DNA of 64,000 nt from Micromonospora sp. CPCC 205371 (GTDB lineage Bacteria > Actinomycetota > Actinomycetes > Mycobacteriales > Micromonosporaceae), in contig NZ_JAIBNX010000002.1 of assembly GCF_026130045.1 (NCBI RefSeq), positions 122,573 through 186,572 of the forward strand, read 5' to 3'. The position numbers and the translations under genes are program-made. The notes beneath the pieces were generated by a model. That model was given only the letters and a program-made list of their open reading frames with translations. It did not search any database and had not been told where the DNA came from. Shown here in pieces: positions 1 through 64,000 of the stretch. Numbering within the stretch: the first letter of the stretch is position 1; each line of letters begins with the position of its first letter.

Positions 1-26
1 CTTCAAGTCGTTAGAACGACTTGAAG
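1..26. repeat. Perfect 10-bp inverted repeat, possible terminator
   Basis: The arms CTTCAAGTCG and CGACTTGAAG are exact reverse complements around a 6-base loop (TTAGAA). The element lies just past the stop of the leftward Fur-family gene, so it may end that transcript or one entering from the left. No T-run follows on the visible side, so a classical intrinsic terminator is not proven. Confidence 0.55.
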
Positions 27-36
27 GACGCCTTGA

Positions 37-495
37 TCATGAGGAAGGGTCCCGGCGGCAGTCACCACAGACGCCCGTGACGGTGATGAGCACGGGGTCC
101 GGGACGAAGTCGGCCGTCGCGCGCAGGTGCGCCAACCAACCCGCGATCATCCCGGCTGGGCACTCACGCACCACCCCGCACTCACGGCACACCAGATGCT
201 GGTGCGGGCCGTCGGCGCAGCGCCGATAGGTGCGCTCGCCCTCGCGGTCGAAGACGTGGAGCACGCCGTTCTCGGCCAACGCGTGCAGCGTCCGGTACAC
301 AGTGGTCAGACCCACCCGCGTGCCGCCGCTGACCATCTCCGCATGCAGGTCCAGGGCACTGACCGGCCAGTCACGCCCGGCGAGCGCCTCCAGCACCGCA
401 CGCCGCGAAGCAGTGGCCAGCAGCCCGGCGCCGCGCAACTCCGCCACAGTGTCCTGCGGTCGCGAAGCCGGCGCCGAAGGGTCGCCTCGGGCCAT
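37..495 (-). CDS. Fur/Zur-family metal-responsive repressor
   Basis: This 152-residue protein has the Fur layout: a winged-helix DNA-binding half (about 15-85, with the recognition helix GLTTVYRTL) and a metal/dimerisation half. Histidines H98 and H100 and two CxxC pairs (C103/C106 and C143/C146) would hold structural and sensory zinc. I start at the ATG at 495, which has GGGGAGG five bases upstream, rather than at the GTG two codons earlier. A -10-like TAGAAT (515-520, minus strand) and a Zur-box-like repeat at 524-538 precede it, suggesting autoregulation. The neighbours are zinc-deficiency genes, so Zur is the most likely role. A second Fur-type gene lies at 5590-5991, and which one is the true Zur cannot be settled by eye. 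Confidence 0.88.
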   Translation of the reverse strand: MARGDPSAPASRPQDTVAELRGAGLLATASRRAVLEALAGRDWPVSALDLHAEMVSGGTRVGLTTVYRTLHALAENGVLHVFDREGERTYRRCADGPHQHLVCRECGVVRECPAGMIAGWLAHLRATADFVPDPVLITVTGVCGDCRRDPSS

Positions 496-523
496 GCGCA
501 CCTCCCCAGCACCTATTCTATAA

Positions 524-538
524 TGACAACCGTTTTCG
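524..538. promoter_or_regulatory. Zur-box-like operator before the Fur/Zur gene
   Basis: TGACAACCGTTTTCG reads as a 7-1-7 imperfect inverted repeat with 5 of 7 pairs matching. It sits immediately upstream of a TAGAAT -10 for the leftward regulator gene. The layout matches the boxes at 3241 and 4574. Inference: zinc-dependent autoregulation. Confidence 0.55.
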
Positions 539-580
539 GCAATGCTGGGAAAGCCTCGGCGGCATGGCGTAGTCCATGGG

Positions 581-3226
581 TTAGCCGCGTCGCCGGGCGA
601 CTTGTACGGTGAGGGCGCCGGCGCAGACCAGGGCGAGACCGGCCAGAAGCAGGGTGGCGAGGCTCATGCCCGTCTTCGGCAGCCCGTCCATCCCGTTCTC
701 GGCGGCCACCGGTACGCTCGCCGCCGGTTGCGGCGTGGTCGGTTGCGGCGCCGTGCCGGTCGCCGTTGGCTGCGTGCTCGGGCTTGATGGCGTGCCGCTC
801 GGGCTGGGCTCGGCTTGGCCGCCCTCGCCGGGGCGAACCTGCGTGGGATCGACGTCCCCGACGGCGACCGCCAAGGTCTCGGTCGTGCTCACCCGCTGGC
901 CCGTGGCCAGGGTCGCGGACATGGTGAAGGTCAGCCGGTAGACGCCCTGCTGCCCAAATGCCCAAGCTCCGTGGGCGTGAGTGCCAGCCGGGATGGCTAA
1001 CGCGTCCGGGACCCCGTCGGCGCTGTTGAAGACTATCCCTGGTCCCTGGAAGGTGTTCTGGAAGAGAGCGAAACGCCCGGGACCGGTCACCTTCGTCAGC
1101 TCCCAGGTGAGCGATCCGTCCACATCGGACGAGCCGACCTCCTCGGTGTTCCAGCCGGGCCACAGCAGCCGCGTATCCTGGGTCTGCGGCAGCAGCCACA
1201 ACGCGTCGCCCGCAGTGCCGAGAAAGGCGTACGCCGCGTCGTTCGGCACGGTGGTCCGAGCCTCGGGTCTGACGTGGAAGACGACGGTGCCCATGTCGCG
1301 CCAGATCACGCCCGCGGACGGATTCGTGCCGTCCTTGACGTCCAGTTCGATCCGGCCACTGTCGACCCGGCTGTTGATGTCGACGTGCCCGGAGTCCAGC
1401 ACCACCCCGCCCCCGGTGCCCGGCCCCGGTGACGGTGACTGCGTCGGCCCGAGCGTCGGTGACAGTGTCGGGCCGGGCGTCGAGGTCGCCGTTGGTTGGA
1501 GGGTGGGCGATGGCGTCGGAGTCGAATCCGGTAGCCCCGTCCCCGGTGTGACCGTGGTGGGATCGATGTCGCCGACCGCGATCGCCACCGTCGCGGTGGT
1601 CCGCACCGGCTCGCCCGCCAGGGTGGTCGCGTTGACCGTGAGGGTGAGCCGGTAGACGCCCGCGGCGCCGAAGCTCCAGTAGCTGTGCGCGTGGCTGCTG
1701 GCCGGCAGGCGGTGCACCAGGTCGAGGTCCGTGGACGCCAGCCGCACCGCCTCGGTGTCGCTCAACGTGAACGCACCCGGCCCCTCGTAGCCGGTGAGTT
1801 GGACGGTGGAGTTCCCCTCAAGGTCGCTGATGTTCTGCTCGGAACTCCAGCCCGGCCACAGAAGCCCGGGAATATTGTCCATGGGCAGCTGCCAGTACCC
1901 GGTGCCGGGCGGGCCGAGGTACGGCGCCAGCGGCGAGCCCTCGGTGACCGTCTGACGCGCCTCGGCGAGCGGTTTGAGGTGCCAGACGGTGCGTTCCAGC
2001 GGGATCCACCGAGGCAGTACCCCGAACCTGGAGCCGTCCTTGACGTAGATCCGGAGGCCGCCGCCGGTCAGGATCGGCGCCACGTCCAGATGCCCTTGGT
2101 CGAGCACCACCGGCGGGTCGAAGTCGTCCGGTGCCGGCGGTGTGGCTGGCTCCCCGTCGCTGAACCGGATGAAGTCCGCGACGCTGCCGGCGACGGCGCC
2201 GCCGGTGCCGTCCAGCGCCAGGAAGGCCGAGTCCACACCGGGCCGGCCGTGTTCGCCGGTGGCGATGATCTGGCCGTCGCGGATGGCGTGCACCCGGATG
2301 GCGTTGCGGTTGTCGTTCGCTACGAAAAGCCTTTTGGTCCGCTGGTCGGCGACCACCGCGTCCAGCGGGTACGGCATGGTCAGCACCTGCCCGGCCGGTA
2401 CCGGCTGGCCACCGGCGGCGAGGCAGAACTGCCGTACCCGCGTGCCTTGGGCGACGGCGAAGCAGCCGTCTCCCAGCGCCGCCACCCGCACCCGCCCGTC
2501 GCGGTTCGAAACGGGGCCGCCGTCGAACGGCACCGGGGCCTGCGCGACGGCCCCGCCGTCGAAAGTCAGCAGGGCGAACGGCGACCCGTCCACCGGCTCC
2601 ACCAGAGCAGCTACCGCGGTGGTCGCCGAGACCATCGCCAGCGAGTCGACCTTCAACGTGGTCTGGAACCTGGTCACCTCGAACGACGCGGCCGCACCGG
2701 GATCGTCACCGACCGGCAGCATCCGCACGATCGGACCGCCGTCACTGACCGCCATGTAGAGCGCGCCGCTGTCCGGCTCGATCGCCATCCGGCGCTGGCC
2801 ACGCACCACCTCGCCCAGATCAGGCGTGTACGGCACCGGAAGGTTGTCCCCACCAGGTACGAGGACCCGCGGCCACGCCGACGACGACCTGTTCTGGTAG
2901 ATCCAACCGCGCCGCGGATCGGCCACCAACTGCCCGTCGGCCGAGGTGCGCAGCACGCTGCCCACGGCCGCCTCGCCCTCGATCGCAAGGGTGTGCGGGT
3001 TGAGCACCGCCACGTTGCTCCGGCTGCGCTGCACATAGATGCGGTCCTGCACCGGGCTGTAGACCATCTGGGCTTGCTCGATCGTCACCAACTCCGGGTG
3101 GCTCGCGTACGCGGTGATCGCGTACGCCTCCTCGGCATTGGCGGTCGCTGAAGAGATTCCGATCAGGGGCAGAGCCAGCACGGTCGCCACGGCCGCCGCC
3201 GCGAGCTGAGCGAGTTTGTGGATCAC
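581..3226 (-). CDS. LPxTG-anchored surface protein with choice-of-anchor M repeats
   Basis: This 881-residue exported protein has a signal peptide (about 1-32, ending SATANAEE) and a long N-terminal beta-propeller-like region. Two homologous modules follow, each opening with VLDxGHxD and closing with GDxDPTxVxPG, separated by Pro/Thr/Ser-rich spacers. The C-terminus has an LPKTG sortase motif, a hydrophobic helix and an RRRG tail. The repeats resemble the actinobacterial wall-anchored domain found with metal ABC transporters. A Zur-box-like site (3241-3255) lies just upstream. I prefer the GTG at 3226 to the first TTG at 3259. A TACACT -10 ends 7 bases before this GTG (leaderless), and the operator would otherwise be inside the coding region. 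Inferred role: surface capture or handling of zinc during starvation. No ABC transporter is adjacent here. Confidence 0.85.
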   Translation of the reverse strand: MIHKLAQLAAAAVATVLALPLIGISSATANAEEAYAITAYASHPELVTIEQAQMVYSPVQDRIYVQRSRSNVAVLNPHTLAIEGEAAVGSVLRTSADGQLVADPRRGWIYQNRSSSAWPRVLVPGGDNLPVPYTPDLGEVVRGQRRMAIEPDSGALYMAVSDGGPIVRMLPVGDDPGAAASFEVTRFQTTLKVDSLAMVSATTAVAALVEPVDGSPFALLTFDGGAVAQAPVPFDGGPVSNRDGRVRVAALGDGCFAVAQGTRVRQFCLAAGGQPVPAGQVLTMPYPLDAVVADQRTKRLFVANDNRNAIRVHAIRDGQIIATGEHGRPGVDSAFLALDGTGGAVAGSVADFIRFSDGEPATPPAPDDFDPPVVLDQGHLDVAPILTGGGLRIYVKDGSRFGVLPRWIPLERTVWHLKPLAEARQTVTEGSPLAPYLGPPGTGYWQLPMDNIPGLLWPGWSSEQNISDLEGNSTVQLTGYEGPGAFTLSDTEAVRLASTDLDLVHRLPASSHAHSYWSFGAAGVYRLTLTVNATTLAGEPVRTTATVAIAVGDIDPTTVTPGTGLPDSTPTPSPTLQPTATSTPGPTLSPTLGPTQSPSPGPGTGGGVVLDSGHVDINSRVDSGRIELDVKDGTNPSAGVIWRDMGTVVFHVRPEARTTVPNDAAYAFLGTAGDALWLLPQTQDTRLLWPGWNTEEVGSSDVDGSLTWELTKVTGPGRFALFQNTFQGPGIVFNSADGVPDALAIPAGTHAHGAWAFGQQGVYRLTFTMSATLATGQRVSTTETLAVAVGDVDPTQVRPGEGGQAEPSPSGTPSSPSTQPTATGTAPQPTTPQPAASVPVAAENGMDGLPKTGMSLATLLLAGLALVCAGALTVQVARRRG

Positions 3227-3240
3227 GGTCCAGAGTGTAA

Positions 3241-3255
3241 TGGAAACTGTTTTCA
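3241..3255. promoter_or_regulatory. Zur-box-like operator before the surface protein gene
   Basis: TGGAAACTGTTTTCA is a 7-1-7 inverted repeat with 6 of 7 pairs matching, the best of the set. It overlaps the region just upstream of a TACACT -10 (3234-3239, minus strand) for the leaderless GTG at 3226. It fits the general TGaaAa-n-TTttCA pattern of actinobacterial Zur sites. Confidence 0.7.
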
Positions 3256-3264
3256 ACAACGAAT

Positions 3265-4566
3265 CTACTCGTCGCCGGCGTCGGACGGCTCCGTTGCGGT
3301 CGGGTCATCGCTGTCGGCCAGTGGGAAACAGCCGGCGAACGGGTCGGGCAGCTGGCGCCACGCGTCGAAGCCGTCCGCGATCTCGGCGTCGGTCAGCAGG
3401 CAACCGGTCAACAGCTCGGTGATCGCCGCCGCGTCCAGATGCAGGCCGACGAAGGCGAGCACGGTGTGCCGGTCGCCGTAGTAGGGATCCCAGTCCAGGT
3501 CCGCGGCCAAGCGGCGGTGGTCGCTGGCCTCGTCCCACCGGTGCGTGGGCAGGGCCGCCAACCAGTACCCCAGGCTGCCCATGCCCGCGCCGCCACCGGC
3601 GGACTCGAACCCGACGACCGTGTCGGGCTGGCTGGCGATCCACAGGTGCCCGCGTCCGCGCAGCGCCTCGCCGGTGAGGTCCTCCAGGGCGCCGTGCAGG
3701 CGTCGCGGGTGGAAGGGGCGACGCGAGCGGAACACCACCGACACCACACCGCAGTCCGAGACCGGTTCGTGTACGGCGATCGGAAAGCCCTCCAGCGCGC
3801 GGCCGAGCATCCCCGGCTTGCCCGCGTCGTGCCGGCCGGTCCGGCGCAACCGCGCCGCCAGCCCGGTGCAGTCCACAGTGGCCGTCTGTCCAGCGATGAG
3901 GTGCGTGGCCCACGGGGCGAGGCGGTGCAGCAGCGTGACCAGCCGGGCCAGGTCGAAGCCGTCCGCCTCGGGGTGGCCCCACAGCAACACCGTGTCGGCG
4001 TACTCGATCTGGCGGACCACCACGTCCGCGACCGCGCGGTGGTCGTTCTCAGCGGCGTGCAGCCCGCGATGCCGCAGATCGTCGGTGCAGGCCAGGTCGT
4101 CGATCACCCGCGCCGCGTCGACCACCGTAACGAAGGAGTCGAGCCGGACCGCGTCGGTCACCGGCGCCCCGTCCACGAGGCAGTGGGCGCAGGCGTCGGC
4201 GAGCGCCTCCGGTTCGACCACCGGCGGCAGCACCAGCACGAGGTCGGCGTCCGGGCGGCTACGGGCCAGCCGCACCAACGTCGGCAGCACGTCCTCGCGC
4301 AGCGTGCAGGGCACGCACCCGTGCACCAATCCGACCTCGGCGTCTTCCACCACCCCGGTGGCGCCGCGGACCGTGCGCCGCACCACTCCTGAACGGATTG
4401 CGGTGATGTCGTGGCTGACCAGTAGCAGCCGGTCGTCCGCGGCCAGCAGCACGCGGGCGACGGCGTGCGCGGCCGCCACGGAGAAACCCGACAGGACCGT
4501 CACGGCCGGCCGGCTGTCCACCTCCACCGGCGGCACGGTGATGCTCGCGTTCGTAGTCACCTCCAC
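3265..4566 (-). CDS. COG0523/CobW-type protein, Mrf-like, with degenerate GTPase motifs
   Basis: The 433-residue protein has the overall CobW/COG0523 layout, including the C-terminal domain seen in zinc-starvation members (around [11 protein letters not shown]). The key motifs are altered. The P-loop position reads [14 protein letters not shown] (25-38) with no GxxGxGKT, the metal-chaperone CxCC motif is reduced to C84-x-x-C87, and no NKxD is visible (LLWGHPEAD instead). Mycobacterial Mrf, which recruits the hibernation factor to zinc-free ribosomes, is a COG0523 relative encoded with the C- ribosomal proteins. The divergent neighbours here are C- L28 and S14, so an Mrf-like role is inferred. 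It may start at 4566 or at the GTG at 4560. It shares a 38-bp promoter region and one Zur-like box with rpmB. Confidence 0.8.
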
Positions 4567-4569
4567 ATC

Positions 4570-4597
4570 TTGTTGGAAACGATTTTCGTTGTAAAGT
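4570..4597 (+). promoter_or_regulatory. Leaderless promoter for C- rpmB
   Basis: TTGTTG (4570-4575), a 16-base spacer and TAAAGT (4592-4597) form a promoter whose -10 ends 7 bases before the ATG at 4605. Transcription would therefore begin at the start codon itself. The Zur-like box fills the spacer, a position where bound repressor would block RNA polymerase. Confidence 0.6.
4574..4588. promoter_or_regulatory. Shared Zur-box-like operator between the Mrf-like gene and rpmB
   Basis: TGGAAACGATTTTCG lies in the 38-bp gap between two divergent genes, so one site can repress both. It is the weakest repeat of the set (4 of 7 pairs) but keeps the GAAA...TTTC core and the same 7-1-7 spacing. Confidence 0.62.
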
Positions 4598-4604
4598 ACT
4601 CGGC

Positions 4605-4838
4605 ATGTCGAGCATCTGTGACGTCACCGGCGCCAAGCCCAGCTTCGGCAACGCCGTATCGCACTCCCACCGCCGCACCCGTCGCCGCTGGAACCCCAAC
4701 ATCCAGCGCCGCCGTTTCCGCCTCGCCGACGGCCACACCATCCGGCTCAACGTCAGCACCAAAGGCTTGCGGATCATCGACCGCGACGGCATCGACGCCG
4801 TCGTCGCCCGCTTGCGCGCCCGGGGCGTGAAAATCTGA
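4605..4838 (+). CDS. rpmB: Ribosomal protein L28, zinc-free (C-) paralog
   Basis: The 77-residue protein matches L28 (start [21 protein letters not shown], basic core, C-terminal RLRARGVKI). Only C5 of the usual first CxxC remains (C-x-x-T), and the second cysteine pair is absent, so it should not bind zinc. Such C- paralogs replace zinc-binding L28 in 50S subunits when zinc is scarce and free zinc for other uses. It is cotranscribed with the C- S14 gene (the TGATG junction overlaps by 1 base). A Zur-like box lies directly upstream. Confidence 0.93.
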
Positions 4839-5143
4839 TGGCCCGACGCAGCCTCATCGAACGAGACGAGCGACGCGCCATCCTGGTCAGCCAGTACGCC
4901 GAACAGCGAGCCGCGCTCAAGCGACTGATCACCGCACCGGACAGCGACCCCGACACACGCGCCGACGCCGTCCGCCGGCTCGCCGCGCTCCCCCGCGATT
5001 CCAGTCCCGTGCGACACCGCAACCGCGACGCGATCGACGGTCGACCCCGCGGGGTGCTGCGCCGATTCGGCCTGTCCCGCATCCGCTTCCGCGAGATGGC
5101 CCTGCGCGGCGAACTACCCGGTATCCGCAAAGCCTCCAGATAG
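4838..5143 (+). CDS. rpsN: Ribosomal protein S14, zinc-free (C-) paralog
   Basis: The 101-residue protein is the long form of S14 without zinc ligands. The core reads [20 protein letters not shown], followed by a stretch around [16 protein letters not shown], and contains no cysteine. The short housekeeping actinobacterial S14 (about 61 residues) carries four zinc-binding cysteines. It overlaps the rpmB stop by one base, so the two are translationally coupled and presumably Zur-repressed together. No L33 (rpmG) or S18 (rpsR) paralog follows, unlike the fuller four-gene C- operons of mycobacteria. Confidence 0.93.
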
Positions 5144-5154
5144 GCCACAGATCC

Positions 5155-5571
5155 ATGATTGCTATCCAGGTCGCGCTGAGCGGATCAGTGCCCGATGACG
5201 TCGCCGCACGGGTCCTGCGAGACGTACGACGACTCACCGGAGGTGCCGCTGAGGACCGTGAGCCGGACGTACGTATCTGTCCCAGCACCCGCACCGTGCT
5301 CCGCAACGGGCGCCCGATCTCGCTGACCCGGCGCGAGTTCGATCTGCTGTTGCGGCTTTGCCAGCGCCGGCGGGTCTACACCCGGGAGGAGTTGTTGGCC
5401 ACCGTGTGGGGGCACACGTGGATTGGCGGCACGCGGACCATCGACGTACACGTGAGACGACTGCGCGTCAAGCTGGGCGAGAGTCTCCCGCTGGTGGACA
5501 CCGTAATCGGGGTCGGCTACCGCCTGGCCAGGAACGCGGCGGTGGCCATCGAGCCGGCGAGCGCGGCATGA
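5155..5571 (+). CDS. Stand-alone OmpR/PhoB-type winged-helix protein
   Basis: In this 138-residue protein, residues about 40-125 form an OmpR-type trans-regulatory C-terminal domain (SLTRREFDLLLRL, REELLATVWG, the recognition stretch TIDVHVRRLRVKLGE, then VDTVIGVGYRL). The N-terminal 40 residues are too short for a receiver domain and carry no phospho-acceptor pattern. It starts 11 bases after rpsN and may be cotranscribed with the C- ribosomal genes. No cognate kinase is nearby. Function unknown; a constitutive or ligand-independent DNA-binding protein is likely. Confidence 0.75.
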   Translation: MIAIQVALSGSVPDDVAARVLRDVRRLTGGAAEDREPDVRICPSTRTVLRNGRPISLTRREFDLLLRLCQRRRVYTREELLATVWGHTWIGGTRTIDVHVRRLRVKLGESLPLVDTVIGVGYRLARNAAVAIEPASAA

Positions 5572-5589
5572 CTGGCCACGTCGACGAGC

Positions 5590-5991
5590 TCAGCGTGCGC
5601 ACTCACCACAGGTCCCGAAGATCTCCAACGTGTGGTCGACGTCGGTGAAGCCATGCTCGTTGGCGACCTTGTCCGTCCAGCGCTCGACAGCCGGGCCGCG
5701 CACCTCGACCGTCGTTCCACACAGCCGGCAGACCAGATGATGGTGGTGGGTGCGGCTACACCGCCGGAACATCTGCTCCCCACCGCGCGAGCGCGTCGCG
5801 TCGACCTCCCCGGCGTCGACGAGCAACTGCAGGGTGCGGTAGATCGTCGTGAGCCCGACCTTGGCTCCTCGCTGCCGCAACGTCTGATGGAGGTCCTGCG
5901 CGGTGCGGAAGCCCTCGGTCTCCTGCAGCAGAGCCAGCACCTCGGCCCGCTGGCGGGTGTTGCGCGTCGCGTTGGGGATCGTCTGAGTCAC
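5590..5991 (-). CDS. Second Fur-family regulator, Zur-like
   Basis: This 133-residue Fur protein is of the compact Zur type. It has a winged helix (recognition helix GLTTIYRTLQLLVDAGEVD), a histidine-rich loop (H82-H85) and zinc ligands C88/C91 and C128/C131. The near-identical LTT(V/I)YRTL helix in the regulator at 37-495 suggests a related operator preference. It is convergent with the orphan winged-helix gene. I see no strong Zur-like palindrome in the 180 bases upstream. A cluster of GCGCGTCGCGCC-type inverted repeat around 6050-6075 may be structural or regulatory. Confidence 0.9.
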   Translation of the reverse strand: MTQTIPNATRNTRQRAEVLALLQETEGFRTAQDLHQTLRQRGAKVGLTTIYRTLQLLVDAGEVDATRSRGGEQMFRRCSRTHHHHLVCRLCGTTVEVRGPAVERWTDKVANEHGFTDVDHTLEIFGTCGECAR

Positions 5992-6170
5992 CGCGTCGTC
6001 AACTCCATCGACTGATCGGGCGCACCGCCGGAATACATCGGCAGGGCTGCGGCGCGTCGCGCCGCACGCCGCAATTATGCACGGCGTCGCATATGCCCTA
6101 CCGGCGCGAGTGCGATGCGGTTCGAGAGGGCGGGGGTCCCGTCCCGCGATCCCACTGCCGCTGTGGCCGT

Positions 6171-6833
6171 TCAGCTGCCGCCACCGCCGCCGCCACCGCC
6201 GTCACCGACGCTGCTGATCTCGGCAGTGCCGCCGCCCGCGAAGGCGCCGCCGGCATAGCCGTGGCGGCCGTCGTGGAAGGCTAGATCGCCGCGGATGCCG
6301 CCTAGCTTGAGGCGCTTACCCGGCCGGCTGATGTGTTGCAGGCAGATCATGTCGCCGGCCTGGAAGCATTGGCCGCGGCCGCCGCAGTCGGCCAGGTAAC
6401 GGTGGCCGTGTTCGATGCGAAGAGCTTGATCCACCCGAAAGAGCAGTGGCAGATCTGTCGGGTCGCAGTTCTCGTCTCGGCGGGCGTGGCTGAGCGTTGC
6501 CAATGTGCCGGCAGCGGTCGTCTGCCTCGACGAGCGCGTCACGGGGCGCCCGAACGCGGTGTCGCAGAAGGCGGCGTACTCGCGGGCGTCCAGCGTCAGT
6601 TCGTTCCAAAGATCGTCTACCACCAGGGAAGGCATCGACAGCGCCGCTCTGGGATGGCGGGCGATGAGCCGGAACCACTGCCTGGTCGCGGCTTCGACCA
6701 GATGAACATCATCGCCGCTGAGGTGGGTGTGTTTGTTCGTGAGACGGTGACGGGCACCGGCGGAGAACTGCAAGTGGTCGACAACAGCCACTCGGCGGGC
6801 GGATCGGATCTTCCTCAGCCTTTTCCAGATCAT
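6171..6833 (-). CDS. Glycine-rich-domain-like protein with poly-Gly tail
   Basis: The 220-residue protein has a conserved-looking block around residues 65-100 (SMPSLVVDDLWNELTLDARE, then YAAFCDTAFGR). This resembles a short family related to plant glycine-rich domain proteins (VDxxWHxFILxTxxYxxFC). The C-terminus is Gly/Ala-rich and ends in nine glycines and a serine. There is no signal peptide or membrane helix. The ribosome site GAGGG lies 8 bases before the ATG. The familiar His of the W-H-x-F motif is Asn here. Function unknown, and it is not obviously linked to the neighbours. Confidence 0.6.
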   Translation of the reverse strand: MIWKRLRKIRSARRVAVVDHLQFSAGARHRLTNKHTHLSGDDVHLVEAATRQWFRLIARHPRAALSMPSLVVDDLWNELTLDAREYAAFCDTAFGRPVTRSSRQTTAAGTLATLSHARRDENCDPTDLPLLFRVDQALRIEHGHRYLADCGGRGQCFQAGDMICLQHISRPGKRLKLGGIRGDLAFHDGRHGYAGGAFAGGGTAEISSVGDGGGGGGGGS

Positions 6834-6974
6834 GTGGCTACCCTCAATTCGCCCGGTATACGAGCGTCCGGGGCCTCGACTCGCCCAAATGGCGTCGCGG
6901 CCCTTTGATGGTACGTCCCGGCCGCAAAGCAGGTCGTGCTTCGCGGCCGGGACGGTGATGGTGAGCTATCTGAG

Positions 6975-7748
6975 CTACCTGATCGCGACGATGGTGAGGG
7001 GACGGGTGCCCCCGGAGCCCTCGGTGACCACCTTGAGCGTTCCCGTTCGGACGATCCGGCATTGATGGATGGCCGCCTCGTACCGGCAGGAAACGGCGTT
7101 GGACGGGACGACCGTCAGCAGCCCGGGGCCGAGGTTCTCCACCCGTAGAACCGCACCCAGCCTCAAGCAGGCCGCCCACCAGCGCGGTCCGCCTTCGGCC
7201 GCGTCAATGGTGTGCGTCGCACCGGCTTGCAAACAGGCGGTCGAGGGCCGAGACGAGGCCTTGGCCACCACGAGGGTGAGCGTGCGGACCTGGCGCTCAT
7301 TGTCGATCGTGAACCGGACCGTGCCCGGCTCGATCAGTCGACACGTCCGGACGCCCCCCTCGTACTCGCATTCGGCCCTGTTCGGCGTGCTCTGCGTGAA
7401 GCCCTCGGGTCCTAGATTCTCCACCCGCAGCACGCCGCCGACCGCGATACACAGCCGCGGCCACGCCCCGGTGTCCGCGACGTTGATCCGGTATTCGACG
7501 GCTCCCAGACAGGGCGGGCCATGGTCGGTGTTCGTGGGACTCGGTTTGGGGGTGTTGGGCTGCTTTGTCGGCGCGGTGGTGGCAGGCACCGTGGCGCTGG
7601 GTGTGGTGTTCGGGGTCGCGCTCGGGTTGGCGCTCGGCGTTTGGACGGGCAGTGCCTGTACCGGGCCGGAACCACAGGCCGCCGCGGCCAGGGCTGCCAG
7701 CCCCAGCACGGCGAGGGCAGGGAAGCGACGCAGGTGATCGGTACGCAT
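6975..7748 (-). CDS. Lipoprotein with two copies of an unrecognised Cys-containing domain
   Basis: The 257-residue lipoprotein has lipobox LAAAAC at about residue 25, then a Pro/Thr-rich linker. Two domain copies of about 80 residues follow (residues about 78-165 and 170-257). Each copy reads Cys, then xHxIxxxD or a similar strand, a Cys before GxVLRVENLGP, then a CxYE(G/A)xxxxC stretch, and ends PGTxxxxxxxxRxLTxV. The same domain recurs once in the lipoprotein at 9282. The ribosome site AAGGAG is 8 bases from the ATG. It is divergent from the Ser/Thr kinase. Inference: an extracytoplasmic beta-sandwich sensor or ligand-binding module, possibly feeding the kinase. Confidence 0.7.
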   Translation of the reverse strand: MRTDHLRRFPALAVLGLAALAAAACGSGPVQALPVQTPSANPSATPNTTPSATVPATTAPTKQPNTPKPSPTNTDHGPPCLGAVEYRINVADTGAWPRLCIAVGGVLRVENLGPEGFTQSTPNRAECEYEGGVRTCRLIEPGTVRFTIDNERQVRTLTLVVAKASSRPSTACLQAGATHTIDAAEGGPRWWAACLRLGAVLRVENLGPGLLTVVPSNAVSCRYEAAIHQCRIVRTGTLKVVTEGSGGTRPLTIVAIR

Positions 7749-7866
7749 GATCGGAACTCCTTCTCGTTTTGGACTTCACTTTGTTCGTCTCCGCGGGAAG
7801 GGCTTTAGTTCGCGACGGCGCCTATCATTAAGTGGTGGCGGCGAACCGTACGTCAGCGCGTCCGCA

Positions 7867-9285
7867 ATGTCGTTCGGTAATCTCGTGAGCGCGCCAGAAA
7901 AGATCGGCTCCTACCGCGTCGAGCGGCTGCTCGGCATCGGTTCATTCGCGACGGTCTGGCTGGGCCACGAGCCGTCGCTGGGCGCCCGCGTGGCGATCAA
8001 GGTATTGGCCGACAACTGGAGCCACGACCTCAGGGTCCGCGAGCGGTTCCTCGACGAGGCCCGCCTGCTGTGGAAGCTGGACCACGAGCGGATCGTCCGG
8101 GTGTACTCGCTCGGCGCCCTGGACGATGGGCGGCCCTACCTGGTGATGGCGTGGGCCGACGGTGGGAGCCTGCGCGATCGGCTCGCCGATGGACCGATGC
8201 CCGTCGGGCCAAGCCTGCGGCTGCTGCGGGAAATCGCCGCGGGCGTCGCCGTCCTGCACGACCACGGGATCGTGCACCGCGACCTGACCCCCGGCAACGT
8301 GCTGTTCCGGTCGCGGTCGGCGACCGCGGCGTCAGCCGGGCTTGCCGACCTCGTCGTGATCGCCGATCTGGGCCTGGCCAAGGCGCTCGCCGCGGCCTCC
8401 GGCCTGACCGCCCGCGCCGGCACTCCCGGCTACATGGCGCCGGAGCAGGACGACCCGCTCGCCGTGGTCGACGCGCGGGCCGACGTGTACGGCCTGGGCC
8501 GGTTGGGGATCAAGCTGCTCGGCACCGCCGACGAGCGAGCCAACGGGCAGGCCAGACTGCGCGATGGCGTACCCCCGATGGTCGCGACCGTGCTACGGAC
8601 CGCGACCGCGCGCCGGCCCAGGGACCGCTATCTGGACGGGGCGGCGTTCGCCGCCGCCTTTGACCGGGCGGTTGGTGGACCGGCCGGATACCAGGCCGCC
8701 GAGGCCACTGAGACGCGCGCGCGAAGCGCCAGCGTGCTGCGCCGGTTCGCGGCCACTCTCGTCCTCCTCTTGGCGGCCTTCTCGGCGGCAGTGGCATCCG
8801 AGTCGACGGGCGGACGGATGCGAGCCGTGCCCGGCAGCGTCACCGACCGGACTGGACAGCTCACGGTGGCGCTCCCAGACGGCTGGCAGGCCAGGCAGGC
8901 GGTTTGGGCGGGTCGGCCGGAGCCGGACGGGAAGGCGCCGGCGGCGCTGGTGGCGACGCCAGACCTTGGCGGGTGGCAGTCCGATCCGGCGGTCCCGGGG
9001 ATGTTCGTCCTGCTCACGCGGGCATCGGGCACACGTTCCGCACCGGCGGAGTTCCTCGCCGGACGGCTACACGCCGGCTGCGCCACCACGCCGGCGCGGA
9101 CAACTCGACAGGCGGGCATCGACTGGACCGTGACGCGCTACGCCTGTCCCGACGGCAAGCCAGTGATCGTCGAGACGGCCGGCGCAACGAGGACCGGCCT
9201 GGTGTACGCACAGATCGCGCCGCCAGCCGGCAGCGGACCGGAGTTCGTCGACGCGCTGCTGGCCGGGATCTTCGTGCGCGGCTAG
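7867..9285 (+). CDS. Transmembrane Ser/Thr protein kinase
   Basis: The 472-residue PknB-type kinase has a Gly-rich loop GIGSFATV (23-30), catalytic Lys45, the HRD motif with D139, DLG (D167) in place of DFG, and GTPGYMAPEQ (185-194). A juxtamembrane region is followed by one membrane helix (about 300-320, VLLLAAFSAAVAS). The C-terminal domain of about 150 residues is extracellular and contains two cysteines. The frame is open upstream to 7747, but that 5' part overlaps the divergent lipoprotein start and is kinase-unlike. I therefore start at the ATG at 7867; the GTG at 7885 is an alternative. The gene overlaps the end of the convergent lipoprotein gene by 4 bases. Confidence 0.92.
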   Translation: MSFGNLVSAPEKIGSYRVERLLGIGSFATVWLGHEPSLGARVAIKVLADNWSHDLRVRERFLDEARLLWKLDHERIVRVYSLGALDDGRPYLVMAWADGGSLRDRLADGPMPVGPSLRLLREIAAGVAVLHDHGIVHRDLTPGNVLFRSRSATAASAGLADLVVIADLGLAKALAAASGLTARAGTPGYMAPEQDDPLAVVDARADVYGLGRLGIKLLGTADERANGQARLRDGVPPMVATVLRTATARRPRDRYLDGAAFAAAFDRAVGGPAGYQAAEATETRARSASVLRRFAATLVLLLAAFSAAVASESTGGRMRAVPGSVTDRTGQLTVALPDGWQARQAVWAGRPEPDGKAPAALVATPDLGGWQSDPAVPGMFVLLTRASGTRSAPAEFLAGRLHAGCATTPARTTRQAGIDWTVTRYACPDGKPVIVETAGATRTGLVYAQIAPPAGSGPEFVDALLAGIFVRG

Positions 9286-9803
9286 GCGTTCACCACGACG
9301 GTGATCACGTCGATCCGCTCGCCCCGCGTGATGGTCACCGTGACGGTGCCCGGGTGCAGGAAGGCGATGTCCTGCACGGCGGCCTCGTAGTTCATGTCGA
9401 CGAGCTCCCGCGGATCGGCGGTGACGAGGCCGGGACCGATCCCCCGAAGCCGCAAGACGCCGCCCGTCTGGAAGCACATCCACCTGTCCGGAACGGGTTC
9501 GTCGCCGCTGACGTCCACATCGTGCCGGACGGCACCTCGACAGGTCGGCGTGACGGACCCGGCCGGCGTCGGCTCGACCGCCGCCGTGGCACCCTGTGTG
9601 GAACGATCCGGCGGTACCGGCGGGCGGCCGGGCCGTGCGACAGCCGGGCCGCTGGGGCTGGCAACGATCGTGCCGCTGGGGCTAGCGACGGCCACGCCGC
9701 TGGGCGTTGCGCTGACGGGCCCGGCGGGCGCCTGAACAGGCAGCGACGAAAGCCGTTCCGGACCACAGCCGGCGACCAAGACCATGGCGACGACCAAGAC
9801 CAT
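9282..9803 (-). CDS. Lipoprotein with one copy of the repeated Cys-containing domain
   Basis: The 173-residue lipoprotein has lipobox LVAGC at about residue 13, a low-complexity linker with repeated ASPSGT-type units, then one domain (about 88-173) homologous to the two in the lipoprotein at 6975. It shares CxxxGxVLRLxxxGPGL, YEAAVQ and PGTVTVTITRG. The signal sequence contains an 18-bp tandem duplication (9770-9805). The N-terminus lacks a positive charge from this ATG, and the frame continues upstream through KLSRPLAVIA, so a non-ATG upstream start inside the sigma-factor gene is possible. It lies 23 bases downstream of the ECF sigma gene on the same strand. Confidence 0.7.
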   Translation of the reverse strand: MVLVVAMVLVAGCGPERLSSLPVQAPAGPVSATPSGVAVASPSGTIVASPSGPAVARPGRPPVPPDRSTQGATAAVEPTPAGSVTPTCRGAVRHDVDVSGDEPVPDRWMCFQTGGVLRLRGIGPGLVTADPRELVDMNYEAAVQDIAFLHPGTVTVTITRGERIDVITVVVNA

Positions 9804-9826
9804 GGCGATGACAGCGAGCGGGCGGC

Positions 9827-10297
9827 TCAGCTTGGCCGGCCGCCGTCCAGTCGCACCCTGAGCCGGCGCCTGCCCTCGTGGATACGTGACTTCACCGTCC
9901 CTTCCGGCACTTCCAGCAGGGCGGCGATCTCCCGGTAGCTCAGGCCAACGATGTCTCGCAAGGTCACCGGCTCCGCCAGGTCCGGTCCAATATTGTCGAG
10001 CGCGTCGAGCAGGTCCAACCGGGTACCCGCGACCACGCTCGTCCGTTGAGGATCGGCCCGATCCGGCGGCACCTCCCCCGCCTCAGCGGCGAACCGGCGA
10101 CGCAACACCTGGTAGGTCGACCGCGCGCGATTGGCCGCGACCCTATGCATCCACGTGCGGAACGCGGCCCGACCCTCAAACCTGCTTATCCCCCTGGCCA
10201 ACGCCAGCAGCGCGTCCTGACACGCCTCTTCGGCATCCTCGCGGTTGGGAAGGAAACGTGCACACACCCGCAACACCTCCGGGCGTACCGCCACCAA
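9827..10297 (-). CDS. ECF RNA polymerase sigma factor, start codon uncertain
   Basis: The protein has sigma region 2 (CARFLPNREDAEEACQDALL, then ...FRTWMHRVAANRAR) and region 4 (VTLRDIVGLSYREIAALLEV, then PEGTVKSRIHEGRRRLR). The first usable codon in frame is the GTG at 10297. Homology-like sequence continues upstream for about 34 residues (LERLARDAAEGAPGALDALL), which is typical ECF N-terminus. A TGA at 10400-10402 closes the frame and no ATG, GTG or TTG lies at its beginning; only ATA at 10399 follows a GGAG (10409-10412). Either translation starts at an unusual codon or there is a small indel or sequencing error. No anti-sigma gene is adjacent. The lipoproteins and kinase next door are candidate partners or targets. 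Confidence 0.85.
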   Translation of the reverse strand: MVAVRPEVLRVCARFLPNREDAEEACQDALLALARGISRFEGRAAFRTWMHRVAANRARSTYQVLRRRFAAEAGEVPPDRADPQRTSVVAGTRLDLLDALDNIGPDLAEPVTLRDIVGLSYREIAALLEVPEGTVKSRIHEGRRRLRVRLDGGRPS

Positions 10298-10478
10298 TAG
10301 CGCGTCCAGCGCGCCTGGCGCGCCCTCCGCGGCGTCTCGGGCCAGCCGTTCGAGGTCAGAGGCGTACCCGGCACCGTGCGGGTCGACGGGACGTATTCAG
10401 GTTTTCTCCATGGTTAGAGCATGCGCCCTAACGATGCCCTCCGATACGTGAACGTGGTGCCACTTTCGAATCCGCAGG

Positions 10479-12137
10479 TCAGGACCGGCGTGCCGGCCGA
10501 TCAGGCAGTAGTCGCTCCTCATGATCGAGTTCGCGTTCCAGTACTCGCAAACCTTCGTCAGGAAGGCGGCCGGCATCCCGCCACCGCAGCAATTCCTCGC
10601 GTTGGGCGTCGATCGCCACGCGGCGGACGTGTAGCGCCGCCTCGTACCGCGGCGAGACCGGCAGGTCGGCCGAATCGGTCTCGCGGAGCAGGTCCAGCCG
10701 GCCCTGATAACGGTGCAACCGCGCCCCCAACTGCCCGCGCATCGTCTCGATCACATCGATGTGGATGTCGTCGTGCTCCTGATCCTCCAGCTCGTCGAGT
10801 GTGGCGAGCGCGGCCTCGACAGAGGCCGCACGCGCCTCGTTGCGCAGCCGGGCCTGGTCGGTCTCGTTGGCGCGCAACCCGAGCGCCCGGACGATCGGAG
10901 CGAAGGTGAGGCCTTGCCCTACGAGAGTGACCAGCACCACGACGAACGTGCAGAACAGCAGCAGATCGCGATCCGGGAAAGGGGCCCCGCTGTCAGTGAC
11001 CAGCGGGAGCGTGAAAATCGCCGCGAGACTGATCACGCCCCGCGTACCCGACCAGCTCAAGGCGGCGACCTCCCGGCCGGTCAGTCGCTGATTCTGGCCG
11101 TCGTCGCCTTCCCGCCCGTCCCCACCCAGCCACGTGTGCAGCGAACGCGGCAGCGACTGGGTCAGCACCAGCCACAGGGGCCGCAGCAACAGAACGACGC
11201 CCACCGTGATCGCGACCGCCACGACGATCGTGGACGTGTCGTACTTCGCCAAGCCGCGTACGACCTCGGGCAACTGCTGGCCGATCAGCAGGAACACGAA
11301 GCCTTCGAGCAGGAAGTCGACCAGCCGCCACACCGCGTTCGTCTGCAGCCGGCTCGCGCCCGACGCCGACCGGGGCGTGTGGTGGCCGACGATCAGCCCC
11401 GCGACGACCACCGCCAGTACGCCCGAGACATGGATTCGCTCCCCGAGCAGGTACGCGGCGAACGGGGTGGCCAGCGAGACGGCGTTGACCATTAGGGGAT
11501 CGCCGCTCAACGGCCGCAACAGCAGACGGACCGCGAACGCGACCACCACGCCCACGGCGACACCGCCGGCCGCCGCAACCAGGAACTGGCCGAGCGCGGA
11601 CGGGACCGTGAAGCCATCACCGGTGGCCGCCGCGGCGGCGACGCTCAGGATCGTTAGCGCGGTGGCGTCGTTCAACAACCCCTCGCCCTGGATGAGCGTG
11701 AGCAGCCTCGGCGGCAGCCCCACTCTGCGCCCGACCGCCAGCGCGGCCACCGGATCGGGTGGCGCCACCGCGGCCCCGACCGCGATTCCCGCGGCCAAAC
11801 CCGCACCGGCGACAAACCACGCGAAGCCAAAGCCGATCACCAGCGCGGTGAGCAGAACCAGAACCACCGAAAGGCTCACCACGGTGCGCAGGTTGCGACG
11901 AATCGCCAGCAACGAGGAGTCCAAAGCGGCGCTGTACAGAAGCGGCGGCAACACGAACGTCAGCACGATCTCCGGATCGAGCACAACATTGGGTCCCGGC
12001 AACAACGAATACGCGATCCCGACGATCGGCAGCAGCGCCGCCGCCGGCAAGCCGATCCGATCGGCGACCCACCGCACCACGACGACCACCGCGACGGCGG
12101 CAAGGACGAAAAGCAGAACCGACTCGACGCTCACCAC
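10479..12137 (-). CDS. Na+/H+ antiporter, CPA1 (NhaP) family
   Basis: The 552-residue membrane protein has about twelve hydrophobic helices over the first 400 residues. The CPA1 ion-binding signature is present as GEGLLNDATALT, preceded by AAVAPPDPVAALAVG. A cytoplasmic tail of about 150 residues is predicted as charged helices. It exchanges monovalent cations for protons across the cytoplasmic membrane for pH and salt homeostasis. The start is the GTG at 12137, or the adjacent GTG at 12134, behind GGAGAATGGC. No regulator is linked. Confidence 0.92.
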   Translation of the reverse strand: MVSVESVLLFVLAAVAVVVVVRWVADRIGLPAAALLPIVGIAYSLLPGPNVVLDPEIVLTFVLPPLLYSAALDSSLLAIRRNLRTVVSLSVVLVLLTALVIGFGFAWFVAGAGLAAGIAVGAAVAPPDPVAALAVGRRVGLPPRLLTLIQGEGLLNDATALTILSVAAAAATGDGFTVPSALGQFLVAAAGGVAVGVVVAFAVRLLLRPLSGDPLMVNAVSLATPFAAYLLGERIHVSGVLAVVVAGLIVGHHTPRSASGASRLQTNAVWRLVDFLLEGFVFLLIGQQLPEVVRGLAKYDTSTIVVAVAITVGVVLLLRPLWLVLTQSLPRSLHTWLGGDGREGDDGQNQRLTGREVAALSWSGTRGVISLAAIFTLPLVTDSGAPFPDRDLLLFCTFVVVLVTLVGQGLTFAPIVRALGLRANETDQARLRNEARAASVEAALATLDELEDQEHDDIHIDVIETMRGQLGARLHRYQGRLDLLRETDSADLPVSPRYEAALHVRRVAIDAQREELLRWRDAGRLPDEGLRVLERELDHEERLLPDRPARRS

Positions 12138-12210
12138 GCCATTCTCCGGTCTTACCGATCATAAGGCTGGACCGAACGCGTGTACGATGAAGGTATTCCG
12201 GAATCGACGA

Positions 12211-12248
12211 CATCCACATTGAGGTGACCACCACACGTCTTGTGGATG
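12211..12248. repeat. Inverted repeat in the pyrophosphatase leader
   Basis: CATCCACA (12211-12218) and TGTGGATG (12241-12248) are exact 8-bp reverse complements. A nested CCACA/TGTGG pair (12231-12235/12241-12245) offers an alternative, mutually exclusive hairpin. It lies 62 bases upstream of the pyrophosphatase start, in the presumed 5' leader. Confidence 0.45.
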
Positions 12249-12309
12249 GACGGCAGCCTGCCGCTGGCCCTGGCGCTGCTGATCGCGGCCGCCGCGCAAG
12301 GAGCCAACC

Positions 12310-12870
12310 ATGAGTGCCATGACCGCCGCCGAACGGGCGGTCAGCCGGAAGCTACAGAAGGGTTTCGGCATGGAGTTTGACGTCACCGTGGAGATCCCCA
12401 GGGGCACTCGCAACAGGTATGTGATGGATCGGCGGACCGGTCGCATCCGGCTCGATCGGACCCTGTTCACGGCGACCCAGTACCCTGCCGACTTCGGTTT
12501 CATCGAAGACAGCCTGGGCGAGGACGGCGATCCGCTCGACGCGCTGGTGCTCGTGCAGGAGCCGACCTTCCCCGGCTGCCTGATCCGGTGCCGACCCATC
12601 GGCATGTTCCGGATGCGGGACCACATGCGGCCGGACCCCAAGGTGCTGTGCGTGCCCACCGCCGACCTGCGCGTCGCACACCTGGTCGACATCGCAGACC
12701 TGGAATACTTCTACAAGCTGGAGATCCAGCACTTCTTCCACGTCTATCAGGACCTCGAACCAGGCACCCGCATCGACCTCGAACATGGGGTCTGGGCCGA
12801 CCGCACCGAGGCAGAGGCGGAAGTCAAACAGTCACAAGACCGTGTCCGCCCATCCCTTGTCCAGCGGTGA
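12310..12870 (+). CDS. ppa: Inorganic pyrophosphatase
   Basis: The 186-residue family I soluble pyrophosphatase hydrolyses PPi to two phosphates. The signature DGDPLDALVLV carries the metal-binding Asp triad, and EIPRGTRNRYVMD and YPADFGFIEDS are in register. The second acidic cluster reads RDHMRPDPKVLCVP instead of the usual (T/R)DExGxDxKVxxVP, so at least one acidic residue is missing. I keep the ATG at 12310 because of AAGGAG 7 bases upstream. This gives about 19 extra N-terminal residues relative to actinobacterial Ppa, which usually begin near the MEFDVTVEIPRG position. The altered site suggests a diverged paralog beside a housekeeping enzyme elsewhere. Confidence 0.9.
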   Translation: MSAMTAAERAVSRKLQKGFGMEFDVTVEIPRGTRNRYVMDRRTGRIRLDRTLFTATQYPADFGFIEDSLGEDGDPLDALVLVQEPTFPGCLIRCRPIGMFRMRDHMRPDPKVLCVPTADLRVAHLVDIADLEYFYKLEIQHFFHVYQDLEPGTRIDLEHGVWADRTEAEAEVKQSQDRVRPSLVQR

Positions 12871-12948
12871 GCACCATTCGGGAACACCCCAGCGGCCGAT
12901 CGGGCCTGCAAGGAGGACGTCATTTCCGCACCGTCACACCTGCCACCG

Positions 12949-13782
12949 ATGCACGAGACCGATGCCGAACAGATTGCCCGGGCCAACGCGAGCGGCCGGG
13001 TTCCCGTGATGTTCATTCACGGCCTGTGGCTGCTGCCCAGTAGCTGGGACCGTTGGGGACGGGTCTTCGCCGCTGCCGGGTATGCGCCGCTGTGCCCCGG
13101 CTGGCCGGACGCCCCAGACACCGTCGCGGACGCTTACGCGAACCCGGCCGTCTTCGCCAACAAGACCGTGGGTCAGGTGGCCGAGCATTACGCCGCGACC
13201 ATCGGCAAGCTGGACAAGAAGCCGGTCCTGGTCGGGCACTCGTTCGGCGGTCTGCTCACCCAGATCCTCGCCGGACGCGGCCTGGCCGCGGCGTCGGTCG
13301 TCGTCGACTCCGCACCGCTGCGTGGCATGCTGCCGCTGCCCATCTCGGCGCCGCGCTCGGCGGCGGAGGTCGCGCCCAACCCCGCCAGCCGTCACCGCGC
13401 CGTTCCGCTGACCTTCGAGCAGTTCCGGTACGCGTTCGGCAACGCGATCTCCGAAGGCGAGGCCAAGGACCTGTTCGAGGCCTTCGCCGTACCGGCCGCC
13501 GGCGTGCCGACCGTCCAGGCGGCAGCCGCCAGCCTCAACCCGTGGACCGAGGCGAAGGTCAACAGCACCAACCCCGACCGTGGGCCGATGCTGATCATCT
13601 CCGGGAACAACGACAACACTGTGCCCACGGCCATCAGCGAAGCCATCTTCGACAAGCAGCGACGCAACCCCCGAGTGACCCAGTTCGTCGAGATGCCCAA
13701 CCGGGGTCATTCGCTGACCATCGACGGCGGTTGGCGAAAGGTCGCCGACACGGCGCTCGTCTTCGTCACGCGCTACGCGTAG
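12949..13782 (+). CDS. Alpha/beta hydrolase
   Basis: The 277-residue cytosolic hydrolase has an oxyanion segment HGLW, nucleophile elbow GHSFGG, acid D in SGNNDNTVP and catalytic His in NRGHSLTID. There is no signal peptide. The substrate cannot be read from sequence. The best matches in my recollection are generic lysophospholipase or haloalkane-dehalogenase-like hydrolases of actinobacteria. A CTGCAAGGAGG-type site lies about 35 bases upstream of this ATG, so a start slightly upstream in an unusual codon is conceivable. It is convergent with the transglutaminase-like gene. Confidence 0.85.
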   Translation: MHETDAEQIARANASGRVPVMFIHGLWLLPSSWDRWGRVFAAAGYAPLCPGWPDAPDTVADAYANPAVFANKTVGQVAEHYAATIGKLDKKPVLVGHSFGGLLTQILAGRGLAAASVVVDSAPLRGMLPLPISAPRSAAEVAPNPASRHRAVPLTFEQFRYAFGNAISEGEAKDLFEAFAVPAAGVPTVQAAAASLNPWTEAKVNSTNPDRGPMLIISGNNDNTVPTAISEAIFDKQRRNPRVTQFVEMPNRGHSLTIDGGWRKVADTALVFVTRYA

Positions 13783-13818
13783 GAAGCCGACCGGCGCGGC
13801 ACCGGGCTAGCGAAGGGA

Positions 13819-14649
13819 TCAGCCGAGGGCAGCGAGCTGATCGTGGTCGTCCAGCGGCAGCTCGCCGGCGGCTGTCGCGTTGATTGTCAGGCTGCGTAGT
13901 TCGGCGCGACCTGCGGTCACCGTGATGAACGCGGTGTCGGCGGCGTCCCTGCCCGTGGCGATGCGGACCAGGGTCGGCCGGGGCGCCAATCGCGTCGCGT
14001 CCCACACCTGCCAGCGGCCATCGATCTCCGCCTCCACCACGGCATGGAAGTCCATCGGGGCCAGGCCGGGTGCGTAGACGGAGGCGATGCGCGCGGGGAC
14101 ATCAACCGCCCGGCAGAGCGCGGCCACCAGGTGGGCGAAGTCGCGGCAGACGCCGCGGGCGGCGATCAGGGTGTCTATCGCGTCGGTGGTCGGGCCGCTG
14201 GTTTCGGACACGTACGCGACGTGCCGCCACACGTAGTCGCAGATGGCCCGCACGCGCTCCAAGGCCGTCGGCGGTTCGCCGAAATGGCTCTGCGCCATGC
14301 CGGCAAGCCGGTCTGATGGGCAGTACCGGCTGGGGCGTAAGGCCTCGATCCGCTCCTCGTCGGTCACCCGCGCGGGCATCCCGGCGCCGCCAGCGACCGT
14401 CGCGGCGTAGTCGACGGTCACGGTGCCCGGCTCGACATGGACCAGGTGCTGCCGGCCGCCGATCGCGCCAGCGAGCTCCTGAGCGGGCATCGGGACCGTG
14501 TTGTTGACGATCTCCAGGCGTTCGCTGATCGTGGCCTCGTGGCGGCGGGCGGCTGCGATCTGGATCACAACGGTGGCCGGCGTGGCCACGTCAAGGGTGA
14601 GCGTGCAGCCGACACGACTCGCCTGGCGATCCGAGTCCGGCCGGCTCAC
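13819..14649 (-). CDS. Transglutaminase-like cysteine protease/peptidase
   Basis: The 276-residue protein has an N-terminal beta-rich domain (about 10-100) followed by a transglutaminase core. Catalytic Cys lies in GVCRDFAHL, His in MDFHAVVE and Asp in VWDATRLAP, all well spaced. These cytosolic bacterial proteins are usually of unknown substrate and are often found with alpha-E and circularly permuted ATP-grasp peptide ligases, which are not seen here. The start GTG overlaps the stop of the small upstream gene by 4 bases (GTGA), so the two are coupled. Confidence 0.88.
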   Translation of the reverse strand: MSRPDSDRQASRVGCTLTLDVATPATVVIQIAAARRHEATISERLEIVNNTVPMPAQELAGAIGGRQHLVHVEPGTVTVDYAATVAGGAGMPARVTDEERIEALRPSRYCPSDRLAGMAQSHFGEPPTALERVRAICDYVWRHVAYVSETSGPTTDAIDTLIAARGVCRDFAHLVAALCRAVDVPARIASVYAPGLAPMDFHAVVEAEIDGRWQVWDATRLAPRPTLVRIATGRDAADTAFITVTAGRAELRSLTINATAAGELPLDDHDQLAALG

Positions 14650-14837
14650 GTGCGGCGGTCGGGCGCATCGACGGGTCCGGCGTCGAACGGTGCCCGGAGG
14701 CGCGTCATCGCGGCCTCACTCTCGTCGGGCAGGGCTTGGGGCTGGCCAGGCGTGTCGGCGTCCGGCGCCGACCGGAAGAGGTCTCCGTACGATTCGAGTG
14801 CCTCCCGTGCGCGATCGGGTGTGTGCTCACTGGTCAT
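14646..14837 (-). CDS. Small acidic hypothetical protein
   Basis: The 63-residue protein is rich in Asp, Glu, Pro and Ala, with no membrane helix or motif. It is supported as real by GGAG five bases before the ATG and a 4-base GTGA overlap with the transglutaminase-like gene. Codon bias matches the neighbours. Function unknown. Confidence 0.6.
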   Translation of the reverse strand: MTSEHTPDRAREALESYGDLFRSAPDADTPGQPQALPDESEAAMTRLRAPFDAGPVDAPDRRT

Positions 14838-15043
14838 TTGGGCTCCATTTGCAAGCGGCTAAAGCGAGAAGGTGTCGCGAACGCGAGCCGGCGGTTGGGC
14901 ACTGCCGCGTACTCTGAAGGCCAACCGTACGCGCAGGCGTACTCGCTCGCTCGAGGCAGGGCTCGCGCTTGCGCCGTGAGCCATGACGCAGTTCCATAGT
15001 GGACGGATGAGCGATAGATGTCGAAGATTGACCGGCCGGCCCA
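14838..15043. other. Intergenic stretch with divergent promoters
   Basis: About 206 bases between the leftward small gene and the rightward glycosyltransferase. I see no ORF with coding character, no tRNA-like fold and no clear palindrome longer than 6 bp. It presumably holds the two divergent promoters. Confidence 0.5.
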
Positions 15044-16045
15044 GTGAGGGTGGCGCTGCTGGGTCCGGTGGCCTGGCGTACGCCGCCGCGCCACTACGGG
15101 CCGTGGGAGCAGGTGACGAGCCTGCTGGCCGAGGGCCTGGTCGCCCGAGGTGTGGAGGTGACCCTGTTCGCCACGCTGGACTCGGTGACCTCGGCTCGCC
15201 TTGATGGGGTGTGCCCGCGGGGATACGCCGAAGATCCCGGCCTGGACGGGCGGGTGTGGGAGGCGATGCATGTCGCCCATGCGCTGGCCAGGTCCGCGGA
15301 GTTCGACCTGGTGCACAACCACCTGGACTGGTTGCCGCTGGCCTTCGCCGAGCACTGCCAGGCTCCGTTGCTGACCACCGTGCATGGGTTCTCCGGTGCG
15401 GGGATTCTGCCGGCGTACGCCAAGGCGCGTTCGGCCTACGTGTCGATCTCTGACGCGGACCGCACTGACGGTCTGGACTACGTCGCGACGGTGTACCACG
15501 GTGTTGATCTCGATGGGCTCCCGTTCGCGCCCGATGGCGGGCCAGGGCTGGTCGCTTTCGGCCGGATACATCCGGACAAGGGCACCCATACCGCGATCGA
15601 GATCGCGCGGGCGGCGGGCCGGCCGCTGACGATCTGCGGGATCGTCCAGGACCAGCGGTACTTCGAGGAGAAGGTGGCCCCACACATCGACGGCGAGCGG
15701 GTTACCTTCCTGGGTTCGGTCGGACCGCTGCGCCGCGGTGAGATCCTCGGCGCCAGCGCGGCTCTGCTTCATCCGATCGCCTTCGACGAGCCGTTCGGTC
15801 TGTCGGTCGTGGAGTCGATGGCGTGCGGTACACCGGTGGTGGCGTACCGGCGCGGGTCGATGCCCGAGGTCGTCGACGAGGGTGTGACCGGGTTTCTGGT
15901 GGACACCGTCGAGCAGGCGGCGACGGCCGTCGCGCGGATCGCCACGGTCGACCGGGCGGCCTGCCGGGCCCGTGCCCACCAGCGCTTCGACGCCGATCGG
16001 ATGGTGACCGACTACCTGCGCGTCTATCGCGAAATCGTTCGCTGA
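15044..16045 (+). CDS. GT4 glycosyltransferase
   Basis: The 333-residue GT-B enzyme has an N-terminal acceptor domain (Gly-rich start MRVALLGPVAW, HNHLDWLPL, TTVHGFS). The C-terminal nucleotide-sugar domain carries the GT4 hallmark EPFGLSVVESMACGTPVVAY and RGSMPEVVDEG. It begins at a GTG with no clear ribosome site. It is the first of five same-strand genes (another GT4, a toroid protein, GH130, DivIVA). The donor may be a GDP- or UDP-sugar; the GH130 neighbour favours mannose chemistry, but this is inference. Confidence 0.9.
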   Translation: MRVALLGPVAWRTPPRHYGPWEQVTSLLAEGLVARGVEVTLFATLDSVTSARLDGVCPRGYAEDPGLDGRVWEAMHVAHALARSAEFDLVHNHLDWLPLAFAEHCQAPLLTTVHGFSGAGILPAYAKARSAYVSISDADRTDGLDYVATVYHGVDLDGLPFAPDGGPGLVAFGRIHPDKGTHTAIEIARAAGRPLTICGIVQDQRYFEEKVAPHIDGERVTFLGSVGPLRRGEILGASAALLHPIAFDEPFGLSVVESMACGTPVVAYRRGSMPEVVDEGVTGFLVDTVEQAATAVARIATVDRAACRARAHQRFDADRMVTDYLRVYREIVR

Positions 16046-16243
16046 CTGCCGCTCCTGATAGGCTCGGCTAGCCGAGATTCTCCGAGAATCCGGCGCAGGT
16101 TCGCGGCAGGCCAGATCCCGCAGGGCGGCGGTCGGCGCGCGCCCGTTCCGCTCGCCAAACACGCTGGCCGGTGGGCGCCTTTCCACGCGTGAGGCACGCT
16201 GCCCATACATGTGGAGGCGGCCGACAACCGGAAGGCACGGTAT
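16046..16243. other. Gap between the two glycosyltransferase genes
   Basis: About 198 bases with no coding character. CTCGGCTAGCCGAG (16061-16074) is a perfect 14-bp palindrome, overlapped by GAGATTCTCCGAGAATC further on. These could be a terminator for the first GT gene or an operator for the four-gene unit that follows. Confidence 0.5.
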
Positions 16244-17413
16244 ATGTCCGGCACCTACGGTTTTCTCAGCACCCACCCGCCAACCCAGTGCGGACTCGCA
16301 ACGTTCAACTCCGCCTTGGCGGCCCACCTAACGGCAGGCGGCATCAGCGGCGGCGTGGTACGCGTCACCGCCGGCGGCGACGACCACGGCCGAGTGCCCA
16401 ACGCCGGACCGCTCGGCGCGCCCGGTCCGGACGTCGTGCACACGTGGTCGGCACGGAGCCGGACCGGCTGGCCGGCCGCGGCCATGGCCCTCAACCGCTT
16501 CGACGTCGCCATCGTCCAGCACGAGTACGGCATCTACTCCGGACCCGACGGAGCGGATGTCCTGCCGCTGCTGCGTGAGCTCACCGTGCCCAGCATCGTG
16601 GTCCTGCACACCGTGCTCGCTGATCCCACCGCCCGGCAGAAGGCGTTGCTGGAGCAGATCGTGGCGGCGGCGGACGCGGTTGTCACCATGACCGGCACGG
16701 CCCGCGACCGGCTCCTCATCGGCTACGCCGTCGACGCCGCCAAGGTCACCGTGATCCCGCACGGCACCGCCGACCACGCCAGCGCGCCGGCCGAAACCCG
16801 CCCGCGTCCACACCTGCTGACCTGGGGTCTGCTCGGGCCGGGCAAGGGCATCGAATGGGCGTTGCGTGCCGTCGCCCGACTGCGCGACCTCCACCCGAAT
16901 CCCAGCTACACCATCGCGGGCAGGACACACCCCAAGGTGCTCGCACACCATGGGGAGACCTACCGCGAGGGCCTGCACCGGCTCGCCGCGCTGTTGGGCA
17001 TCTCCGATGCCGTCGACTACCAGCCGGTCTATTTCGACGAGACCAACCTCGGACGCCTGATCCGCTCCGCTGACGTCGTTGTGCTGCCGTACGACTCCCA
17101 CGAGCAGGTAACCTCCGGCGTCCTCATCGAAGCCGTGGCCGCCGGAGTCCCGGTCGTCGCCACCCACTTTCCGCACGCCGCGGAACTACTCACCGACGGC
17201 CCAGGGCTACTGGTACCGCATCAGGACCCGGCGGCACTGGCCGCCGCAATCCGGCGGGTCCTGACGGAGCCCGGCCTAGCCGCCAGCCTCGCCGGACGCA
17301 CCCGTTCGCTGGCACCGACCCTGCTGTGGCCCGCGGTCGCGGCGCGGTACGCGGCGCTCGCGAAGCGGGTCCTCGCCGCCCGCCCGCCGGCGGCCGCCGC
17401 GGCATCGGCATGA
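16244..17413 (+). CDS. GT4-type glycosyltransferase
   Basis: The 389-residue GT-B protein starts MSGTYGFLSTHPPTQCGLAT, a form typical of GT4 enzymes that open with a PPxxCGIAxF-like segment. The C-terminal donor domain has VVLPYDSHEQVTSGVLIEAV, then AAGVPVVATHFPHA, the GT4 EX7E-like region. GGAAGG lies 8 bases before this ATG, so I reject the longer frame from 16211. It overlaps the next gene by 4 bases (ATGA). With the GT at 15044, it likely builds a short oligosaccharide or glycoconjugate. Confidence 0.9.
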   Translation: MSGTYGFLSTHPPTQCGLATFNSALAAHLTAGGISGGVVRVTAGGDDHGRVPNAGPLGAPGPDVVHTWSARSRTGWPAAAMALNRFDVAIVQHEYGIYSGPDGADVLPLLRELTVPSIVVLHTVLADPTARQKALLEQIVAAADAVVTMTGTARDRLLIGYAVDAAKVTVIPHGTADHASAPAETRPRPHLLTWGLLGPGKGIEWALRAVARLRDLHPNPSYTIAGRTHPKVLAHHGETYREGLHRLAALLGISDAVDYQPVYFDETNLGRLIRSADVVVLPYDSHEQVTSGVLIEAVAAGVPVVATHFPHAAELLTDGPGLLVPHQDPAALAAAIRRVLTEPGLAASLAGRTRSLAPTLLWPAVAARYAALAKRVLAARPPAAAAASA

Positions 17414-18450
17414 TCGCTCCCAGTCTCGCCATGCCCGCCGTGGGCATCGCCGTGCCCGCTGCCAGTTTCGCGCACCTGGCGCGGTTGACCGACGACACCG
17501 GCCTATTCGAGCACGCGCGGCACGCCACCGCGCGCCGCCAGCACGGCTACTGCACCGACGACGTCGCCCGCGGACTCGTCGTCACCAGCCGCGAACCCGA
17601 CCCGCCCGCCGAAGTGCTGCGACTCGCGGAGTGCTACCTGGCCTTCCTCACCCACGCCCAGGACGGCAGCGGCGCCTTCCACAATCGGCTCGCACACAAC
17701 CGGCGTTGGACCGACGAACCCGGCCTTGGCGACTGGTGGGGGCGGGCGCTGTGGGGGCTCGGCACCGCGGCGGTCCGCAGTCCCGCCCGCTGGATCCGCG
17801 AGGAGGCGCTCGTCGCGTTCACGGTCGGCGCCGCCCGGCGATCTCTCGCACCGCGCGCCATGGCCTTCGCCGGTCTCGGCGCCGCCGAGGTGCTCCGCGG
17901 TCATCCTGACAACACCGTCGCGGCCGGCCTACTGGCCGACGCCGCCACCGCCATCGGCGCTCCCGGTGACGGCCCGAACTGGCCGTGGCCGCAGCCGCGC
18001 CTGGCGTACGCGAATGCCGCCCTCGCCGAGGTCGTCATCGCCGCCGGCCACCTGAGCGCCGACGGCCCGCTGCTCGCCACCGGCCTGCGGATGCTGATGT
18101 GGCTGCGCGACCTTCAGCTTTCCGATGGCCGGCTCTCAGTCATCGCCGCCGGCGGGTGGCACCGCAACGCCCCGCGTACCCGGTACGACCAGCAGCCGAT
18201 CGAGGTCGCCGCCCTCGCCGACGCCTGCACCACCGCGGCCGCCGTCACCGGCGACTCCGCCTGGAACACCGGGGTGCGGCAGGCAGTCGCGTGGTTTCTG
18301 GGCGACAACGACGCCGGCACACCGATGTGGGATCCCGAGACGGGTGGCGGCTACGACGGCCTGACGCCGCATGGGCCCAACCTCAACCAGGGCGCCGAGT
18401 CGACCCTCGCCCTCGTCTCCACCCTGCAACACGCCCGGCGATGGTCATGA
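17410..18450 (+). CDS. Alpha/alpha-toroid (six-hairpin-like) glycan-active protein
   Basis: The 346-residue soluble protein has repeated helical-pair motifs and Trp-rich, Gly-rich turns (YCTDDVARGL, GSGAFHNRL, WWGRALWGLG, NWPWPQPRLAYANA, QLSDGRLSVI, YDQQPIEVAALADA, GGGYDGLTPHG). This fold is shared by glycoside hydrolases, lyases and glycosyl phosphorylase-linked proteins. I cannot assign a GH family. It overlaps the flanking genes by 4 bases on both sides (ATGA), so it is tightly coupled to the GT4 and GH130 enzymes. Proteins of this kind are often annotated as glycosyltransferases because of gene context, but no GT motif is visible. Confidence 0.78.
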   Translation: MIAPSLAMPAVGIAVPAASFAHLARLTDDTGLFEHARHATARRQHGYCTDDVARGLVVTSREPDPPAEVLRLAECYLAFLTHAQDGSGAFHNRLAHNRRWTDEPGLGDWWGRALWGLGTAAVRSPARWIREEALVAFTVGAARRSLAPRAMAFAGLGAAEVLRGHPDNTVAAGLLADAATAIGAPGDGPNWPWPQPRLAYANAALAEVVIAAGHLSADGPLLATGLRMLMWLRDLQLSDGRLSVIAAGGWHRNAPRTRYDQQPIEVAALADACTTAAAVTGDSAWNTGVRQAVAWFLGDNDAGTPMWDPETGGGYDGLTPHGPNLNQGAESTLALVSTLQHARRWS

Positions 18451-19925
18451 CCGAGGCACATCCAGACCTGGCCGCCCGGCTGGACGCCACCCTGACCCCC
18501 GACCCGCAACGGGTCATCGTCAAGCTCTTCGTGCCAGGTGAGGACGCCGCCCTGGTGCGCACCCGCGCCGCCGCCCTGATCGAACGCATCGCGCGGCTCA
18601 GCGACGACGAGACGAGTCATCTGCTCCACCACACGCTGAATCGCTTCGGTGACCGGCACCACGACCTCGAATCCACGTTCCGACACCACTACGACCTCGT
18701 CCACCACCGGGTCGCCCGAACCAGCGACCTGTCCCCAACCGCCCGCATGCTCGTCGGCGCCTACTTCAGCCACGAGTACGCCGTGGAAGCCGCCGCCCTG
18801 TGTAACCCGTCTATGGTGCCGCACCCCGATCAGTCCGAACTGGACACCGGTCAGCTCCGCGTCGCGGTCAGCCTGCGCCAGATCGGCGAGGGACACCTGT
18901 CCTCCATCGGCTTCGCCACCGCTGTCATCGGCCCCGGCGGGCGCCTCGCCGTCGCCGACCGGTCCGGGCCACTGGTCGCCGGCCATCGCGCCAGCGCCCG
19001 CCACCAGCGCGACCTGCTCGCCGCCGGGCTGGCCGAGGACGGGTGGGACAACGAGGTCTCCGCGACCGTGCTGGGTTCCCTGCCCGAGCGGTTCGACGAC
19101 GACGACTTCGAGCGGGCACTGGGCCGGCTCCCCGCCGACCTGCTCACCCGCACCACCACCCACAGCACCCTCGAGCAGCTGCGCCGCACCGCCACCGCCA
19201 GCTACGCCATGACCTACCCCGCGGACGTCCCGCTCCACCAGCGGATTCTCTGGCCGGCGACCCCCGCCGAGAGCAACGGCATGGAGGACGCCCGCTTCGT
19301 CAAGTTCACTGGCGACGACGGCGAGTCCGCCTACCACGCCACCTACACCGCATACGACGGCCGGCACATCGCCGCCCGCATGATCACCAGCGACGACCTG
19401 AGCCACTTCCAGATGACCCCGATGCGCGGGCCGGGCGTGCGCAACAAGGGCGTCGCGCTGTTCCCGCGCACCGTGGGCGGCCGCCGCCTCGCCCTGTGCC
19501 GCTCCGACGGCGAGACGATCGGCCTGACCGCCCTCGACGGCGCCAACCGCTGGCAGCCGCCGGTACCGGTACACGCCCCTCACCGCGGCTGGGAACTGAT
19601 CCAGGTCGGCAACTGCGGATCACCCATCGAGACCGACGCCGGCTGGCTCGTGCTCACGCACGGAGTCGGCCCGATGCGCCGGTACGCCATCGGCGCTCTC
19701 CTGCTCGACCTGCACCACCCGGACCAGGTGATCGCCGAACTGCCCGAGGCGCTCATCGCCCCCAACGACACCGAACGGGACGGGTACGTGCCCAACGTTG
19801 TCTACTCCTGCGGCGGGCTGCTGCACGCCGGCACCCTCTGGCTCCCGTACGGGGCCAGCGACGCCCGGGTCGAGTTCGCCAGCATCCCGCTCGCCGCCCT
19901 CATCGACGCGATGAAACGGCGGTGA
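18447..19925 (+). CDS. GH130-family glycoside phosphorylase/hydrolase
   Basis: The 492-residue protein has an N-terminal helical region of about 170 residues before a five-bladed propeller of GH130 type. The conserved [11 protein letters not shown] carries the catalytic Asp, followed by the phosphate-binding or blade motifs [35 protein letters not shown] and [12 protein letters not shown]130 enzymes phosphorolyse or hydrolyse beta-mannosides. The long N-terminal extension marks the subgroup often encoded beside GT4 genes rather than beside mannan-uptake genes. It starts at the ATG at 18447, overlapping the previous stop by 4 bases; 18441 is also possible. It may trim or remodel the product of the two GTs. 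Confidence 0.9.
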
Positions 19926-19980
19926 CGGCGCGGCGGGCTCCGCACCCGTCGCCCGGACCACACCAACCCGAGGAGTCTCG

Positions 19981-20673
19981 ATGCCGCTCACGCCGGCCGA
20001 CGTCCACAACATCGCTTTCAAGAAACCCTCGATCGGCAAGCGCGGCTACGACGGGGAGCAGGTCGACGCCTTCCTGGACGAGCTGGAAGAGGAGCTCATC
20101 CGCCTCATCGAGGAGAACAACGAGCTACGCACCCGGATGGCGTTCGACGGCGCGTGGGCCGGGGCGGACGCCGGCCCGCAGCTGGCCGCCCTAGACGACG
20201 TGACCGCCCAGTTCGAGCGCGCCCAGCGAGAAAAGGCCGCCGCGGAGCAGGCCGCCCGCGCGACGCAAGCCCAGTTGGAGCAGGCACGCACGCTGAGCGG
20301 CCCAGTGACTGCCCGCGACCGTGAGCAGGAATTCCAGGTGCTGACTATGGCGGAGCGCACCGCCGACACCCATCTCGGCGAAGCCCAGCGCGAGGCCCAC
20401 GGCCTGTTGTCCAACGCCCGCTCAGCGGCGCGGCAGCTCACCGACGACGCGCAGGCCAAGGCCGACGCCCTGGAGCGAGACGCCCGGCAGCGCCACCACG
20501 AGGCAATGGGCGGCCTGAGCGCAAGGCGCACCGCGGCGCGCCAAGAAATCGAGGACCTCGAGGCATTCGAGCGGGAGTACCGCACCCGGCTCAGGGCATA
20601 TGTGGAAAGCCAGCTGCGTGATCAGGAGGGACGCGGCCACGGCCCAGACGGGAGCGGCGAGGTCGAATCCTGA
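19981..20673 (+). CDS. DivIVA/Wag31-like coiled-coil protein
   Basis: The 230-residue protein has an N-terminal DivIVA membrane-curvature domain ([15 protein letters not shown], then [18 protein letters not shown]). It is followed by two long coiled-coil stretches rich in Ala, Glu, Gln and Arg (about 60-120 and 125-210). DivIVA proteins mark cell poles and recruit envelope-synthesis machinery in actinobacteria. It is shorter than housekeeping Wag31 and lies 55 bases after the GH130 gene with a strong GAGGAG site. A dedicated scaffold that localises the saccharide pathway is plausible. Confidence 0.9.
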
Positions 20674-20693
20674 CCGGCCACGCCGGCCGTGGG

Positions 20694-22139
20694 CTATCGG
20701 GACCGGCCGCCCCGGTGGGCGGCGCCGACCCGGCTTCCGGCGGAGAAGGCGGCCGCACCGGACACCTGCCGCGCCGCTGGTGTCGCGGCGTGCCGGCCGC
20801 CGCGTGCGCTGCCCGCGCCTTGGGAGCGGGTCTTGCGGCGTGGATTGGTCGCGGAGGGGGCGGCAGCCGCCCGGGAACGGCCACGACCGGCCGCCCGTGC
20901 GGGCTCGGCGGGGTCTCGGGCCGGCGGGGCGACCAGCGTACGCGGCCCGGGAGCGATCTGATCCAGCAGCGGGTGCCCGGGGCGAAGCCGCGTGGTCGTC
21001 GGCGCGATGCCGGCCTGCCGGGCGAGATGGCGGACCCCGTCGACCTGGTCGTCGGTCATGAGAGTGACGACCGTGCCGGTCGCGCCGGCCCGGGCGGTCC
21101 GGCCGGAGCGGTGCAGGTACGCCTTGTACTCGGCCGGTGGATCGGCATGCACGACGAGCGCGACGTCGTCGACGTGGATGCCGCGGGCCGCGATATCGGT
21201 CGCTACCAGGGTGGTCGCGCTGCCCGCGGCGAAAGCCGTCAGGTTGCGGCTGCGCGCGCTCTGCCCCAGGTTGCCGTGCAGCTCGATGGCCGGCACGCCT
21301 GCCTCGACGAGCTGGCGGGTGAGCGTCTTCGCCCGCCGCTTGGTGCGCGCGAACACCAGCGTGCGCCCCGGAGCGGCAGCCAGGTCGACCAGCACCGTCA
21401 GCCGGTCGCGGTCGCTGATGTGCAACATGTGGTGCGGCACGGACACCGGCGCCGCCTCTGCGTCGACGCTGTGTGTGACCGGATCAGTCAGGTATCGCCG
21501 GACGAGGACATCGACGCCGGCGTCGAGGGTTGCCGAGAAGAGCAGCCGCAGGCCCCGCCGCGGAGTCTGGGCCAGCAGCCGGCCCACGCGCGGCAGGAGC
21601 ACAAGGGCGGGCCAACCAAGGTCGGCCATGTGGTCGGCCTCGTCGAGGACCGTCATCTCGATCGCGTCGAGACTGGCATGGCCACTCTCGACGTGGTCGA
21701 GGAGCCGGCCTGGGCAGGCGACGAGCACGTCGACCCCCGAACGGAGCCCGGCTATCTGGCGGCCCGGGGTCACCCCGCCGAACACCGTCAGCGTGCGCAG
21801 CGAGACGGACGCCGCCAGGGGCGCGATCGACGCCTCGATCTGTGCGGCGAGCTCGCGGGTCGGCGCGAGGATCAGGGCCCGCGGCCGCCCCGGACGGCGC
21901 GGCGCGGGGCGCGCCGCCAGCCGGGCCAGCAGCGGCAGCGCGAACGCGTAGGTCTTGCCCGAGCCGGTGCGCCCGCGGCCGAGGACATCGCGGCCGGCGA
22001 GAACGTCGGGCAGCGTCGCCGCCTGGATCGGGAACGGCGTCGTGACGCCGGCGTCGGCCAGTGCCTTGACGAGCGGGGCTGGTACGCCCAGCTGGCTGAA
22101 GGTGGAGGGTGCGGTGGAGCGGGGGCGGCGTACCGCCAT
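20694..22139 (-). CDS. DEAD-box ATP-dependent RNA helicase (RhlE-like)
   Basis: The 481-residue helicase has a Q-motif (TFSQLGVPAPLVKAL...PFPIQ), Walker A RGRTGSGKT, PTRELAAQ, DEAD (VLDEADHMADLG), SAT, and the C-terminal motifs TDIAARGIHVDDVALVVHAD and HRSGRTARAG. A basic Arg/Gly/Ala-rich tail of about 80 residues probably binds RNA. It unwinds structured RNA in ribosome assembly or mRNA turnover. GGAG lies 5 bases before the ATG. It is convergent with, and 20 bases from, the DivIVA gene. Confidence 0.94.
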   Translation of the reverse strand: MAVRRPRSTAPSTFSQLGVPAPLVKALADAGVTTPFPIQAATLPDVLAGRDVLGRGRTGSGKTYAFALPLLARLAARPAPRRPGRPRALILAPTRELAAQIEASIAPLAASVSLRTLTVFGGVTPGRQIAGLRSGVDVLVACPGRLLDHVESGHASLDAIEMTVLDEADHMADLGWPALVLLPRVGRLLAQTPRRGLRLLFSATLDAGVDVLVRRYLTDPVTHSVDAEAAPVSVPHHMLHISDRDRLTVLVDLAAAPGRTLVFARTKRRAKTLTRQLVEAGVPAIELHGNLGQSARSRNLTAFAAGSATTLVATDIAARGIHVDDVALVVHADPPAEYKAYLHRSGRTARAGATGTVVTLMTDDQVDGVRHLARQAGIAPTTTRLRPGHPLLDQIAPGPRTLVAPPARDPAEPARAAGRGRSRAAAAPSATNPRRKTRSQGAGSARGGRHAATPAARQVSGAAAFSAGSRVGAAHRGGRSR

Positions 22140-22290
22140 GAAATCTCCGAACGTGGAAGGGTGAACTGCCCAGCGCAGGCCGGCGGCCGTGCGCGCTGGT
22201 GGCCGGAGTCGAAACGCGGCCTGGGCAGAACCGTGAAACCGTACGCCACACTACCCGAACAGCACCGCGCGTCGTGCACCTAGCGCCCGC

Positions 22291-23334
22291 TCAGGCGCGG
22301 ACGGCTCGGCGTGCGGTGTGTTCCGCGCGGGCTGGTGCGCCGACCTGGTGCAGGTGTTGCAGGGCCTGGCGGTAGGAGGCTATGAGGCTGGTTTCTTCGT
22401 AGGCGACGCCGATCTCGGCGCAGTATGCCCGCACGATCGGCTGAGCCTTGCGCAGGTTCGGGGTCGGCATCCCGGGGAACAGGTGGTGCTCGATCTGATA
22501 GTTCAGGCCGCCCAGCGCGGCGTCGGTCAGCCAACTGCCGCGGACGTTGCGGGAGGTCAGCACCTGCTTGCGCAGATAGTCTTCGTCGCCGGTCGGGTGC
22601 GGCATGCCCTTGTGGTTGGGCGCGAACGTCATGCCGAGGTAGATGCCGAATAGCGCCTGATGCACGAGCAGGAAGGCGATCGCTTGCAGCGGCGATAGGA
22701 CGACCAGCAGTGCCGCGAGGTAGCCGACGGCGTGCAGGACCAGCAGCGCGGTTTCCAGCCGGCGGTGTTTCACCGTGCCGCTACGCAACGCCTTGACGCT
22801 GGAGATCTTCAGGTCGGCGGCGAGCAGGGTGAGCAGCGGGAAGAACAGCGCGGCCTGGTGCCGGGTGACGAAGCCCTTGAGCCCGCGGCGGCCCACGGCC
22901 GACTCCGTGGCCCAGATCAGCACCTCCGGGGCGACGTCCGGATCGAGGTCATCGTGGTTTGGGTTGTTGTGGTGGCGGGTGTGCTTGTCCATCCACCAGC
23001 CGTAGCTCATGCCGATGCCGAGGTTTCCGGCGAGCTGTCCAGCCACTGCACTGGGGCGTTTGGTGCGGAACACCTGGCGGTGTGCCAGGTCATGAGCCAC
23101 GAGGCCGACCTGGGTGAACGTGATGGCCAGGAACGCGGCCGTGATCATCTGCCACCAGGAGGAGCCGATGAGGAAGAACGCGGTCCAACCGCCGAAGAAC
23201 ATGATCGTGACGGCGCTCAGCCGCGCGATGTAGTAGGCGGGCCGGCGCTGCATCAGCCCTTCGCCGGTGATCCGGCGAGACAGTGCGGCGAAGTCACTGC
23301 CCGTCGTTGGCCGCGACGGCGTGGTAATCGTCAT
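22291..23334 (-). CDS. Membrane fatty acid desaturase
   Basis: The 347-residue integral membrane di-iron desaturase has four predicted helices and three histidine boxes: HDLAH, HTRHHNNPNH and QIEHHLFP. The QIEHH third box is of the front-end or acyl-lipid type. It inserts a double bond in acyl chains for membrane fluidity. A NarL-type two-component pair is transcribed divergently 136 bases away, recalling DesK/DesR control of desaturase in Bacillus. That link is inference. Confidence 0.93.
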   Translation of the reverse strand: MTITTPSRPTTGSDFAALSRRITGEGLMQRRPAYYIARLSAVTIMFFGGWTAFFLIGSSWWQMITAAFLAITFTQVGLVAHDLAHRQVFRTKRPSAVAGQLAGNLGIGMSYGWWMDKHTRHHNNPNHDDLDPDVAPEVLIWATESAVGRRGLKGFVTRHQAALFFPLLTLLAADLKISSVKALRSGTVKHRRLETALLVLHAVGYLAALLVVLSPLQAIAFLLVHQALFGIYLGMTFAPNHKGMPHPTGDEDYLRKQVLTSRNVRGSWLTDAALGGLNYQIEHHLFPGMPTPNLRKAQPIVRAYCAEIGVAYEETSLIASYRQALQHLHQVGAPARAEHTARRAVRA

Positions 23335-23470
23335 GGTTCCATCAAACCGGCGGGCGCAGGCAACGTCAGGAGCGCTATGTCCTGCGGCCCGGTGGTGCTA
23401 GCACCACCATTGAACCGCGCGGTCACTGAACCGCGCGGCGTCGGCCACCACAGGAGCAAAGGCGGGCACC

Positions 23471-24787
23471 ATGAGTAGTGTGCGGGTGCCTGAGATCGGC
23501 GGGCGGCTGGCGATGTGGAGCCAGCGGGGGGTGCGCTCCGTGCTGGCCGGACTCGCCGCGATGGGGCTGGCATTCACCAACCTTCCGCTGGTGGCCGCAT
23601 CGGTGGTCGCGCTGGCGCTGGTGCCGGTTCCGTTCCTCGGCCTGGCGCTGATGCCGTGGGCGATGACCCTGGTCCGGATGCGCGCCGACCTCGAACGCAG
23701 GCGTGCCTCACGGGCCGGTGTCCTGGTGACTCGCCCGTACCATCCGCCCCCCGAACGGGCCGTCGCCGGCAGCTGGCAGCGCTTCCGATGGATCGTGACC
23801 GATCCCGCCACCTGGCGCGACCTGGCCTGGCTCCTGCCCGGCGCGATCGTCGGCTTCGGGCTCGGCATGGTCGCCGTGGTCGTACCGCTGTACGGCCTGG
23901 CCGGCGTGACATTGGCGCCGGTGTGGATCTGGCTCGCCACCGGCTGGTACGGCTACGGCACCGTCTGGTCCGTCGACAGCGTCGGTGAAGGGCTGCTCTG
24001 CCTGCCGCAAGGCGCCGTCATCCTCGCCGCCGGCCTGTGGGTGGCGCCGTGGCTGCGCCGCGTCGATGCCCTCTTCGCCCGGCTCCTGCTGGCACCCACC
24101 ACCGCCACGGAACTCCGGCTGCGTGTCGCCCAGCTGACCATCACCCGCGCCGACACGGTCGACGCCCAGGCCGCCGAGCTGCGCCGTATCGAACGTGACC
24201 TGCACGACGGCGTCCAGGCACGCCTCGTCTCACTCAGCATGGTCATCGGCTTGGCCGACACCCTCATCGACCGCAACCCGGCACAGGCCCACAAACTGCT
24301 CGCCGAAGCGCGCGAATCCAGCGGCGCGGCGCTGATCGAGCTGCGGCACCTCGTCCGCGGCATCCACCCACCGGTACTGGCCGAGCGCGGCCTCGACGGC
24401 GCCGTCCGCGCGTTGGCGCTCAGCCTTCCGATGCCGATCACGGTCGACATCGACCTGCCGGGGCGGCCGGACACACCCGTCGAGTCCGCCGCGTACTTCG
24501 CCGTCGCTGAGGCGCTGACCAACATGGTCCGGCACAGCCGCGCACACACCGGAGCCGTGCGCATACGGTATGTCCACGGGACGCTGGCCATGACGGTCAC
24601 CGACGACGGTGCGGGAGGCGCCGACCCCTCCGCCGGTACCGGGCTACACGGCATCGAACGTCGCCTCGCCGCGTTCGATGGCACGATGGCCCTATCCAGC
24701 CCGCCCGGGGGACCTACCGTCATCACCATGGAGCTGCCGTGCGCGTTGTCATCGCCGAGGACCACGCCCTCCTCCGCGACGGAATGA
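23471..24787 (+). CDS. Sensor histidine kinase, NarL/DesK type
   Basis: The 438-residue protein has about four to six N-terminal membrane segments (about 22-80 and 120-200) with no large extracellular loop. A HisKA_3 dimerisation domain follows, with the phospho-acceptor His in IERDLHDGVQARLVSLSM, then a HATPase_c domain (AEALTNMVRHSRA, DDGAGGADP, GTGLHGIERRLAAFDG). It autophosphorylates and passes phosphate to the overlapping response regulator gene. The membrane-embedded sensor suggests detection of membrane state or an antibiotic. Confidence 0.93.
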   Translation: MSSVRVPEIGGRLAMWSQRGVRSVLAGLAAMGLAFTNLPLVAASVVALALVPVPFLGLALMPWAMTLVRMRADLERRRASRAGVLVTRPYHPPPERAVAGSWQRFRWIVTDPATWRDLAWLLPGAIVGFGLGMVAVVVPLYGLAGVTLAPVWIWLATGWYGYGTVWSVDSVGEGLLCLPQGAVILAAGLWVAPWLRRVDALFARLLLAPTTATELRLRVAQLTITRADTVDAQAAELRRIERDLHDGVQARLVSLSMVIGLADTLIDRNPAQAHKLLAEARESSGAALIELRHLVRGIHPPVLAERGLDGAVRALALSLPMPITVDIDLPGRPDTPVESAAYFAVAEALTNMVRHSRAHTGAVRIRYVHGTLAMTVTDDGAGGADPSAGTGLHGIERRLAAFDGTMALSSPPGGPTVITMELPCALSSPRTTPSSATE

Positions 24788-25374
24788 CCCGCCTGCTGCA
24801 CGCGTTCGATTTCGACGTCGTCGCGGCCGTCGACAACGGCCCGGCCTTGCTGCCCGCCCTGCTGACCCACAAACCGCAGGTCGCGATCATCGATGTCCGC
24901 CTCCCGCCGACATTCACCGACGAAGGGCTCCAGGCCGCGATCGCGGCCCGCGCCCACATGCCCGGCCTCCCGGTCCTGATGCTCTCCCAGCACGTCGAGC
25001 CCATGTACGCCCGCGAGCTGCTCAGCGCCCCAGTCGGCGGCGTCGGCTACCTGCTCAAAGATCGGGTGTCCGACGTCGAGGAGTTCGTCGACGCCGTCCG
25101 CCGTGTCGCCGGCGGCGGCACCGCCATGGACCCCGAAGTGATCTCGCAGCTACTCATCCGCCGAGAGCCTCTGGCGGTGCTCACCACCCGCGAGCGCGAG
25201 GTCCTCGGAGTCATGGCCGAAGGCCGCTCCAACGCCGCGATCGCGGCAAAGCTGCGCATCACCGAGAAGGCGGTGAGCAAGCACATCAACAACATCCTCA
25301 CCAAGCTCAACATGCCACCGTCTGACGACGACAACCGTCGGGTCCTCGCCGTCCTGGCATACCTCAACGCCTGA
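24739..25374 (+). CDS. LuxR/NarL-family response regulator
   Basis: The 211-residue protein has a receiver (IAEDHALLRDG, phospho-acceptor Asp in AIIDVRLPP, conserved Lys in LLKDRV) and a LuxR-type helix-turn-helix (LTTREREVLGVMAEGRSNAA, then ITEKAVSKHINNILTKLNM). The GTG start lies 49 bases inside the kinase gene. The pair is thus translationally coupled. Confidence 0.94.
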   Translation: MRVVIAEDHALLRDGMTRLLHAFDFDVVAAVDNGPALLPALLTHKPQVAIIDVRLPPTFTDEGLQAAIAARAHMPGLPVLMLSQHVEPMYARELLSAPVGGVGYLLKDRVSDVEEFVDAVRRVAGGGTAMDPEVISQLLIRREPLAVLTTREREVLGVMAEGRSNAAIAAKLRITEKAVSKHINNILTKLNMPPSDDDNRRVLAVLAYLNA

Positions 25375-25393
25375 ACGGCCGCGGCAGCTCTGA

Positions 25394-26194
25394 TCAGGGG
25401 CGTTGCCCGGCGGTCCAGCCGAGCGCCGTGGAGAGGTCCGCGGCGGCGGTGGTGAGCAGGGTCCGGGCCTGTTCGGCGCGGTCGGCGTCGAAGCGGATGG
25501 TGGGCACCGAGACGCTCAAACCGGCGGTCACCCGCCCGGTGTGGTCACGTACCGGTACGGCGACGCACCGGACGCCGAGCGTGTACTCCTCGTTGTCTTC
25601 CGCGTAGCCGCGCCGCCGGATGCCGGCGAACCCGGCCTCGAGCGCGTCGAGGTCCGTGATGGTGTTAGCGGTGAACCGCTCAAGGGGCTGCGCCTCGAGT
25701 AGTTTGCGGCGGTCGCCGTCGGGCAGGTCGGCCAGCAGCACCTTGCCGACGCCGGTGGCGTGGGCGGCCAGCCGCCGGCCGATGGCGGAGGCGAGCGCGA
25801 GCAGCTGGCTGCCGTCGGCCTTGGCGACGTACACGTTGTGCCGCCCGTCGCGGACCGCGAGCTGGACCGTCTCGTCCAATTCGTCGCGGACCCGTTCCAT
25901 GTACGGGCGGGCCCGGTCGGCGAGGTCGACCGCCCGCAGGTACGCGTTGCCGGCCTGCCAGGCGCGGATGCCCAGCGTGTACCGGCGGGTGACCGGATCG
26001 ACCTCGGCCCACCCGGCCTGGACGAGCGTGCGCAACAGCCCGTGCAAGCTCGACCGGGGGTAACCGAGCATGTCGGCGATCTCGGTGAAGGTCAGCGGCG
26101 TCTCGCGGTGCGTGAGCAGGTCGAGGATCTCCAGGCCGCGCTGAGCCGACTTGACGGTCTCCGCTTCGCCATGTGGAGCCTTCGCTGCCGCCAC
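25394..26194 (-). CDS. IclR-family transcriptional regulator
   Basis: The 266-residue protein has an N-terminal winged helix (TVKSAQRGLEILDLLTHRET, recognition region YPRSSLHGLLRTLVQAGW) and a C-terminal GAF-like effector domain (HATGVGKVLLADLPD, GYAEDNEEYTLGVRCVAVPV). I start at the GTG at 26194 because GGAGG precedes it by 5 bases, not at the GTG six codons upstream. It is divergent from the ABC/metallo-beta-lactamase-like operon. Two palindromes in the shared region are likely operators. Confidence 0.92.
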   Translation of the reverse strand: MAAAKAPHGEAETVKSAQRGLEILDLLTHRETPLTFTEIADMLGYPRSSLHGLLRTLVQAGWAEVDPVTRRYTLGIRAWQAGNAYLRAVDLADRARPYMERVRDELDETVQLAVRDGRHNVYVAKADGSQLLALASAIGRRLAAHATGVGKVLLADLPDGDRRKLLEAQPLERFTANTITDLDALEAGFAGIRRRGYAEDNEEYTLGVRCVAVPVRDHTGRVTAGLSVSVPTIRFDADRAEQARTLLTTAAADLSTALGWTAGQRP

Positions 26195-26257
26195 GGTCAC
26201 CTCCGGTCGCACGGCTGGATGCCGACCTGCGGAAGAATAACGCCGATTCGCGTATCT

Positions 26258-26269
26258 GAACAGATGTTC
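26258..26269. promoter_or_regulatory. Palindrome upstream of the sugar operon, candidate IclR site
   Basis: GAACAGATGTTC has 5-bp exact arms. It lies 7 bases upstream of the -35 of the rightward promoter and about 64 bases before the IclR start. Binding here could activate the operon and repress iclR. Confidence 0.45.
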
Positions 26270-26275
26270 GCTCTC

Positions 26276-26303
26276 TTGACAAGACTTCGGCCGGTACTAG
26301 AGT
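26276..26303 (+). promoter_or_regulatory. Promoter of the IclR-linked ABC operon
   Basis: TTGACA (26276-26281), a 16-base spacer and TAGAGT (26298-26303) form an unusually consensus-like promoter for such GC-rich DNA. It drives the metallo-beta-lactamase-like gene and the ABC genes. Confidence 0.65.
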
Positions 26304-26318
26304 GCTGTTCACCCACTT

Positions 26319-26331
26319 GAAACGTTGTTTC
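26319..26331. promoter_or_regulatory. Palindrome just after the transcription start, candidate operator
   Basis: GAAACGTTGTTTC is an exact 5-3-5 inverted repeat placed about 10 bases after the predicted start site, a typical repressor position. It lies between the promoter and the GGAGG of the first gene. Confidence 0.5.
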
Positions 26332-26353
26332 GGTGAGCGAATTGGAGGTCAGC

Positions 26354-27130
26354 GTGAGCTTCGCGGTACGGGCGCTCGCGGTAGGGCGGACGGAGATCCC
26401 CGGTCCCGAGCTGTTCTGGATGAGCGAGTGGGACCGCTGGTTCCCGCTCTCCTTTCACGTCCTGCTCATCCAGGGAAACGGGGTCACCGCACTGGTCAAC
26501 ACCGGAGCGCCGGCCGACCTCGGCCCGCTCAACGAGATCTGGAGCTCGATCCTCGGTTCGCGCGCCCGGTACCTGCGTGAGGAGCACGAGACCCTGGAGG
26601 CGCAGCTGGCCCGCGTCGGGGTACGGCCCGACGAGGTGACCCACGTGTTCGCCACGCCGTTCCAGCTCTACACCACGGCCGGCATCCCGCTGTTCCCCAA
26701 CGCGCAGGTGTGCCTGTCCAAGAAGGGCTGGATCCACTTCCACACCACCCACCAGCACCCGCACGACAACCGGTGGACCTCCATCTCCCCCGAGGTGTTG
26801 GTGCACCTGGTCACCGAGGCCTGGGGTCGGGTCCGGCTGCTCGACGACGAAGACGAGGTGGCACCCGGCCTGCGTACCTGGTGGACGGGGACGCATCACC
26901 GCGCTTCCATAGCCGTGGAAATCGACTCCACGGCCGGCACCGTGGTCGCCTCGGACTCGTTCTTCTACTACGAGAACGTCGAGGACGGCCGGATGCTCGG
27001 CATCAACGAGAACATGTACGAGGGGCTCGCCTGCTACGAACGCACCCGGCGGGTCGCGGACCACATCGTGCCCCTCTACGACCCCAAGGTCTTCGACCGG
27101 TACCCGGGCGGGGTCATCGCCGCGGCGTAG
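26354..27130 (+). CDS. Metallo-beta-lactamase-fold protein lacking the metal ligands
   Basis: The 258-residue protein aligns by eye to N-acyl-homoserine-lactonase-type metallo-beta-lactamase proteins. It has LVNTG for LVDTG, then VTHVFATPFQLYTTAG where VTHVxxTHxHxDHxGG is expected, then GTHHRAS, DSFFYYENV and PLYDP. The H-x-H-x-D-H site is thus P102, Q104, Y106, T107, and the final His is Tyr. It cannot bind two metals in the usual way. The start is the GTG at 26354 with GGAGG five bases upstream. It heads the operon of a ribose-type ABC importer, so a substrate-binding, isomerase-like or scaffold role is possible. Confidence 0.75.
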   Translation: MSFAVRALAVGRTEIPGPELFWMSEWDRWFPLSFHVLLIQGNGVTALVNTGAPADLGPLNEIWSSILGSRARYLREEHETLEAQLARVGVRPDEVTHVFATPFQLYTTAGIPLFPNAQVCLSKKGWIHFHTTHQHPHDNRWTSISPEVLVHLVTEAWGRVRLLDDEDEVAPGLRTWWTGTHHRASIAVEIDSTAGTVVASDSFFYYENVEDGRMLGINENMYEGLACYERTRRVADHIVPLYDPKVFDRYPGGVIAAA

Positions 27131-27193
27131 TGCCGCAGAGTCGCCCATCCGCCGCAGCGCGACCCCCGCGTGCCCGCGCGAAGGAGAAATATC

Positions 27194-28180
27194 ATGACAT
27201 CAACCAGATCCCTGACCCGGACACTCGCCCTTCTGGCCGCCACCTCGCTGCTGGCGGCGGCGTGCAACCGCGGCGGCGACAGCGCGGCGGCTGGTGACTC
27301 GTTCACCATCGGCTACGCCGGTCTATCCAGCGAGTTTCCCTTCGTCGCGGACGTCAACCGCGGCCTGGAGGCGGCGGCCAAGCAGGCCGGCCTGGAACTC
27401 ATCGTCCTCGACAACAAGTACGACCCCCAGGTCGCGCTGTCCAATGCGGACACTTTGGTGCTGCGCAAGGCCGACGTCGTCATCGAGTTCCAGACCGACG
27501 CGCAGATCGCGCCGGCGCTGTGCGAGAAGTTCAAGGCCGCCGGCCTCGGCGAGAAGGTCATCGCGATCGACATCCCGCACGAGCCGTGCGCGGTGTTCTT
27601 CGGCGCCGACAACCGGCGTGCCGGTGAGATCGCCGGCGAGGAGCTGGCCAAGGCCGCCAAGGAGAAGTGGGGCAGCGTCGACAAGCTGGTGCTGCTGGAG
27701 CTTCCGCAATCTGGCGAGCTCGTCCGCTCCCGCACCGACGGGTACGTCGACGGGGTACGCAAGGTCTTCCCCGACTTCCCGGACTCCAAGGTGGTGAAGG
27801 TGGACGGCAAGGGGGCGCTGGAGCCATCGCTGACCGCGATGCAGAACCTGCTGCCGACGCTCGCCGGGGATCAGCACATCCTGCTCGGCGCGGTCAACGA
27901 CCCGAGCGCCGTCGGCGCCTTCCGGGCCATCCAGAGCGCGGGCCGGCAGGACGCCTTCCTCATCGGCGGGCAGAACGCCACCATCGAGGCGCGGCAGGAA
28001 ATCTGCAACAACTCCAAGACCTTCATCGGCACCGTCGGCTACTTCCCGGAGAAGTACGGCGAGAAGCTCGTCGAGCTGGCCCGGAAGTTGCACGCCGGTG
28101 AGGCGAGCGACGACAACGTCTACATCGAACACAAGTGGGTCAGCAACGCCAACATCCGCGAGTCCTACCCCACCTGCTGA
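27194..28180 (+). CDS. Sugar ABC transporter substrate-binding lipoprotein (ribose type)
   Basis: The 328-residue type I periplasmic-binding protein has lipobox LLAAAC at about residue 22. The mature part has the two-lobed pattern (TIGYAGLSSEFPFVADVNRG, DNKYDPQVALSNADTL, FFGADNRRAGEIAGE, TDGYVDGVRKVFPDF, LLGAVNDPSAVGAFRAIQSA). It captures a monosaccharide or related polyol outside the membrane. The ATG at 27194 has AAGGAG 8 bases upstream. The ATPase and permease follow. Confidence 0.92.
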   Translation: MTSTRSLTRTLALLAATSLLAAACNRGGDSAAAGDSFTIGYAGLSSEFPFVADVNRGLEAAAKQAGLELIVLDNKYDPQVALSNADTLVLRKADVVIEFQTDAQIAPALCEKFKAAGLGEKVIAIDIPHEPCAVFFGADNRRAGEIAGEELAKAAKEKWGSVDKLVLLELPQSGELVRSRTDGYVDGVRKVFPDFPDSKVVKVDGKGALEPSLTAMQNLLPTLAGDQHILLGAVNDPSAVGAFRAIQSAGRQDAFLIGGQNATIEARQEICNNSKTFIGTVGYFPEKYGEKLVELARKLHAGEASDDNVYIEHKWVSNANIRESYPTC

Positions 28181-28218
28181 TCCGCCGCACGATCACAGCA
28201 ACCGGAAGGGAGGCCGGC

Positions 28219-29727
28219 GTGACAGCGGTGCTGCGCTGCGACGGCGTGCACAAGCGGTTCGGCGCCACCCACGCGGTGCGCGGCGTCAGCCTCCACGTCG
28301 ACCGCGGTGAGGTGGTGGCGCTGCTCGGCGAGAACGGCGCGGGCAAGTCCACCCTGGTCCGCTGCGTCGCTGGGGAGATCGTGCCGGACGAGGGCGGCGT
28401 GTGGGTGAACGGGGCGCACCTGGAGCAGGCCACGCCGGCGCGCGCGGCGCAGCTCGGTGTCGCCGTCGTGCACCAGGAGCTCAGCTACGTCGGGCCCACC
28501 TCGGTCGCCGAGAACCTGCTGCTGGCGCGGCTGCCGCGCCGGCGTGGGGCGCCGTTTCTGCTGGACCGGCGCCGCCTCGTCGAACAGGCCCGGGAGGCCC
28601 TCGCACGGATCGCGCCGGACATCGACGTGCGGGCCCGCATGGCCGACCTGCGGGTCGGTGACCGGCAGCTCGTGGAGATCGCCCGTGCGGTGGGCTCCGG
28701 TGCCGCGGTAGTGCTCATGGACGAGCCCACCGCCGCGCTGACCGCGGCGGAGGTGGAGAAGTTGTTCACCGCCGTCGCCTCGCTGCGCGAGCACGGCGTC
28801 GGCATCCTGTACATCTCGCACCGGCTCGACGAGATCCAGCGGATCGCCGACCGGGCGGTGGTGCTGCGCGACGGGGCGGTGGTCGGTACGCAGCGGGTCG
28901 GGGACGTGTCGCGGCAGGAGCTCGTGGCGCAGATCGTCGGCCGGCAGATCGACGCGTTCCGGCGCGAGCACCATGCCGAGCCAGAGGTCGGCGACGGGCG
29001 GCGCAGCCTGGAGGTGACCGGGTTGAGCGTGCCCGGCCGGCTGCGTTCGCTCGACCTGGCGATCCGGCCGGGTGAGATTCTCGGCCTGTACGGGCTGGCC
29101 GGTTCCGGCGTGGAACTGGTCGCCAAGGCGCTGGTGGGCGCCGTACCGTCAAGCGGCGAGGTCACCGTCGCGGGCCGGCGGCTTTCCCGCCGCACGCCCG
29201 CCACCTGCCGCAAGGCGGGGTTCGCGCACGTACCGTCCGACCGCCGCGAAGAGGGCATCTTCCCGCTGTTGCCGGTCGGCACCAACGTGGCCATCGCCGC
29301 GCTCGCGGACCGGGGTGCCGCCGCGGTCGTCACCCGGGCCACGGACCGCGCCGCCGGCCGGCGCTGGACGCAGGAACTCGACATCCGCCCGCGCGACCCG
29401 GACGTGCCGGTGGCGGCGCTGTCCGGCGGCAACCAACAAAAATCGATCTTCGCACGGTGGCTCGCCATCGAGCCGAAGGTCTTCGTGCTGGACGAGCCGA
29501 CCAAGGGCGTCGACGTCGGGGCCAAGTCGCAGATGTACGAGCTGATCGCCCGCGTCGCCGAACAGGGGGCCGGTGTGCTGGTCATCAGCTCCGAGTTGCC
29601 CGAGCTGATGAGCCTGTGCAGCCGGATCGGGGTGGTGACGCGGGGCGAGCTCGTCGGCACCTACCCCACCGCCACCGTCGACGAACAACGGATCGTCGAC
29701 CTCGCGATTGGAGGCCACGACCGATGA
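28219..29727 (+). CDS. Sugar ABC transporter ATPase, two-domain (RbsA type)
   Basis: The 502-residue protein has two ABC cassettes. The N-terminal one has GENGAGKST, a signature region degenerate to RVGDRQLVEIARAV, and VLMDEPTAAL. The C-terminal one lacks a normal Walker A (YGLAGSGVE) but has LSGGNQQKSIFARWL and VFVLDEPTKGVDVG. This asymmetry is normal for RbsA/MglA/XylG. The start is the GTG at 28219 behind GGGAGG. It energises uptake through the permease at 29724, overlapping it by 4 bases. Confidence 0.94.
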   Translation: MTAVLRCDGVHKRFGATHAVRGVSLHVDRGEVVALLGENGAGKSTLVRCVAGEIVPDEGGVWVNGAHLEQATPARAAQLGVAVVHQELSYVGPTSVAENLLLARLPRRRGAPFLLDRRRLVEQAREALARIAPDIDVRARMADLRVGDRQLVEIARAVGSGAAVVLMDEPTAALTAAEVEKLFTAVASLREHGVGILYISHRLDEIQRIADRAVVLRDGAVVGTQRVGDVSRQELVAQIVGRQIDAFRREHHAEPEVGDGRRSLEVTGLSVPGRLRSLDLAIRPGEILGLYGLAGSGVELVAKALVGAVPSSGEVTVAGRRLSRRTPATCRKAGFAHVPSDRREEGIFPLLPVGTNVAIAALADRGAAAVVTRATDRAAGRRWTQELDIRPRDPDVPVAALSGGNQQKSIFARWLAIEPKVFVLDEPTKGVDVGAKSQMYELIARVAEQGAGVLVISSELPELMSLCSRIGVVTRGELVGTYPTATVDEQRIVDLAIGGHDR

Positions 29728-30719
29728 CCCATCAGTCCAGCGCGGTGCCGCTCATGGCGCGCGTCCGCCCCGTCCTGAGCCTGGAGGGTGCGCTCCAGTC
29801 CGGCGCCGCACTGGTAGTGATCTACGTGGGCCTGCTGGTGGCCTTCACGATCGCCTCGCCGGTGTTCCTGACCGGCTCCAACCTGCTCAACATCACCGCT
29901 TCGGTGGCAACGCTCGGCATCGTCGCGGCCGTGCAGACGGCGGTCATCATCAGTGGCGGGTTCGACCTTTCGGTCGGTTCCACGGCGGCGTTCACGAGCG
30001 TCGTGGCCGCTGAGATGCTCTCCGCCGGGGTGGGGGCGCCGCTCGCCATCGTCAGCGCCCTCGCCGTGGGCGGCGTGATCGGCGCCGGCAACGCACTGGT
30101 CATCACGCGGCTCAACGTCAACCCGCTGATCGCCACCCTCGGCATGATGTCGATCATCCGCGGTGTCGCCCTGGTGTGGACGGACGCGCTCACCGTCGTC
30201 TACCCGGCCGACCAGCTCGCGTACCTGGGGCGGGCCCGGATCGGCGGCGTCCAGGTGTCGATCGTGTTCATGCTGCTGACGTTCGTGGCCGTGTGGGCGG
30301 TGTTGCGCTATACCGTGTTCGGCCGGTTCGTGTTCGCGGTCGGCGGCAACGCCAAGGCGGCCTTCCTGTCTGGGGTGCACGTCAACCGGGTGCGCACGCT
30401 CGTCTACGTCGCGTCCGGGCTCTCCGCCGCCCTCGCCGGCCTGGTCATCGCCAGCCAACTCATCGCCGGATCTCCGCAAGCCGCCAGCGGTCTGGAGCTG
30501 AGCGCGGTGACCGCGGCGGTGCTCGGCGGCGCCAGCCTGAGCGGCGGCCAGGGCCGGATATGGATGACGCTGGTCGGCGCTCTGATCATGGGCACCCTGA
30601 CCAACGGCTTGGTGCTCATGGACATCTCGTCGTTCTGGCAGACCGCGGTGCTCGGTGTCGTGCTCATCCTCGCGGTCGCCCTCGACCAGGTCCGCACCCG
30701 TACCCGGCGGAAGGGGTGA
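29724..30719 (+). CDS. Sugar ABC transporter permease (RbsC type)
   Basis: The 331-residue protein has about ten membrane helices with the branched-chain/ribose permease pattern (GGFDLSVGSTAAFTSVVAAE, NALVITRLNVNPLIATLGMM, SGLSAALAGLVIASQL, AAVLGGASLSGGQGR). The ATGA overlap with the ATPase supports this start. It forms a homodimeric channel. It is the last gene of the operon and ends 13 bases before the convergent GntR gene. Confidence 0.94.
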   Translation: MTHQSSAVPLMARVRPVLSLEGALQSGAALVVIYVGLLVAFTIASPVFLTGSNLLNITASVATLGIVAAVQTAVIISGGFDLSVGSTAAFTSVVAAEMLSAGVGAPLAIVSALAVGGVIGAGNALVITRLNVNPLIATLGMMSIIRGVALVWTDALTVVYPADQLAYLGRARIGGVQVSIVFMLLTFVAVWAVLRYTVFGRFVFAVGGNAKAAFLSGVHVNRVRTLVYVASGLSAALAGLVIASQLIAGSPQAASGLELSAVTAAVLGGASLSGGQGRIWMTLVGALIMGTLTNGLVLMDISSFWQTAVLGVVLILAVALDQVRTRTRRKG

Positions 30720-30732
30720 GTGCGATGGCGGG

Positions 30733-31509
30733 CTATGGAGAGACTTCGTCGAAGATCTCGTTGAGCAGGTGGTCGAGGTCGACGGCGGGGATCAGCTTGC
30801 CGAGCTCGCGGTGCACGATGTCGTCGAGGCTCTTGTCGTAGTCGGCACCGTAGGTGCGGCGGGCGACGGAGAGGTGGCCGAGCATGGCCTGGCGTGCGCC
30901 TTCCGGGTCATGCTCTTTGATCGCGGTGAAGATGTCGTCGTGGAAGGGCACTCCTTCGCGGGCGACGTGGGGGTCGCTGAGGCTGCGAAGCATGAGCTCG
31001 AACGCTAGCCCTGATACAGAGGCGAACATCGCTTCGATGACCGGGTTGCGTGCCATGCGCGCGATCGCGGCGTGGAAGGCGATGTCGGCGCGTGCTCTGT
31101 CCACGACGTTGGTGGCTTTGTTGAAGCGTTCGAGCGTGGCCAGCAGGCTCGCGATCTCCTCGTCGGTGGCCAGTCTCGCGGCGGCGGCCGCGGTCACCGA
31201 CTCCACCATGATGCGAGCGTCGGTCAGTTCTCGTGGCGTGACCTGACGGCGGCGGAAGAAGGCGTCGAGAGATCGTGCGCCGTCGGTCGTCTTGGCCGCC
31301 CGGGCGAAGGTGCCCCGGCCCGCGATGACGTCGACCAGGCGACGCTCTTGCAGGCTGCGCAGCACTTCCCGGACGATTGGTCGGCTGACCGCATAGGTCT
31401 CGGCGAGGATTCGCTCGGAGGGTAGCTTTTCTCCAGGTTGGAACCGTCCGGACAGCAGCTCCTGCTCGAGGTGCGCCTCGAGCGAAGCGCGGGGCGGGCG
31501 CGTCGTCAT
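30733..31509 (-). CDS. GntR-family regulator, FadR/FCD subfamily
   Basis: The 258-residue protein has an N-terminal winged helix (LEQELLSGRFQPGEKLPSER, YAVSRPIVREVLRSLQERRL) and an all-helical FCD effector domain whose metal-binding residues appear as Asp in ARADIAFHAAIA and His in PFHDDIF and GHLSVARR. I choose the ATG at 31509; the frame is open to 31560. A TGGTCGGACCG site lies 28 bases upstream, so it is probably autoregulated. Similar sites precede the enolase-superfamily gene and the ABC operon, defining a local catabolic regulon. Confidence 0.92.
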   Translation of the reverse strand: MTTRPPRASLEAHLEQELLSGRFQPGEKLPSERILAETYAVSRPIVREVLRSLQERRLVDVIAGRGTFARAAKTTDGARSLDAFFRRRQVTPRELTDARIMVESVTAAAAARLATDEEIASLLATLERFNKATNVVDRARADIAFHAAIARMARNPVIEAMFASVSGLAFELMLRSLSDPHVAREGVPFHDDIFTAIKEHDPEGARQAMLGHLSVARRTYGADYDKSLDDIVHRELGKLIPAVDLDHLLNEIFDEVSP

Positions 31510-31537
31510 CGGCTCGCCGGAGCGGTGTAATCGGCGC

Positions 31538-31548
31538 TGGTCGGACCG
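31538..31548. promoter_or_regulatory. FadR/GntR-type operator at the gntR promoter
   Basis: TGGTCGGACCG matches the TGGTnnnACCA consensus of FadR-subfamily operators in 7 of 8 fixed positions (last A is G). It lies in the gap upstream of the GntR gene. Confidence 0.6.
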
Positions 31549-31631
31549 GTCATGCCACAACTGTATCTGTCGTGATTGGGCTGGACAACCTGGTCAGCGA
31601 GGCCGCATCGGTGGCTCGGAGCCGGGGCGGT

Positions 31632-32924
31632 TCAGCCGGCACTAGCGGTCGCGGCGCTGGACCGCGGCGGTGCGTCGTCGGTCGCGGAGGATCGGTCGGG
31701 TGCTGTCAGGCACCGTCCTAGCCGCGTGATCCGGGTGGAGGGGGCGGCCAGGACCTCCGGGCGCAGCCTGACCCCGTGTCCCGAGCGCGGTGCCGGGGCG
31801 ACGGCGCCGACGTGCACGGGTGGGATGCCGTCCACGATATCCCGCCACCATCCGTGGTGATAGGCGCGGGTGAATTCCTGAATCGGGTTCTCGGGCAGGT
31901 GCATCGCCAGATGCACCGAGGCGGCGAAGACGACCGGACCGCTGCAGTCGTGCAGGGTGAGTGGGCGTCCGGCGTCCTGCGCCGCGGGTATCAGGTCGAG
32001 GGTCTCGCTGATGCCGCCGACCCAGCCAAGGTCGACGATGGGCACGTCGATGCCGTCGGCGTCGAGCAGGTTGCGATGTGCGCGGGCGCCGCCGAGCGTC
32101 TCACCGCCCGCCAGGGGGATCGGCGATCCGGTGCGCAAGATGCGTAGGCCCTTGAGGTCGTCGGGCCGTAGCGCGTCCTCCGCCCAGAATGGAGCGAACT
32201 CGGCGATCGCGTCCAGAATCCGGCGCGCCGGATCGAGGCTCCACAGCGCGTGCAACTCGACCGCGATGTCGATCGCGTCACCGACTTCGGCGCGGATACG
32301 CCGGAGCGGTTCACAGCCGGCGGCGAGCCCGGCCGCGTCGATGGAACGGCCGGAGGTCTGCTCGGCGAGTTGGTCGAAGGGCCAGATCTTCATCGCGGTG
32401 ATGCCCTGCGCGAGGAGATCCCGGGCTAGCTGTTCCGGCCGGTGAAGGAACGCGTCGAGGTCCTCGTAGGGCTGCACCGGGCCGTCCGCGGCGGTCAATC
32501 CCCAGTTGGACGAGACCTGGCCGAAGGTCTGGCGCATGTAGAGCGGCCCCGCGCAGGTGTTGTAGACGCGCAGGGAGTCGCGGCGCCGGCCGAGCAGGTC
32601 GGCGAGCGGTAGGCCCGCGTGCTGGGCGGCGATGTCCCACAGCGCGAGGTCGATGGCGCTGCGGGCGCGCGTTTCCGCGCCGCTGCCCGAGTATCCGACG
32701 TACGCCACGGTTCCGCCCGCGTGCCGGGCGATGTCCCGTGCGCTGTCACCGAGTTCCAGCCCGAGCAGGCGCGGTGCCAGCTCCTCGTGCACGACCGCTT
32801 CGGCCGGGCCCGCGCCGTAGTAGGTCTCGCCGAGACCCACCAGGCCGGTGTCGGTCGACACGTGCACAAACAGGAGGTTGGGCAGGTGCGGCAGGCGCAC
32901 CGTCTCTAGGCCGATGATCTTCAC
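31632..32924 (-). CDS. Enolase-superfamily enzyme (mandelate racemase/muconate lactonizing type)
   Basis: The 430-residue protein has an N-terminal capping domain (GLGETYYGAGPAEAVVHEEL, AIDLALWDIAAQHAGLPLADL) and a barrel domain. In the barrel are a KIWPFD motif, the metal ligands in IDIAVELHALWS, FWAEDAL and GGETLGG, and a late His in LHDCSGPVVFAAS. Members of this group dehydrate sugar acids, and uptake genes next door fit that role. The C-terminal 35 residues (Ala/Ser/Asp-rich) look like an unstructured extension not usual for the family. It starts at a GTG behind GGAG. A TGGTAAGACCA operator lies 24 bases upstream. The specific substrate is unknown. Confidence 0.88.
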   Translation of the reverse strand: MKIIGLETVRLPHLPNLLFVHVSTDTGLVGLGETYYGAGPAEAVVHEELAPRLLGLELGDSARDIARHAGGTVAYVGYSGSGAETRARSAIDLALWDIAAQHAGLPLADLLGRRRDSLRVYNTCAGPLYMRQTFGQVSSNWGLTAADGPVQPYEDLDAFLHRPEQLARDLLAQGITAMKIWPFDQLAEQTSGRSIDAAGLAAGCEPLRRIRAEVGDAIDIAVELHALWSLDPARRILDAIAEFAPFWAEDALRPDDLKGLRILRTGSPIPLAGGETLGGARAHRNLLDADGIDVPIVDLGWVGGISETLDLIPAAQDAGRPLTLHDCSGPVVFAASVHLAMHLPENPIQEFTRAYHHGWWRDIVDGIPPVHVGAVAPAPRSGHGVRLRPEVLAAPSTRITRLGRCLTAPDRSSATDDAPPRSSAATASAG

Positions 32925-32947
32925 AGTGCTCCATCGTTAGGCATGAC

Positions 32948-32958
32948 TGGTAAGACCA
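32948..32958. promoter_or_regulatory. FadR/GntR-type operator before the enolase-superfamily gene
   Basis: TGGTAAGACCA is an exact match to TGGTnnnACCA, the best of the three copies. It sits 24 bases before the GTG start of the leftward gene. Confidence 0.7.
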
Positions 32959-33069
32959 TATTTGGCCCCGCACAGCCGGTCAAGTCGTCTCTTCGATGGG
33001 CGCAACAGCACGGATGCCGTTCCCACCTTGGGTTTCGTGGCTTGACGGCTCATGGCTTCTCATGCATTG

Positions 33070-33080
33070 TGGTCTGACCG
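33070..33080. promoter_or_regulatory. FadR/GntR-type operator before the MalEFG-type operon
   Basis: TGGTCTGACCG matches TGGTnnnACCA except for the last base. It lies 32 bases before the start of the substrate-binding protein gene. Another partial repeat (GACCGGTCTACC) overlaps its right edge. Confidence 0.6.
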
Positions 33081-33111
33081 GTCTACCCGATGACAACGAG
33101 GTTTCCCCGCG

Positions 33112-34491
33112 ATGACAAAAGTGTTGGTGCGACGCACTGTCGCCCGTACCGCTCGTGCCGCTTTGTGTACCGCCGCGGTGGCCCTCGTCACCGCCGCCTG
33201 CAGCCCGACCCCCGGGTCGGACAACTCGACCGCAACGGCAGGTCCGATCTCGACCGCGGTGCCCAGCGACGAGAAGATCACGCTGACCCTGACCGACTAC
33301 GAGGCCGGCGGCACCGGCGACGCGATCGTCACGTTGATCAAGAACTTTCAGGCGCTGCACCCCAACGTCACGATCGAACGGCAGTACACCGCCTTCGCCG
33401 ACTACGGCAAGAACATCAAGCTGGTGATGTCGTCGGACAAGGCGCCTGACATCGCCCAGGTCGGACAGGCCCACGTGATGATGGGCCCGCTGGTAAAGGG
33501 CAAGCTGATCCGCCCGCTGGACGACTACGCGGCCGCGTACGGCTGGTCGGACCGGTTCGGCCCCGGTCTGCTCGACCAGCTCCGGTTCGAGGACGACGCG
33601 CGCAGCTTCGGAAGCGGCAAGCTCTACGGGGCGAGCGTGGCCGGCAACCTCGTCGGGGTCTACTACAACCGGGCGAAACTCAAAGCGCTCGGCGTGGAGC
33701 CGGAGGCCATCGCCGACCTGACCGCGTTCACCGACACGCTGGCCAAGGCCAAGGCGGCCGGTGAGCTCCCGATCCAACTGGGCAACCTGGAAGCGTGGCC
33801 GGCCAACCACCTGTTGAGCGACCTCATCGCGCAGTACGACGATCTCGATGCCGTGCGGAACTGGGTCTACGGCAAGCCGGGCGCGTCGCTCGACCGGCCG
33901 GGGGTCAAGCAGGCCGCCGCCACGCTCCAGTCGTGGGTCTCCAACGGCTACGTCGCGCCCTCGGCGAACGGCACCGCCTACGACGACGGCGTCTCGAAGT
34001 TCATCAAGGGCGAAGGCGTGTTCATGGTGACCGGCAACTGGATCCAAGCGCGTATCGATCAGGAGATGAAGGGCGCCGCCGGGTTCATGCTGCTGCCCCC
34101 CGCCAAGGCCGGCGCCCCGGCGCGGGCAACCGGTGCGCTCACCTCGCCATTCGCCGTGTCGAGCAAGTCGAAGCATCCGGACGTGGCCGCGGCGTTCATC
34201 AACTACATGATCTCGCAGGAGGCCTCACCGACCCTGTTCAAGGGTGGCTACCTGCCCGCGCTCAACGGTGAGTCGTCCACGGCCGGCGCGGGGACCGCGC
34301 AAGAAGGCACCCTCGAAGGTTGGCGGAAGGTGACGCAGGCCGACGGCATGGCCCTTTATATGGACTGGGCTACACCGTCCATGGGGGACACGCTGTTCTC
34401 GGAAGTCCAGAAGCTGCTTGGTGGCAAGCAGAGCGCGGACGGGCTGATCAAAACGGTCCAGGACGACTGGAACACCTTCACCGCGAAATGA
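33112..34491 (+). CDS. ABC transporter substrate-binding lipoprotein, family 1 (MalE type)
   Basis: The 459-residue protein has a signal with lipobox VTAAC at about residue 27 after an Arg-rich n-region. The mature protein has the family 1 pattern (VTLIKNFQALHPNVTIERQY, APDIAQVGQAHVMMG, GNLVGVYYNRAKLKALGVEP, EGVFMVTGNWIQARI, AAFINYMISQEASP). It captures an oligosaccharide or sugar-acid oligomer outside the cell. It is the first gene of an operon with two permeases, a glycosidase and an SDR. Confidence 0.93.
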   Translation: MTKVLVRRTVARTARAALCTAAVALVTAACSPTPGSDNSTATAGPISTAVPSDEKITLTLTDYEAGGTGDAIVTLIKNFQALHPNVTIERQYTAFADYGKNIKLVMSSDKAPDIAQVGQAHVMMGPLVKGKLIRPLDDYAAAYGWSDRFGPGLLDQLRFEDDARSFGSGKLYGASVAGNLVGVYYNRAKLKALGVEPEAIADLTAFTDTLAKAKAAGELPIQLGNLEAWPANHLLSDLIAQYDDLDAVRNWVYGKPGASLDRPGVKQAAATLQSWVSNGYVAPSANGTAYDDGVSKFIKGEGVFMVTGNWIQARIDQEMKGAAGFMLLPPAKAGAPARATGALTSPFAVSSKSKHPDVAAAFINYMISQEASPTLFKGGYLPALNGESSTAGAGTAQEGTLEGWRKVTQADGMALYMDWATPSMGDTLFSEVQKLLGGKQSADGLIKTVQDDWNTFTAK

Positions 34492-35363
34492 GTCCACCCA
34501 TGCGACGGCGGCAGCGGATCGCCTACCTGTACCTCCTGCCCGGCTTCCTGGTCTATCTGGCGTTCGTCCTGGTGCCCCTCGCGCACACCGTCGAGCTGTC
34601 GTTCTTCGAATGGGACGGCATCTCCGTCGGCAGGTGGGTGGGTTTGGACAACTACCGCAGGCTGCTCGGCGATAGCACGATCCTGTCCTCGTTCGCGCAT
34701 GCCGGAGTCTTTCTCGTCTTCACCTCCGTCGTGCCGGTGATGCTCGGTCTCGTCCTTGCCGCGGCGCTGAGCCGCCACCGGCTGCGCGGGCTGGCGGTGT
34801 TCCGCACCGTGCTGTTCCTGCCGCAGGTCATCGCGATGGTGGTGGTCGGCGTCGCGTGGCGGTGGATGTACACCGACGACGGAGTGGTGAACCAGCTGCT
34901 GCACGCCATCGGGCTGGGCTCGGTGACCAGGGCCTGGCTCGGCGACTTCACCTGGGCGCTGCCCGCCGTCGGCCTGGTGGGCACCTGGGTGATGTACGGC
35001 CTCTGTATGGTGCTGTTCCTTGCCGGTGTCCAGAAAATCGACACGAGCCTGTACGAGGTGGCGCGCATCGACGGCGCCGGGCCGATCAGGGAGTTCCGCC
35101 ACGTGACCCTGCCAGGGCTGCGACAGGAGATCGCAGTGGCGCTGACCATCACCACCATCGCCGCGCTGCGGAACTTCGACCTGGTCTACGTGACGACCAA
35201 CGGCGGGCCGGGCAACGCCACCAACGTGCCCGCCGTGGAGATCTACCGCCTGGGCTTCCGCGAGGGCGACGTGGGCCTGGCCTGCGCCGTCGCGGTCGTG
35301 CTCACCCTGCTCATCTTCGCCGTGGTGTTCGCCATCACCAGGCTGGCCCGGGAGGAACGATGA
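34488..35363 (+). CDS. ABC transporter permease, MalF type
   Basis: The 291-residue protein has six membrane helices (first LYLLPGFLVYLAFVLVPLAH). The EAA loop that docks the ATPase is DTSLYEVARIDGAGPIREFR. The ATGA overlap with the binding-protein gene fixes the start. It pairs with the MalG-type permease that follows. No ATPase is in the operon, so it probably uses a shared MsiK-type ATPase encoded elsewhere. Confidence 0.94.
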   Translation: MSPPMRRRQRIAYLYLLPGFLVYLAFVLVPLAHTVELSFFEWDGISVGRWVGLDNYRRLLGDSTILSSFAHAGVFLVFTSVVPVMLGLVLAAALSRHRLRGLAVFRTVLFLPQVIAMVVVGVAWRWMYTDDGVVNQLLHAIGLGSVTRAWLGDFTWALPAVGLVGTWVMYGLCMVLFLAGVQKIDTSLYEVARIDGAGPIREFRHVTLPGLRQEIAVALTITTIAALRNFDLVYVTTNGGPGNATNVPAVEIYRLGFREGDVGLACAVAVVLTLLIFAVVFAITRLAREER

Positions 35364-36181
35364 GCGTCCGAGCGGAACGGCTCGTCATCTACGCGGTCCT
35401 GGTGACGTTCTGCGTGGCTGTGCTGCTGCCGTTCGTCAGCATCCTGACCGTCGCGCTGCAACCGCCGGGCAGCACCGTCACCGGTCTGGCACTGCCGGAT
35501 GAGCTGCATTTCGGCAACTTCCGGCGCGCGTGGACCGTCGGCGGATTCGGCTCGCTGATGGCCTCCAGCGCGATCGTCGCCATCGTGGTGGTGCCGACCG
35601 CGACCGCGCTGTCGATACTGGCCGGGTACGCCTTCGGCACCATGCGGTTCCGGGGCTCCACCGGATTGTTCTACCTGCTGCTGATCGGCCTCGTCATGCC
35701 GTTCGAGGCGACCGTCGTGCCGCTCTATTACGACCTACGAGCGCTGCACCTCACCGACACATATTGGGCGCTCATCCTGCCCCAGATTGGTTTGTCGGTC
35801 GCGTTCGGCACGTTCTGGATGCGGGCGTTCTTCCTGTCATCGCCGACGTCCCTGCTGGAGGCGGCGCGGCTAGACGGCGCGTCGACCTGGACCACCCTGT
35901 GGCGAATCCTGTTGCCCACTGCCCGGCCGGCCGTCACCACGCTCGCAACGCTGTTCTTCCTGTGGAGCTGGAACGAGTTCCTGCTCGCCCTGGTACTGAT
36001 CCAGGACCCGGACCGCCGGACCGCACCCGCCGGTCTCGGCCTGTTCGTCGGCGAACGGACGGTGGACGTCGCCGGCCTCTCCGCCGGAGCGCTGATCATC
36101 ACTCTGCCGGTGATTGTGGTCTACCTGTTCCTGCAACGTGGTTTCATTCGCGGCATGCTCGAAGGATCGATCAAAGGCTGA
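35360..36181 (+). CDS. ABC transporter permease, MalG type
   Basis: The 273-residue protein has six membrane helices with an EAA loop (SLLEAARLDGASTWTTLWRI). The conserved end is VVYLFLQRGFIRGMLEGSIKG. It overlaps the MalF-type gene by 4 bases (ATGA). It forms the inner-membrane channel with the preceding permease. Confidence 0.94.
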   Translation: MSVRAERLVIYAVLVTFCVAVLLPFVSILTVALQPPGSTVTGLALPDELHFGNFRRAWTVGGFGSLMASSAIVAIVVVPTATALSILAGYAFGTMRFRGSTGLFYLLLIGLVMPFEATVVPLYYDLRALHLTDTYWALILPQIGLSVAFGTFWMRAFFLSSPTSLLEAARLDGASTWTTLWRILLPTARPAVTTLATLFFLWSWNEFLLALVLIQDPDRRTAPAGLGLFVGERTVDVAGLSAGALIITLPVIVVYLFLQRGFIRGMLEGSIKG

Positions 36182-36182
36182 C

Positions 36183-38414
36183 ATGCAACCAACAACAACC
36201 ATCAATCCCGCGCCCTCCGAGCGGGTCATCGACTTCCGGTACGCGCCGAAACGCACGTGGACCCTCATCGGCCGTCCGCTGGACCACCACAAGAGCCTCG
36301 TGCGGGAGGACGGCGCGCTGCTCTACGGCTTCCACCAAGCGCAGTTCGAGGCATGGAACTTCGACCGCGTAATCGCCCTGCGTGCCCAGACCGACGACGA
36401 CCCGGTACACGTCGTGCAACGGGTGGAGAGTCCCCGCCGTGCCATCGTTCATACCGTCGTCGAGTACCCCCGCCAGACGCTGGAGCTGACCGCCTTCGCC
36501 GACCTCGACGGCGCCGGCCGCCGCCGGGACATCGTGCTCTGGCAGATCGACGCGCATTCAGGCAGCGGCGATCTGCGCACCGGCCTGCACATCGACATCC
36601 ACGACCGGGCAGCCGTCGTCGCACCGCCGGGAATCGCGCCGGCACACCGCGTCGTGGCGTTCACGCCGGGCGCCGAGCCGGCCCTGCCGTTCTGGCCGGA
36701 CGACACCACCGTCGACGACGCCACAGACACGCAGCCGGCGGTGCTGACCTCCCGTCCGCATCCGCTGTTGCGCGCGCACACCACCGGGTTCGTCCCCGCG
36801 TCGGGCCTCGCCACGTTGGCGACCGTCCTGCGCGGCGGGGGACGACTCAGTGGCGTCGTCGTCGTGCCATGCGAGGACGGCGCCGACGCGGACCTCGACG
36901 AGGAATCGGCTCGCGCCGCGCTGGACCGCGCCCGGCACGACTGGGACCACCAAGAACTGGTCCGGCACCCCATACACGTGCCGGACCCGGCGGTCATGGA
37001 CGTCCTGACCGGCTGCGCGCGCAACCTGTTACAGGCCGCCGAAGAGGTCGACGGACTTCCCGTGCTTCAGGTCGGGCCGACCGTCTACCGCGGCATGTGG
37101 GTCGCCGACGGCCACTTCATCCTCGAGGCGGCCCGGTACCTGGGCTGGGACCATTTCGCCGACGCCGGCATCGAGGTACTGCTCAAGCGTGTCAAGGCCG
37201 ACGGCTCCATCACCGCGCTGCAAGTCGCGCCACACGTCAAAGAGACCGCCATCGCGGTGATGACCCTCGTGCGCCAGCACGAATTGCGCGGCGACGACGA
37301 CGGGCTCCGTCGACTCTGGACGGTGGTCCGGCGCGCCTGCCAGCACATCGCCGAACTACACCGCAGCGCCGAGGACCTCCCGGACGGGCACCCGCTGGCA
37401 GGGCTGATGCCGATCGCGTTCGCCGACGGTGGAGTCGCCGGCCAACGCGCCGAACTCACCACTACTCTGTGGACGCTCGCCGGTCTGCGCTCGGCCGCCA
37501 CGGCCGCTGAGCGCCTCGCCCTCGACGGCGCCGCCGAGATCCGCGCCCTGTACGACCGGATGCACGGTCGGTTCGTCCACCGCGCCCGACAACTCCGCAC
37601 GACCACCGACGACGGAATGCCCTACCTGCCAATGTTTCCGCCACCAGCGGGCACCCACCATTTCCTGCCCGACATCCCCGACGCGGCCGTGACCCGGGCA
37701 CACCGGATCCAGCCCGAGTCGGCGACCTGGGCGCTGTGCCAGGCGGTCTGGCCCGGCGAGATCCTGGGTCCCGACGCCGCTATCGTGCGGGACCTGCTCG
37801 GCCTGCTCGACGCCCGCGACGACACCGAAGGCATCCCTTTCACCACCGGGTGGCTGCCCTTCCGCGCGGTCTGGAGCTACTCCGCCTCCTTCGCCGCCCA
37901 CGCCTGGCTGTACGCCGGCCGCGGCGACAAGGCCGTCGACTACCTGTACGCGATGGCCAACCACGCCACCGCCGCGTACGTCTGGCGCGAAGAGCACTCC
38001 GAGACCGGTACCGGCCACGGGCAGATCTGCGGCGACATGCCGCACAACTGGGCCTCCGCCGAGTTCATCCGCCTGGTCCGGCACCTGCTGCTGATGGAGG
38101 TCGGTGAGACCCTCCGCGTGCTGCCGGGCGTACCCGCCGAATGGATGCGCCCCGGCGACCGGCTACAGGCATCGCGGACACCGACCAGGTTCGGTCCGGT
38201 CGACCTCGACGGCGCCGTCGCCGCCGACGGTTCGCTGCACCTCGACCTCGACATCCCCGCCGCCCGACGAGTGCCGACCGCAGTCACGCTGCACCTGCCG
38301 GCACCGTTCGCCACCGTGCTTGTCGATGGAGTGCCTGCTGATCGCGACGACACCGGCGGTATCGCGCTGCCGACGTCCGGCCGAATCCACGTCGCCGCGA
38401 AGCGGCAGCCATGA
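36183..38414 (+). CDS. Cytosolic six-hairpin glycosidase-like enzyme
   Basis: The 743-residue protein has an N-terminal beta-sandwich region (about 1-270) and an alpha/alpha toroid (about 285-650, with YRGMWVADGHFILEAARYLG, HVKETAIAVMTLVR, WLPFRAVWSYSASFAAHAWL, GQICGDMPHNWASAEFIRLV). A C-terminal beta domain (about 655-743) follows. This is the architecture of GH-L-type enzymes such as rhamnosidase- or trehalase-like families, but I cannot name the family. No signal peptide is seen, so it acts on imported oligosaccharide. It starts 1 base after the permease stop and overlaps the SDR gene by 4 bases. Candidate acids include Asp in WVADGHF and Glu in HVKETA. Confidence 0.85.
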   Translation: MQPTTTINPAPSERVIDFRYAPKRTWTLIGRPLDHHKSLVREDGALLYGFHQAQFEAWNFDRVIALRAQTDDDPVHVVQRVESPRRAIVHTVVEYPRQTLELTAFADLDGAGRRRDIVLWQIDAHSGSGDLRTGLHIDIHDRAAVVAPPGIAPAHRVVAFTPGAEPALPFWPDDTTVDDATDTQPAVLTSRPHPLLRAHTTGFVPASGLATLATVLRGGGRLSGVVVVPCEDGADADLDEESARAALDRARHDWDHQELVRHPIHVPDPAVMDVLTGCARNLLQAAEEVDGLPVLQVGPTVYRGMWVADGHFILEAARYLGWDHFADAGIEVLLKRVKADGSITALQVAPHVKETAIAVMTLVRQHELRGDDDGLRRLWTVVRRACQHIAELHRSAEDLPDGHPLAGLMPIAFADGGVAGQRAELTTTLWTLAGLRSAATAAERLALDGAAEIRALYDRMHGRFVHRARQLRTTTDDGMPYLPMFPPPAGTHHFLPDIPDAAVTRAHRIQPESATWALCQAVWPGEILGPDAAIVRDLLGLLDARDDTEGIPFTTGWLPFRAVWSYSASFAAHAWLYAGRGDKAVDYLYAMANHATAAYVWREEHSETGTGHGQICGDMPHNWASAEFIRLVRHLLLMEVGETLRVLPGVPAEWMRPGDRLQASRTPTRFGPVDLDGAVAADGSLHLDLDIPAARRVPTAVTLHLPAPFATVLVDGVPADRDDTGGIALPTSGRIHVAAKRQP

Positions 38415-39157
38415 CGGCGCCGACCGCTGTGGTCACCGGCGGCGCCGGCGACATCGGACGAGCCATCGCGGCGCACCTGCGGCTGGCCGGACACCGCGTC
38501 CACGTGCTGGACCTGCCCGACAACAACCACAGTCAGCTCGTCGCGCCCGACGACGGCCTGGAACCGTACACCTTCGAAGCCGTCGACGTAACCGACCGCG
38601 CCGCGGTCGACGCTGTCCTCCAACGGCTCCCGGTGCCAGACGTCGTCATCGCCGCGGCCGGGATCGTCCAATCCGCGCCCTTCCTCGACATCACGCCCCA
38701 GCAGTGGCAACGCCACCTCGACGTCAACCTCACCGGCGCATTCCACATCGGACAGTCTGCCGCCCGCCGCATGGTCCACGCCGACCGCCCCGGCAGCATC
38801 ACCATGATCACGTCATGGGTCGGTGTCCAACCGTGGCCCGAGATCGCCGCCTACTCGGTCTCCAAAGCCGGCCTGCTCATGCTCACCCGGGCGATGGCCG
38901 CCGAACTCGCCCCGCACCGGGTCCGGGTCAACGCCCTCTCCCCCGGCATCGTCGCCGCCGGCATGGCCCGCCGGCAGCTCGAAACCGAACCCGGGTACGC
39001 CGCCCGCGCCAGCACCGCGGTGCCACTCGGACGGCTCCAGTCCGCCGACGAGGTCGCCCGGATCGCCGCCTGGCTCAGCTCCGACGCCGCCGCATACCTC
39101 ACGGGCTCAGTCATCCTCGCCGACGGCGGCGCTTCCCTCCGCGTCGTCGAGGCCTAA
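38411..39157 (+). CDS. Short-chain dehydrogenase/reductase
   Basis: The 248-residue SDR has a cofactor motif TGGAGDIGRA (TGxxxGIG variant with Asp), NAG replaced by AAAG, catalytic Ser in MITSWVG, the YSVSK pair, and a C-terminal DGGASL. The C-terminus lacks the usual tail, ending SLRVVEA. It probably oxidises a sugar or sugar lactone released by the preceding glycosidase. It is translationally coupled (ATGA). Confidence 0.94.
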   Translation: MTAPTAVVTGGAGDIGRAIAAHLRLAGHRVHVLDLPDNNHSQLVAPDDGLEPYTFEAVDVTDRAAVDAVLQRLPVPDVVIAAAGIVQSAPFLDITPQQWQRHLDVNLTGAFHIGQSAARRMVHADRPGSITMITSWVGVQPWPEIAAYSVSKAGLLMLTRAMAAELAPHRVRVNALSPGIVAAGMARRQLETEPGYAARASTAVPLGRLQSADEVARIAAWLSSDAAAYLTGSVILADGGASLRVVEA

Positions 39158-39219
39158 CTCCAGCAGAACACCAGACCTCCACCCGCTTGTCCGCGATATC
39201 GCTACCGGAAAGGTTCCCC

Positions 39220-40800
39220 ATGCCGCAGTCGCCACCGATGCTGCCCCGTCGTCACTTCCTCGCCCTGGGCGGAATCGCCGCGGGTTCGGCGGTCCTGGCC
39301 GCCGAGCCGGCCTCCGCCACACCGACCATCGCGGATGGTCGGATCAGCCTGCCGGGTTATGTGTTCACGCTGGGCGTCGCGTCCGGCGATCCGACGCCGG
39401 ACGGTGTCGTGCTCTGGACCCGGCTGGCGCCAGAACCCCTGGCTCTGGACGGGTTCGCCGGCATGCCCAACCAGGCGGTGACCGTGCGGTGGGAGATCGC
39501 CGAGGACGACGACTTCCGCCGGATCGTGCGCCGCGGTACCGCACGGGCCACACCCGCCCTGGGGCATTCGGTGCACGCCGAGGTGCGCGGCCTGCGTTCG
39601 GACCGGGTCTACTGGTACCGGTTCCGGATCGGCGACCAGGTCAGTCCGGTGGGCCGCACCCGCACGGCGCCGCACCCCAGGGCCAGGCTCCGCTCGTTGA
39701 GCTTCGCGTTCGTCAGCTGCCAGGCCTACTTCGAGGGCTACTTCACCGCGTACCAGCACCTGGCCGCCGAGGACGTGGCTCTGGTCGTCCACCTCGGTGA
39801 CTACATCTACGAAGGTGCCGGGGTCGGATCGATCGGTCGGGCGCACCTGCCGGTCACCGAAACGTTCTCCCTCACCGACTACCGGATCCGGTTCAGCCAA
39901 TACAAACTCGACCCGGCCCTGCAAGCCGCGCACGCGGCCGCTCCCTGGGTCGTGGCCCCCGACGACCACGACGTGGAGAACAACTGGGCCGGTGACCACT
40001 CCCAACCGGACACCGAGCCGGACCAGGACCCTGCCGTCTTCCGGCTCCGGCGAGCCGCCGCCTACCAGGCCTACTACGAGAACCTGCCGCTACGCGCCTC
40101 CTCGATGCCACACGGCCCGGAGATGCAGGTGTACCGGCGCCTGAAGTTCGGTGACCTGTTGCAGCTCGACATGCTCGACACCCGCCGATTCCGGGACCGG
40201 CTGCTGACCGACCCGGCGCTGCGCTGGGACCCGAACCGGCAGATGCTCGGCGCGAAGCAGGAAGCCTGGCTGCTGGCCGGCCTCGGCGCGTCCACCGCGC
40301 GGTGGAACGTGTTGGGTAACCAGGTCTTCGCCATGGAAGCCGACCACACGGACGGCCCGGGCGAGAGGTTCGGCATGGACCCCTGGGACGGGTACGCCGC
40401 CGCACGCCAACGGCTCTTCGACGGCGTGGTGGCCCGGCGGGTGGAGAATTTCCTCATGGTCACCGGCGACGCCCACCGCAGCGTGGCCGCCGACCTCAAG
40501 CTGGACTTCGCCGACCCGACCTCACGCACGGTCGGCACCGAGTTCCTCGGCACGTCGATCAGCTCCGGCAGCAACGGCGTCGACATGGACCCCCTCGGCG
40601 TAACCTGGCTCGCCGAGAACCCACACATGAAGTTCCACAACGCCCAGCGCGGCTACCAGGTATGCCACCTCGCCCGTGACCAGATGCGCACCGACTACCG
40701 CGTCGTGCCGTTCGTCAACGCACCCGGTGCCCCGGTCGCGACCCGGGCCAGCATCCATGTCCAGAGCGGCCAACCCGGAATAGCGCACGTCACGGCGTGA
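39220..40800 (+). CDS. phoD: Secreted PhoD-type alkaline phosphatase/phosphodiesterase
   Basis: The 526-residue protein has a Tat signal (LPRRHFLALGG with an Ala-rich h-region, cleavage near ASA-TP). It has a PhoD N-terminal Fn-like domain (FTLGVASGDPTPDGVVLWTRLAPEP) and a metallophosphatase core (FVSCQAYFEGYFTAY, VHLGDYIYEG, VAPDDHDVENNWAG, MLDTRRFRD, VLGNQVFAME, MVTGDAHRSVAADL). It hydrolyses phosphodiesters such as teichoic acids or phospholipids outside the cell and uses Ca/Fe. It lies 62 bases after the SDR with its own site, so it may be separately expressed. Its 3' end overlaps the convergent oxidoreductase gene by 11 bases. Confidence 0.94.
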   Translation: MPQSPPMLPRRHFLALGGIAAGSAVLAAEPASATPTIADGRISLPGYVFTLGVASGDPTPDGVVLWTRLAPEPLALDGFAGMPNQAVTVRWEIAEDDDFRRIVRRGTARATPALGHSVHAEVRGLRSDRVYWYRFRIGDQVSPVGRTRTAPHPRARLRSLSFAFVSCQAYFEGYFTAYQHLAAEDVALVVHLGDYIYEGAGVGSIGRAHLPVTETFSLTDYRIRFSQYKLDPALQAAHAAAPWVVAPDDHDVENNWAGDHSQPDTEPDQDPAVFRLRRAAAYQAYYENLPLRASSMPHGPEMQVYRRLKFGDLLQLDMLDTRRFRDRLLTDPALRWDPNRQMLGAKQEAWLLAGLGASTARWNVLGNQVFAMEADHTDGPGERFGMDPWDGYAAARQRLFDGVVARRVENFLMVTGDAHRSVAADLKLDFADPTSRTVGTEFLGTSISSGSNGVDMDPLGVTWLAENPHMKFHNAQRGYQVCHLARDQMRTDYRVVPFVNAPGAPVATRASIHVQSGQPGIAHVTA

Positions 40801-42331
40801 GCGCGTGGTGGAACACGTTCCGCGGGTCCCATCGCCGTTTCACCGCGCGCAGCCTCGCGGCGTTGTCGCCGTAGTACAGCGTGGACCATGGCAGGTCCGA
40901 CGTGTTCCACTGTGGATCTGCGAGGTCGGTGTCCGGGTAGCCGATGTACGCACCGCCGTCGACCGGCACGCCGCCGGTGTCGGCGTACATGTCGCGGTAG
41001 AACTCGCGGATCCACGCCATGTGCCGTGCGTCGTCCGCCGGTTCCGCCCACGCCGATAGGTAGAAGAGCTTGAGGATGGCGTCGCGATGCGCGGTGGCGG
41101 TGGCGTCCGCCGCCACCGCGTTGACCCTGCCGCCCTAGGAATTGAGGCTCACCGCGCCGCTGACGATGTCGGGGGCGTCCTTGGTCAAAAGGCGGGACGC
41201 GGCGGCGATCTGCCGGGCGGGAAACGGGCGACGCAAGGATCCCGACTTCACCTTCATCCGCCACCCGAACGTCTCTTCCGAGCCCTTGAGCGCGGCCGCG
41301 AGCCAGGGCCGCCGCTCCTGGGTTCGAGAGGTGGGACCGCCCACGCCGTCGCCGAGCGCCGCAACGTGCTCGTCGAGCACCCGCTCCGCGTCGGCGCCCG
41401 AGACCTGCCCGATCAGCATGATCGTGCCCTGCTGGCGGCGGAACAACAGAAACTCGGTGTAGAGGTCGGGGTATCGGTCGCCGTGCCGCTCGAACCAGCG
41501 TCCGTGGTTATGCACGAGCCGCGTGAAGGCCGGCTCGTGCAGCCCCTCCCACGACCACTGGAGCGTGAACGACAACACGTCGGCGGGCGGCTCCGGCAGA
41601 TCCCGGAACCAGTAGCGGGTCACCACGCCGAATGATCCTCCCCCGCCGCCGGTGTGTGCCCACCACAGGTCGCGGTTGGTATCCGCCGGCTCCCGCGTCG
41701 CTACGACGCTGCGGGCGTTACCACCGCGGTCGACGACCACCACTTCCACCGCGAACACGTGGTCGACCGCCAGGCCATGACGGCGACACAAGGGGCCGTA
41801 TCCTCCTGCGGCCACGTGGCCGCCGACACCCACCTCGGGACACCACCCTGCGGGGACCGTCACCCCCCAGCCCAGGAAGAGCCGCCGATACGCCTCACCC
41901 AGCGTCGCACCGGCCTCCACCGCGAACGCCCGGCGCGCCGGATCGTAGTAGACCGCGGTCATGGCGCTCATGTCGATGACCATCCGGACGGCGGGGTCGT
42001 CGACGAAGTCCTCGAAGCAGTGCCCGCCGCTGCGCACCGCGACGCGCTTGCCGGCACGTACCGCGTCGTTCAGCGCGCGTACCACGTCGTCCGTCGAGCC
42101 GACCAGGCGGATATGGTCGGGCGAGCCGATGAACCGCTCGTTGTATCCGCGTCCGGCCAGGAACGCGTACCGCGGGTCGGCTGGCCCGATATGGCCCTTC
42201 GGGGCGCCGACGGCCGCCTCGGTGGTCGTGGCCACGGCGGCCGCGGCGGTAGTTGGCGCTGTACCCGCCGCCAGCGCACCCGCCCCGGCCGCGGCGCCAC
42301 GGGGCACCTTTCCTCGACTGTGGACACCCAC
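40790..42331 (-). pseudogene. FAD-linked BBE-type oxidoreductase interrupted by an in-frame TAG
   Basis: One continuous frame encodes a berberine-bridge-type flavoenzyme: FAD-binding domain (VRSGGHCFEDF, a flavinylation His in GGHC, GYGPLCRRHGLAVDHVFAVE) and C-terminal BBE domain (LYYGDNAARLRAVKRRWDPRNVF). At 41135-41137 a TAG lies between SLNS and GGRVNAV, where this family usually reads SYGGRVN, so it looks like a Tyr codon (TAC/TAT) turned into TAG. Translated alone, the 5' part (398 residues) lacks the BBE domain. The 5' end has GAGGAGG before the GTG and a weak Tat-like leader (SRGKVPRGAAAGAG). It could be a recent pseudogene, a sequencing error or a readthrough gene. Confidence 0.85.
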
Positions 42332-42521
42332 AACACCCTCCTCGTGTCGATCTCTCCGACCCTAGGAGGGGCCACGCGGCAGCGACATCCCGCTGCCCAG
42401 AAGGGCAACGGTGGGGCTACCCCTACCGCCGCCTGGCCGACCATTCCGCGAAACGCTCGACCGTCCTTTGTAGAGCGATACCGGTCTAATGCCCGTTCAA
42501 TGCACAGGCGCCCCACTCTGA

Positions 42522-43631
42522 TCAAGCCGCGGGTAGGTGCACGGTGATGCGGAGTCCGCCAGCGGGGCGAGGGATGAGCGTGAGGGTTCCGTCGTGTGCT
42601 TGGGTGATGCTCTTGACGATTGCCAGGCCGAGGCCGATGCCTGCGTGATCGGTGTGTATGCGTTTGGTGCCGCGCTGAAACGGCTCGGCAAGCGTGGAAA
42701 CCAATTGTGGGGAGAGCTTCTCGCCGGTGTTTTCGACGGTGAGCACCACAGTCTTGGAAAGAACGCCGGTCGTGATCCACACGGTGCCCTCTTCAGGCAG
42801 GTTGTGGACGATCGCGTTGTGTACGAGGTTCATCGTCATCTGTAGCAAGAGCGTGTGTGAGCCGATGGTGGGGGTGATGTCGCCGGAGGTCTCGATGGTG
42901 AGGCCGCGTTTTTCCGCGAGGGGCAGGAGCGTTTCCGTGGCTTCTTCCGCTATAAGTGACAGGTCGACGTGCTCGCGGGTGAACGACCGCTGGTCGGCGC
43001 GGCTGAGCAGGAGCAACGCTTCAGTGAGCTCGATTGCCCGGGCGTTGACGGTGTGGAGGCGGTCGACAAGTACGGCATGGTCTTGTGTCGGGTCGTTGCG
43101 CGCCACGTCGAGTAATGTCTGCGAGATCGCCAGCGGCGTGCGCAGTTCGTGTGAGGCGTTGGCTGCGAATCTCTGCTGTTCGGCGACGTGTGCTTCGAGC
43201 CGTGCGAGCATGGTGTCGAAGGCGTCGGCGAGCTCGCGAAACTCATCTCTGCGGCCTGGCAGCCGGATTCGGTGAGAGAGCGACCCGTTGGTGGCCATGC
43301 GTGTGGCCTGTGTGATCCGAGTTAGCGGGGTGAGCATGCGGCCGGCGAGAATCCACCCTCCCGCAAGGCCGAACACCAGCAGGAACGCCAACGCCGCGGT
43401 CGCCTTCGGAGCGAAAGCGCGCCAAAGGTCGGACCGGTTGGGAATGAACTGGTGGGGAACAAAGGGATCGCGGGGGCGCCGGGGGGCAGGGGTGACGAAT
43501 ACATCGTCGGGCACGTATCGCAGAAGAAACACCCACACGACCGCGATTAGCAAGGCACCTGCGAACATGAGGAATCCGGCGTAGCTGAGGGTGAGTTTGA
43601 GGCGAACGCTCAAACCGGGCGCCCTATCCAC
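42522..43631 (-). CDS. VanS-like sensor histidine kinase
   Basis: The 369-residue protein has two membrane helices (about 17-40 and 80-105) around a short Pro-rich extracellular loop. HAMP (AGRMLTPLTRITQATRMATN), HisKA (FAANASHELRTPLAISQTLL) and HATPase_c (NLVHNAIVHN, GIGLGLAIVKSITQAHDG) follow. The start GTG at 43631 has GGAGGAG upstream and overlaps the response regulator gene by 8 bases. The neighbours VanY and VanJ suggest sensing of cell-wall stress or glycopeptides. The kinase lacks the longer sensor loop of some VanS proteins. Confidence 0.9.
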   Translation of the reverse strand: MDRAPGLSVRLKLTLSYAGFLMFAGALLIAVVWVFLLRYVPDDVFVTPAPRRPRDPFVPHQFIPNRSDLWRAFAPKATAALAFLLVFGLAGGWILAGRMLTPLTRITQATRMATNGSLSHRIRLPGRRDEFRELADAFDTMLARLEAHVAEQQRFAANASHELRTPLAISQTLLDVARNDPTQDHAVLVDRLHTVNARAIELTEALLLLSRADQRSFTREHVDLSLIAEEATETLLPLAEKRGLTIETSGDITPTIGSHTLLLQMTMNLVHNAIVHNLPEEGTVWITTGVLSKTVVLTVENTGEKLSPQLVSTLAEPFQRGTKRIHTDHAGIGLGLAIVKSITQAHDGTLTLIPRPAGGLRITVHLPAA

Positions 43632-44319
43632 GGTCTCCTCCCTCACGTCTGGTGCCGGATGCTGTGTCGATGCGGTAGCCGACGCCGGCCACGGTCGCGA
43701 TGATCCAGGGTTCGCCGAGCCGTTTACGCAGTGCCGAGACCGTGATGCGCACGGCGTTGGTGAACGGGTCCGCGTTCTCATCCCACGCCCGTTCCAGTAG
43801 TTCTTCGGCGCTGACGACACCGCCTTCGGCAGCGACGAGGACCTCGAGCACGGCGAACTGCTTGCGGGTCAGGGCGACGTACCGGCCGTCGCGGTAGACC
43901 TCGCGGCGGAACGGGTCCAGACGCAGGCCTGCGATCTCTCGCACAGGTGGTCGGTTGTGGGCGCGCCTGCGGTCAAGTGCTCTGAGCCTGAGCACGAGTT
44001 CTCGGAGTTCGAAGGGCTTGGTGAGGTAGTCGTCGGCGCCTAGCTCGAACCCGGTGGCCTTGTCGTCGATACGGTGGGCAGCGGTGAGCATGAGGATAGG
44101 CATGCCGCTGCCGGAGGCGACGATGCGTTTGGCGATCTCGTCACCGGAGGGGCCGGGGATGTCGCGGTCGAGGACGGCGATGTCGTAGGCGTTGACGCTC
44201 AGCAGTTCCAGGGCGGTGTCACCGTCACCGGCGATGTCGGCCGCGATCGCTTCCAGGCGTAGGCCATGGCGGATGGCCTCTGCCATGTAGGGCTCGTCCT
44301 CGACGACCAACACACGCAC
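43624..44319 (-). CDS. VanR-like OmpR-family response regulator
   Basis: The 231-residue protein has a receiver (VVEDEPYMAEAIRHGL, phospho-acceptor Asp in IAVLDRDIPGP, Lys in YLTKPFELRE) and an OmpR winged helix (LTRKQFAVLEVLVAAEGG, NAVRITVSALRKRLG, VAGVGYRID). I start at the GTG at 44319, giving the canonical N-terminus MRVLVVEDE. The divergent VanY/VanJ operon is its probable target through the inverted repeat between them. Confidence 0.93.
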   Translation of the reverse strand: MRVLVVEDEPYMAEAIRHGLRLEAIAADIAGDGDTALELLSVNAYDIAVLDRDIPGPSGDEIAKRIVASGSGMPILMLTAAHRIDDKATGFELGADDYLTKPFELRELVLRLRALDRRRAHNRPPVREIAGLRLDPFRREVYRDGRYVALTRKQFAVLEVLVAAEGGVVSAEELLERAWDENADPFTNAVRITVSALRKRLGEPWIIATVAGVGYRIDTASGTRREGGDRG

Positions 44320-44330
44320 ACTCTCGATGC

Positions 44331-44371
44331 TATGAGATGGGGCATATCGTCGGCCTATCAAAAATCTCATA
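44331..44371. promoter_or_regulatory. Inverted repeat between vanR-like and vanY-like genes
   Basis: TATGAGAT (44331-44338) and ATCTCATA (44364-44371) are exact 8-bp reverse complements 25 bases apart in the 87-bp divergent promoter region. The arms begin 12 bases from the regulator start and end 36 bases from the VanY start. Candidate binding sites for the regulator on both promoters. Confidence 0.5.
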
Positions 44372-44406
44372 CGGGCTGGCAACACCACGCCGCTTTGACT
44401 GAAGGC

Positions 44407-45123
44407 ATGATCTACCGCGAACCAGCACGAACGGCAGCCCGTCGCACCCGATCGATCATCCTCGCTGCCCTCGTCGTCGTCAGCGCGGCGCTCATCGGTA
44501 TCCCCGTCTACCGGTCGCTGGCGCCCTCGTCCTCGTCCTCGCCCTCGTCCTCGTCGGCGGTATCACCCAGCGACAGTCGCCACGACGACCACCATGGTCC
44601 ACCTGGTGAGGCGCGCCCGCAGGCTCCGCGCATCGACCGGGCGCTGGACCGCCAGACGCGATCCGGGGTCTCCGTCGCTGATGGTGTCGTCCCTGACGGC
44701 GTGACGGTCTTCGATGACGAATTTCCGGCCGTGGCCAAGCTCGACGCCGATCTGCTCGGTGCCCTGCGCCAAGCCGCAAGGGATGCCGACGACGACGGGG
44801 TTGAGTTCTTCGTCAACAGTGGCTGGCGTTCTCCGAAGTACCAGGAACAACTACTCCGTGAGGCGATCTCGAAGTACGGCTCGGAAAAGGAAGCCGCTCG
44901 ATGGGTGTCCACTCCCGACACGTCTGCTCACGTGACGGGGGAAGCGATCGACATTGGGCCTTCTGATGCCACGGCGTGGCTGTCCAAGCACGGCGCCGAT
45001 TACGGGTTGTGCCAGATCTACCGCAACGAACCCTGGCACTACGAACTGCGCCCCGAAGCGATCAACGAGGGCTGCCCGGCCATGTACGCCGACCCCACGC
45101 AGGACCCGAGGATGCAGCAGTGA
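44407..45123 (+). CDS. VanY-type D-Ala-D-Ala carboxypeptidase
   Basis: The 238-residue membrane-anchored enzyme has one N-terminal helix (about 15-35), a Ser-rich and then charged linker, and a peptidase M15 VanY domain. Domain motifs are SGWRSPKYQEQLLREA, zinc ligands in SAHVTGEAIDIGP (H and D), and EPWHYELRP (catalytic Glu and zinc His). It trims the terminal D-Ala from peptidoglycan pentapeptide, reducing glycopeptide targets. The ATG at 44407 has GAAGG upstream. The stop overlaps the next gene by 4 bases (GTGA). Confidence 0.92.
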   Translation: MIYREPARTAARRTRSIILAALVVVSAALIGIPVYRSLAPSSSSSPSSSSAVSPSDSRHDDHHGPPGEARPQAPRIDRALDRQTRSGVSVADGVVPDGVTVFDDEFPAVAKLDADLLGALRQAARDADDDGVEFFVNSGWRSPKYQEQLLREAISKYGSEKEAARWVSTPDTSAHVTGEAIDIGPSDATAWLSKHGADYGLCQIYRNEPWHYELRPEAINEGCPAMYADPTQDPRMQQ

Positions 45124-46136
45124 TTGACAGCGCGCGCATCCGCCGGGCGGTACGCGCCGTCTGCCGGCTGGCCCCCTGGAAGCGCGGCCTGGGGCTCGCG
45201 GCGCTGGCGGTGCTGCTGGGCCTGTTCATGCTGCTGCACGGGAAGATCCCGAACCGGATCGGGAACCTCGGCAGCCTGGTGGAAACCTTCCTGCCGTGGT
45301 TCGGCCTGTTGATCCCGGTACTACTGGCCGGCGCGTTGTGGCGCCGCTCCGCCTCCGCAGTGGCCGCGCTGCTGCTGCCGGTCATGGTGTGGCTGAACCT
45401 CTTCGGCGGGCTGCTCGGCGACAAGTCCCGACCGGGCGGCGACCTCACCGTGGCCGAGCACAACGTCGGCGCCGGCAACCCCGACCCGGCCGGCACCGCC
45501 CGGGACCTGGCCGCCTCCGGGGCGGACGTGCTGGCCCTGGTGGAGCTGACCGAGGAAGCCCGGGGCACATACGAGAACGGGCTGGCGAAGGCGTACCCGT
45601 ACCACACGGTGCAGGGCACGGTCGGGCTGTGGAGCAAGCTGCCGCTGTCGGACGCCCGGCCGGTGGACGTCGGGATGGACGCCGGGCCGTTGGCGGCCAC
45701 CAAGCCGGCCGATATCAAGATGGCCTACACACGGGCGCTGCGCACCACGGTAGCCACGGACCAGGGTCCGCTGGCGGTGTATGTGGCCCACCTCGGGTCG
45801 GTGCGGGTCAATCCCAGGGCGGGCTACTGGACGGACTCGCGCGACAGAGGCGCACAGGCACTCGGCCAGGCCATCGCCGCCGAGCAGAACGAGCGGGTGG
45901 TGCTCCTCGGCGACCTGAACGGCACCATGGACGACCGCGCGTTCGCCGACATCACCTCGCAGATGCTCTCGGCCCACGGCGCGGCCGGGGCCGGCTTCGG
46001 CTTCAGCTGGCCGGCAAAGTTTCCGATGGTGCGGATCGACCAGATCCTCGTCAGAGGGGTGGAGCCAGAAAGCGCGTGGGTGCTGCCGGCCACCGGCAGC
46101 GACCACCGGCCGGTGGCGGCCCGAATCAGCTGGTGA
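45120..46136 (+). CDS. VanJ-like membrane endonuclease/exonuclease/phosphatase protein
   Basis: The 338-residue protein has three N-terminal membrane helices (about 20-105) and an extracellular EEP domain (VAEHNVG, VLALVELTEEA, LLGDLNGTMDD, GSDHRPVAARI). This matches Streptomyces VanJ, which gives teicoplanin resistance and dephosphorylates undecaprenyl pyrophosphate to recycle lipid carrier. Length and layout agree with VanJ. It is translationally coupled to VanY and presumably controlled by VanRS. Confidence 0.88.
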   Translation: MIDSARIRRAVRAVCRLAPWKRGLGLAALAVLLGLFMLLHGKIPNRIGNLGSLVETFLPWFGLLIPVLLAGALWRRSASAVAALLLPVMVWLNLFGGLLGDKSRPGGDLTVAEHNVGAGNPDPAGTARDLAASGADVLALVELTEEARGTYENGLAKAYPYHTVQGTVGLWSKLPLSDARPVDVGMDAGPLAATKPADIKMAYTRALRTTVATDQGPLAVYVAHLGSVRVNPRAGYWTDSRDRGAQALGQAIAAEQNERVVLLGDLNGTMDDRAFADITSQMLSAHGAAGAGFGFSWPAKFPMVRIDQILVRGVEPESAWVLPATGSDHRPVAARISW

Positions 46137-46150
46137 ACACCGCCGGCATA

Positions 46151-46165
46151 TGGGAACCGTTTCCA
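46151..46165. promoter_or_regulatory. Zur-box-like palindrome before the methyltransferase gene
   Basis: TGGGAACCGTTTCCA has the same 7-1-7 layout as the boxes at 524, 3241 and 4574, with 6 of 7 pairs matched. The palindrome extends one base each side (46150-46166). Its centre lies 29 bases before the GTG at 46187, and a TAGGCT -10 (46175-46180) sits six bases before that GTG. A LacI-type operator could look similar, so the Zur reading is tentative. Confidence 0.45.
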
Positions 46166-46186
46166 TTAACCTGGTAGGCTGCGGCG

Positions 46187-47041
46187 GTGACCATGGCGGA
46201 AGCGGACAAACAGCGGATCGCCGGCGTCTTCGACCGTGCGGCGCCGATGTACGAGCAGACCGGCGTCGCGTTCTTCGACCCGCTCGGCGCCGCCCTGGCC
46301 ACACACGCCGGCCTGCGCCCCGGCGAACGGATACTCGACGTCGGCTGCGGCCGCGGCGCGAGCCTGATCCCCGCAGCCGAGGCGGTCGGCCCATCCGGCG
46401 CCGCGATCGGCATCGATCTGGCCGTGGGGATGGTCGAGGCCACCGCCGCCGAGGCGCGACGGCGCGGCCTCGCTCACCTACATGTACAGGTCGGCGACGC
46501 CGAGGCCCCCGACTTCCCGGACGCGTCCTTCGACGCCGTACTCGCCGGCCTGGTGCTCTTCTTCCTGCCGGACGCGCCGGCGGCGGTACGGGCGTATGCC
46601 CGCCTGCTCCGCCCGGGCGGGCGGCTCGTGATCAGCACGTTCACCGAGGTGTCCGACGCCGACAAGGAGTGGTTCGAGCACTTCGGGCAGGCGCTGGGGC
46701 CGTACCTGCCACCGCCACCCGAGCCGGTCCCCGGCTCGCCGCCACCGCCGGATGCGCGGCTGCGCACCCGGGAGTCGCTTGTGGAGCTGCTGGCGGGCGG
46801 CGGATTCAGTGACGTGCGGTTTACCGAGAAGGCGCACCGCACCGTGTTCGCGCGACCCGAGCAGTTTTGGGACTGGCTCTGGTCGGCCGGCATGCGCGGC
46901 ATGATGGAGAGCATCCCGGCGCAGGACCACGACGACGCCCGCGCCGCACTCACCACCCTGGTCGCCGAGCGGCTGCGCTCCGATGACGGCACCCTGGGCT
47001 GGGCCACCACCATCCGCCTCACGACCGCACGCCGGCCCTGA
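46187..47041 (+). CDS. Class I SAM-dependent methyltransferase
   Basis: The 284-residue protein has motif I ILDVGCGRGASLIPA, GIDLAVGMVEAT, the acidic LVQVGDAEAPDFP-type motif II and LRPGGRLVISTF. It resembles UbiE/small-molecule methyltransferases. The GTG at 46187 appears leaderless (TAGGCT six bases upstream); the ATG at 46193 is also possible. The substrate is unknown. The upstream palindrome matches the Zur boxes of this window. Confidence 0.88.
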   Translation: MTMAEADKQRIAGVFDRAAPMYEQTGVAFFDPLGAALATHAGLRPGERILDVGCGRGASLIPAAEAVGPSGAAIGIDLAVGMVEATAAEARRRGLAHLHVQVGDAEAPDFPDASFDAVLAGLVLFFLPDAPAAVRAYARLLRPGGRLVISTFTEVSDADKEWFEHFGQALGPYLPPPPEPVPGSPPPPDARLRTRESLVELLAGGGFSDVRFTEKAHRTVFARPEQFWDWLWSAGMRGMMESIPAQDHDDARAALTTLVAERLRSDDGTLGWATTIRLTTARRP

Positions 47042-47058
47042 ATCACCAGAGCGCGTCT

Positions 47059-47610
47059 CTAAACGGGCTGCAGCACAGCCACGGCACGGACCGGCGCGGA
47101 CCCGATGCCGACCGTGGGGGCAGGAAGCGCGAACAGGCGTGCACCGACGATGGGAAGCCGGCCAAGGTTGGTCAGGTGCTCGAGGATCGGCACGTCGTTG
47201 CCCAGCAGGCGCTCGTGCGCCGGCCGGGCCGTAGCTGCGACATCGTCGGCGTACGAGTCGATGCCGACCACCGCGACGTTGGCGTCGACCAGCGCCTCGA
47301 TCGCGCTGGTAGCCAGGTAGGGGGCGCCCGTCTGGTAGGCGGCGGTCCCCCAGTCCCGGGACCACCCGGTGTGTACGAGGACCGCCCGGCCCCAGAACCG
47401 GTCCGGCGGCCCGAGTTCGGCCGCTGTCACCACGACCGCGCCCACCATGTGGACGATCTCGACCGGGACGTCGACGAGCCGTTCCGGCGGCAGCGCGGCG
47501 ATGTCGGCGCGGTTCGGATCGTGCTGGAACGGCGCGACCACCTGGGTCGCCGGCCACGGCTCGGTATCGCCGCCGCTGATCCGGTGCGAAAGGTCCACGT
47601 ACCGACCCAT
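47059..47610 (-). CDS. Cyclase/kynurenine-formamidase-like protein, probably internally deleted
   Basis: The 183-residue protein matches the cyclase family at its start (YVDLSHRISGGDTEPWP) and after residue 30 (PFQHDPNRADIAALPPERLV; later VLVHTGWSRDWGTAAY...). The family normally has about 35 more residues between these and a metal motif HxGTHxDxP. Here WPATQVVAPFQH joins them directly, with no GTHxD. An in-frame deletion of the metal-site strand is the simplest reading, so it is probably inactive or has changed function. It is convergent with the methyltransferase. Confidence 0.72.
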   Translation of the reverse strand: MGRYVDLSHRISGGDTEPWPATQVVAPFQHDPNRADIAALPPERLVDVPVEIVHMVGAVVVTAAELGPPDRFWGRAVLVHTGWSRDWGTAAYQTGAPYLATSAIEALVDANVAVVGIDSYADDVAATARPAHERLLGNDVPILEHLTNLGRLPIVGARLFALPAPTVGIGSAPVRAVAVLQPV

Positions 47611-47693
47611 CCCATGACGCTACGCCGTTACTGACGCGGTGACGGCGGCCCACGGCGAGTTCCGCGAGCCGCCGGCCGCCCGCGGGTGGCTGC

Positions 47694-48251
47694 TCAGGGG
47701 ATGCCTCCGTACCGTCCGATGAGATCGGTCGCGTTCTCGTTGTCCCATACGGAGATGCGAATTGCCTGGCCGTCTGGGTAGTCCCGGTCGATGATGGAGA
47801 CGTCGACCGCATCGTCCCCGCCGGCGGTCCACGGACCCTCTTCCGCCTGGCACAGCGGGTTGTCCGGATTGGTGATGCGGCAGACGGTCACGTAGATGGC
47901 GTCACCGTCATCCCTCGTGTCGTAGATCCAGAACACCTCGTCGTAGGGATGGAACTCGACCTTGCCGACCATGCTTCCGCCGACGTGCATCTCGATCTTC
48001 ACGGCGACAGCGTCGGCGTCGTACTGGAAGAGCGTGTAGTCGATCTCGTCGTCGAGGAAGCAGGCGGCGTCCCGACGGACGGCCGGCAGCGGCCCCTTGG
48101 GCCGGGGCCAGGTGTCGGGGGCGAGTCTCGCGGGGGCCGCGCCGGGGTTGGGGCTGTATGCCCGAGCCGGTCCGGCGGCCGTGAGGAGCGAGGCGACCAG
48201 GCCCGCGGCCGCCCCTGCTGACGCGAGCACAAGTCGCAACGATTGTCGCAT
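47694..48251 (-). CDS. Secreted hypothetical protein
   Basis: The 185-residue protein has a Sec signal peptide (about 1-31, cleavage after PARA). The mature part is acidic, with Asp-rich strands (DDEIDYTLFQYDADAV, GGDDAVDVSIIDRDYPDG) and two cysteines. No family is recognised. It could be a small beta-sandwich domain that binds calcium. The ribosome site GAGAGGA precedes the ATG. Confidence 0.7.
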   Translation of the reverse strand: MRQSLRLVLASAGAAAGLVASLLTAAGPARAYSPNPGAAPARLAPDTWPRPKGPLPAVRRDAACFLDDEIDYTLFQYDADAVAVKIEMHVGGSMVGKVEFHPYDEVFWIYDTRDDGDAIYVTVCRITNPDNPLCQAEEGPWTAGGDDAVDVSIIDRDYPDGQAIRISVWDNENATDLIGRYGGIP

Positions 48252-48399
48252 GTGGACGGTCCTCTCTCTCGTGTCGAACGGATTGCCCCTTCATCGTCGG
48301 GACCGGTCGCGCGGCGGACCAGGAAGGTAATCGGTAGTTGACCGGCACTTTGCCGCCATCGCCGGGTAACCATCGCGGTCGATGAGGCCGGGACGTCAG

Positions 48400-48461
48400 G
48401 TACAAAATTATTGACATCATGTCTGCGTTGCTTTACCTTGGCGATGTCAAAGTTTTTGTAC
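48400..48461. promoter_or_regulatory. Large inverted repeat with embedded promoter before the membrane protein/XRE operon
   Basis: GTACAAAATTATTGACATC (48400-48418) and its near-complement at 48443-48461 (16 of 19 matched) flank a 24-base centre. Inside are TTGACA (48411-48416), a 17-base spacer and TACCTT (48434-48439), a near-ideal promoter. One arm overlaps the -35 and the other lies at about the transcription start, ideal for a dimeric repressor binding two sites. The AT-rich arms stand out from the local GC content. The XRE protein at 48897 is the likely ligand. Confidence 0.75.
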
Positions 48462-48474
48462 ATGGGAGCGGGAC

Positions 48475-48894
48475 ATGTCATCCGAAGAGAAACGATCGTG
48501 GATCTACGTCGTGGTCTCCGCCGGCGTCGCCGCGGTCTACTTCGTCACCGTGCTGTCGAGGGTGCCGGGCGCGGACGTCGCGCGTATCGCCTATGTACGG
48601 CCGATGATCATCGCCATCGGTGCCGGGATCGGCCTGAGCATCGTCGCCAACATCGCAGCCGCCGTCGCCTCGCCGAGGGAGGCCGGCCGGACCGACGAGC
48701 GCGACCGGCAGATCCACCGGCTGGGCGAGTACGTCGGGTTCTACGTCATGAGCATCGCCGCGATCGTCCCGCTCGCCCTGGCCATGGCGGAGGCCGCCCA
48801 CTTCTGGATCGCCAACACCCTCTATCTGGCGTTCGTCCTGGCCGCGCTCGCCTCGTCGATCACGAAGATCGTCTTGTACCGGCGGGGATTCTAG
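48475..48894 (+). CDS. Small four-helix membrane protein
   Basis: The 139-residue protein has four predicted membrane helices (about 8-26, 42-63, 84-104, 110-130) and a charged cytosolic loop (SPREAGRTDERDRQIHRLGE). The pairing with a small XRE regulator immediately downstream is common in actinobacteria. Function unknown, possibly a stress or envelope protein. A GGGAGCGGGAC site precedes the ATG. Confidence 0.75.
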   Translation: MSSEEKRSWIYVVVSAGVAAVYFVTVLSRVPGADVARIAYVRPMIIAIGAGIGLSIVANIAAAVASPREAGRTDERDRQIHRLGEYVGFYVMSIAAIVPLALAMAEAAHFWIANTLYLAFVLAALASSITKIVLYRRGF

Positions 48895-48896
48895 CC

Positions 48897-49121
48897 ATGG
48901 TCAAACCCACGAAGGTCACCAACTCGATCCGAGCCCTGCGGTTCGCGAACGGCGAGATGACGCAGGCGCAGCTGGCCGACCGCGTCGGGGTAACCCGGCA
49001 GACCATCATCGCCATCGAGCAGGGCCGCTACTCGCCGTCGCTGGAGGTGGCCTTCCAGATAGCCCGCGTCTTCAAGGTGCCGCTCGACGACGTCTTCCAC
49101 TACCCCGATTCCGAAGGCTGA
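48897..49121 (+). CDS. Small XRE-family regulator (YozG-like)
   Basis: The 74-residue protein is a single Cro/CI helix-turn-helix: SIRALRFANGEMTQAQLADR, VGVTRQTIIAIEQGRYSPSL, EVAFQIARVFKVPLDDVF. It begins 2 bases after the stop of the membrane protein gene. The longer frame to 48411 overlaps that gene in another frame and is rejected. It probably binds the inverted repeat upstream of the pair. Confidence 0.92.
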   Translation: MVKPTKVTNSIRALRFANGEMTQAQLADRVGVTRQTIIAIEQGRYSPSLEVAFQIARVFKVPLDDVFHYPDSEG

Positions 49122-49156
49122 CCCCCAACCGCACCTCATCCGAGAGGACCACCCCC

Positions 49157-50176
49157 ATGATCAACACCCCGACCAGGATCGAGACGACCATGGCGAAGAC
49201 GACGATGATCGCGATCGCCCGCGACACTTACTGCGCGCCGGCGCAGCTCCAGTTGCGCGACATCGCCGTCCCGGCCATCGGCGCCGACGACGTGCTCGTC
49301 CGCGTCAAGGCCGCCGGCGTCGACCAGGGCGTGTGGCACGTCGTCACCGGCCTGCCCTACGTGGTGCGCGCCGCCGGTATCGGGCTGCGCCGGCCCAAGA
49401 ACCCCGTCCCGGGCATGGACGTCGCCGGTGTCGTCGCGGCCGTCGGCGCCAACGTCACCCGGTTCCGACCCGGGGACGAGGTCTACGGCACCTGCGACGG
49501 TGCATACGCCGAGTACGCCCGCGCCCACCAGGACAAGCTCGCCCCGAAACCGGCCACCCTCACCTTTGCCCAGGCCGCCACCGTGCCCATCTCCGGCTGC
49601 GCCGCCCTCCACGGACTGCGCGACGCCGGCCAGCTCACCGCCGGGCAGAGGGTCCTCGTCACCGGTGCCGGCGGCGGCGTGGGCAGCTTCGCCGTCCAGC
49701 TCGCCAAGGCCTACGGCGCCCACGTCACCGGCGTGTGCCGCACCGCGAAGACCGACGTGGTCCGCTCCCTCGGCGCCGACCACGTCATCGACCACACGCG
49801 CGATGACTTCACCACCGGCGCCGACCGCTACGACCTCATCCTCGACACGGCCGGCAACCGTCCCCTAACCCAGCTACGCCGCGTCCTCGCCCCCCGCGGC
49901 ACGCTCGTCATCGTCGGCGGGCCCGGAGACGGACGCCTGCTCCAGGGCGCAGACCGTCAAATCCGGGCGATGCTGCTGTCGCCCTTCGTCGGCCAGCGCC
50001 TGACCGGTCTCATGTCCACCGAGACCGCCGCCGACCTGCGTACGCTGGCCGACCTCATCGAATCCGGCGCCCTCACCCCGCTCCTCGACCGCACCTACCC
50101 CCTCGCCCAAACCCCCGACGCGATCGACTACCTCAAGACCGGCCAAACCACGGGGAAAATCGCCATCACCATCTGA
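49157..50176 (+). CDS. NAD(P)-dependent medium-chain dehydrogenase/quinone oxidoreductase
   Basis: The 339-residue MDR has a GroES-like N-terminal domain (VKAAGVDQGVWHVVTG, PGMDVAGVVAAVGANVTRFRPGDEVYG) and a Rossmann domain with TGAGGGVGSFAVQLAKAYGA. There is no structural zinc loop, so it is a zinc-independent quinone-oxidoreductase type. The ATG at 49157 has GAGAGGA upstream; the first residues before MAKTTMIAIARD may be extra. It follows the XRE gene by 35 bases and may be read through. Confidence 0.92.
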   Translation: MINTPTRIETTMAKTTMIAIARDTYCAPAQLQLRDIAVPAIGADDVLVRVKAAGVDQGVWHVVTGLPYVVRAAGIGLRRPKNPVPGMDVAGVVAAVGANVTRFRPGDEVYGTCDGAYAEYARAHQDKLAPKPATLTFAQAATVPISGCAALHGLRDAGQLTAGQRVLVTGAGGGVGSFAVQLAKAYGAHVTGVCRTAKTDVVRSLGADHVIDHTRDDFTTGADRYDLILDTAGNRPLTQLRRVLAPRGTLVIVGGPGDGRLLQGADRQIRAMLLSPFVGQRLTGLMSTETAADLRTLADLIESGALTPLLDRTYPLAQTPDAIDYLKTGQTTGKIAITI

Positions 50177-50262
50177 CCGGCCACACTGAAACGTTGAAAT
50201 CCGTCGCTGGCCCGGCCAAGATAGGTGTTCGCTGACCGGTCGACGACGGCAGGAGACCGCCC

Positions 50263-53076
50263 ATGACAGCCACGCCTCCACAACCGCGGCGACGCGCGCC
50301 CATCATCGCCGCCTCGACCATCGTGGTGCTGTCCCTCGGGTTCGTCGCACCGCTGGCGCCGTCCGCCGCGGCAGCGCCCGCGGATAAGACAACCTTGGTC
50401 ACTCAGCCGGCAGCCGGGCTGCCTGAGCTGCGCCTTGACGACCCTTCGATCAACTGGCGGGAGATCGTCGTCGACGGCGGCGATGTCGAGCGCCGACCGG
50501 ACGGCGCGGCGCACAACGTGTTCGGCGGATTCGGTTCGGTCTCCTGCAACAACACGTCCAACCTGCTGCTGGACTACAAGGAGGAGAACCCCGACGCCTA
50601 CTGGAAGATCATGCGGATGCTCTTCGATCCGGTCCGCGGCGCGGGGCTCACGCATATCAAGGTCGAGCTGGGCTCGGACAGCAACAGCTCGTCCGGAGCC
50701 GAGCCGGCGACGAAGCGCAGCGCCGACGAGCCGGCAAACGTGCTCCGGGGCGCCGGGTTCCACTTCATCGCCGACGCGTTGCGGATCAACCCCGATGTCG
50801 AGTTGGAAGCCCTGCGCTGGGGCGAGCCCTCGTGGACCGGCAACGACTGGACCAAGCGGTACCAGTGGTACAAGGAGACGATCGACGCCGCCTACGACAC
50901 GTTCGGCGTCCAGTTCGACTGGATGAGCCCGGCACAGAACGAGGTCCGGCACGCCGACTACCAGGTGTCCGAGCTCAACTGGACGATCCAGTTCGCCAAG
51001 TGGCTCGAGCGTGACGCCGCCGCGCCGGACGCGCGCTACGACTACTCCCAAATCAAGATCGTCGCGCTCGACTCCTACCGGAACGGCGACACCGTCGCCG
51101 GGCGCATCCTGGCCAACCCGGAGGCGCTGGCGTACGTCGACGCCCTGGGCTTCCACTACGACATCGAGGGTGGCCCGAACGTCACCCGGCTGAACAAGGA
51201 GTACGGCCTGCCGATCCTGTACTCCGAGGGCATCGCCCCGATGATCGACCCGCAGTACCGCCTCCCCGCCGACCCGGCCCGCGGTGGCGTCGGCGGCACC
51301 ACGTCCGCCGCCGACATCGCCGACCGGTTCATCAACGCCTACCGCTGGAGCGGGGCTGGGGGCAATCCGGCGCACATGACGACCTTCCTCTTCCAGCCCG
51401 CCGTCAGCGCCATGTACGAAGGCACCCAGTACTCCCCCAAGCACCTCATCCGGGCCTCCGACCCGTGGTCGGGGTACTGGGAGGGCGACGTCGGCATCGC
51501 CACCGTGCGCCACTTCCACCAGTTCATCGGCCGCGGTTGGGAGTACATCGAAGGCGCCACCGGCGGCGACGGCACCAAGGGCGACGGCGGCACCACCGTC
51601 GACAGCTCCACCCAGACCGTCCTCACCGCGCGCACGCCCGCGGGTGCCCCCGGCACTCCAGAGTGGACACAGGTACACGCCAACAACACCCGGACCGACC
51701 GGTACTTCGAGGTCAAGGTGGCGGACCTCGGCGAACGTGGCCGTCCGCTGTACGCCTGGCAGACGCGCGGCCCGGACGCCGGGCAGCCGTACGACGCCAA
51801 CTACTTCCAGAACATCGGCTACTACGCCCCCGTACGCAGCGAGATGATCGACGGCGTCGAGCACACCGTGTACCGCGTCCGGGTGCCCGCGTACGCGATC
51901 GTCACCCTGTCCACGCTTCAGCGGGGCGTACACGGCACCACGGCGAAGTACCGTCCGGGCGACTTCGCACCACGGGCGCGTGACGAGATCCTCGCGTTGC
52001 CCTATCGGGACAACTTCGAGTACGACGACTATCCGACCACTGTGGTCGGCGGCCGCAGGATGAGCTACCTCGAGCGCCGCGCTGGCACCCCGCGATACAC
52101 CGCCGACCAGGACGGCGCGTTCGAGGTGGTCGCGACCCGCGAGCGTGGTCATCGCCACGTGCTGCAGCAGCAGAACCACGCCGCCAACCGTGGCTACGTA
52201 TGGAACGTGTGGGGCGACGGCCGGCAGAACGTGCCGTCGACGGCCGCACCCTCGACCGTGCTCGGCGACCATCGATGGGCCGACTACACCGCGGCCACCG
52301 ACTTCCAGCTCGACCTCGTCGACCGGGATACGACACTGGCGAACTTCGCCGGCCTGGGCGTGCGGCAGGTCCAGGCCCGCGGCGGCGACCAGGCCACCTA
52401 CGCCGTCCGCGTCCACGAGGACGGCCGATGGGAGTTGCGCAAGCTCGACACCGCTGTCGCATCGGGCACCGTGGCGGGCTTCAACGCGGGAGCGTGGCAC
52501 CGGCTGTCCGTCGAGGCGCGCGAGAACGTCATCACGGCCACGCTCGACGGCACCCAGCTCACCTCGTACGTCGACACGTCGGTCAACCCGGTGCTGGCCG
52601 GCCGGGTCGCTCTGGTGAGCGGGTACTACAACACCCGGTACGACAACCTCGCGGTCACGCCGATCAAGGGCCAGCCGTGGAAGTCGGAGAAGATCGATGA
52701 CTCCGACGCCCGCGTCGCCTACCCCGACGGCTTCTCCTTCGTCCAGGCCGGCTTCGCACACTTCAACCGCACCCAGCATGTGCTGGGCGCCGGCCAGTCA
52801 CTGGCGCTCGACTTCACCGGCACCGGGCTGAACCTGTTCGGGGCGACCGCCGCCGCGACACTGGAGGTGCGCATCGACGACCAAGCGACCCGCACCCAGC
52901 AGGTCGGGGCCGTCGGCACGAGGCAGACCTCGTACTGGCTGCGAGGTCTGCCGCATCGCCGCCACAGCGTAACGGTGCGAGTGGTAAGCGGAACCTTCAC
53001 GCTCGATGGCATCGATGTCCTGGGCCGCCCGCCCGGGCTCACCGCCAGCGGCGCAGCAGCCGCCACTGGAGGATGA
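50263..53076 (+). CDS. Secreted GH59-like galactocerebrosidase-type glycosidase
   Basis: The 937-residue secreted enzyme has a signal peptide (about 1-37). Early motifs resemble galactosylceramidase: GGFGSVSCNNTSNLLLDY (loop near the catalytic site), THIKVELGSDSNSSSGAEPA, an acid/base-like Glu in SPAQNEVRHADYQ, and nucleophile-like Glu in LPILYSEGIAPM. A beta-sandwich and lectin-like C-terminal domain follow (about 580-800 and 805-937). GH59 enzymes remove beta-galactose from glycolipids or glycosides. It is convergent with an ABC sugar operon (overlap of 38 bases). Confidence 0.85.
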   Translation: MTATPPQPRRRAPIIAASTIVVLSLGFVAPLAPSAAAAPADKTTLVTQPAAGLPELRLDDPSINWREIVVDGGDVERRPDGAAHNVFGGFGSVSCNNTSNLLLDYKEENPDAYWKIMRMLFDPVRGAGLTHIKVELGSDSNSSSGAEPATKRSADEPANVLRGAGFHFIADALRINPDVELEALRWGEPSWTGNDWTKRYQWYKETIDAAYDTFGVQFDWMSPAQNEVRHADYQVSELNWTIQFAKWLERDAAAPDARYDYSQIKIVALDSYRNGDTVAGRILANPEALAYVDALGFHYDIEGGPNVTRLNKEYGLPILYSEGIAPMIDPQYRLPADPARGGVGGTTSAADIADRFINAYRWSGAGGNPAHMTTFLFQPAVSAMYEGTQYSPKHLIRASDPWSGYWEGDVGIATVRHFHQFIGRGWEYIEGATGGDGTKGDGGTTVDSSTQTVLTARTPAGAPGTPEWTQVHANNTRTDRYFEVKVADLGERGRPLYAWQTRGPDAGQPYDANYFQNIGYYAPVRSEMIDGVEHTVYRVRVPAYAIVTLSTLQRGVHGTTAKYRPGDFAPRARDEILALPYRDNFEYDDYPTTVVGGRRMSYLERRAGTPRYTADQDGAFEVVATRERGHRHVLQQQNHAANRGYVWNVWGDGRQNVPSTAAPSTVLGDHRWADYTAATDFQLDLVDRDTTLANFAGLGVRQVQARGGDQATYAVRVHEDGRWELRKLDTAVASGTVAGFNAGAWHRLSVEARENVITATLDGTQLTSYVDTSVNPVLAGRVALVSGYYNTRYDNLAVTPIKGQPWKSEKIDDSDARVAYPDGFSFVQAGFAHFNRTQHVLGAGQSLALDFTGTGLNLFGATAAATLEVRIDDQATRTQQVGAVGTRQTSYWLRGLPHRRHSVTVRVVSGTFTLDGIDVLGRPPGLTASGAAAATGG

Positions 53077-53917
53077 CCGCCGCGACGGTCAGGACCAGCA
53101 TCACCATCGTGGCGGCCGCGGCGTAGCCGTAGCGCAGGTACTCGAACGCGTTGCGGTAGACGAACAGCGACAGGTAGGTGGTGGCGTACGGGGGCGGGCC
53201 GCCGTCGGTCACCACGAGCGCCGGCACGAACGACACCTGGAAGCTCAGGATCGTGTCGCGTACCAGCAGCAGCCCGAGCACCGGCGCGATGAGCGGGAGC
53301 GTGATGCGGCGGAAGACGTCCCAACCGGTGGCGTCCTCGACGGCCGCCAGCTCATACACCTCGGGCGGCAGCACGAGCCGCGCGGCGAGCAGCACCAGGA
53401 ATGACTCGCCGACCGTGAAGAGGCTCATGATGATGATCGCGGCACGCGCGTCGGTCGGGTCGGTCAGCCACTGCGGCGGCGTGCGGCCGAGCGCGGTCAG
53501 CCCGTTCTCGCCGCCGACCCGCAACAGCTGGTTGATCGGGCCGTAGAGCGGGTTGAAGAGCCAGAGCCACAGCAGGCCGTACGCCACCTCTGGTACCGCG
53601 GTGGGCAGGGCGGCGGCCGTCCGGGCGGTGCCGACCCCGCGGGCCCGCCGATGCAGCAGCAGCGCCAGGCCCAAGGCGATGAGCAGCCGCAGGGGTACGG
53701 CCACCGCCGCGAAGACCAGCGAATTGACCAGCGCGGTGCGGAAGATGCCGTCGCCGGCGAGCTCGGTGAAGTTTCCGGCGCCGGTCCACTGTGGTGGCTG
53801 AACGAGGTCGTAGTCGGCGAACGCGAGCATGAGCGTCGCGGCGGCGGGCAGCAGCACGAGCGCGACCATCCCAACGGCGTACGGGGCCAGCATGAACCCC
53901 AGCTGGCGCCGGCTCAT
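53039..53917 (-). CDS. ABC transporter permease, MalF type
   Basis: The 292-residue protein has six membrane helices (first MLAPYAVGMVALVLLPAAAT). The EAA-like loop is EVYELAAVEDATGWDVFRRI. It is the last gene of a leftward operon and overlaps the ATPase gene by 4 bases. The 3' 38 bases run into the GH59 gene. It pairs with the MalG-type permease at 56222. Confidence 0.93.
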   Translation of the reverse strand: MSRRQLGFMLAPYAVGMVALVLLPAAATLMLAFADYDLVQPPQWTGAGNFTELAGDGIFRTALVNSLVFAAVAVPLRLLIALGLALLLHRRARGVGTARTAAALPTAVPEVAYGLLWLWLFNPLYGPINQLLRVGGENGLTALGRTPPQWLTDPTDARAAIIIMSLFTVGESFLVLLAARLVLPPEVYELAAVEDATGWDVFRRITLPLIAPVLGLLLVRDTILSFQVSFVPALVVTDGGPPPYATTYLSLFVYRNAFEYLRYGYAAAATMVMLVLTVAAVILQWRLLRRWR

Positions 53918-54909
53918 GCCCGCTTGCCGGTGCTGGGGTCGAAGACGTGGACGTCTCCATCTCTGACGGTGACGTGCGTTTCGTCGGAGGCTGGCTTTTG
54001 GGCCGATGGGACCCGAGCGACGACTGAGTGCTCACCCAGTCGCAGGTAGATGTGGGCGTCCTCGCCGACGACCTCGATCCGCTCCACGCGGGCCGGCGCT
54101 CCCTGGTCGCTGAGGCGGAGCGCGCCCGGGCGGACCCCGATGAGCATGCCCGGCGGGGCGAAGCCGGAAAGTGGCCCGTCGGAAGGCAGCAGATTCATAG
54201 GGGGTGAACCGATGAAGCGCGCGACGAACGTCGTTGCCGGCGCGTGCCAGATCTCGTCTGGCGTGCCGACCTGTTCGATCCGGCCGTCCCGCAGCACCGC
54301 GATCCGGTCGCCGAGTACGAGCGCCTCGACCTGGTCGTGGGTGACGTGCAGCGTGGCGCCACCGACCCGGGCGTGCAGCGCCTTCAGCTCGGCGCGCATC
54401 TCCACCCGTAGCTCGGCGTCGAGGTTGGACAGTGGCTCGTCGAGCAGGAAGACGTCCGGCTCGCGGACGAGCGCGCGGGCCAGCGCGACCCGTTGCCGTT
54501 CGCCGCCGGAGAGCTGCCCGGGGCGGCGGCCGAGCAGGTGTCCACAGCCGACGGTGGCGGCGGGCCGCCGTGCCCGGTCGGCCCGCTCCGCCCTGGGCAT
54601 GGCTCGCCCCGAGGGGGCCGACCGGGTGGTCTCGGCGGTGGGCGGGTGGGGGAAGAGGGCGTACGACTGGAACACCATCGCCACGTTGCGCTGGCCGGGC
54701 CGCAGCCGGGTGACGTCACGATCCCTGATCGTGACTCGGCCGGCCGAGATCGGCGTGAGGCCGGCGACCGCACGCAGCAATGTGGACTTTCCGGCACCGG
54801 ACGGGCCGAGCACCACGAGCAGCTCGTCGCTGGCCACCGTGAGGTCGACGCCGTGCAGCACTTCGTGGGCACCGTGCGCGACCCGCAGGCCCTCCACCGA
54901 CAGTGTCAC
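53914..54909 (-). CDS. ABC transporter ATPase, MalK/UgpC type
   Basis: The 331-residue ATPase has Walker A GPSGAGKST, Q-loop VFQSYALFPH, signature LSGGERQRVALARAL, Walker B VFLLDEPLSNLD, H-loop THDQ, and a C-terminal MalK-like beta domain (GVRPGALRLSDQGAPARVE). The helical subdomain after the Q-loop is divergent (PPTAETTRSAPSGRAMPRAE where LTVAENVxFGLxxR is usual), but the frame is intact. The GTG start overlaps the binding-protein stop by 4 bases. Confidence 0.93.
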   Translation of the reverse strand: MTLSVEGLRVAHGAHEVLHGVDLTVASDELLVVLGPSGAGKSTLLRAVAGLTPISAGRVTIRDRDVTRLRPGQRNVAMVFQSYALFPHPPTAETTRSAPSGRAMPRAERADRARRPAATVGCGHLLGRRPGQLSGGERQRVALARALVREPDVFLLDEPLSNLDAELRVEMRAELKALHARVGGATLHVTHDQVEALVLGDRIAVLRDGRIEQVGTPDEIWHAPATTFVARFIGSPPMNLLPSDGPLSGFAPPGMLIGVRPGALRLSDQGAPARVERIEVVGEDAHIYLRLGEHSVVARVPSAQKPASDETHVTVRDGDVHVFDPSTGKRA

Positions 54910-56222
54910 GGCGCTATGCCGCGGGTGAAGATGGGCCGGGTTTGCTCGTCGAGGTGGCGGATCACGTCGTCGAGCTTGTCGCCCCGGTAGAGGGCGTTCT
55001 CCAGAATGCCGCCGGTGGCGTCTTCGATCTCTGGCCAGGTGGAGATGGTCGGCACCCGCCGGATGGTCGGTACGGCGTCGAGGAAGACCTGCGCGTTGCG
55101 GGGTGGCTGGGCTGGGTCGAGGAAGGCGCGCGACTTGGAGACCTCGATGTTCGACGGGACTGTGCGCCCGGTGGCGGCCACGATTCGCTGACCCTCCGGC
55201 CCGATGGCGTACTCTAGGAACCGCCAGGCCGCGTCCTTCGCCTTGGAGCCGCTCGTGATGCAGTACGCGTCGGAGTGCAGGATGCCGGCCTGTTGCTTGC
55301 CGTACATCGGCATCGGCGCAACGTCCCACTCGAAGTCCTTGATGGTGCGGAACGTCGTGGTGACCCGGCGGGACGACAGCAGCATCGCCAGCCGGCCATT
55401 GCTGAAGCGGCTCTCGTCGTTCTCCGCCTCGACCTCCTCGTCGGTCGGCACCACCCCGTACGCCAAGCGCAGCGCGACGAAGTCGCGGAGCACCTCCCGG
55501 GCCGGGCTCGCGTCGAACGTGAACCGGGTCGGCTTGCGCTCGTCGTCGACGATCTGGCCGCCGGCCGACCACACGAGCGGCGCGATGCGGATGAGCGTGG
55601 GCTCGACACCGAGGCCGTAGACGGCGACCCGGGCGCTGCCGCCCTCCGACTCGGTGCCGCGCACGATCGCACCGCTCGCGTTGCGGGTCATCGCGGTGGC
55701 GGTGGTGAGCAAGTCGTTCCACGTCCAGCCGGGCTTGGGCTCGGCGACGCCGAACTTCTGGAAGAGCGTGCGGTTGTAGTAGACGGCGAGGCTGGAGACG
55801 TTCTGTGGCAGGCAGAGCTGGCGCCCCTGCCACTGGAACGCCTCGGTCGCCTGTGGATAGAGGTCGGTGAGCTTGACCACTGTCGACTTGGCCAGCCGGT
55901 CATCGAGCGGCTCGACCGCGTTCTTGGCGGCGAACTGGCCGTAGAAGCGGTAGTTCATGAGGAACACGTCCGGCGGTGAGCCGCCCGCGATCGAGGTGGA
56001 GAGCCGGGTGATGAGGTCTTCCCGGTCGCTGGCCTCAACCAGCTGCACCTCGGCGCCGGACGACGCCTTGGCGTACTCGTCGACGAGCGTGCGGTACGCC
56101 TGGAGTTCCTCGGGCGCGCCGAAGACCAGCAGGCGGATGGCCTGCCGGGTGTCCGCGGTCTCGGCGGCGCCGCAACCGGCGGCGAGCAGGGCCGTGGCCA
56201 GCAACGCGATGATCTTGCGCAT
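54906..56222 (-). CDS. ABC transporter substrate-binding lipoprotein, family 1
   Basis: The 438-residue protein has lipobox LLAAGC at about residue 17. The mature part has family 1 features (RTLVDEYAKASSGAEVQLVE, PPDVFLMNYRFYGQFAAKNA, NVSSLAVYYNRTLFQKFG, GWTWNDLLTTATAMTR, ILHSDAYCITSGSKAKDAAW). The ATG overlaps the MalG-type permease stop by 4 bases and has GGAG upstream. It probably binds oligosaccharides cleaved by neighbouring enzymes. Confidence 0.93.
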   Translation of the reverse strand: MRKIIALLATALLAAGCGAAETADTRQAIRLLVFGAPEELQAYRTLVDEYAKASSGAEVQLVEASDREDLITRLSTSIAGGSPPDVFLMNYRFYGQFAAKNAVEPLDDRLAKSTVVKLTDLYPQATEAFQWQGRQLCLPQNVSSLAVYYNRTLFQKFGVAEPKPGWTWNDLLTTATAMTRNASGAIVRGTESEGGSARVAVYGLGVEPTLIRIAPLVWSAGGQIVDDERKPTRFTFDASPAREVLRDFVALRLAYGVVPTDEEVEAENDESRFSNGRLAMLLSSRRVTTTFRTIKDFEWDVAPMPMYGKQQAGILHSDAYCITSGSKAKDAAWRFLEYAIGPEGQRIVAATGRTVPSNIEVSKSRAFLDPAQPPRNAQVFLDAVPTIRRVPTISTWPEIEDATGGILENALYRGDKLDDVIRHLDEQTRPIFTRGIAP

Positions 56223-57034
56223 CAGGTCTCCTGATACCCGTGGAGGCGGAGGTGGCGGAGGGCGTGCCGCTGCGCCAGCGCGAAGACCACCAGCGGCGGG
56301 ATCGTCGTTAGCACCGCGCCGGCCAGGAACACCGGAAAGTTCGTCGGGTCCAGCGTGGACAGTGAGCGGAGGGCGAGCGGCAGCGTGAAGAGGTCGCGGT
56401 CGTAGATGTACACGAGCGGGTCGAGGAAGTTGGACCAGGTCAGCACGAACGTCAGCGCCGCGACCACGGCGGTCACCGGGCGGACCAGCGGCATCGCCAC
56501 CCGCCACCAGGTGCGCAGCGGCGAGAGGTCCTCCAGGCGGCAGGCGTCGTACAGGTCGGCGGGGAGCGCCCGGAACGCCACATAGAACACCAGCGGATAG
56601 AGCGGCGAGGTGGCCAGCAGCGCCGGGGCGACGAGCGGGGCGAGCGTATCGGTGAGACCGAGCACGCGAAACAACGCGAAGCGCGGCACCAGCAGCGCGG
56701 TGGCCGGTGCCGCGAGCGCGACGAGCGAGGCCGCCATCACGGCGGCGGTGATCCGGCGCGGCAGCTGGGTCATGGCGAACCCGGCCAGCGACGCCACGAG
56801 CACGCTGACCGGCACCGCGATCGCCGCCACGACCGTGGAGTTGAGGCCGGCGCGCACAAGGCCGCCGAGATCCACCGCCCGGATGTACCCCTCGGTGGAG
56901 AGCGGGTCGGGGACGAGCTGCGGACCTGGAGGGGGCGGCAGCCCCGGCTCGCGAAGCGATCCGGCCACCAGCATGAGCAGCGGCGGCAGGAACACCGCGA
57001 CGACGGCTACCGCCCCGACGGTGCGAAGCCTCAT
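56222..57034 (-). CDS. ABC transporter permease, MalG type
   Basis: The 270-residue protein has six membrane helices and an EAA-like loop (DLYDACRLEDLSPLRTWWRV). It lies 9 bases after the BNR-repeat protein gene and is coupled to the binding protein. The order MalG, binding protein, ATPase, MalF is unusual for this transporter class. Confidence 0.93.
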   Translation of the reverse strand: MRLRTVGAVAVVAVFLPPLLMLVAGSLREPGLPPPPGPQLVPDPLSTEGYIRAVDLGGLVRAGLNSTVVAAIAVPVSVLVASLAGFAMTQLPRRITAAVMAASLVALAAPATALLVPRFALFRVLGLTDTLAPLVAPALLATSPLYPLVFYVAFRALPADLYDACRLEDLSPLRTWWRVAMPLVRPVTAVVAALTFVLTWSNFLDPLVYIYDRDLFTLPLALRSLSTLDPTNFPVFLAGAVLTTIPPLVVFALAQRHALRHLRLHGYQET

Positions 57035-57043
57035 CCCTTCTGG

Positions 57044-59872
57044 TCAGTCAATGTTGAGCCGCCACGCGGACAGGCCGTGGGTGGCCGCGTACAGGATTCG
57101 CTTGCCCGGGACGATGGTCAGGCCAGCCACCTCCACGTTGGGCATGCCCGGCGCCGCCTTCGTCCACGTCGTGGTGCCGGCCGCGAGGCGCAGTACGCCG
57201 AAGTCGGTGGAGGCGTAGAGGTCGCCGCTGGTGTCGTCGCGCACCAGGTCGGTGACCGGGATGTCGCCAAAGTCGTACGACCGGTCGAGCCACGTGGACG
57301 TGCCCGCGACCGGATCGAACGTGACCTCGAAGACGTGACCCGGCGTCGTCGCGGTGTTGACGTTGTACCCGCTGTACGAGATCCAGGCGTGGTTGCCGTT
57401 CTTGGGGTCGACGTAGATGCTGCTGACAAACCTGCCGGGTGCCGGCGCGTCGTCGTCGATCCGGGTCCAGGTCACCGCCGACGCCGGCTCGGCGTCCACG
57501 TTGGACGTGATGAACACCCGCCCGGTCGTCGTGGCGGCCCAAGCGCTCGACGTGTTCAACGTCGTGCGCTCGATCGCCGCCACCGCGCCGCCGGCCCGGT
57601 CTCCCCAGAACGGGTCGACGAGCCGGTTCGGCCCCAGCTCCGCCCAGTCGCCGCAGGTGGCTTCGAACGTACCGGTCCAGGTGTTGCAGATCCGGTTGGC
57701 CTCGGCCAGGCTACGGTCGCCGAGCCCGAAGGTCTTGGTCCGGTACGCCGTGCGGCCCGTGCCGGCGAACATCGTGCCGCTCACCTTCGGGTCGCTGATC
57801 ACCGGCGAGTAGAACTGCGAGTTCGCCTGCCCGGCCAGCGGGTCGGCGGTCCAGATCCAGTCGGCCGTGGCACCGTTGTTGAAGTTCACTTCCGGGGTCG
57901 TGTCGTTGTACGTGTGGAACCGGAACTTCTTGTTGGCGACGTCGAAGCCGGACTGCCCGCCATCACCGATGATGGTGTTGAGCCACAGCGCGCGGTTGCC
58001 GTAGTTTTCCCAGGTGCCGTTGTCCTGCGTGCCGCCCTGCAGCAGGTTGTGGTCGTGCGGGCTGACCGACAGGCTCATGAACTGCAATGTGGACAGTCCC
58101 GCGTTGATGCCGTCCAGCTTGGACGGTATTCGGGAAAGCATCTGCCGGCAACGCTCCAGCCGCGCCTCCGTAGTCAGCGCCCGCCGCGGGTTGTCGCACC
58201 AGGCCGAGCGGTCGACGAACCTGCCGCTGGAGCGCATCACGCCGCCGTCGTTGGCCTCGAAGAACTGGAACGGGTTGCGCGGATTGGTGACGATGTCGTG
58301 CTGGTCCGGGTGCAGGCCGTTCGGGTGCAGCTCGTCGGTGCCGTCGAAGGTCATGTCGGTGCCGGTGAGGCCGGCGTCGGTGGAGAGCACCACCGCCCGC
58401 TTGTTGGCGATCGTCTCACCGTAGGAGTACGAGCCGCCGGCGTACACGATGTCGGGGTGGCCGTCGGGCGTGTGGATGAACACGTCGTACCAGCACTGCG
58501 CGCCGCAGAGGTTGTACCAGGCAAAGCCCGGGTCGGCCACGTTGGGGCTGGTCAGGTCGGTGAAGGCGGGCGCGCCGGCGGCGACGTCGTCGCTGCGCAG
58601 CATCCGTGCGTACGGCGTGCCGGTGTTGCCCTCGTAGACGTACATGCGGGTCTTGCCGTTGGGCAGCCGGGTGACGTCGAACGCCGGCCGGGTCTGGATG
58701 ATCGTCGGGTTGAGCGACTCCTTGATCTGCGTCCAGGTCGCGCCCGCGTCGGAGGAGCGCCAGATGCCCCGCGCATACGAGGAGGCGTACACGATGTTGG
58801 AGTTGGCCGGGTCGAGCTCGACGTTGCGCACGCCGCGCGGCGAGCAGATCGCGTTGTTGGCGAACTCCGTCACGCTGCCAGTGCAGTCGGCGACATTCAC
58901 CGAGCCGTTGTGGATGAAGCTGAACGTGCGCCCACCATCGGTCGACTTGTAGAGCCCCCATTTCGCCGCGCCCGGGGTGGGCCGGGTGACGCCGCTGCAG
59001 CAGACGCTCGACATGCCGGTGAGCGCGGTGGTGGTCGCCACGTACAGCGTCTTGGGGTCGCCCGGCTTGACCACGATCTCACCGATGCCCTTGCCACCGA
59101 GCTCCGCCTTGCCCAGCGGCCCGATCCAGGTGCGCCCGGCGTTGGTCGACTTGTACAGGCCGACGCCCGCGCCGCAGCCGGAGCCGCAGATGTTGGCCTC
59201 GCCGGTGCCCAGGTAGATCGTGTTGCGGGTCGGGTCGTTCCGGTCGATCGTCACGGCGCCCGCGGTGTTGATGTCCAGCGGCCCGGCCAGGTACTTCCAC
59301 TCCGGCTGCTGACGCAGGATGTCGTCGGTGCGCCATACGCCACCGCCGGCCGGCGTGATGAACGCACGGCAGTTGCCCGGCGAGCACCGGTCGCTGATCG
59401 CGATTGAGGTGGTGCGTCCACCCGCCACGTAGTCGTTGGGCACGTAGTTGAAGGAGTCGCGCAGCGGCGTGTCCGGGTAGAGGGCGCGGCTCGGCCCGAC
59501 CGGCTGCCACGTGCCCTTCTTGCTCTTCCCGCGCGGGAAGCCACGGTTGAACGACGTGGTGAACGCGCGCTTGGCCGTGTCGATCTCACTGACCGCGACC
59601 GCGGCGTCGGGGTACGCGCGCTTGAGGTACTCGGCGGCCGCGGCGGAACCGGGGCCTTCGAGGGCCATGCCGCTGTTGCCGGGCATGGCCTGGTGGCGCA
59701 TCTCGCGATGCTTGCCGAGTGCGGTCGGCAACTCCGCCTCACCCGTCACCGCCGCTGGCCCCGCCGGCGTGCCGGCGAAGTGCAGAGCGACGAGGCTGGC
59801 CGACACGACCAGCACACCGACCGAGAGAGCTGCGAAAGATTGACGACGTCGTCGGGTCAGTCGTCGGGTCAC
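57044..59872 (-). CDS. Secreted BNR/VPS10-like multi-bladed propeller protein
   Basis: The 942-residue protein has an Arg-rich N-terminus and hydrophobic core (about 1-32) resembling a Tat or Sec signal. Repeated sialidase-type blades follow, with Asp-box-like motifs (KSTNAGRTW, KSTDGGRTF, RSSDAGATW). These resemble glycosyl hydrolase/exo-sialidase-like or xyloglucanase propellers. No catalytic triad can be assigned. It heads the leftward ABC operon and may bind or cleave a polysaccharide whose fragments the transporter imports. The GTG start is preceded by a weak site. Confidence 0.8.
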   Translation of the reverse strand: MTRRLTRRRRQSFAALSVGVLVVSASLVALHFAGTPAGPAAVTGEAELPTALGKHREMRHQAMPGNSGMALEGPGSAAAAEYLKRAYPDAAVAVSEIDTAKRAFTTSFNRGFPRGKSKKGTWQPVGPSRALYPDTPLRDSFNYVPNDYVAGGRTTSIAISDRCSPGNCRAFITPAGGGVWRTDDILRQQPEWKYLAGPLDINTAGAVTIDRNDPTRNTIYLGTGEANICGSGCGAGVGLYKSTNAGRTWIGPLGKAELGGKGIGEIVVKPGDPKTLYVATTTALTGMSSVCCSGVTRPTPGAAKWGLYKSTDGGRTFSFIHNGSVNVADCTGSVTEFANNAICSPRGVRNVELDPANSNIVYASSYARGIWRSSDAGATWTQIKESLNPTIIQTRPAFDVTRLPNGKTRMYVYEGNTGTPYARMLRSDDVAAGAPAFTDLTSPNVADPGFAWYNLCGAQCWYDVFIHTPDGHPDIVYAGGSYSYGETIANKRAVVLSTDAGLTGTDMTFDGTDELHPNGLHPDQHDIVTNPRNPFQFFEANDGGVMRSSGRFVDRSAWCDNPRRALTTEARLERCRQMLSRIPSKLDGINAGLSTLQFMSLSVSPHDHNLLQGGTQDNGTWENYGNRALWLNTIIGDGGQSGFDVANKKFRFHTYNDTTPEVNFNNGATADWIWTADPLAGQANSQFYSPVISDPKVSGTMFAGTGRTAYRTKTFGLGDRSLAEANRICNTWTGTFEATCGDWAELGPNRLVDPFWGDRAGGAVAAIERTTLNTSSAWAATTTGRVFITSNVDAEPASAVTWTRIDDDAPAPGRFVSSIYVDPKNGNHAWISYSGYNVNTATTPGHVFEVTFDPVAGTSTWLDRSYDFGDIPVTDLVRDDTSGDLYASTDFGVLRLAAGTTTWTKAAPGMPNVEVAGLTIVPGKRILYAATHGLSAWRLNID

Positions 59873-60002
59873 GGGCGTCCCCTTCCCTGCTGCCGCCGCC
59901 GCGCAGCAAGCAGCAGAGATCGTCAGCCGTCGCTGGCAGCGCTATCAGCAATCTTCCAGAGGACACCGGTTGGTACAAGAATGGGCATGTAACGATCTCA
60001 AG

Positions 60003-60540
60003 TCAGGAGCGGTAGAAAGTTGGTCGCCTTGGCGTTTGATCTCCGGCAGGTAGGGCCGGCTGACCTGTCGGGGTGACGGCGGTGATCAGCCAGATCCCGG
60101 CCGGCAACCGGACGCCGGCTCCGGGCGTCCGAAAGCGTTCGAGTAACCGGACGACGCCGGCCCGGGCGGAAGCCTGCTGATAGGGCCGGGCCGCCCGGTA
60201 CGGTGGTCCGGCCGGGCCCAGCTCGATGAGCCATTCGGCCACCGTGTCCAGTGCCTCGACCGGCCGCAGGACGACGTTGTGTGCCTCGATTGACACATGG
60301 TCGAACCCGGCGGCGGTCAACACCTGGTGTATCCGGGCCGGGTCGGCGAACGCGAACGGGCCGGGCTCGTCGCCGAGCGGCAGCGGCGGCAAGGCCCCGA
60401 CGTGCGGTGCGGCGCCGCCGATCGCCCCGGCGGTCTCGACATCGACGGCCAGGAACGTCAAGTTCGGGTGCCTGTCCGGTGGGAAGCGCTGGCGTGCGGC
60501 GGCGACCATCGCCAATGACAGGTCCGCCCCGACCACAACG
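60003..60540 (-). pseudogene. Methyltransferase remnant with deletions
   Basis: Reading leftwards from about 60540, the frame gives VVVGADLSLAMVAAARQRFP and LTFLAVDVETA. It then jumps to a C-terminal block APHVGALPPLPLGDEPGPFAFADP and the rest of a methyltransferase tail. The SAM motif I at the N-terminus and the whole central part (DVxFSxFGVMFF..., LRPGGRL) are missing. The frame runs on to 60635 through unrelated sequence. It looks like a decayed class I methyltransferase. Confidence 0.72.
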
Positions 60541-60692
60541 TCGACACCGTCACCGATGTCCTCTGGCTCGCCATGGACGTCCGCAACTACGACTACCTCG
60601 TCTACCAGCGCGGCTGGACATCCCAGCAGTACCAACGCTGGTACGTGGACACCGTCTCCGCCGCCATCCTCGACACCCCGATGGCCCGATAG
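60540..60692 (+). pseudogene. C-terminal fragment of a TetR-family regulator
   Basis: The plus-strand frame ending at the TAG (60690-60692) reads VDTVTDVLWLAMDVRNYDYL, VYQRGWTSQQYQRWYVDTVS and AAILDTPMAR. This resembles the C-terminal helices of TetR regulators that end LLVxxRGWSxxxYExWLADTL. No DNA-binding domain is present upstream; the sequence switches to the methyltransferase remnant on the other strand at about 60540. The two fragments are head-to-head with both 5' ends missing. Confidence 0.65.
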
Positions 60693-60737
60693 CCCGACAG
60701 CGCGAACGACGGGATGCAGGTCGACGACGGACGGTGG

Positions 60738-61175
60738 CTACGGGCAGGCCAGAAGCAGCGCGTGAGTGCTGCCCTCGCCCGGTGGCTGGACCACGGTCAC
60801 CAGCCCCACGCCCGCCATCTGCTTCACGGGCGCCAGTGCCGCACAGTCGGGCGACGGGCCGCCGATCTCGACGCGGAACGACTCCACCTTGATCGACTCG
60901 TCGCTGCTGCCGGACTCATCTCCGCGCAGCTCACGGTACCTCTCCGCGGTCCGCTCAGGGCTATCCAGCTGAACACGGTCCCTCGGATACAGCCGGGACA
61001 GCTCCGACCGCAGTGTCGTCCGGTCCGCGTCGGTGACTTCGTTCTTGAGATACACCGTCACGACGTAGCGGTCCCGCGGCTCGCCGTCCGCAACGAGAAG
61101 TGTCACCGTGGTGGCGGCAATCGCGCTGCTCACAAAGACGCCCGCAACGACGGCCACGTACAGCAACCACCGCAT
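60738..61175 (-). CDS. Stand-alone FtsX-ectodomain-like membrane protein
   Basis: The 145-residue protein has one N-terminal helix (about 3-25) and an extracellular domain like the FtsX ECD (YVVTVYLKNEVTDADRTTLR, SELSRLYPRDRVQLDSPERT, AERYRELRGDE). The C-terminal half is unlike FtsX, with two cysteines (CAALAPV and a final CP). It has none of FtsX's other membrane helices. It lies 1 base after its tandem paralog at 61177. Function unknown; it may bind a peptidoglycan hydrolase. Confidence 0.68.
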   Translation of the reverse strand: MRWLLYVAVVAGVFVSSAIAATTVTLLVADGEPRDRYVVTVYLKNEVTDADRTTLRSELSRLYPRDRVQLDSPERTAERYRELRGDESGSSDESIKVESFRVEIGGPSPDCAALAPVKQMAGVGLVTVVQPPGEGSTHALLLACP

Positions 61176-61176
61176 G

Positions 61177-61692
61177 TCAGGGACACCCCAGGATCAACGC
61201 GTCGGGCCGCCCACTGTCGTCGAGTCGCCGGACCGTTGCCTCGTCGACGCCATCCATCCGCTCTACAGGGGACAGTGCCGCGCAGTCGAACCCCGTGGCG
61301 GTGGTGGTCACCACGAACGATTCCGGCAGGCTGCTGGGTTCGACGCTACGCAGCAGATCCGGGTCGTCTTTGTACACCTGCTTGAAATTCTCGTACGCCT
61401 CCTCGCGGGTTTGCAGACGGATCGCCCCTGCGGGATAGCGCGCGGACAGGTCGGATTCGACAGCCGCCTTCTGCTCGGCGGTAGCCGCCACGTCCAGAAA
61501 CACCTGCACCTCGTACTGGCGTGCCGTCTGTGGCTGCTCGTCACGCACGATCAGAAGCGTTACCGCGGTCGCGCCGCCCGCACCGGCAAGCATCGCGACG
61601 ATGGTGACGCCCGCCAGCACAGCCCAACGCAGCCAGGGCGCGGACCGGCCGGCGGCGGGCGGCGGAGCGGCCGCTGGCGGCGTATCGGACAT
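61177..61692 (-). CDS. Stand-alone FtsX-ectodomain-like membrane protein, paralog
   Basis: The 171-residue paralog of the next gene has a Pro/Ala-rich cytosolic start, one membrane helix (about 22-46), and an FtsX-ECD-like domain (YEVQVFLDVAATAEQKAAVE, YPAGAIRLQTREEAYENFKQVY, LPESFVVTTTATGFDCAALSP). It shares the C-terminal half with its neighbour (FDCAALSPVERMDGVDEATV against PDCAALAPVKQMAGVGLVTV; final LGCP against LACP). I use the ATG at 61692 rather than the TTG at 61701. Confidence 0.7.
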   Translation of the reverse strand: MSDTPPAAAPPPAAGRSAPWLRWAVLAGVTIVAMLAGAGGATAVTLLIVRDEQPQTARQYEVQVFLDVAATAEQKAAVESDLSARYPAGAIRLQTREEAYENFKQVYKDDPDLLRSVEPSSLPESFVVTTTATGFDCAALSPVERMDGVDEATVRRLDDSGRPDALILGCP

Positions 61693-61909
61693 GGTCTCCA
61701 ATACCTACCAGTTCACCGCCAATGGTGCAACGCGCAGACGCACCACACACCTCGTCGAGCTCGCCCACGCAGGTGCCGCGGCACGTCGTCGCGGCTCAGG
61801 GCCCGCTCGTGCGACGCGTTCGGGAGTTGCGGGAACTTTCTCGCCCTCGCGGCCGACTGTATAGCCGATGCTCGATTGCCCACGGCCCACGGTTCTGCGG
61901 AGGTATGCC

Positions 61910-63388
61910 TTGTCGACGACTGCCAGCGCGACTTCGGAGGTTGACGGCGCCGGGTCGCCTGGCGGCGCGCCGGCGAGTGACCGGCGCGCCCGCCGGTCGA
62001 TCGCGCCGCTGGTGTTGCGCTTGCATTTCTACGCCGGGGTACTGGTGGCGCCGTTCCTGGTGGTGGCCGCGGTCACCGGGCTGCTGTTCGTATTCACGCC
62101 GCAGCTTGACCGGATCGTGTACGCCGATCAGCTGCGGGTGGATCGGGTGGCCGGGCAGGCCCGACCGTTGGCTGAACAGGTGACCGCGGCCCGGGCGGCG
62201 CACCCGAGCGGTGAGCTGGCCACCGTGATCCCTCCGGTGGAGGCCACCGACACGACGAAGGTGGTGTTCTCGCTGCCGGAGTTGGGCGAGAAGCAGCACA
62301 CCGTCTATGTCGACCCGTACACCAACGAGGTGACCGGCACGCTGACCACCTGGTACGGGGAGACGCCGCTGATGACGTGGCTGGATGACCTGCACCGCAA
62401 CCTGCACCTGGGTGATGTTGGCCGGCACTACTCGGAGCTGGCCGCGTCCTGGCTCTGGGTGGTCGTGCTCGGCGGTCTGGTGCTGTGGGTACGCCGGCAG
62501 TGGTCCGGCAAGCGACGGCTGCGCCGTTTGGCGCTGCCGGACCTGGCCGCCGGCAAAGGTGTGCGCCGCACCCGTAGCTGGCACGCAGCGACCGGGGTGT
62601 GGCTGGCCGTCGGGCTGCTGGCTCTGTCGGCGACCGGCCTGACCTGGTCGCGGTTCGCCGGCGCCAAGTTCGACCTGCTGCAGAACGGGTTCAACGCGCA
62701 CAGCCCGACGCTGGCCACCGCTCTGCCCGGCGGCCCGGCCGGCCGTGTTGAGACGGGTGGCGGACACCACGAGGCGCCGGTCGGTACGGCAGGGCAGATC
62801 AACGCGTCCGATGTGGACACGGTCGTGGTCGCCGCACGGCAGGCCGGGCTCACCGGCGTGGTCGAGGTCACTCCGCCCAGCGAGCCAGGCACGGGGTGGG
62901 TGGTCGCGCAGGAGGATGGGACCTGGCCGGTCGGATTCGACCGCGGCGTCGTCGACCCGACCACGGGCACGGTCGTGGCCCGCAGCGACTTCGCGGACTG
63001 GCCCGTGCTCGCCCAACTGTCCAAATTGGGCGTCCGGTTCCACATGGGGTACCTGTTCGGCATCGTCAACCAGATCCTGCTCGCGGCACTGGCGATCGGG
63101 CTGCTGTGCGTGATCGTGTGGGGGTACCGGATGTGGTGGCAGCGCCGCCCCACCCGCGCCGACCGCCGGGCGCCGCTCGGCGCACCGCCGGGCCGGGGCG
63201 CATGGCGGCAGGTGCACACCGCTGTGCTCGTCGTGGGGATCGCCGTCGTGGCGTTCATGGGCTGGGCCATGCCGCTGCTCGGCGTCACCCTCGCCGGGTT
63301 CCTTGTCCTTGACCTGATCATCGGGACCGTCAAGCGACGGCGGGTCAAGACAGCTACGCCAACCTCGCCCGCGCCCGCCGGCACGTGA
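61910..63388 (+). CDS. PepSY-associated membrane protein
   Basis: The 492-residue protein has an N-terminal helix (APLVLRLHFYAGVLVAPFLV), a PepSY-like extracytoplasmic domain (VYVDPYTNEVTGTL), more helices (SWLWVVVLGGLVLWVRRQW, WHAATGVWLAVGLLALSATG), a second PepSY-like domain with a His-rich insert, and terminal helices (NQILLAALAIGLLCVIVWGY). His and Trp pairs (RLHFYAG, DDLHRNLHLGDVG, RSWHAATG) are typical of the PiuB/PepSY_TM family linked to iron or haem uptake or redox. The start is a TTG behind GGAGG, since no ATG or GTG suits. Confidence 0.88.
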   Translation: MSTTASATSEVDGAGSPGGAPASDRRARRSIAPLVLRLHFYAGVLVAPFLVVAAVTGLLFVFTPQLDRIVYADQLRVDRVAGQARPLAEQVTAARAAHPSGELATVIPPVEATDTTKVVFSLPELGEKQHTVYVDPYTNEVTGTLTTWYGETPLMTWLDDLHRNLHLGDVGRHYSELAASWLWVVVLGGLVLWVRRQWSGKRRLRRLALPDLAAGKGVRRTRSWHAATGVWLAVGLLALSATGLTWSRFAGAKFDLLQNGFNAHSPTLATALPGGPAGRVETGGGHHEAPVGTAGQINASDVDTVVVAARQAGLTGVVEVTPPSEPGTGWVVAQEDGTWPVGFDRGVVDPTTGTVVARSDFADWPVLAQLSKLGVRFHMGYLFGIVNQILLAALAIGLLCVIVWGYRMWWQRRPTRADRRAPLGAPPGRGAWRQVHTAVLVVGIAVVAFMGWAMPLLGVTLAGFLVLDLIIGTVKRRRVKTATPTSPAPAGT

Positions 63389-63507
63389 CCAAACCCGGCG
63401 ATAGCGGACGCAACGCGATCTGCGCCGGCCTCCTCGTCAAGCACGTCCCGCGCCCGCGCGGTACCGGCCCGCCAGTGGGAGGGCTCCGGTCCGAGTCGGA
63501 GCCCGGT

Positions 63508-63750
63508 TCAACTCGGATCGTCGTCGAGCTTGCGCCGTGCTCGGGCCCTGCGCCATGTCTGGAGAAGTAAGACGGCGCCGGCAATCACGAGGACGTTGAT
63601 TAGCGCGTTGGTGTGGATCGGTTTGCTTGGCGCCCGGGGCACCAGGTTGTCGAAGGAGAGGTTCTCGACCAGAAAGGTCCAGGCACCGAGTGCCAAGAGG
63701 AGCACGCCGCCGAGGGCTTGCATGCTGATCGGTCGACGGCGTGGCGTCAT
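63508..63750 (-). CDS. Small two-helix membrane protein
   Basis: The 80-residue protein has two membrane segments (about 10-30 and 47-65) and a basic C-terminal tail (RRARARRKLDDDPS). I choose the ATG at 63750; a TTG at 63786 is possible. Function unknown. Confidence 0.6.
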   Translation of the reverse strand: MTPRRRPISMQALGGVLLLALGAWTFLVENLSFDNLVPRAPSKPIHTNALINVLVIAGAVLLLQTWRRARARRKLDDDPS

Positions 63751-63849
63751 ATCGAGGATCGAAACAGCCGGCGAGTGGCCAGGCAATCCGTCGAACGGAT
63801 CAGCCAGCGGTTGCTGCCGGGTCGCGGGGTCCGTAACGCGGGGCTAGCG

Positions 63850-64000
63850 TCACGGGGCGGCGTAGGAGTGTTCGGCGCCGTCTCGTTTGGTGTAGATGTC
63901 CCAGTAGTGCCCGGCGATGGCGTCGGCCTGGGTTTCCGGGCCGCCGGTGCCGATCCAGACGAACAGCGGCACGTGTGCGGCGTACACGCCGGTGCCGGTG
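63850..64000 (-). CDS. Partial gene at the right edge
   Basis: Only the last 49 codons are in the window. The C-terminus reads HVPLFVWIGTGGPETQADAI, then AGHYWDIYTKRDGAEHSYAAP. No family is recognised. The frame has strong third-position GC and no stop to the edge, so it is likely coding. Confidence 0.5.
   Translation of the reverse strand, partial: TGTGVYAAHVPLFVWIGTGGPETQADAIAGHYWDIYTKRDGAEHSYAAP

Follow-up and report, generated by a model that had tools for sequence, protein, structure and literature searches.

In Thermoanaerobacter, the locus Teth514_1785-1796 encodes a GT4 glycosyltransferase, manC and two GH130 beta-1,2-mannoside phosphorylases, and has been interpreted as a salvage system (cited part of PMC4264767). 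In Leishmania, the storage beta-1,2-mannan mannogen is made and recycled by GT108 propeller enzymes sharing the GH130 fold, according to the cited part of PMC8950772. Regarding GH130 itself, the excerpt cited from PMC4599007 identifies the Asp of the ED motif as catalytic and Lys199 of BT3780 as a determinant of the beta-1,2 linkage. Finally, TeGSS (Tll1591) is presented in the cited portion of PMC9909042 as a UDP-glucose:sucrose alpha-1,2-glucosyltransferase, with catalytic Tyr18 and Arg179, whose product increases under salt and heat stress in cyanobacteria. We found no described GT4-toroid-GH130 system in the open-licence literature. Here we analysed a 64,000-nt stretch of Micromonospora sp. 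CPCC 205371 DNA (the window) carrying such a combination. On balance, we favour the view that four of its genes act together in the cytoplasm, as a module complete in itself, to make and recycle a carbohydrate that contains mannose and whose mannosyl linkages are most likely beta-1,2, and that the DivIVA gene next to them is a chance neighbour.

A conserved four-gene module and an unrelated DivIVA gene

A sequence-only reading of the window had described a five-gene cluster. All five genes are present on one strand, but just four of them belong together (Table 1). The same reading had counted 4-base overlaps in three genes; three genes are indeed so joined, at two junctions. GT4a lies upstream of GT4b with a spacing of 198 bases, and an alternative GTG start of GT4b is found at 16211.

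Table 1. Features of the locus (positions in the window)
Feature	Position	Strand	Description
GT4a	15044..16045	+	GT4 glycosyltransferase, 333 aa; Pfam Glycos_transf_1
GT4b	16244..17413	+	GT4 glycosyltransferase, 389 aa, Pfam; probable mannosyltransferase, donor inferred
TOR	17410..18450	+	(alpha/alpha)6 toroid, 346 aa; candidate mannoside-trimming hydrolase
GH130 (long)	18447..19925	+	492 aa, two helical insertions; Pfam 88 bits (cut-off 26); probable beta-mannoside phosphorylase/synthase
DivIVA paralogue	19981..20673	+	230 aa; Pfam 58.6 bits; real gene, judged outside the module
ATGA overlap, GT4b stop / TOR start	17410..17413	+	sequence
ATGA overlap, TOR stop / GH130 start	18447..18450	+	sequence

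The association of the four core genes goes beyond chance. In 79 related loci, a search up to 10 kb from the long GH130 located TOR and GT4b in 71 each and GT4a in 63; the 8 loci with no TOR found nearby include some at contig ends. Among Actinomycetota, TOR occurred in 11 of the 12 genomes with a full-length long GH130 versus 23 of 284 others, and all 11 pairs were within 2.5 kb. The corresponding figures for Bacteroidota were 21/23 and 19/175, the Fisher values for co-occurrence being calculated irrespective of kinship. In this phylum, 16 of the 21 pairs lay within 10 kb and the other 5 had TOR and GH130 far apart or on separate contigs, and every GT4a scoring at least 348 bits was accompanied by TOR (15/15). 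GT4b, TOR and GH130 are, moreover, translationally coupled in relatives: the in-frame ATG/GTG 4-base overlap is kept at 60 of 62 GT4b/TOR junctions and the 4-base overlap at 61 of 63 TOR/GH130 junctions in related loci. By way of control, among the 169 genes called in nine loci, 55 ended in ATGA, GTGA or TTGA. GT4b and TOR also exist as a single protein in Bacteroidales/Ignavibacteria, an Acidobacteriia MAG, Alphaproteobacteria, Ilyobacter and Deinococcus, and the Ilyobacter copy shows GT4, a short GH130, the long GH130 and GT4::TOR in a row. Copies of the module are carried by chromosomes as well as by plasmids, and some of these plasmids are typed as conjugative. GT4a, GT4b, TOR and the long GH130 thus constitute a recurrent, widely conserved bacterial module.

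This association does not extend to DivIVA. The sequence-only reading had suggested that a dedicated DivIVA could place a saccharide synthesis unit at the hyphal tips, in line with a gene that is codirectional with GH130 and starts 55 bases downstream of it, with no terminator detected between them. However, DivIVA was found in none of the 79 related loci, each with at least 1 kb of downstream sequence, nor in the fetched flanks of 12 other relative genomes with a full-length long GH130. Such a lack of linkage in relatives is what the reading had itself named as refuting its proposal. Its closest relative (76%) belongs to a genus member without a GH130 match, and in genome G001, of the same genus, the relative of this DivIVA faces, in convergent orientation, the DEAD helicase gene that also neighbours it in the window, and both lie on a different contig from the module. 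The canonical DivIVA gene of the window's genome is located elsewhere, beside ftsZ and sepF, and 5 to 7 DivIVA-like matches per genome, some of them pieces, were obtained in the six genus members searched. DivIVA is therefore a chance neighbour in this genome, polar placement is extremely improbable, and the case illustrates that adjacency in a single genome can mislead. What had appeared to be a one-off polar cluster becomes a defined, conserved GT4-toroid-GH130 set that includes an unassigned protein family, TOR.

Folds and conserved residues of the encoded proteins

TOR had no match in Pfam or NCBIfam. Its AlphaFold model (pLDDT 94.3) has an (alpha/alpha)6 fold, bearing out the earlier toroid call, and the VIA fold ranking was headed by YPO2471 (7tem, Z 36.2) and GH9-type proteins (29.8 and 29.5), with further matches to AGE epimerases (27.6) and GH76 (26.1). 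D50, D51, D108, R112, Q262, N326 and E330 are invariant in 38 sequences. D50-D51 lie at the start of helix 49-60 and E330 at that of the last helix, and these residues are kept in all rows aligned. In GH76 and GH9 an acidic pair starts an inner helix and, in GH9, a Glu is found late in the chain. AGE epimerases, for their part, use a catalytic His pair; the sole invariant His of TOR in the 38 sequences is H22, which is replaced in 4 of 11 plasmid fusions. An AGE epimerase assignment is compatible with the fold (Z about 27) and may yet apply, although the residues are not convincing; TOR is treated here as a candidate hydrolase. In the fusion proteins, a GT4 carries TOR as its C-terminal half, which argues for a cytoplasmic location, whereas a mildly hydrophobic N-terminus of TOR in the window (19-residue mean 1.59) counts against this reading.

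The long GH130 adopts a five-bladed propeller that superimposes on 7fir with a VIA Z of 36.0 (283 aligned, rmsd 2.0), with Z values of 36.0 and 35.9 for Teth514_1789 and Teth514_1788, respectively. The N-terminal helical extension previously attributed to this protein corresponds to real helices, at about 40-106 and again at about 188-249. Because the fold alignment with ordinary GH130s begins at model residues 3-7, these helices look like insertions into the propeller and, judging from the alignment ranges of the model, probably do not form a clean N-terminal extension. D281, K334, R352, H405 and D472 are invariant in 41 sequences, as is the E280-D281 pair, which places an Asp at the catalytic position of the ED motif. 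K334 aligns with the NK motif of Teth514_1788/1789, Lin0857 and Uhgb_MS and, through this alignment, appears to be the counterpart of BT3780 Lys199; three of the four short GH130s aligned, all from the module's own clusters, have Arg at this position. Beta-1,2-mannoside phosphorylases use basic phosphate-binding residues instead of the Glu pair of the hydrolases, and R352 and H405 are the candidates here. R352 retains one arginine of the HR motif, with Cys in place of the His before it and Ser as the residue after it in the window (CR-S-D), so phosphorolysis is not certain. The NCBIfam equivalogs for beta-1,2-mannoside phosphorylases gave 111 and 107.6 bits, below their cut-offs of 450 and 550, and hence the protein is to be filed near these equivalogs and not as one of them. 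Overall, the long GH130 is closest to beta-1,2-mannoside phosphorylases/synthases, not to beta-1,4-mannan phosphorylases, and it is probably a beta-mannoside phosphorylase/synthase. The sequence-only reading had noted its position next to glycosyltransferases instead of mannan-uptake genes, and this point is sustained.

The nearest solved relative of GT4a is TeGSS (PDB 8x3q/7fg9), with 261 bits over residues 2-331. GT4a Y18 and R174, each present in at least 97% of 74 sequences, align with TeGSS Tyr18 and Arg179. Weak NCBIfam matches to exopolysaccharide (EPS) enzymes were also obtained.

Neighbouring genes and the possible function of the module

Next to 10 of 17 plasmid copies of the module lies a gene for manA, manC or phosphomannomutase, in three layouts. 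In Sphingomonas bisphenolicum, Sphingobium yanoikuyae and S. amiense, the genes manC, manA, GT4::TOR, GH130 and phosphomannomutase follow one another in a single run; the seven further stretches hold manA or manC. None of the three genes was found at the 79 genome loci with Sphingomonas queries, so the mannose link rests on the alphaproteobacterial plasmids. Together with the position of the long GH130 nearest to beta-1,2 enzymes, these genes make the synthesis and remodelling of a beta-mannoside, as initially suggested, a fair reading. Several plasmid copies lie near stress genes as well (groESL, dnaK, hsp20, a cold-shock protein gene and a desaturase gene). With regard to other recurrent neighbours, 21 groups were present in at least 3 of 33 stretches and none in more than 5; 13 of the 21 were named by Pfam, two were scanned without a family and six lay outside the scan. 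They include a GAF-ANTAR regulator group in five stretches and a fatty-acid desaturase group in three, and several of the groups are local to three near-identical loci. An extra trio, formed by a PIG-L deacetylase, a GT4 and a GH100-like toroid (Pfam assignment from locus L061 only), was seen at four loci from Bacteroidales and one Spirochaetaceae MAG. EcfG-dependent stress regulation was considered and rejected. Adjacent stress-controlled genes of Sphingomonas melonis are called glycosyltransferase and glycosidases in the cited part of PMC6599016, a name that may mean an amylase-type enzyme, and they could not be tied to the module; a simple motif scan gave no match in the regions upstream of 13 alphaproteobacterial loci.

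From the observed folds, fusions, coupling, co-conservation and catalytic-type residues, we infer how the module may operate. Nucleotide sugars would serve GT4b, and in many lineages GT4a too, to assemble a primer or acceptor; for GT4b, the likeliest donor is GDP-mannose. GH130 would then add beta-mannosyl units from mannose-1-phosphate or, with phosphate, remove them to give mannose-1-phosphate. TOR, which is either fused to GT4b or translationally coupled with it, would trim or cleave the product, possibly a reserve or stress protectant and perhaps a bacterial mannogen. A point against the GDP-mannose theme is that TeGSS, to which GT4a is closest among solved proteins, takes UDP-glucose as its donor. 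Tentatively, and with more doubt than confidence, the module could be taken further as the bacterial equivalent of the mannogen system: a cytoplasmic cycle of beta-1,2-mannan that has spread horizontally and occurs in at least five phyla (Actinomycetota, Bacteroidota, Acidobacteriota, Pseudomonadota and Fusobacteriota), where GT4s and the long GH130 would make the polymer and a new toroid hydrolase family, often fused to the synthase, would recycle it, beside chaperone genes as a stress-tolerance trait. If an intracellular beta-mannan is indeed produced, bacteria would possess, in addition to glycogen and trehalose, a further carbohydrate route for storage or protection, one that annotation as 'glycosyltransferase' and 'glycoside hydrolase' currently hides.

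The precedent of Teth514_1788/1789, found with manC, a GT4, a GH5 and an ABC transporter and interpreted accordingly (cited part of PMC4264767), would instead suggest salvage, that is, the conversion of imported beta-1,2-mannosides into mannose-1-phosphate for GDP-mannose. GH130 phosphorylases are reversible, and an ABC-ATPase group lies 2.9-9.5 kb from GH130 in 5 of the 33 stretches. However, no solute-binding protein or permease was present among the 13 Pfam-named groups of the 21 recurrent ones, about 7 kb and an IclR-type regulator separate GH130 from the first sugar ABC genes of the window, and salvage alone hardly explains two glycosyltransferases and a GT4::TOR fusion; we consider it unlikely. 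It also seems improbable that GT4a and GT4b make a compatible solute, namely a short glucosylsucrose-type oligosaccharide that GH130 and TOR would tune or remove. The proximity of GT4a to TeGSS, with its salt- and heat-induced product (cited portion of PMC9909042), and the stress genes near several plasmid copies would fit this role. Nevertheless, TeGSS, at 261 bits, is no closer to GT4a than many other Actinomycetota GT4s (206-263 bits), and GT4a was not seen in 15 alphaproteobacterial stretches holding the GT4b::TOR fusion. GT4s are common in envelope glycan clusters, and the weak NCBIfam matches to EPS enzymes could point to a branch of exopolysaccharide or envelope synthesis in which GH130 would do the editing; yet no flippase, polymerase or exporter was found among the same 13 named groups, a clear secretion signal is missing, and this account is highly unlikely. 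We therefore retain the self-contained mannoside module as the preferred reading.

How does this module compare with known systems? GT4a keeps the catalytic Tyr and Arg of TeGSS, but the gene neighbour of the latter is sucrose-phosphate synthase, with no GH130 or toroid mentioned in the cited portion of PMC9909042. YPO2471, the nearest TOR relative by both fold and sequence, shares with it the DD, AR and GAEST motifs; it is, however, an uncharacterised protein named as putatively exported, and no paper naming it was found in the open-licence literature. The mycobacterial methylmannose polysaccharide cycle (ManT, MmpH) similarly combines a GDP-Man transferase with a polymer-recycling hydrolase, but involves alpha-1,4 linkages and methyltransferases, and the four cluster genes that the cited part of PMC9883506 names do not include a GH130. 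In the Thermoanaerobacter locus, a GT4 and GH130s occur together, as in the Ilyobacter copy of the module. In contrast, it has an ABC transporter and a GH5, no toroid is named in the cited part of PMC4264767, and its GH130s have the usual length of about 300 residues, unlike the long GH130 of the module (492 aa). Finally, the mannogen cycle of Leishmania is eukaryotic, its GT108 enzymes match the fold of the long GH130 far more weakly (Z about 21-22 versus 36) and no GT4 or toroid partner is named in the cited part of PMC8950772, but it shares with the proposed module the use of propeller enzymes of the GH130 fold to make and recycle a beta-1,2-mannan.

The four-gene core and its neighbours

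Conservation of the gene cluster was assessed in a reference set of 79 loci carrying a relative of the GH130, one genome per species being searched, among the matches listed. No more than 10 kb from the long GH130 (a GH130 with probable helical insertions), the (alpha/alpha)6 toroid protein TOR and the glycosyltransferase GT4b were each found at 71 of the 79 loci and the second glycosyltransferase, GT4a, at 63, some misses falling at contig ends. We also examined co-occurrence in two phylum samples, scoring the best few candidates per genome, so that absences are softer than presences; Fisher values ignore kinship. Among 296 Actinomycetota genomes, 12 carried a full-length long GH130 and 34 carried TOR, which was present in 11 of the 12, every pair lying within 2.5 kb. 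The corresponding numbers among 198 Bacteroidota were 23 and 40, with TOR in 21 of the 23 (16 of the 21 pairs at 10 kb or less, five distant or on other contigs). TOR accompanied GT4a in 15/15 Bacteroidota genomes at a GT4a score of at least 348 bits, five of them missing the long GH130, and in 10/12 Actinomycetota at 300 bits or more. At related loci, GT4b and TOR overlap by 4 bases, with ATG or GTG in frame, at 60 of 62 junctions, and TOR and GH130 do so at 61 of 63; for comparison, 55 of 169 control genes show just an ATGA, GTGA or TTGA ending. GT4b and TOR form one protein (GT4::TOR) in Bacteroidales, Ignavibacteria, an Acidobacteriia MAG, Alphaproteobacteria, Ilyobacter and a Deinococcus. 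We conclude that the four-gene core is real. In Dactylosporangium roseum (L045), a long GH130 is present and TOR and a close GT4a were not found in the 10 kb flanks.

The sequence-only reading had proposed a possible polar saccharide synthesis unit of five genes that a dedicated DivIVA could place, three of the genes having 4-base overlaps. The five genes are there, and in the window the overlaps occur only at the GT4b/TOR and TOR/GH130 junctions; a gap of 198 bases separates GT4a from the GT4b that follows it, and DivIVA comes after GH130 with a gap of 55 bases. The DivIVA link did not hold. A DivIVA search of the open frames found none at the 79 loci, all of which offer at least 1 kb of downstream sequence and 67 at least 5 kb. 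A full-length long GH130 occurs in 13 of 61 kin genomes, the window's own included, and DivIVA was absent from the fetched module flanks in all 12 others, some flanks ending at contig ends. Two members of the window's genus, G001 and G004, have the module without an adjoining DivIVA, and the closest relative of the window's DivIVA (76% identity) is in a third, G003, where no GH130 match was found. G001 has, on a contig other than the module's, a DivIVA relative split over two frames; a DEAD helicase with 88% identity to that of the window lies convergent to it, so the neighbour kept there is the helicase. The canonical DivIVA of the window's genome lies on another contig with ftsZ and sepF, and each of six genus members gave between 5 and 7 DivIVA-like matches, pieces among them. 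DivIVA is no part of the module.

Other flanking genes of the window (Na/H antiporter, pyrophosphatase, transglutaminase-like protein, DEAD helicase, desaturase) recur near the module in some compared relatives in a changed order, so the neighbourhood gets reshuffled. In several lineages (L002, L138, L011, L029, L031, L165) a fatty-acid desaturase gene is found a few kb or less from the module, with Pfam identification covering the window and L029 members. A second GT4 and toroid pair, near the long GH130 of L061, is shared with its PIG-L gene by L069, L079 and L080 (Pfam on L061 only).

Coordinates of the cluster and of related features
Feature	Place	Strand	Remark
GT4a, GT4b, TOR, long GH130, DivIVA	window 15044-20673	+	
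DivIVA	window 19981-20673	+	convergent with the helicase; same pair as G001
DEAD helicase	window 20694-22139	-	
Fatty-acid desaturase	window 22291-23334		
Large protein, 892 aa	window 581-3259	-	simple gene caller; no Pfam match
Large protein, 766 aa	window 36114-38414	+	simple gene caller; no Pfam match
Split DivIVA relative and helicase	L137 6903-9517		G001
Further DivIVA paralogue and NYN/LOTUS-domain protein	L133 7208-9001		window's genome; adjoining
GT4a over two open frames	L136 6256-7277		G004; may be broken or misassembled
PIG-L deacetylase, another GT4, GH100/GH63-like toroid	L061 11470-14459		

The predicted enzymes

The GH130 model (pLDDT 93.2) matched best the beta-1,2-mannobiose phosphorylase Teth514_1789 (Z 36.0), followed by Teth514_1788 (35.9), Lin0857 (35.6) and Uhgb_MS (35.1), with beta-1,4 enzymes below (Z 32-33), then GH130s of Bacteroides and Parabacteroides, the hydrolase BT3780 among them (30-31.5), and Leishmania GT108 (about 21-22); the sequence ranking agrees. 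D281, K334, R352, H405 and D472 are invariant in 41 sequences, and K334 aligns within an NK motif common to beta-1,2 enzymes, for which PMC4599007 gives a lysine as the beta-1,2 determinant. Against a beta-1,2 phosphorylase, Cys replaces the His preceding the conserved Arg in the window's protein, which also scores far below the NCBIfam equivalog cut-offs; against the lysine as a beta-1,2 sign, Arg stands there in three of the four aligned short GH130s of these clusters. Such a second, short GH130 shares the cluster at many Bacteroidales and Ignavibacteria loci, and that of L061 scored 238 and 199 bits to two mannobiose phosphorylase models, both below cut-off. In eight genomes of the Bacteroidota sample, the match of a second GH130 group (frames of 418-488 aa; E 1e-105 to 1e-118) is confined to the long model's C-terminal half; in five of the eight, TOR was also matched, with an E-value no higher than 1e-20.

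TOR matched no Pfam or NCBIfam family, and a scan of 38 relatives gave weak matches, five to GH88 and two to a C5-epimerase model. The best match of its model (pLDDT 94.3) is the uncharacterised YPO2471 (Z 36.2, rmsd 2.4, 324 aligned), also the sole match of a profile search, followed by GH9-type proteins (29.8, 29.5), AGE epimerases (27.6) and GH76 (26.1). D50-D51 stand at the start of an inner helix and E330 at the start of the last; all three are kept in the window's TOR, in 11 fusions from plasmids and in one from Bacteroidales, and the Deinococcus TOR has Asn at the D108 position. By the mechanisms of GH9 and GH76, this placement suggests that TOR is a candidate hydrolase. The nearest solved relative of GT4a is TeGSS, which transfers glucose from UDP-glucose to sucrose in alpha-1,2 linkage (PMC9909042); many other GT4s score similarly, so this likeness does not single out a donor. 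For GT4b, only weak matches to solved proteins were found.

Plasmid copies, mannose genes and known systems

TOR relatives were found in 27 plasmid records and GH130 relatives in 77; from 20 of each listed, we retrieved the sequence at 17 of the 27 TOR sites and at three GH130 sites. GT4::TOR accompanies a GH130 in 17 of these 20 stretches (split in two frames in L179, GH130 weak in L163); two Croceicoccus stretches have TOR without GH130, and one has GH130 alone. In 10 of the 17, manA, manC or a phosphomannomutase gene adjoins, and an AGE-family epimerase does in two more. The ten fall into three layouts: manC-manA-GT4::TOR-GH130-phosphomannomutase behind groESL, the fullest (close copies L168, L174, L175); manC-GT4::TOR-GH130 near dnaK (L167, L173, L176, likewise close copies); and manA-GT4::TOR-GH130 (L160, L165, L178, L179). 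Counting against the mannose link, the same queries found manA, manC and pmm at none of the 79 genome loci. groEL or dnaK is present in 8 of the 17 stretches, other stress-type genes (cytochrome bd, cold shock, desaturase) in some more, and a chaperonin gene lies immediately downstream of GH130 in G001. These are associations only, and they hint at a possible stress role.

The module is most simply read as a cytoplasmic cycle, in which the GT4s would use nucleotide sugars to build an acceptor, GH130 would add or remove beta-mannosyl units with Man-1-P, and TOR would trim. In logic it resembles the mycobacterial methylmannose cycle (PMC9883506) and Leishmania mannogen (PMC8950772). Among published loci the nearest one, that of Teth514_1788/1789, combines a GT4, manC and two GH130s; its authors read it as salvage of imported oligomannan (PMC4264767). 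The present module has TOR, and its Pfam-named recurrent neighbours hold a single transporter part, an ABC-ATPase group 2.9-9.5 kb from GH130 in 5 of 33 stretches.
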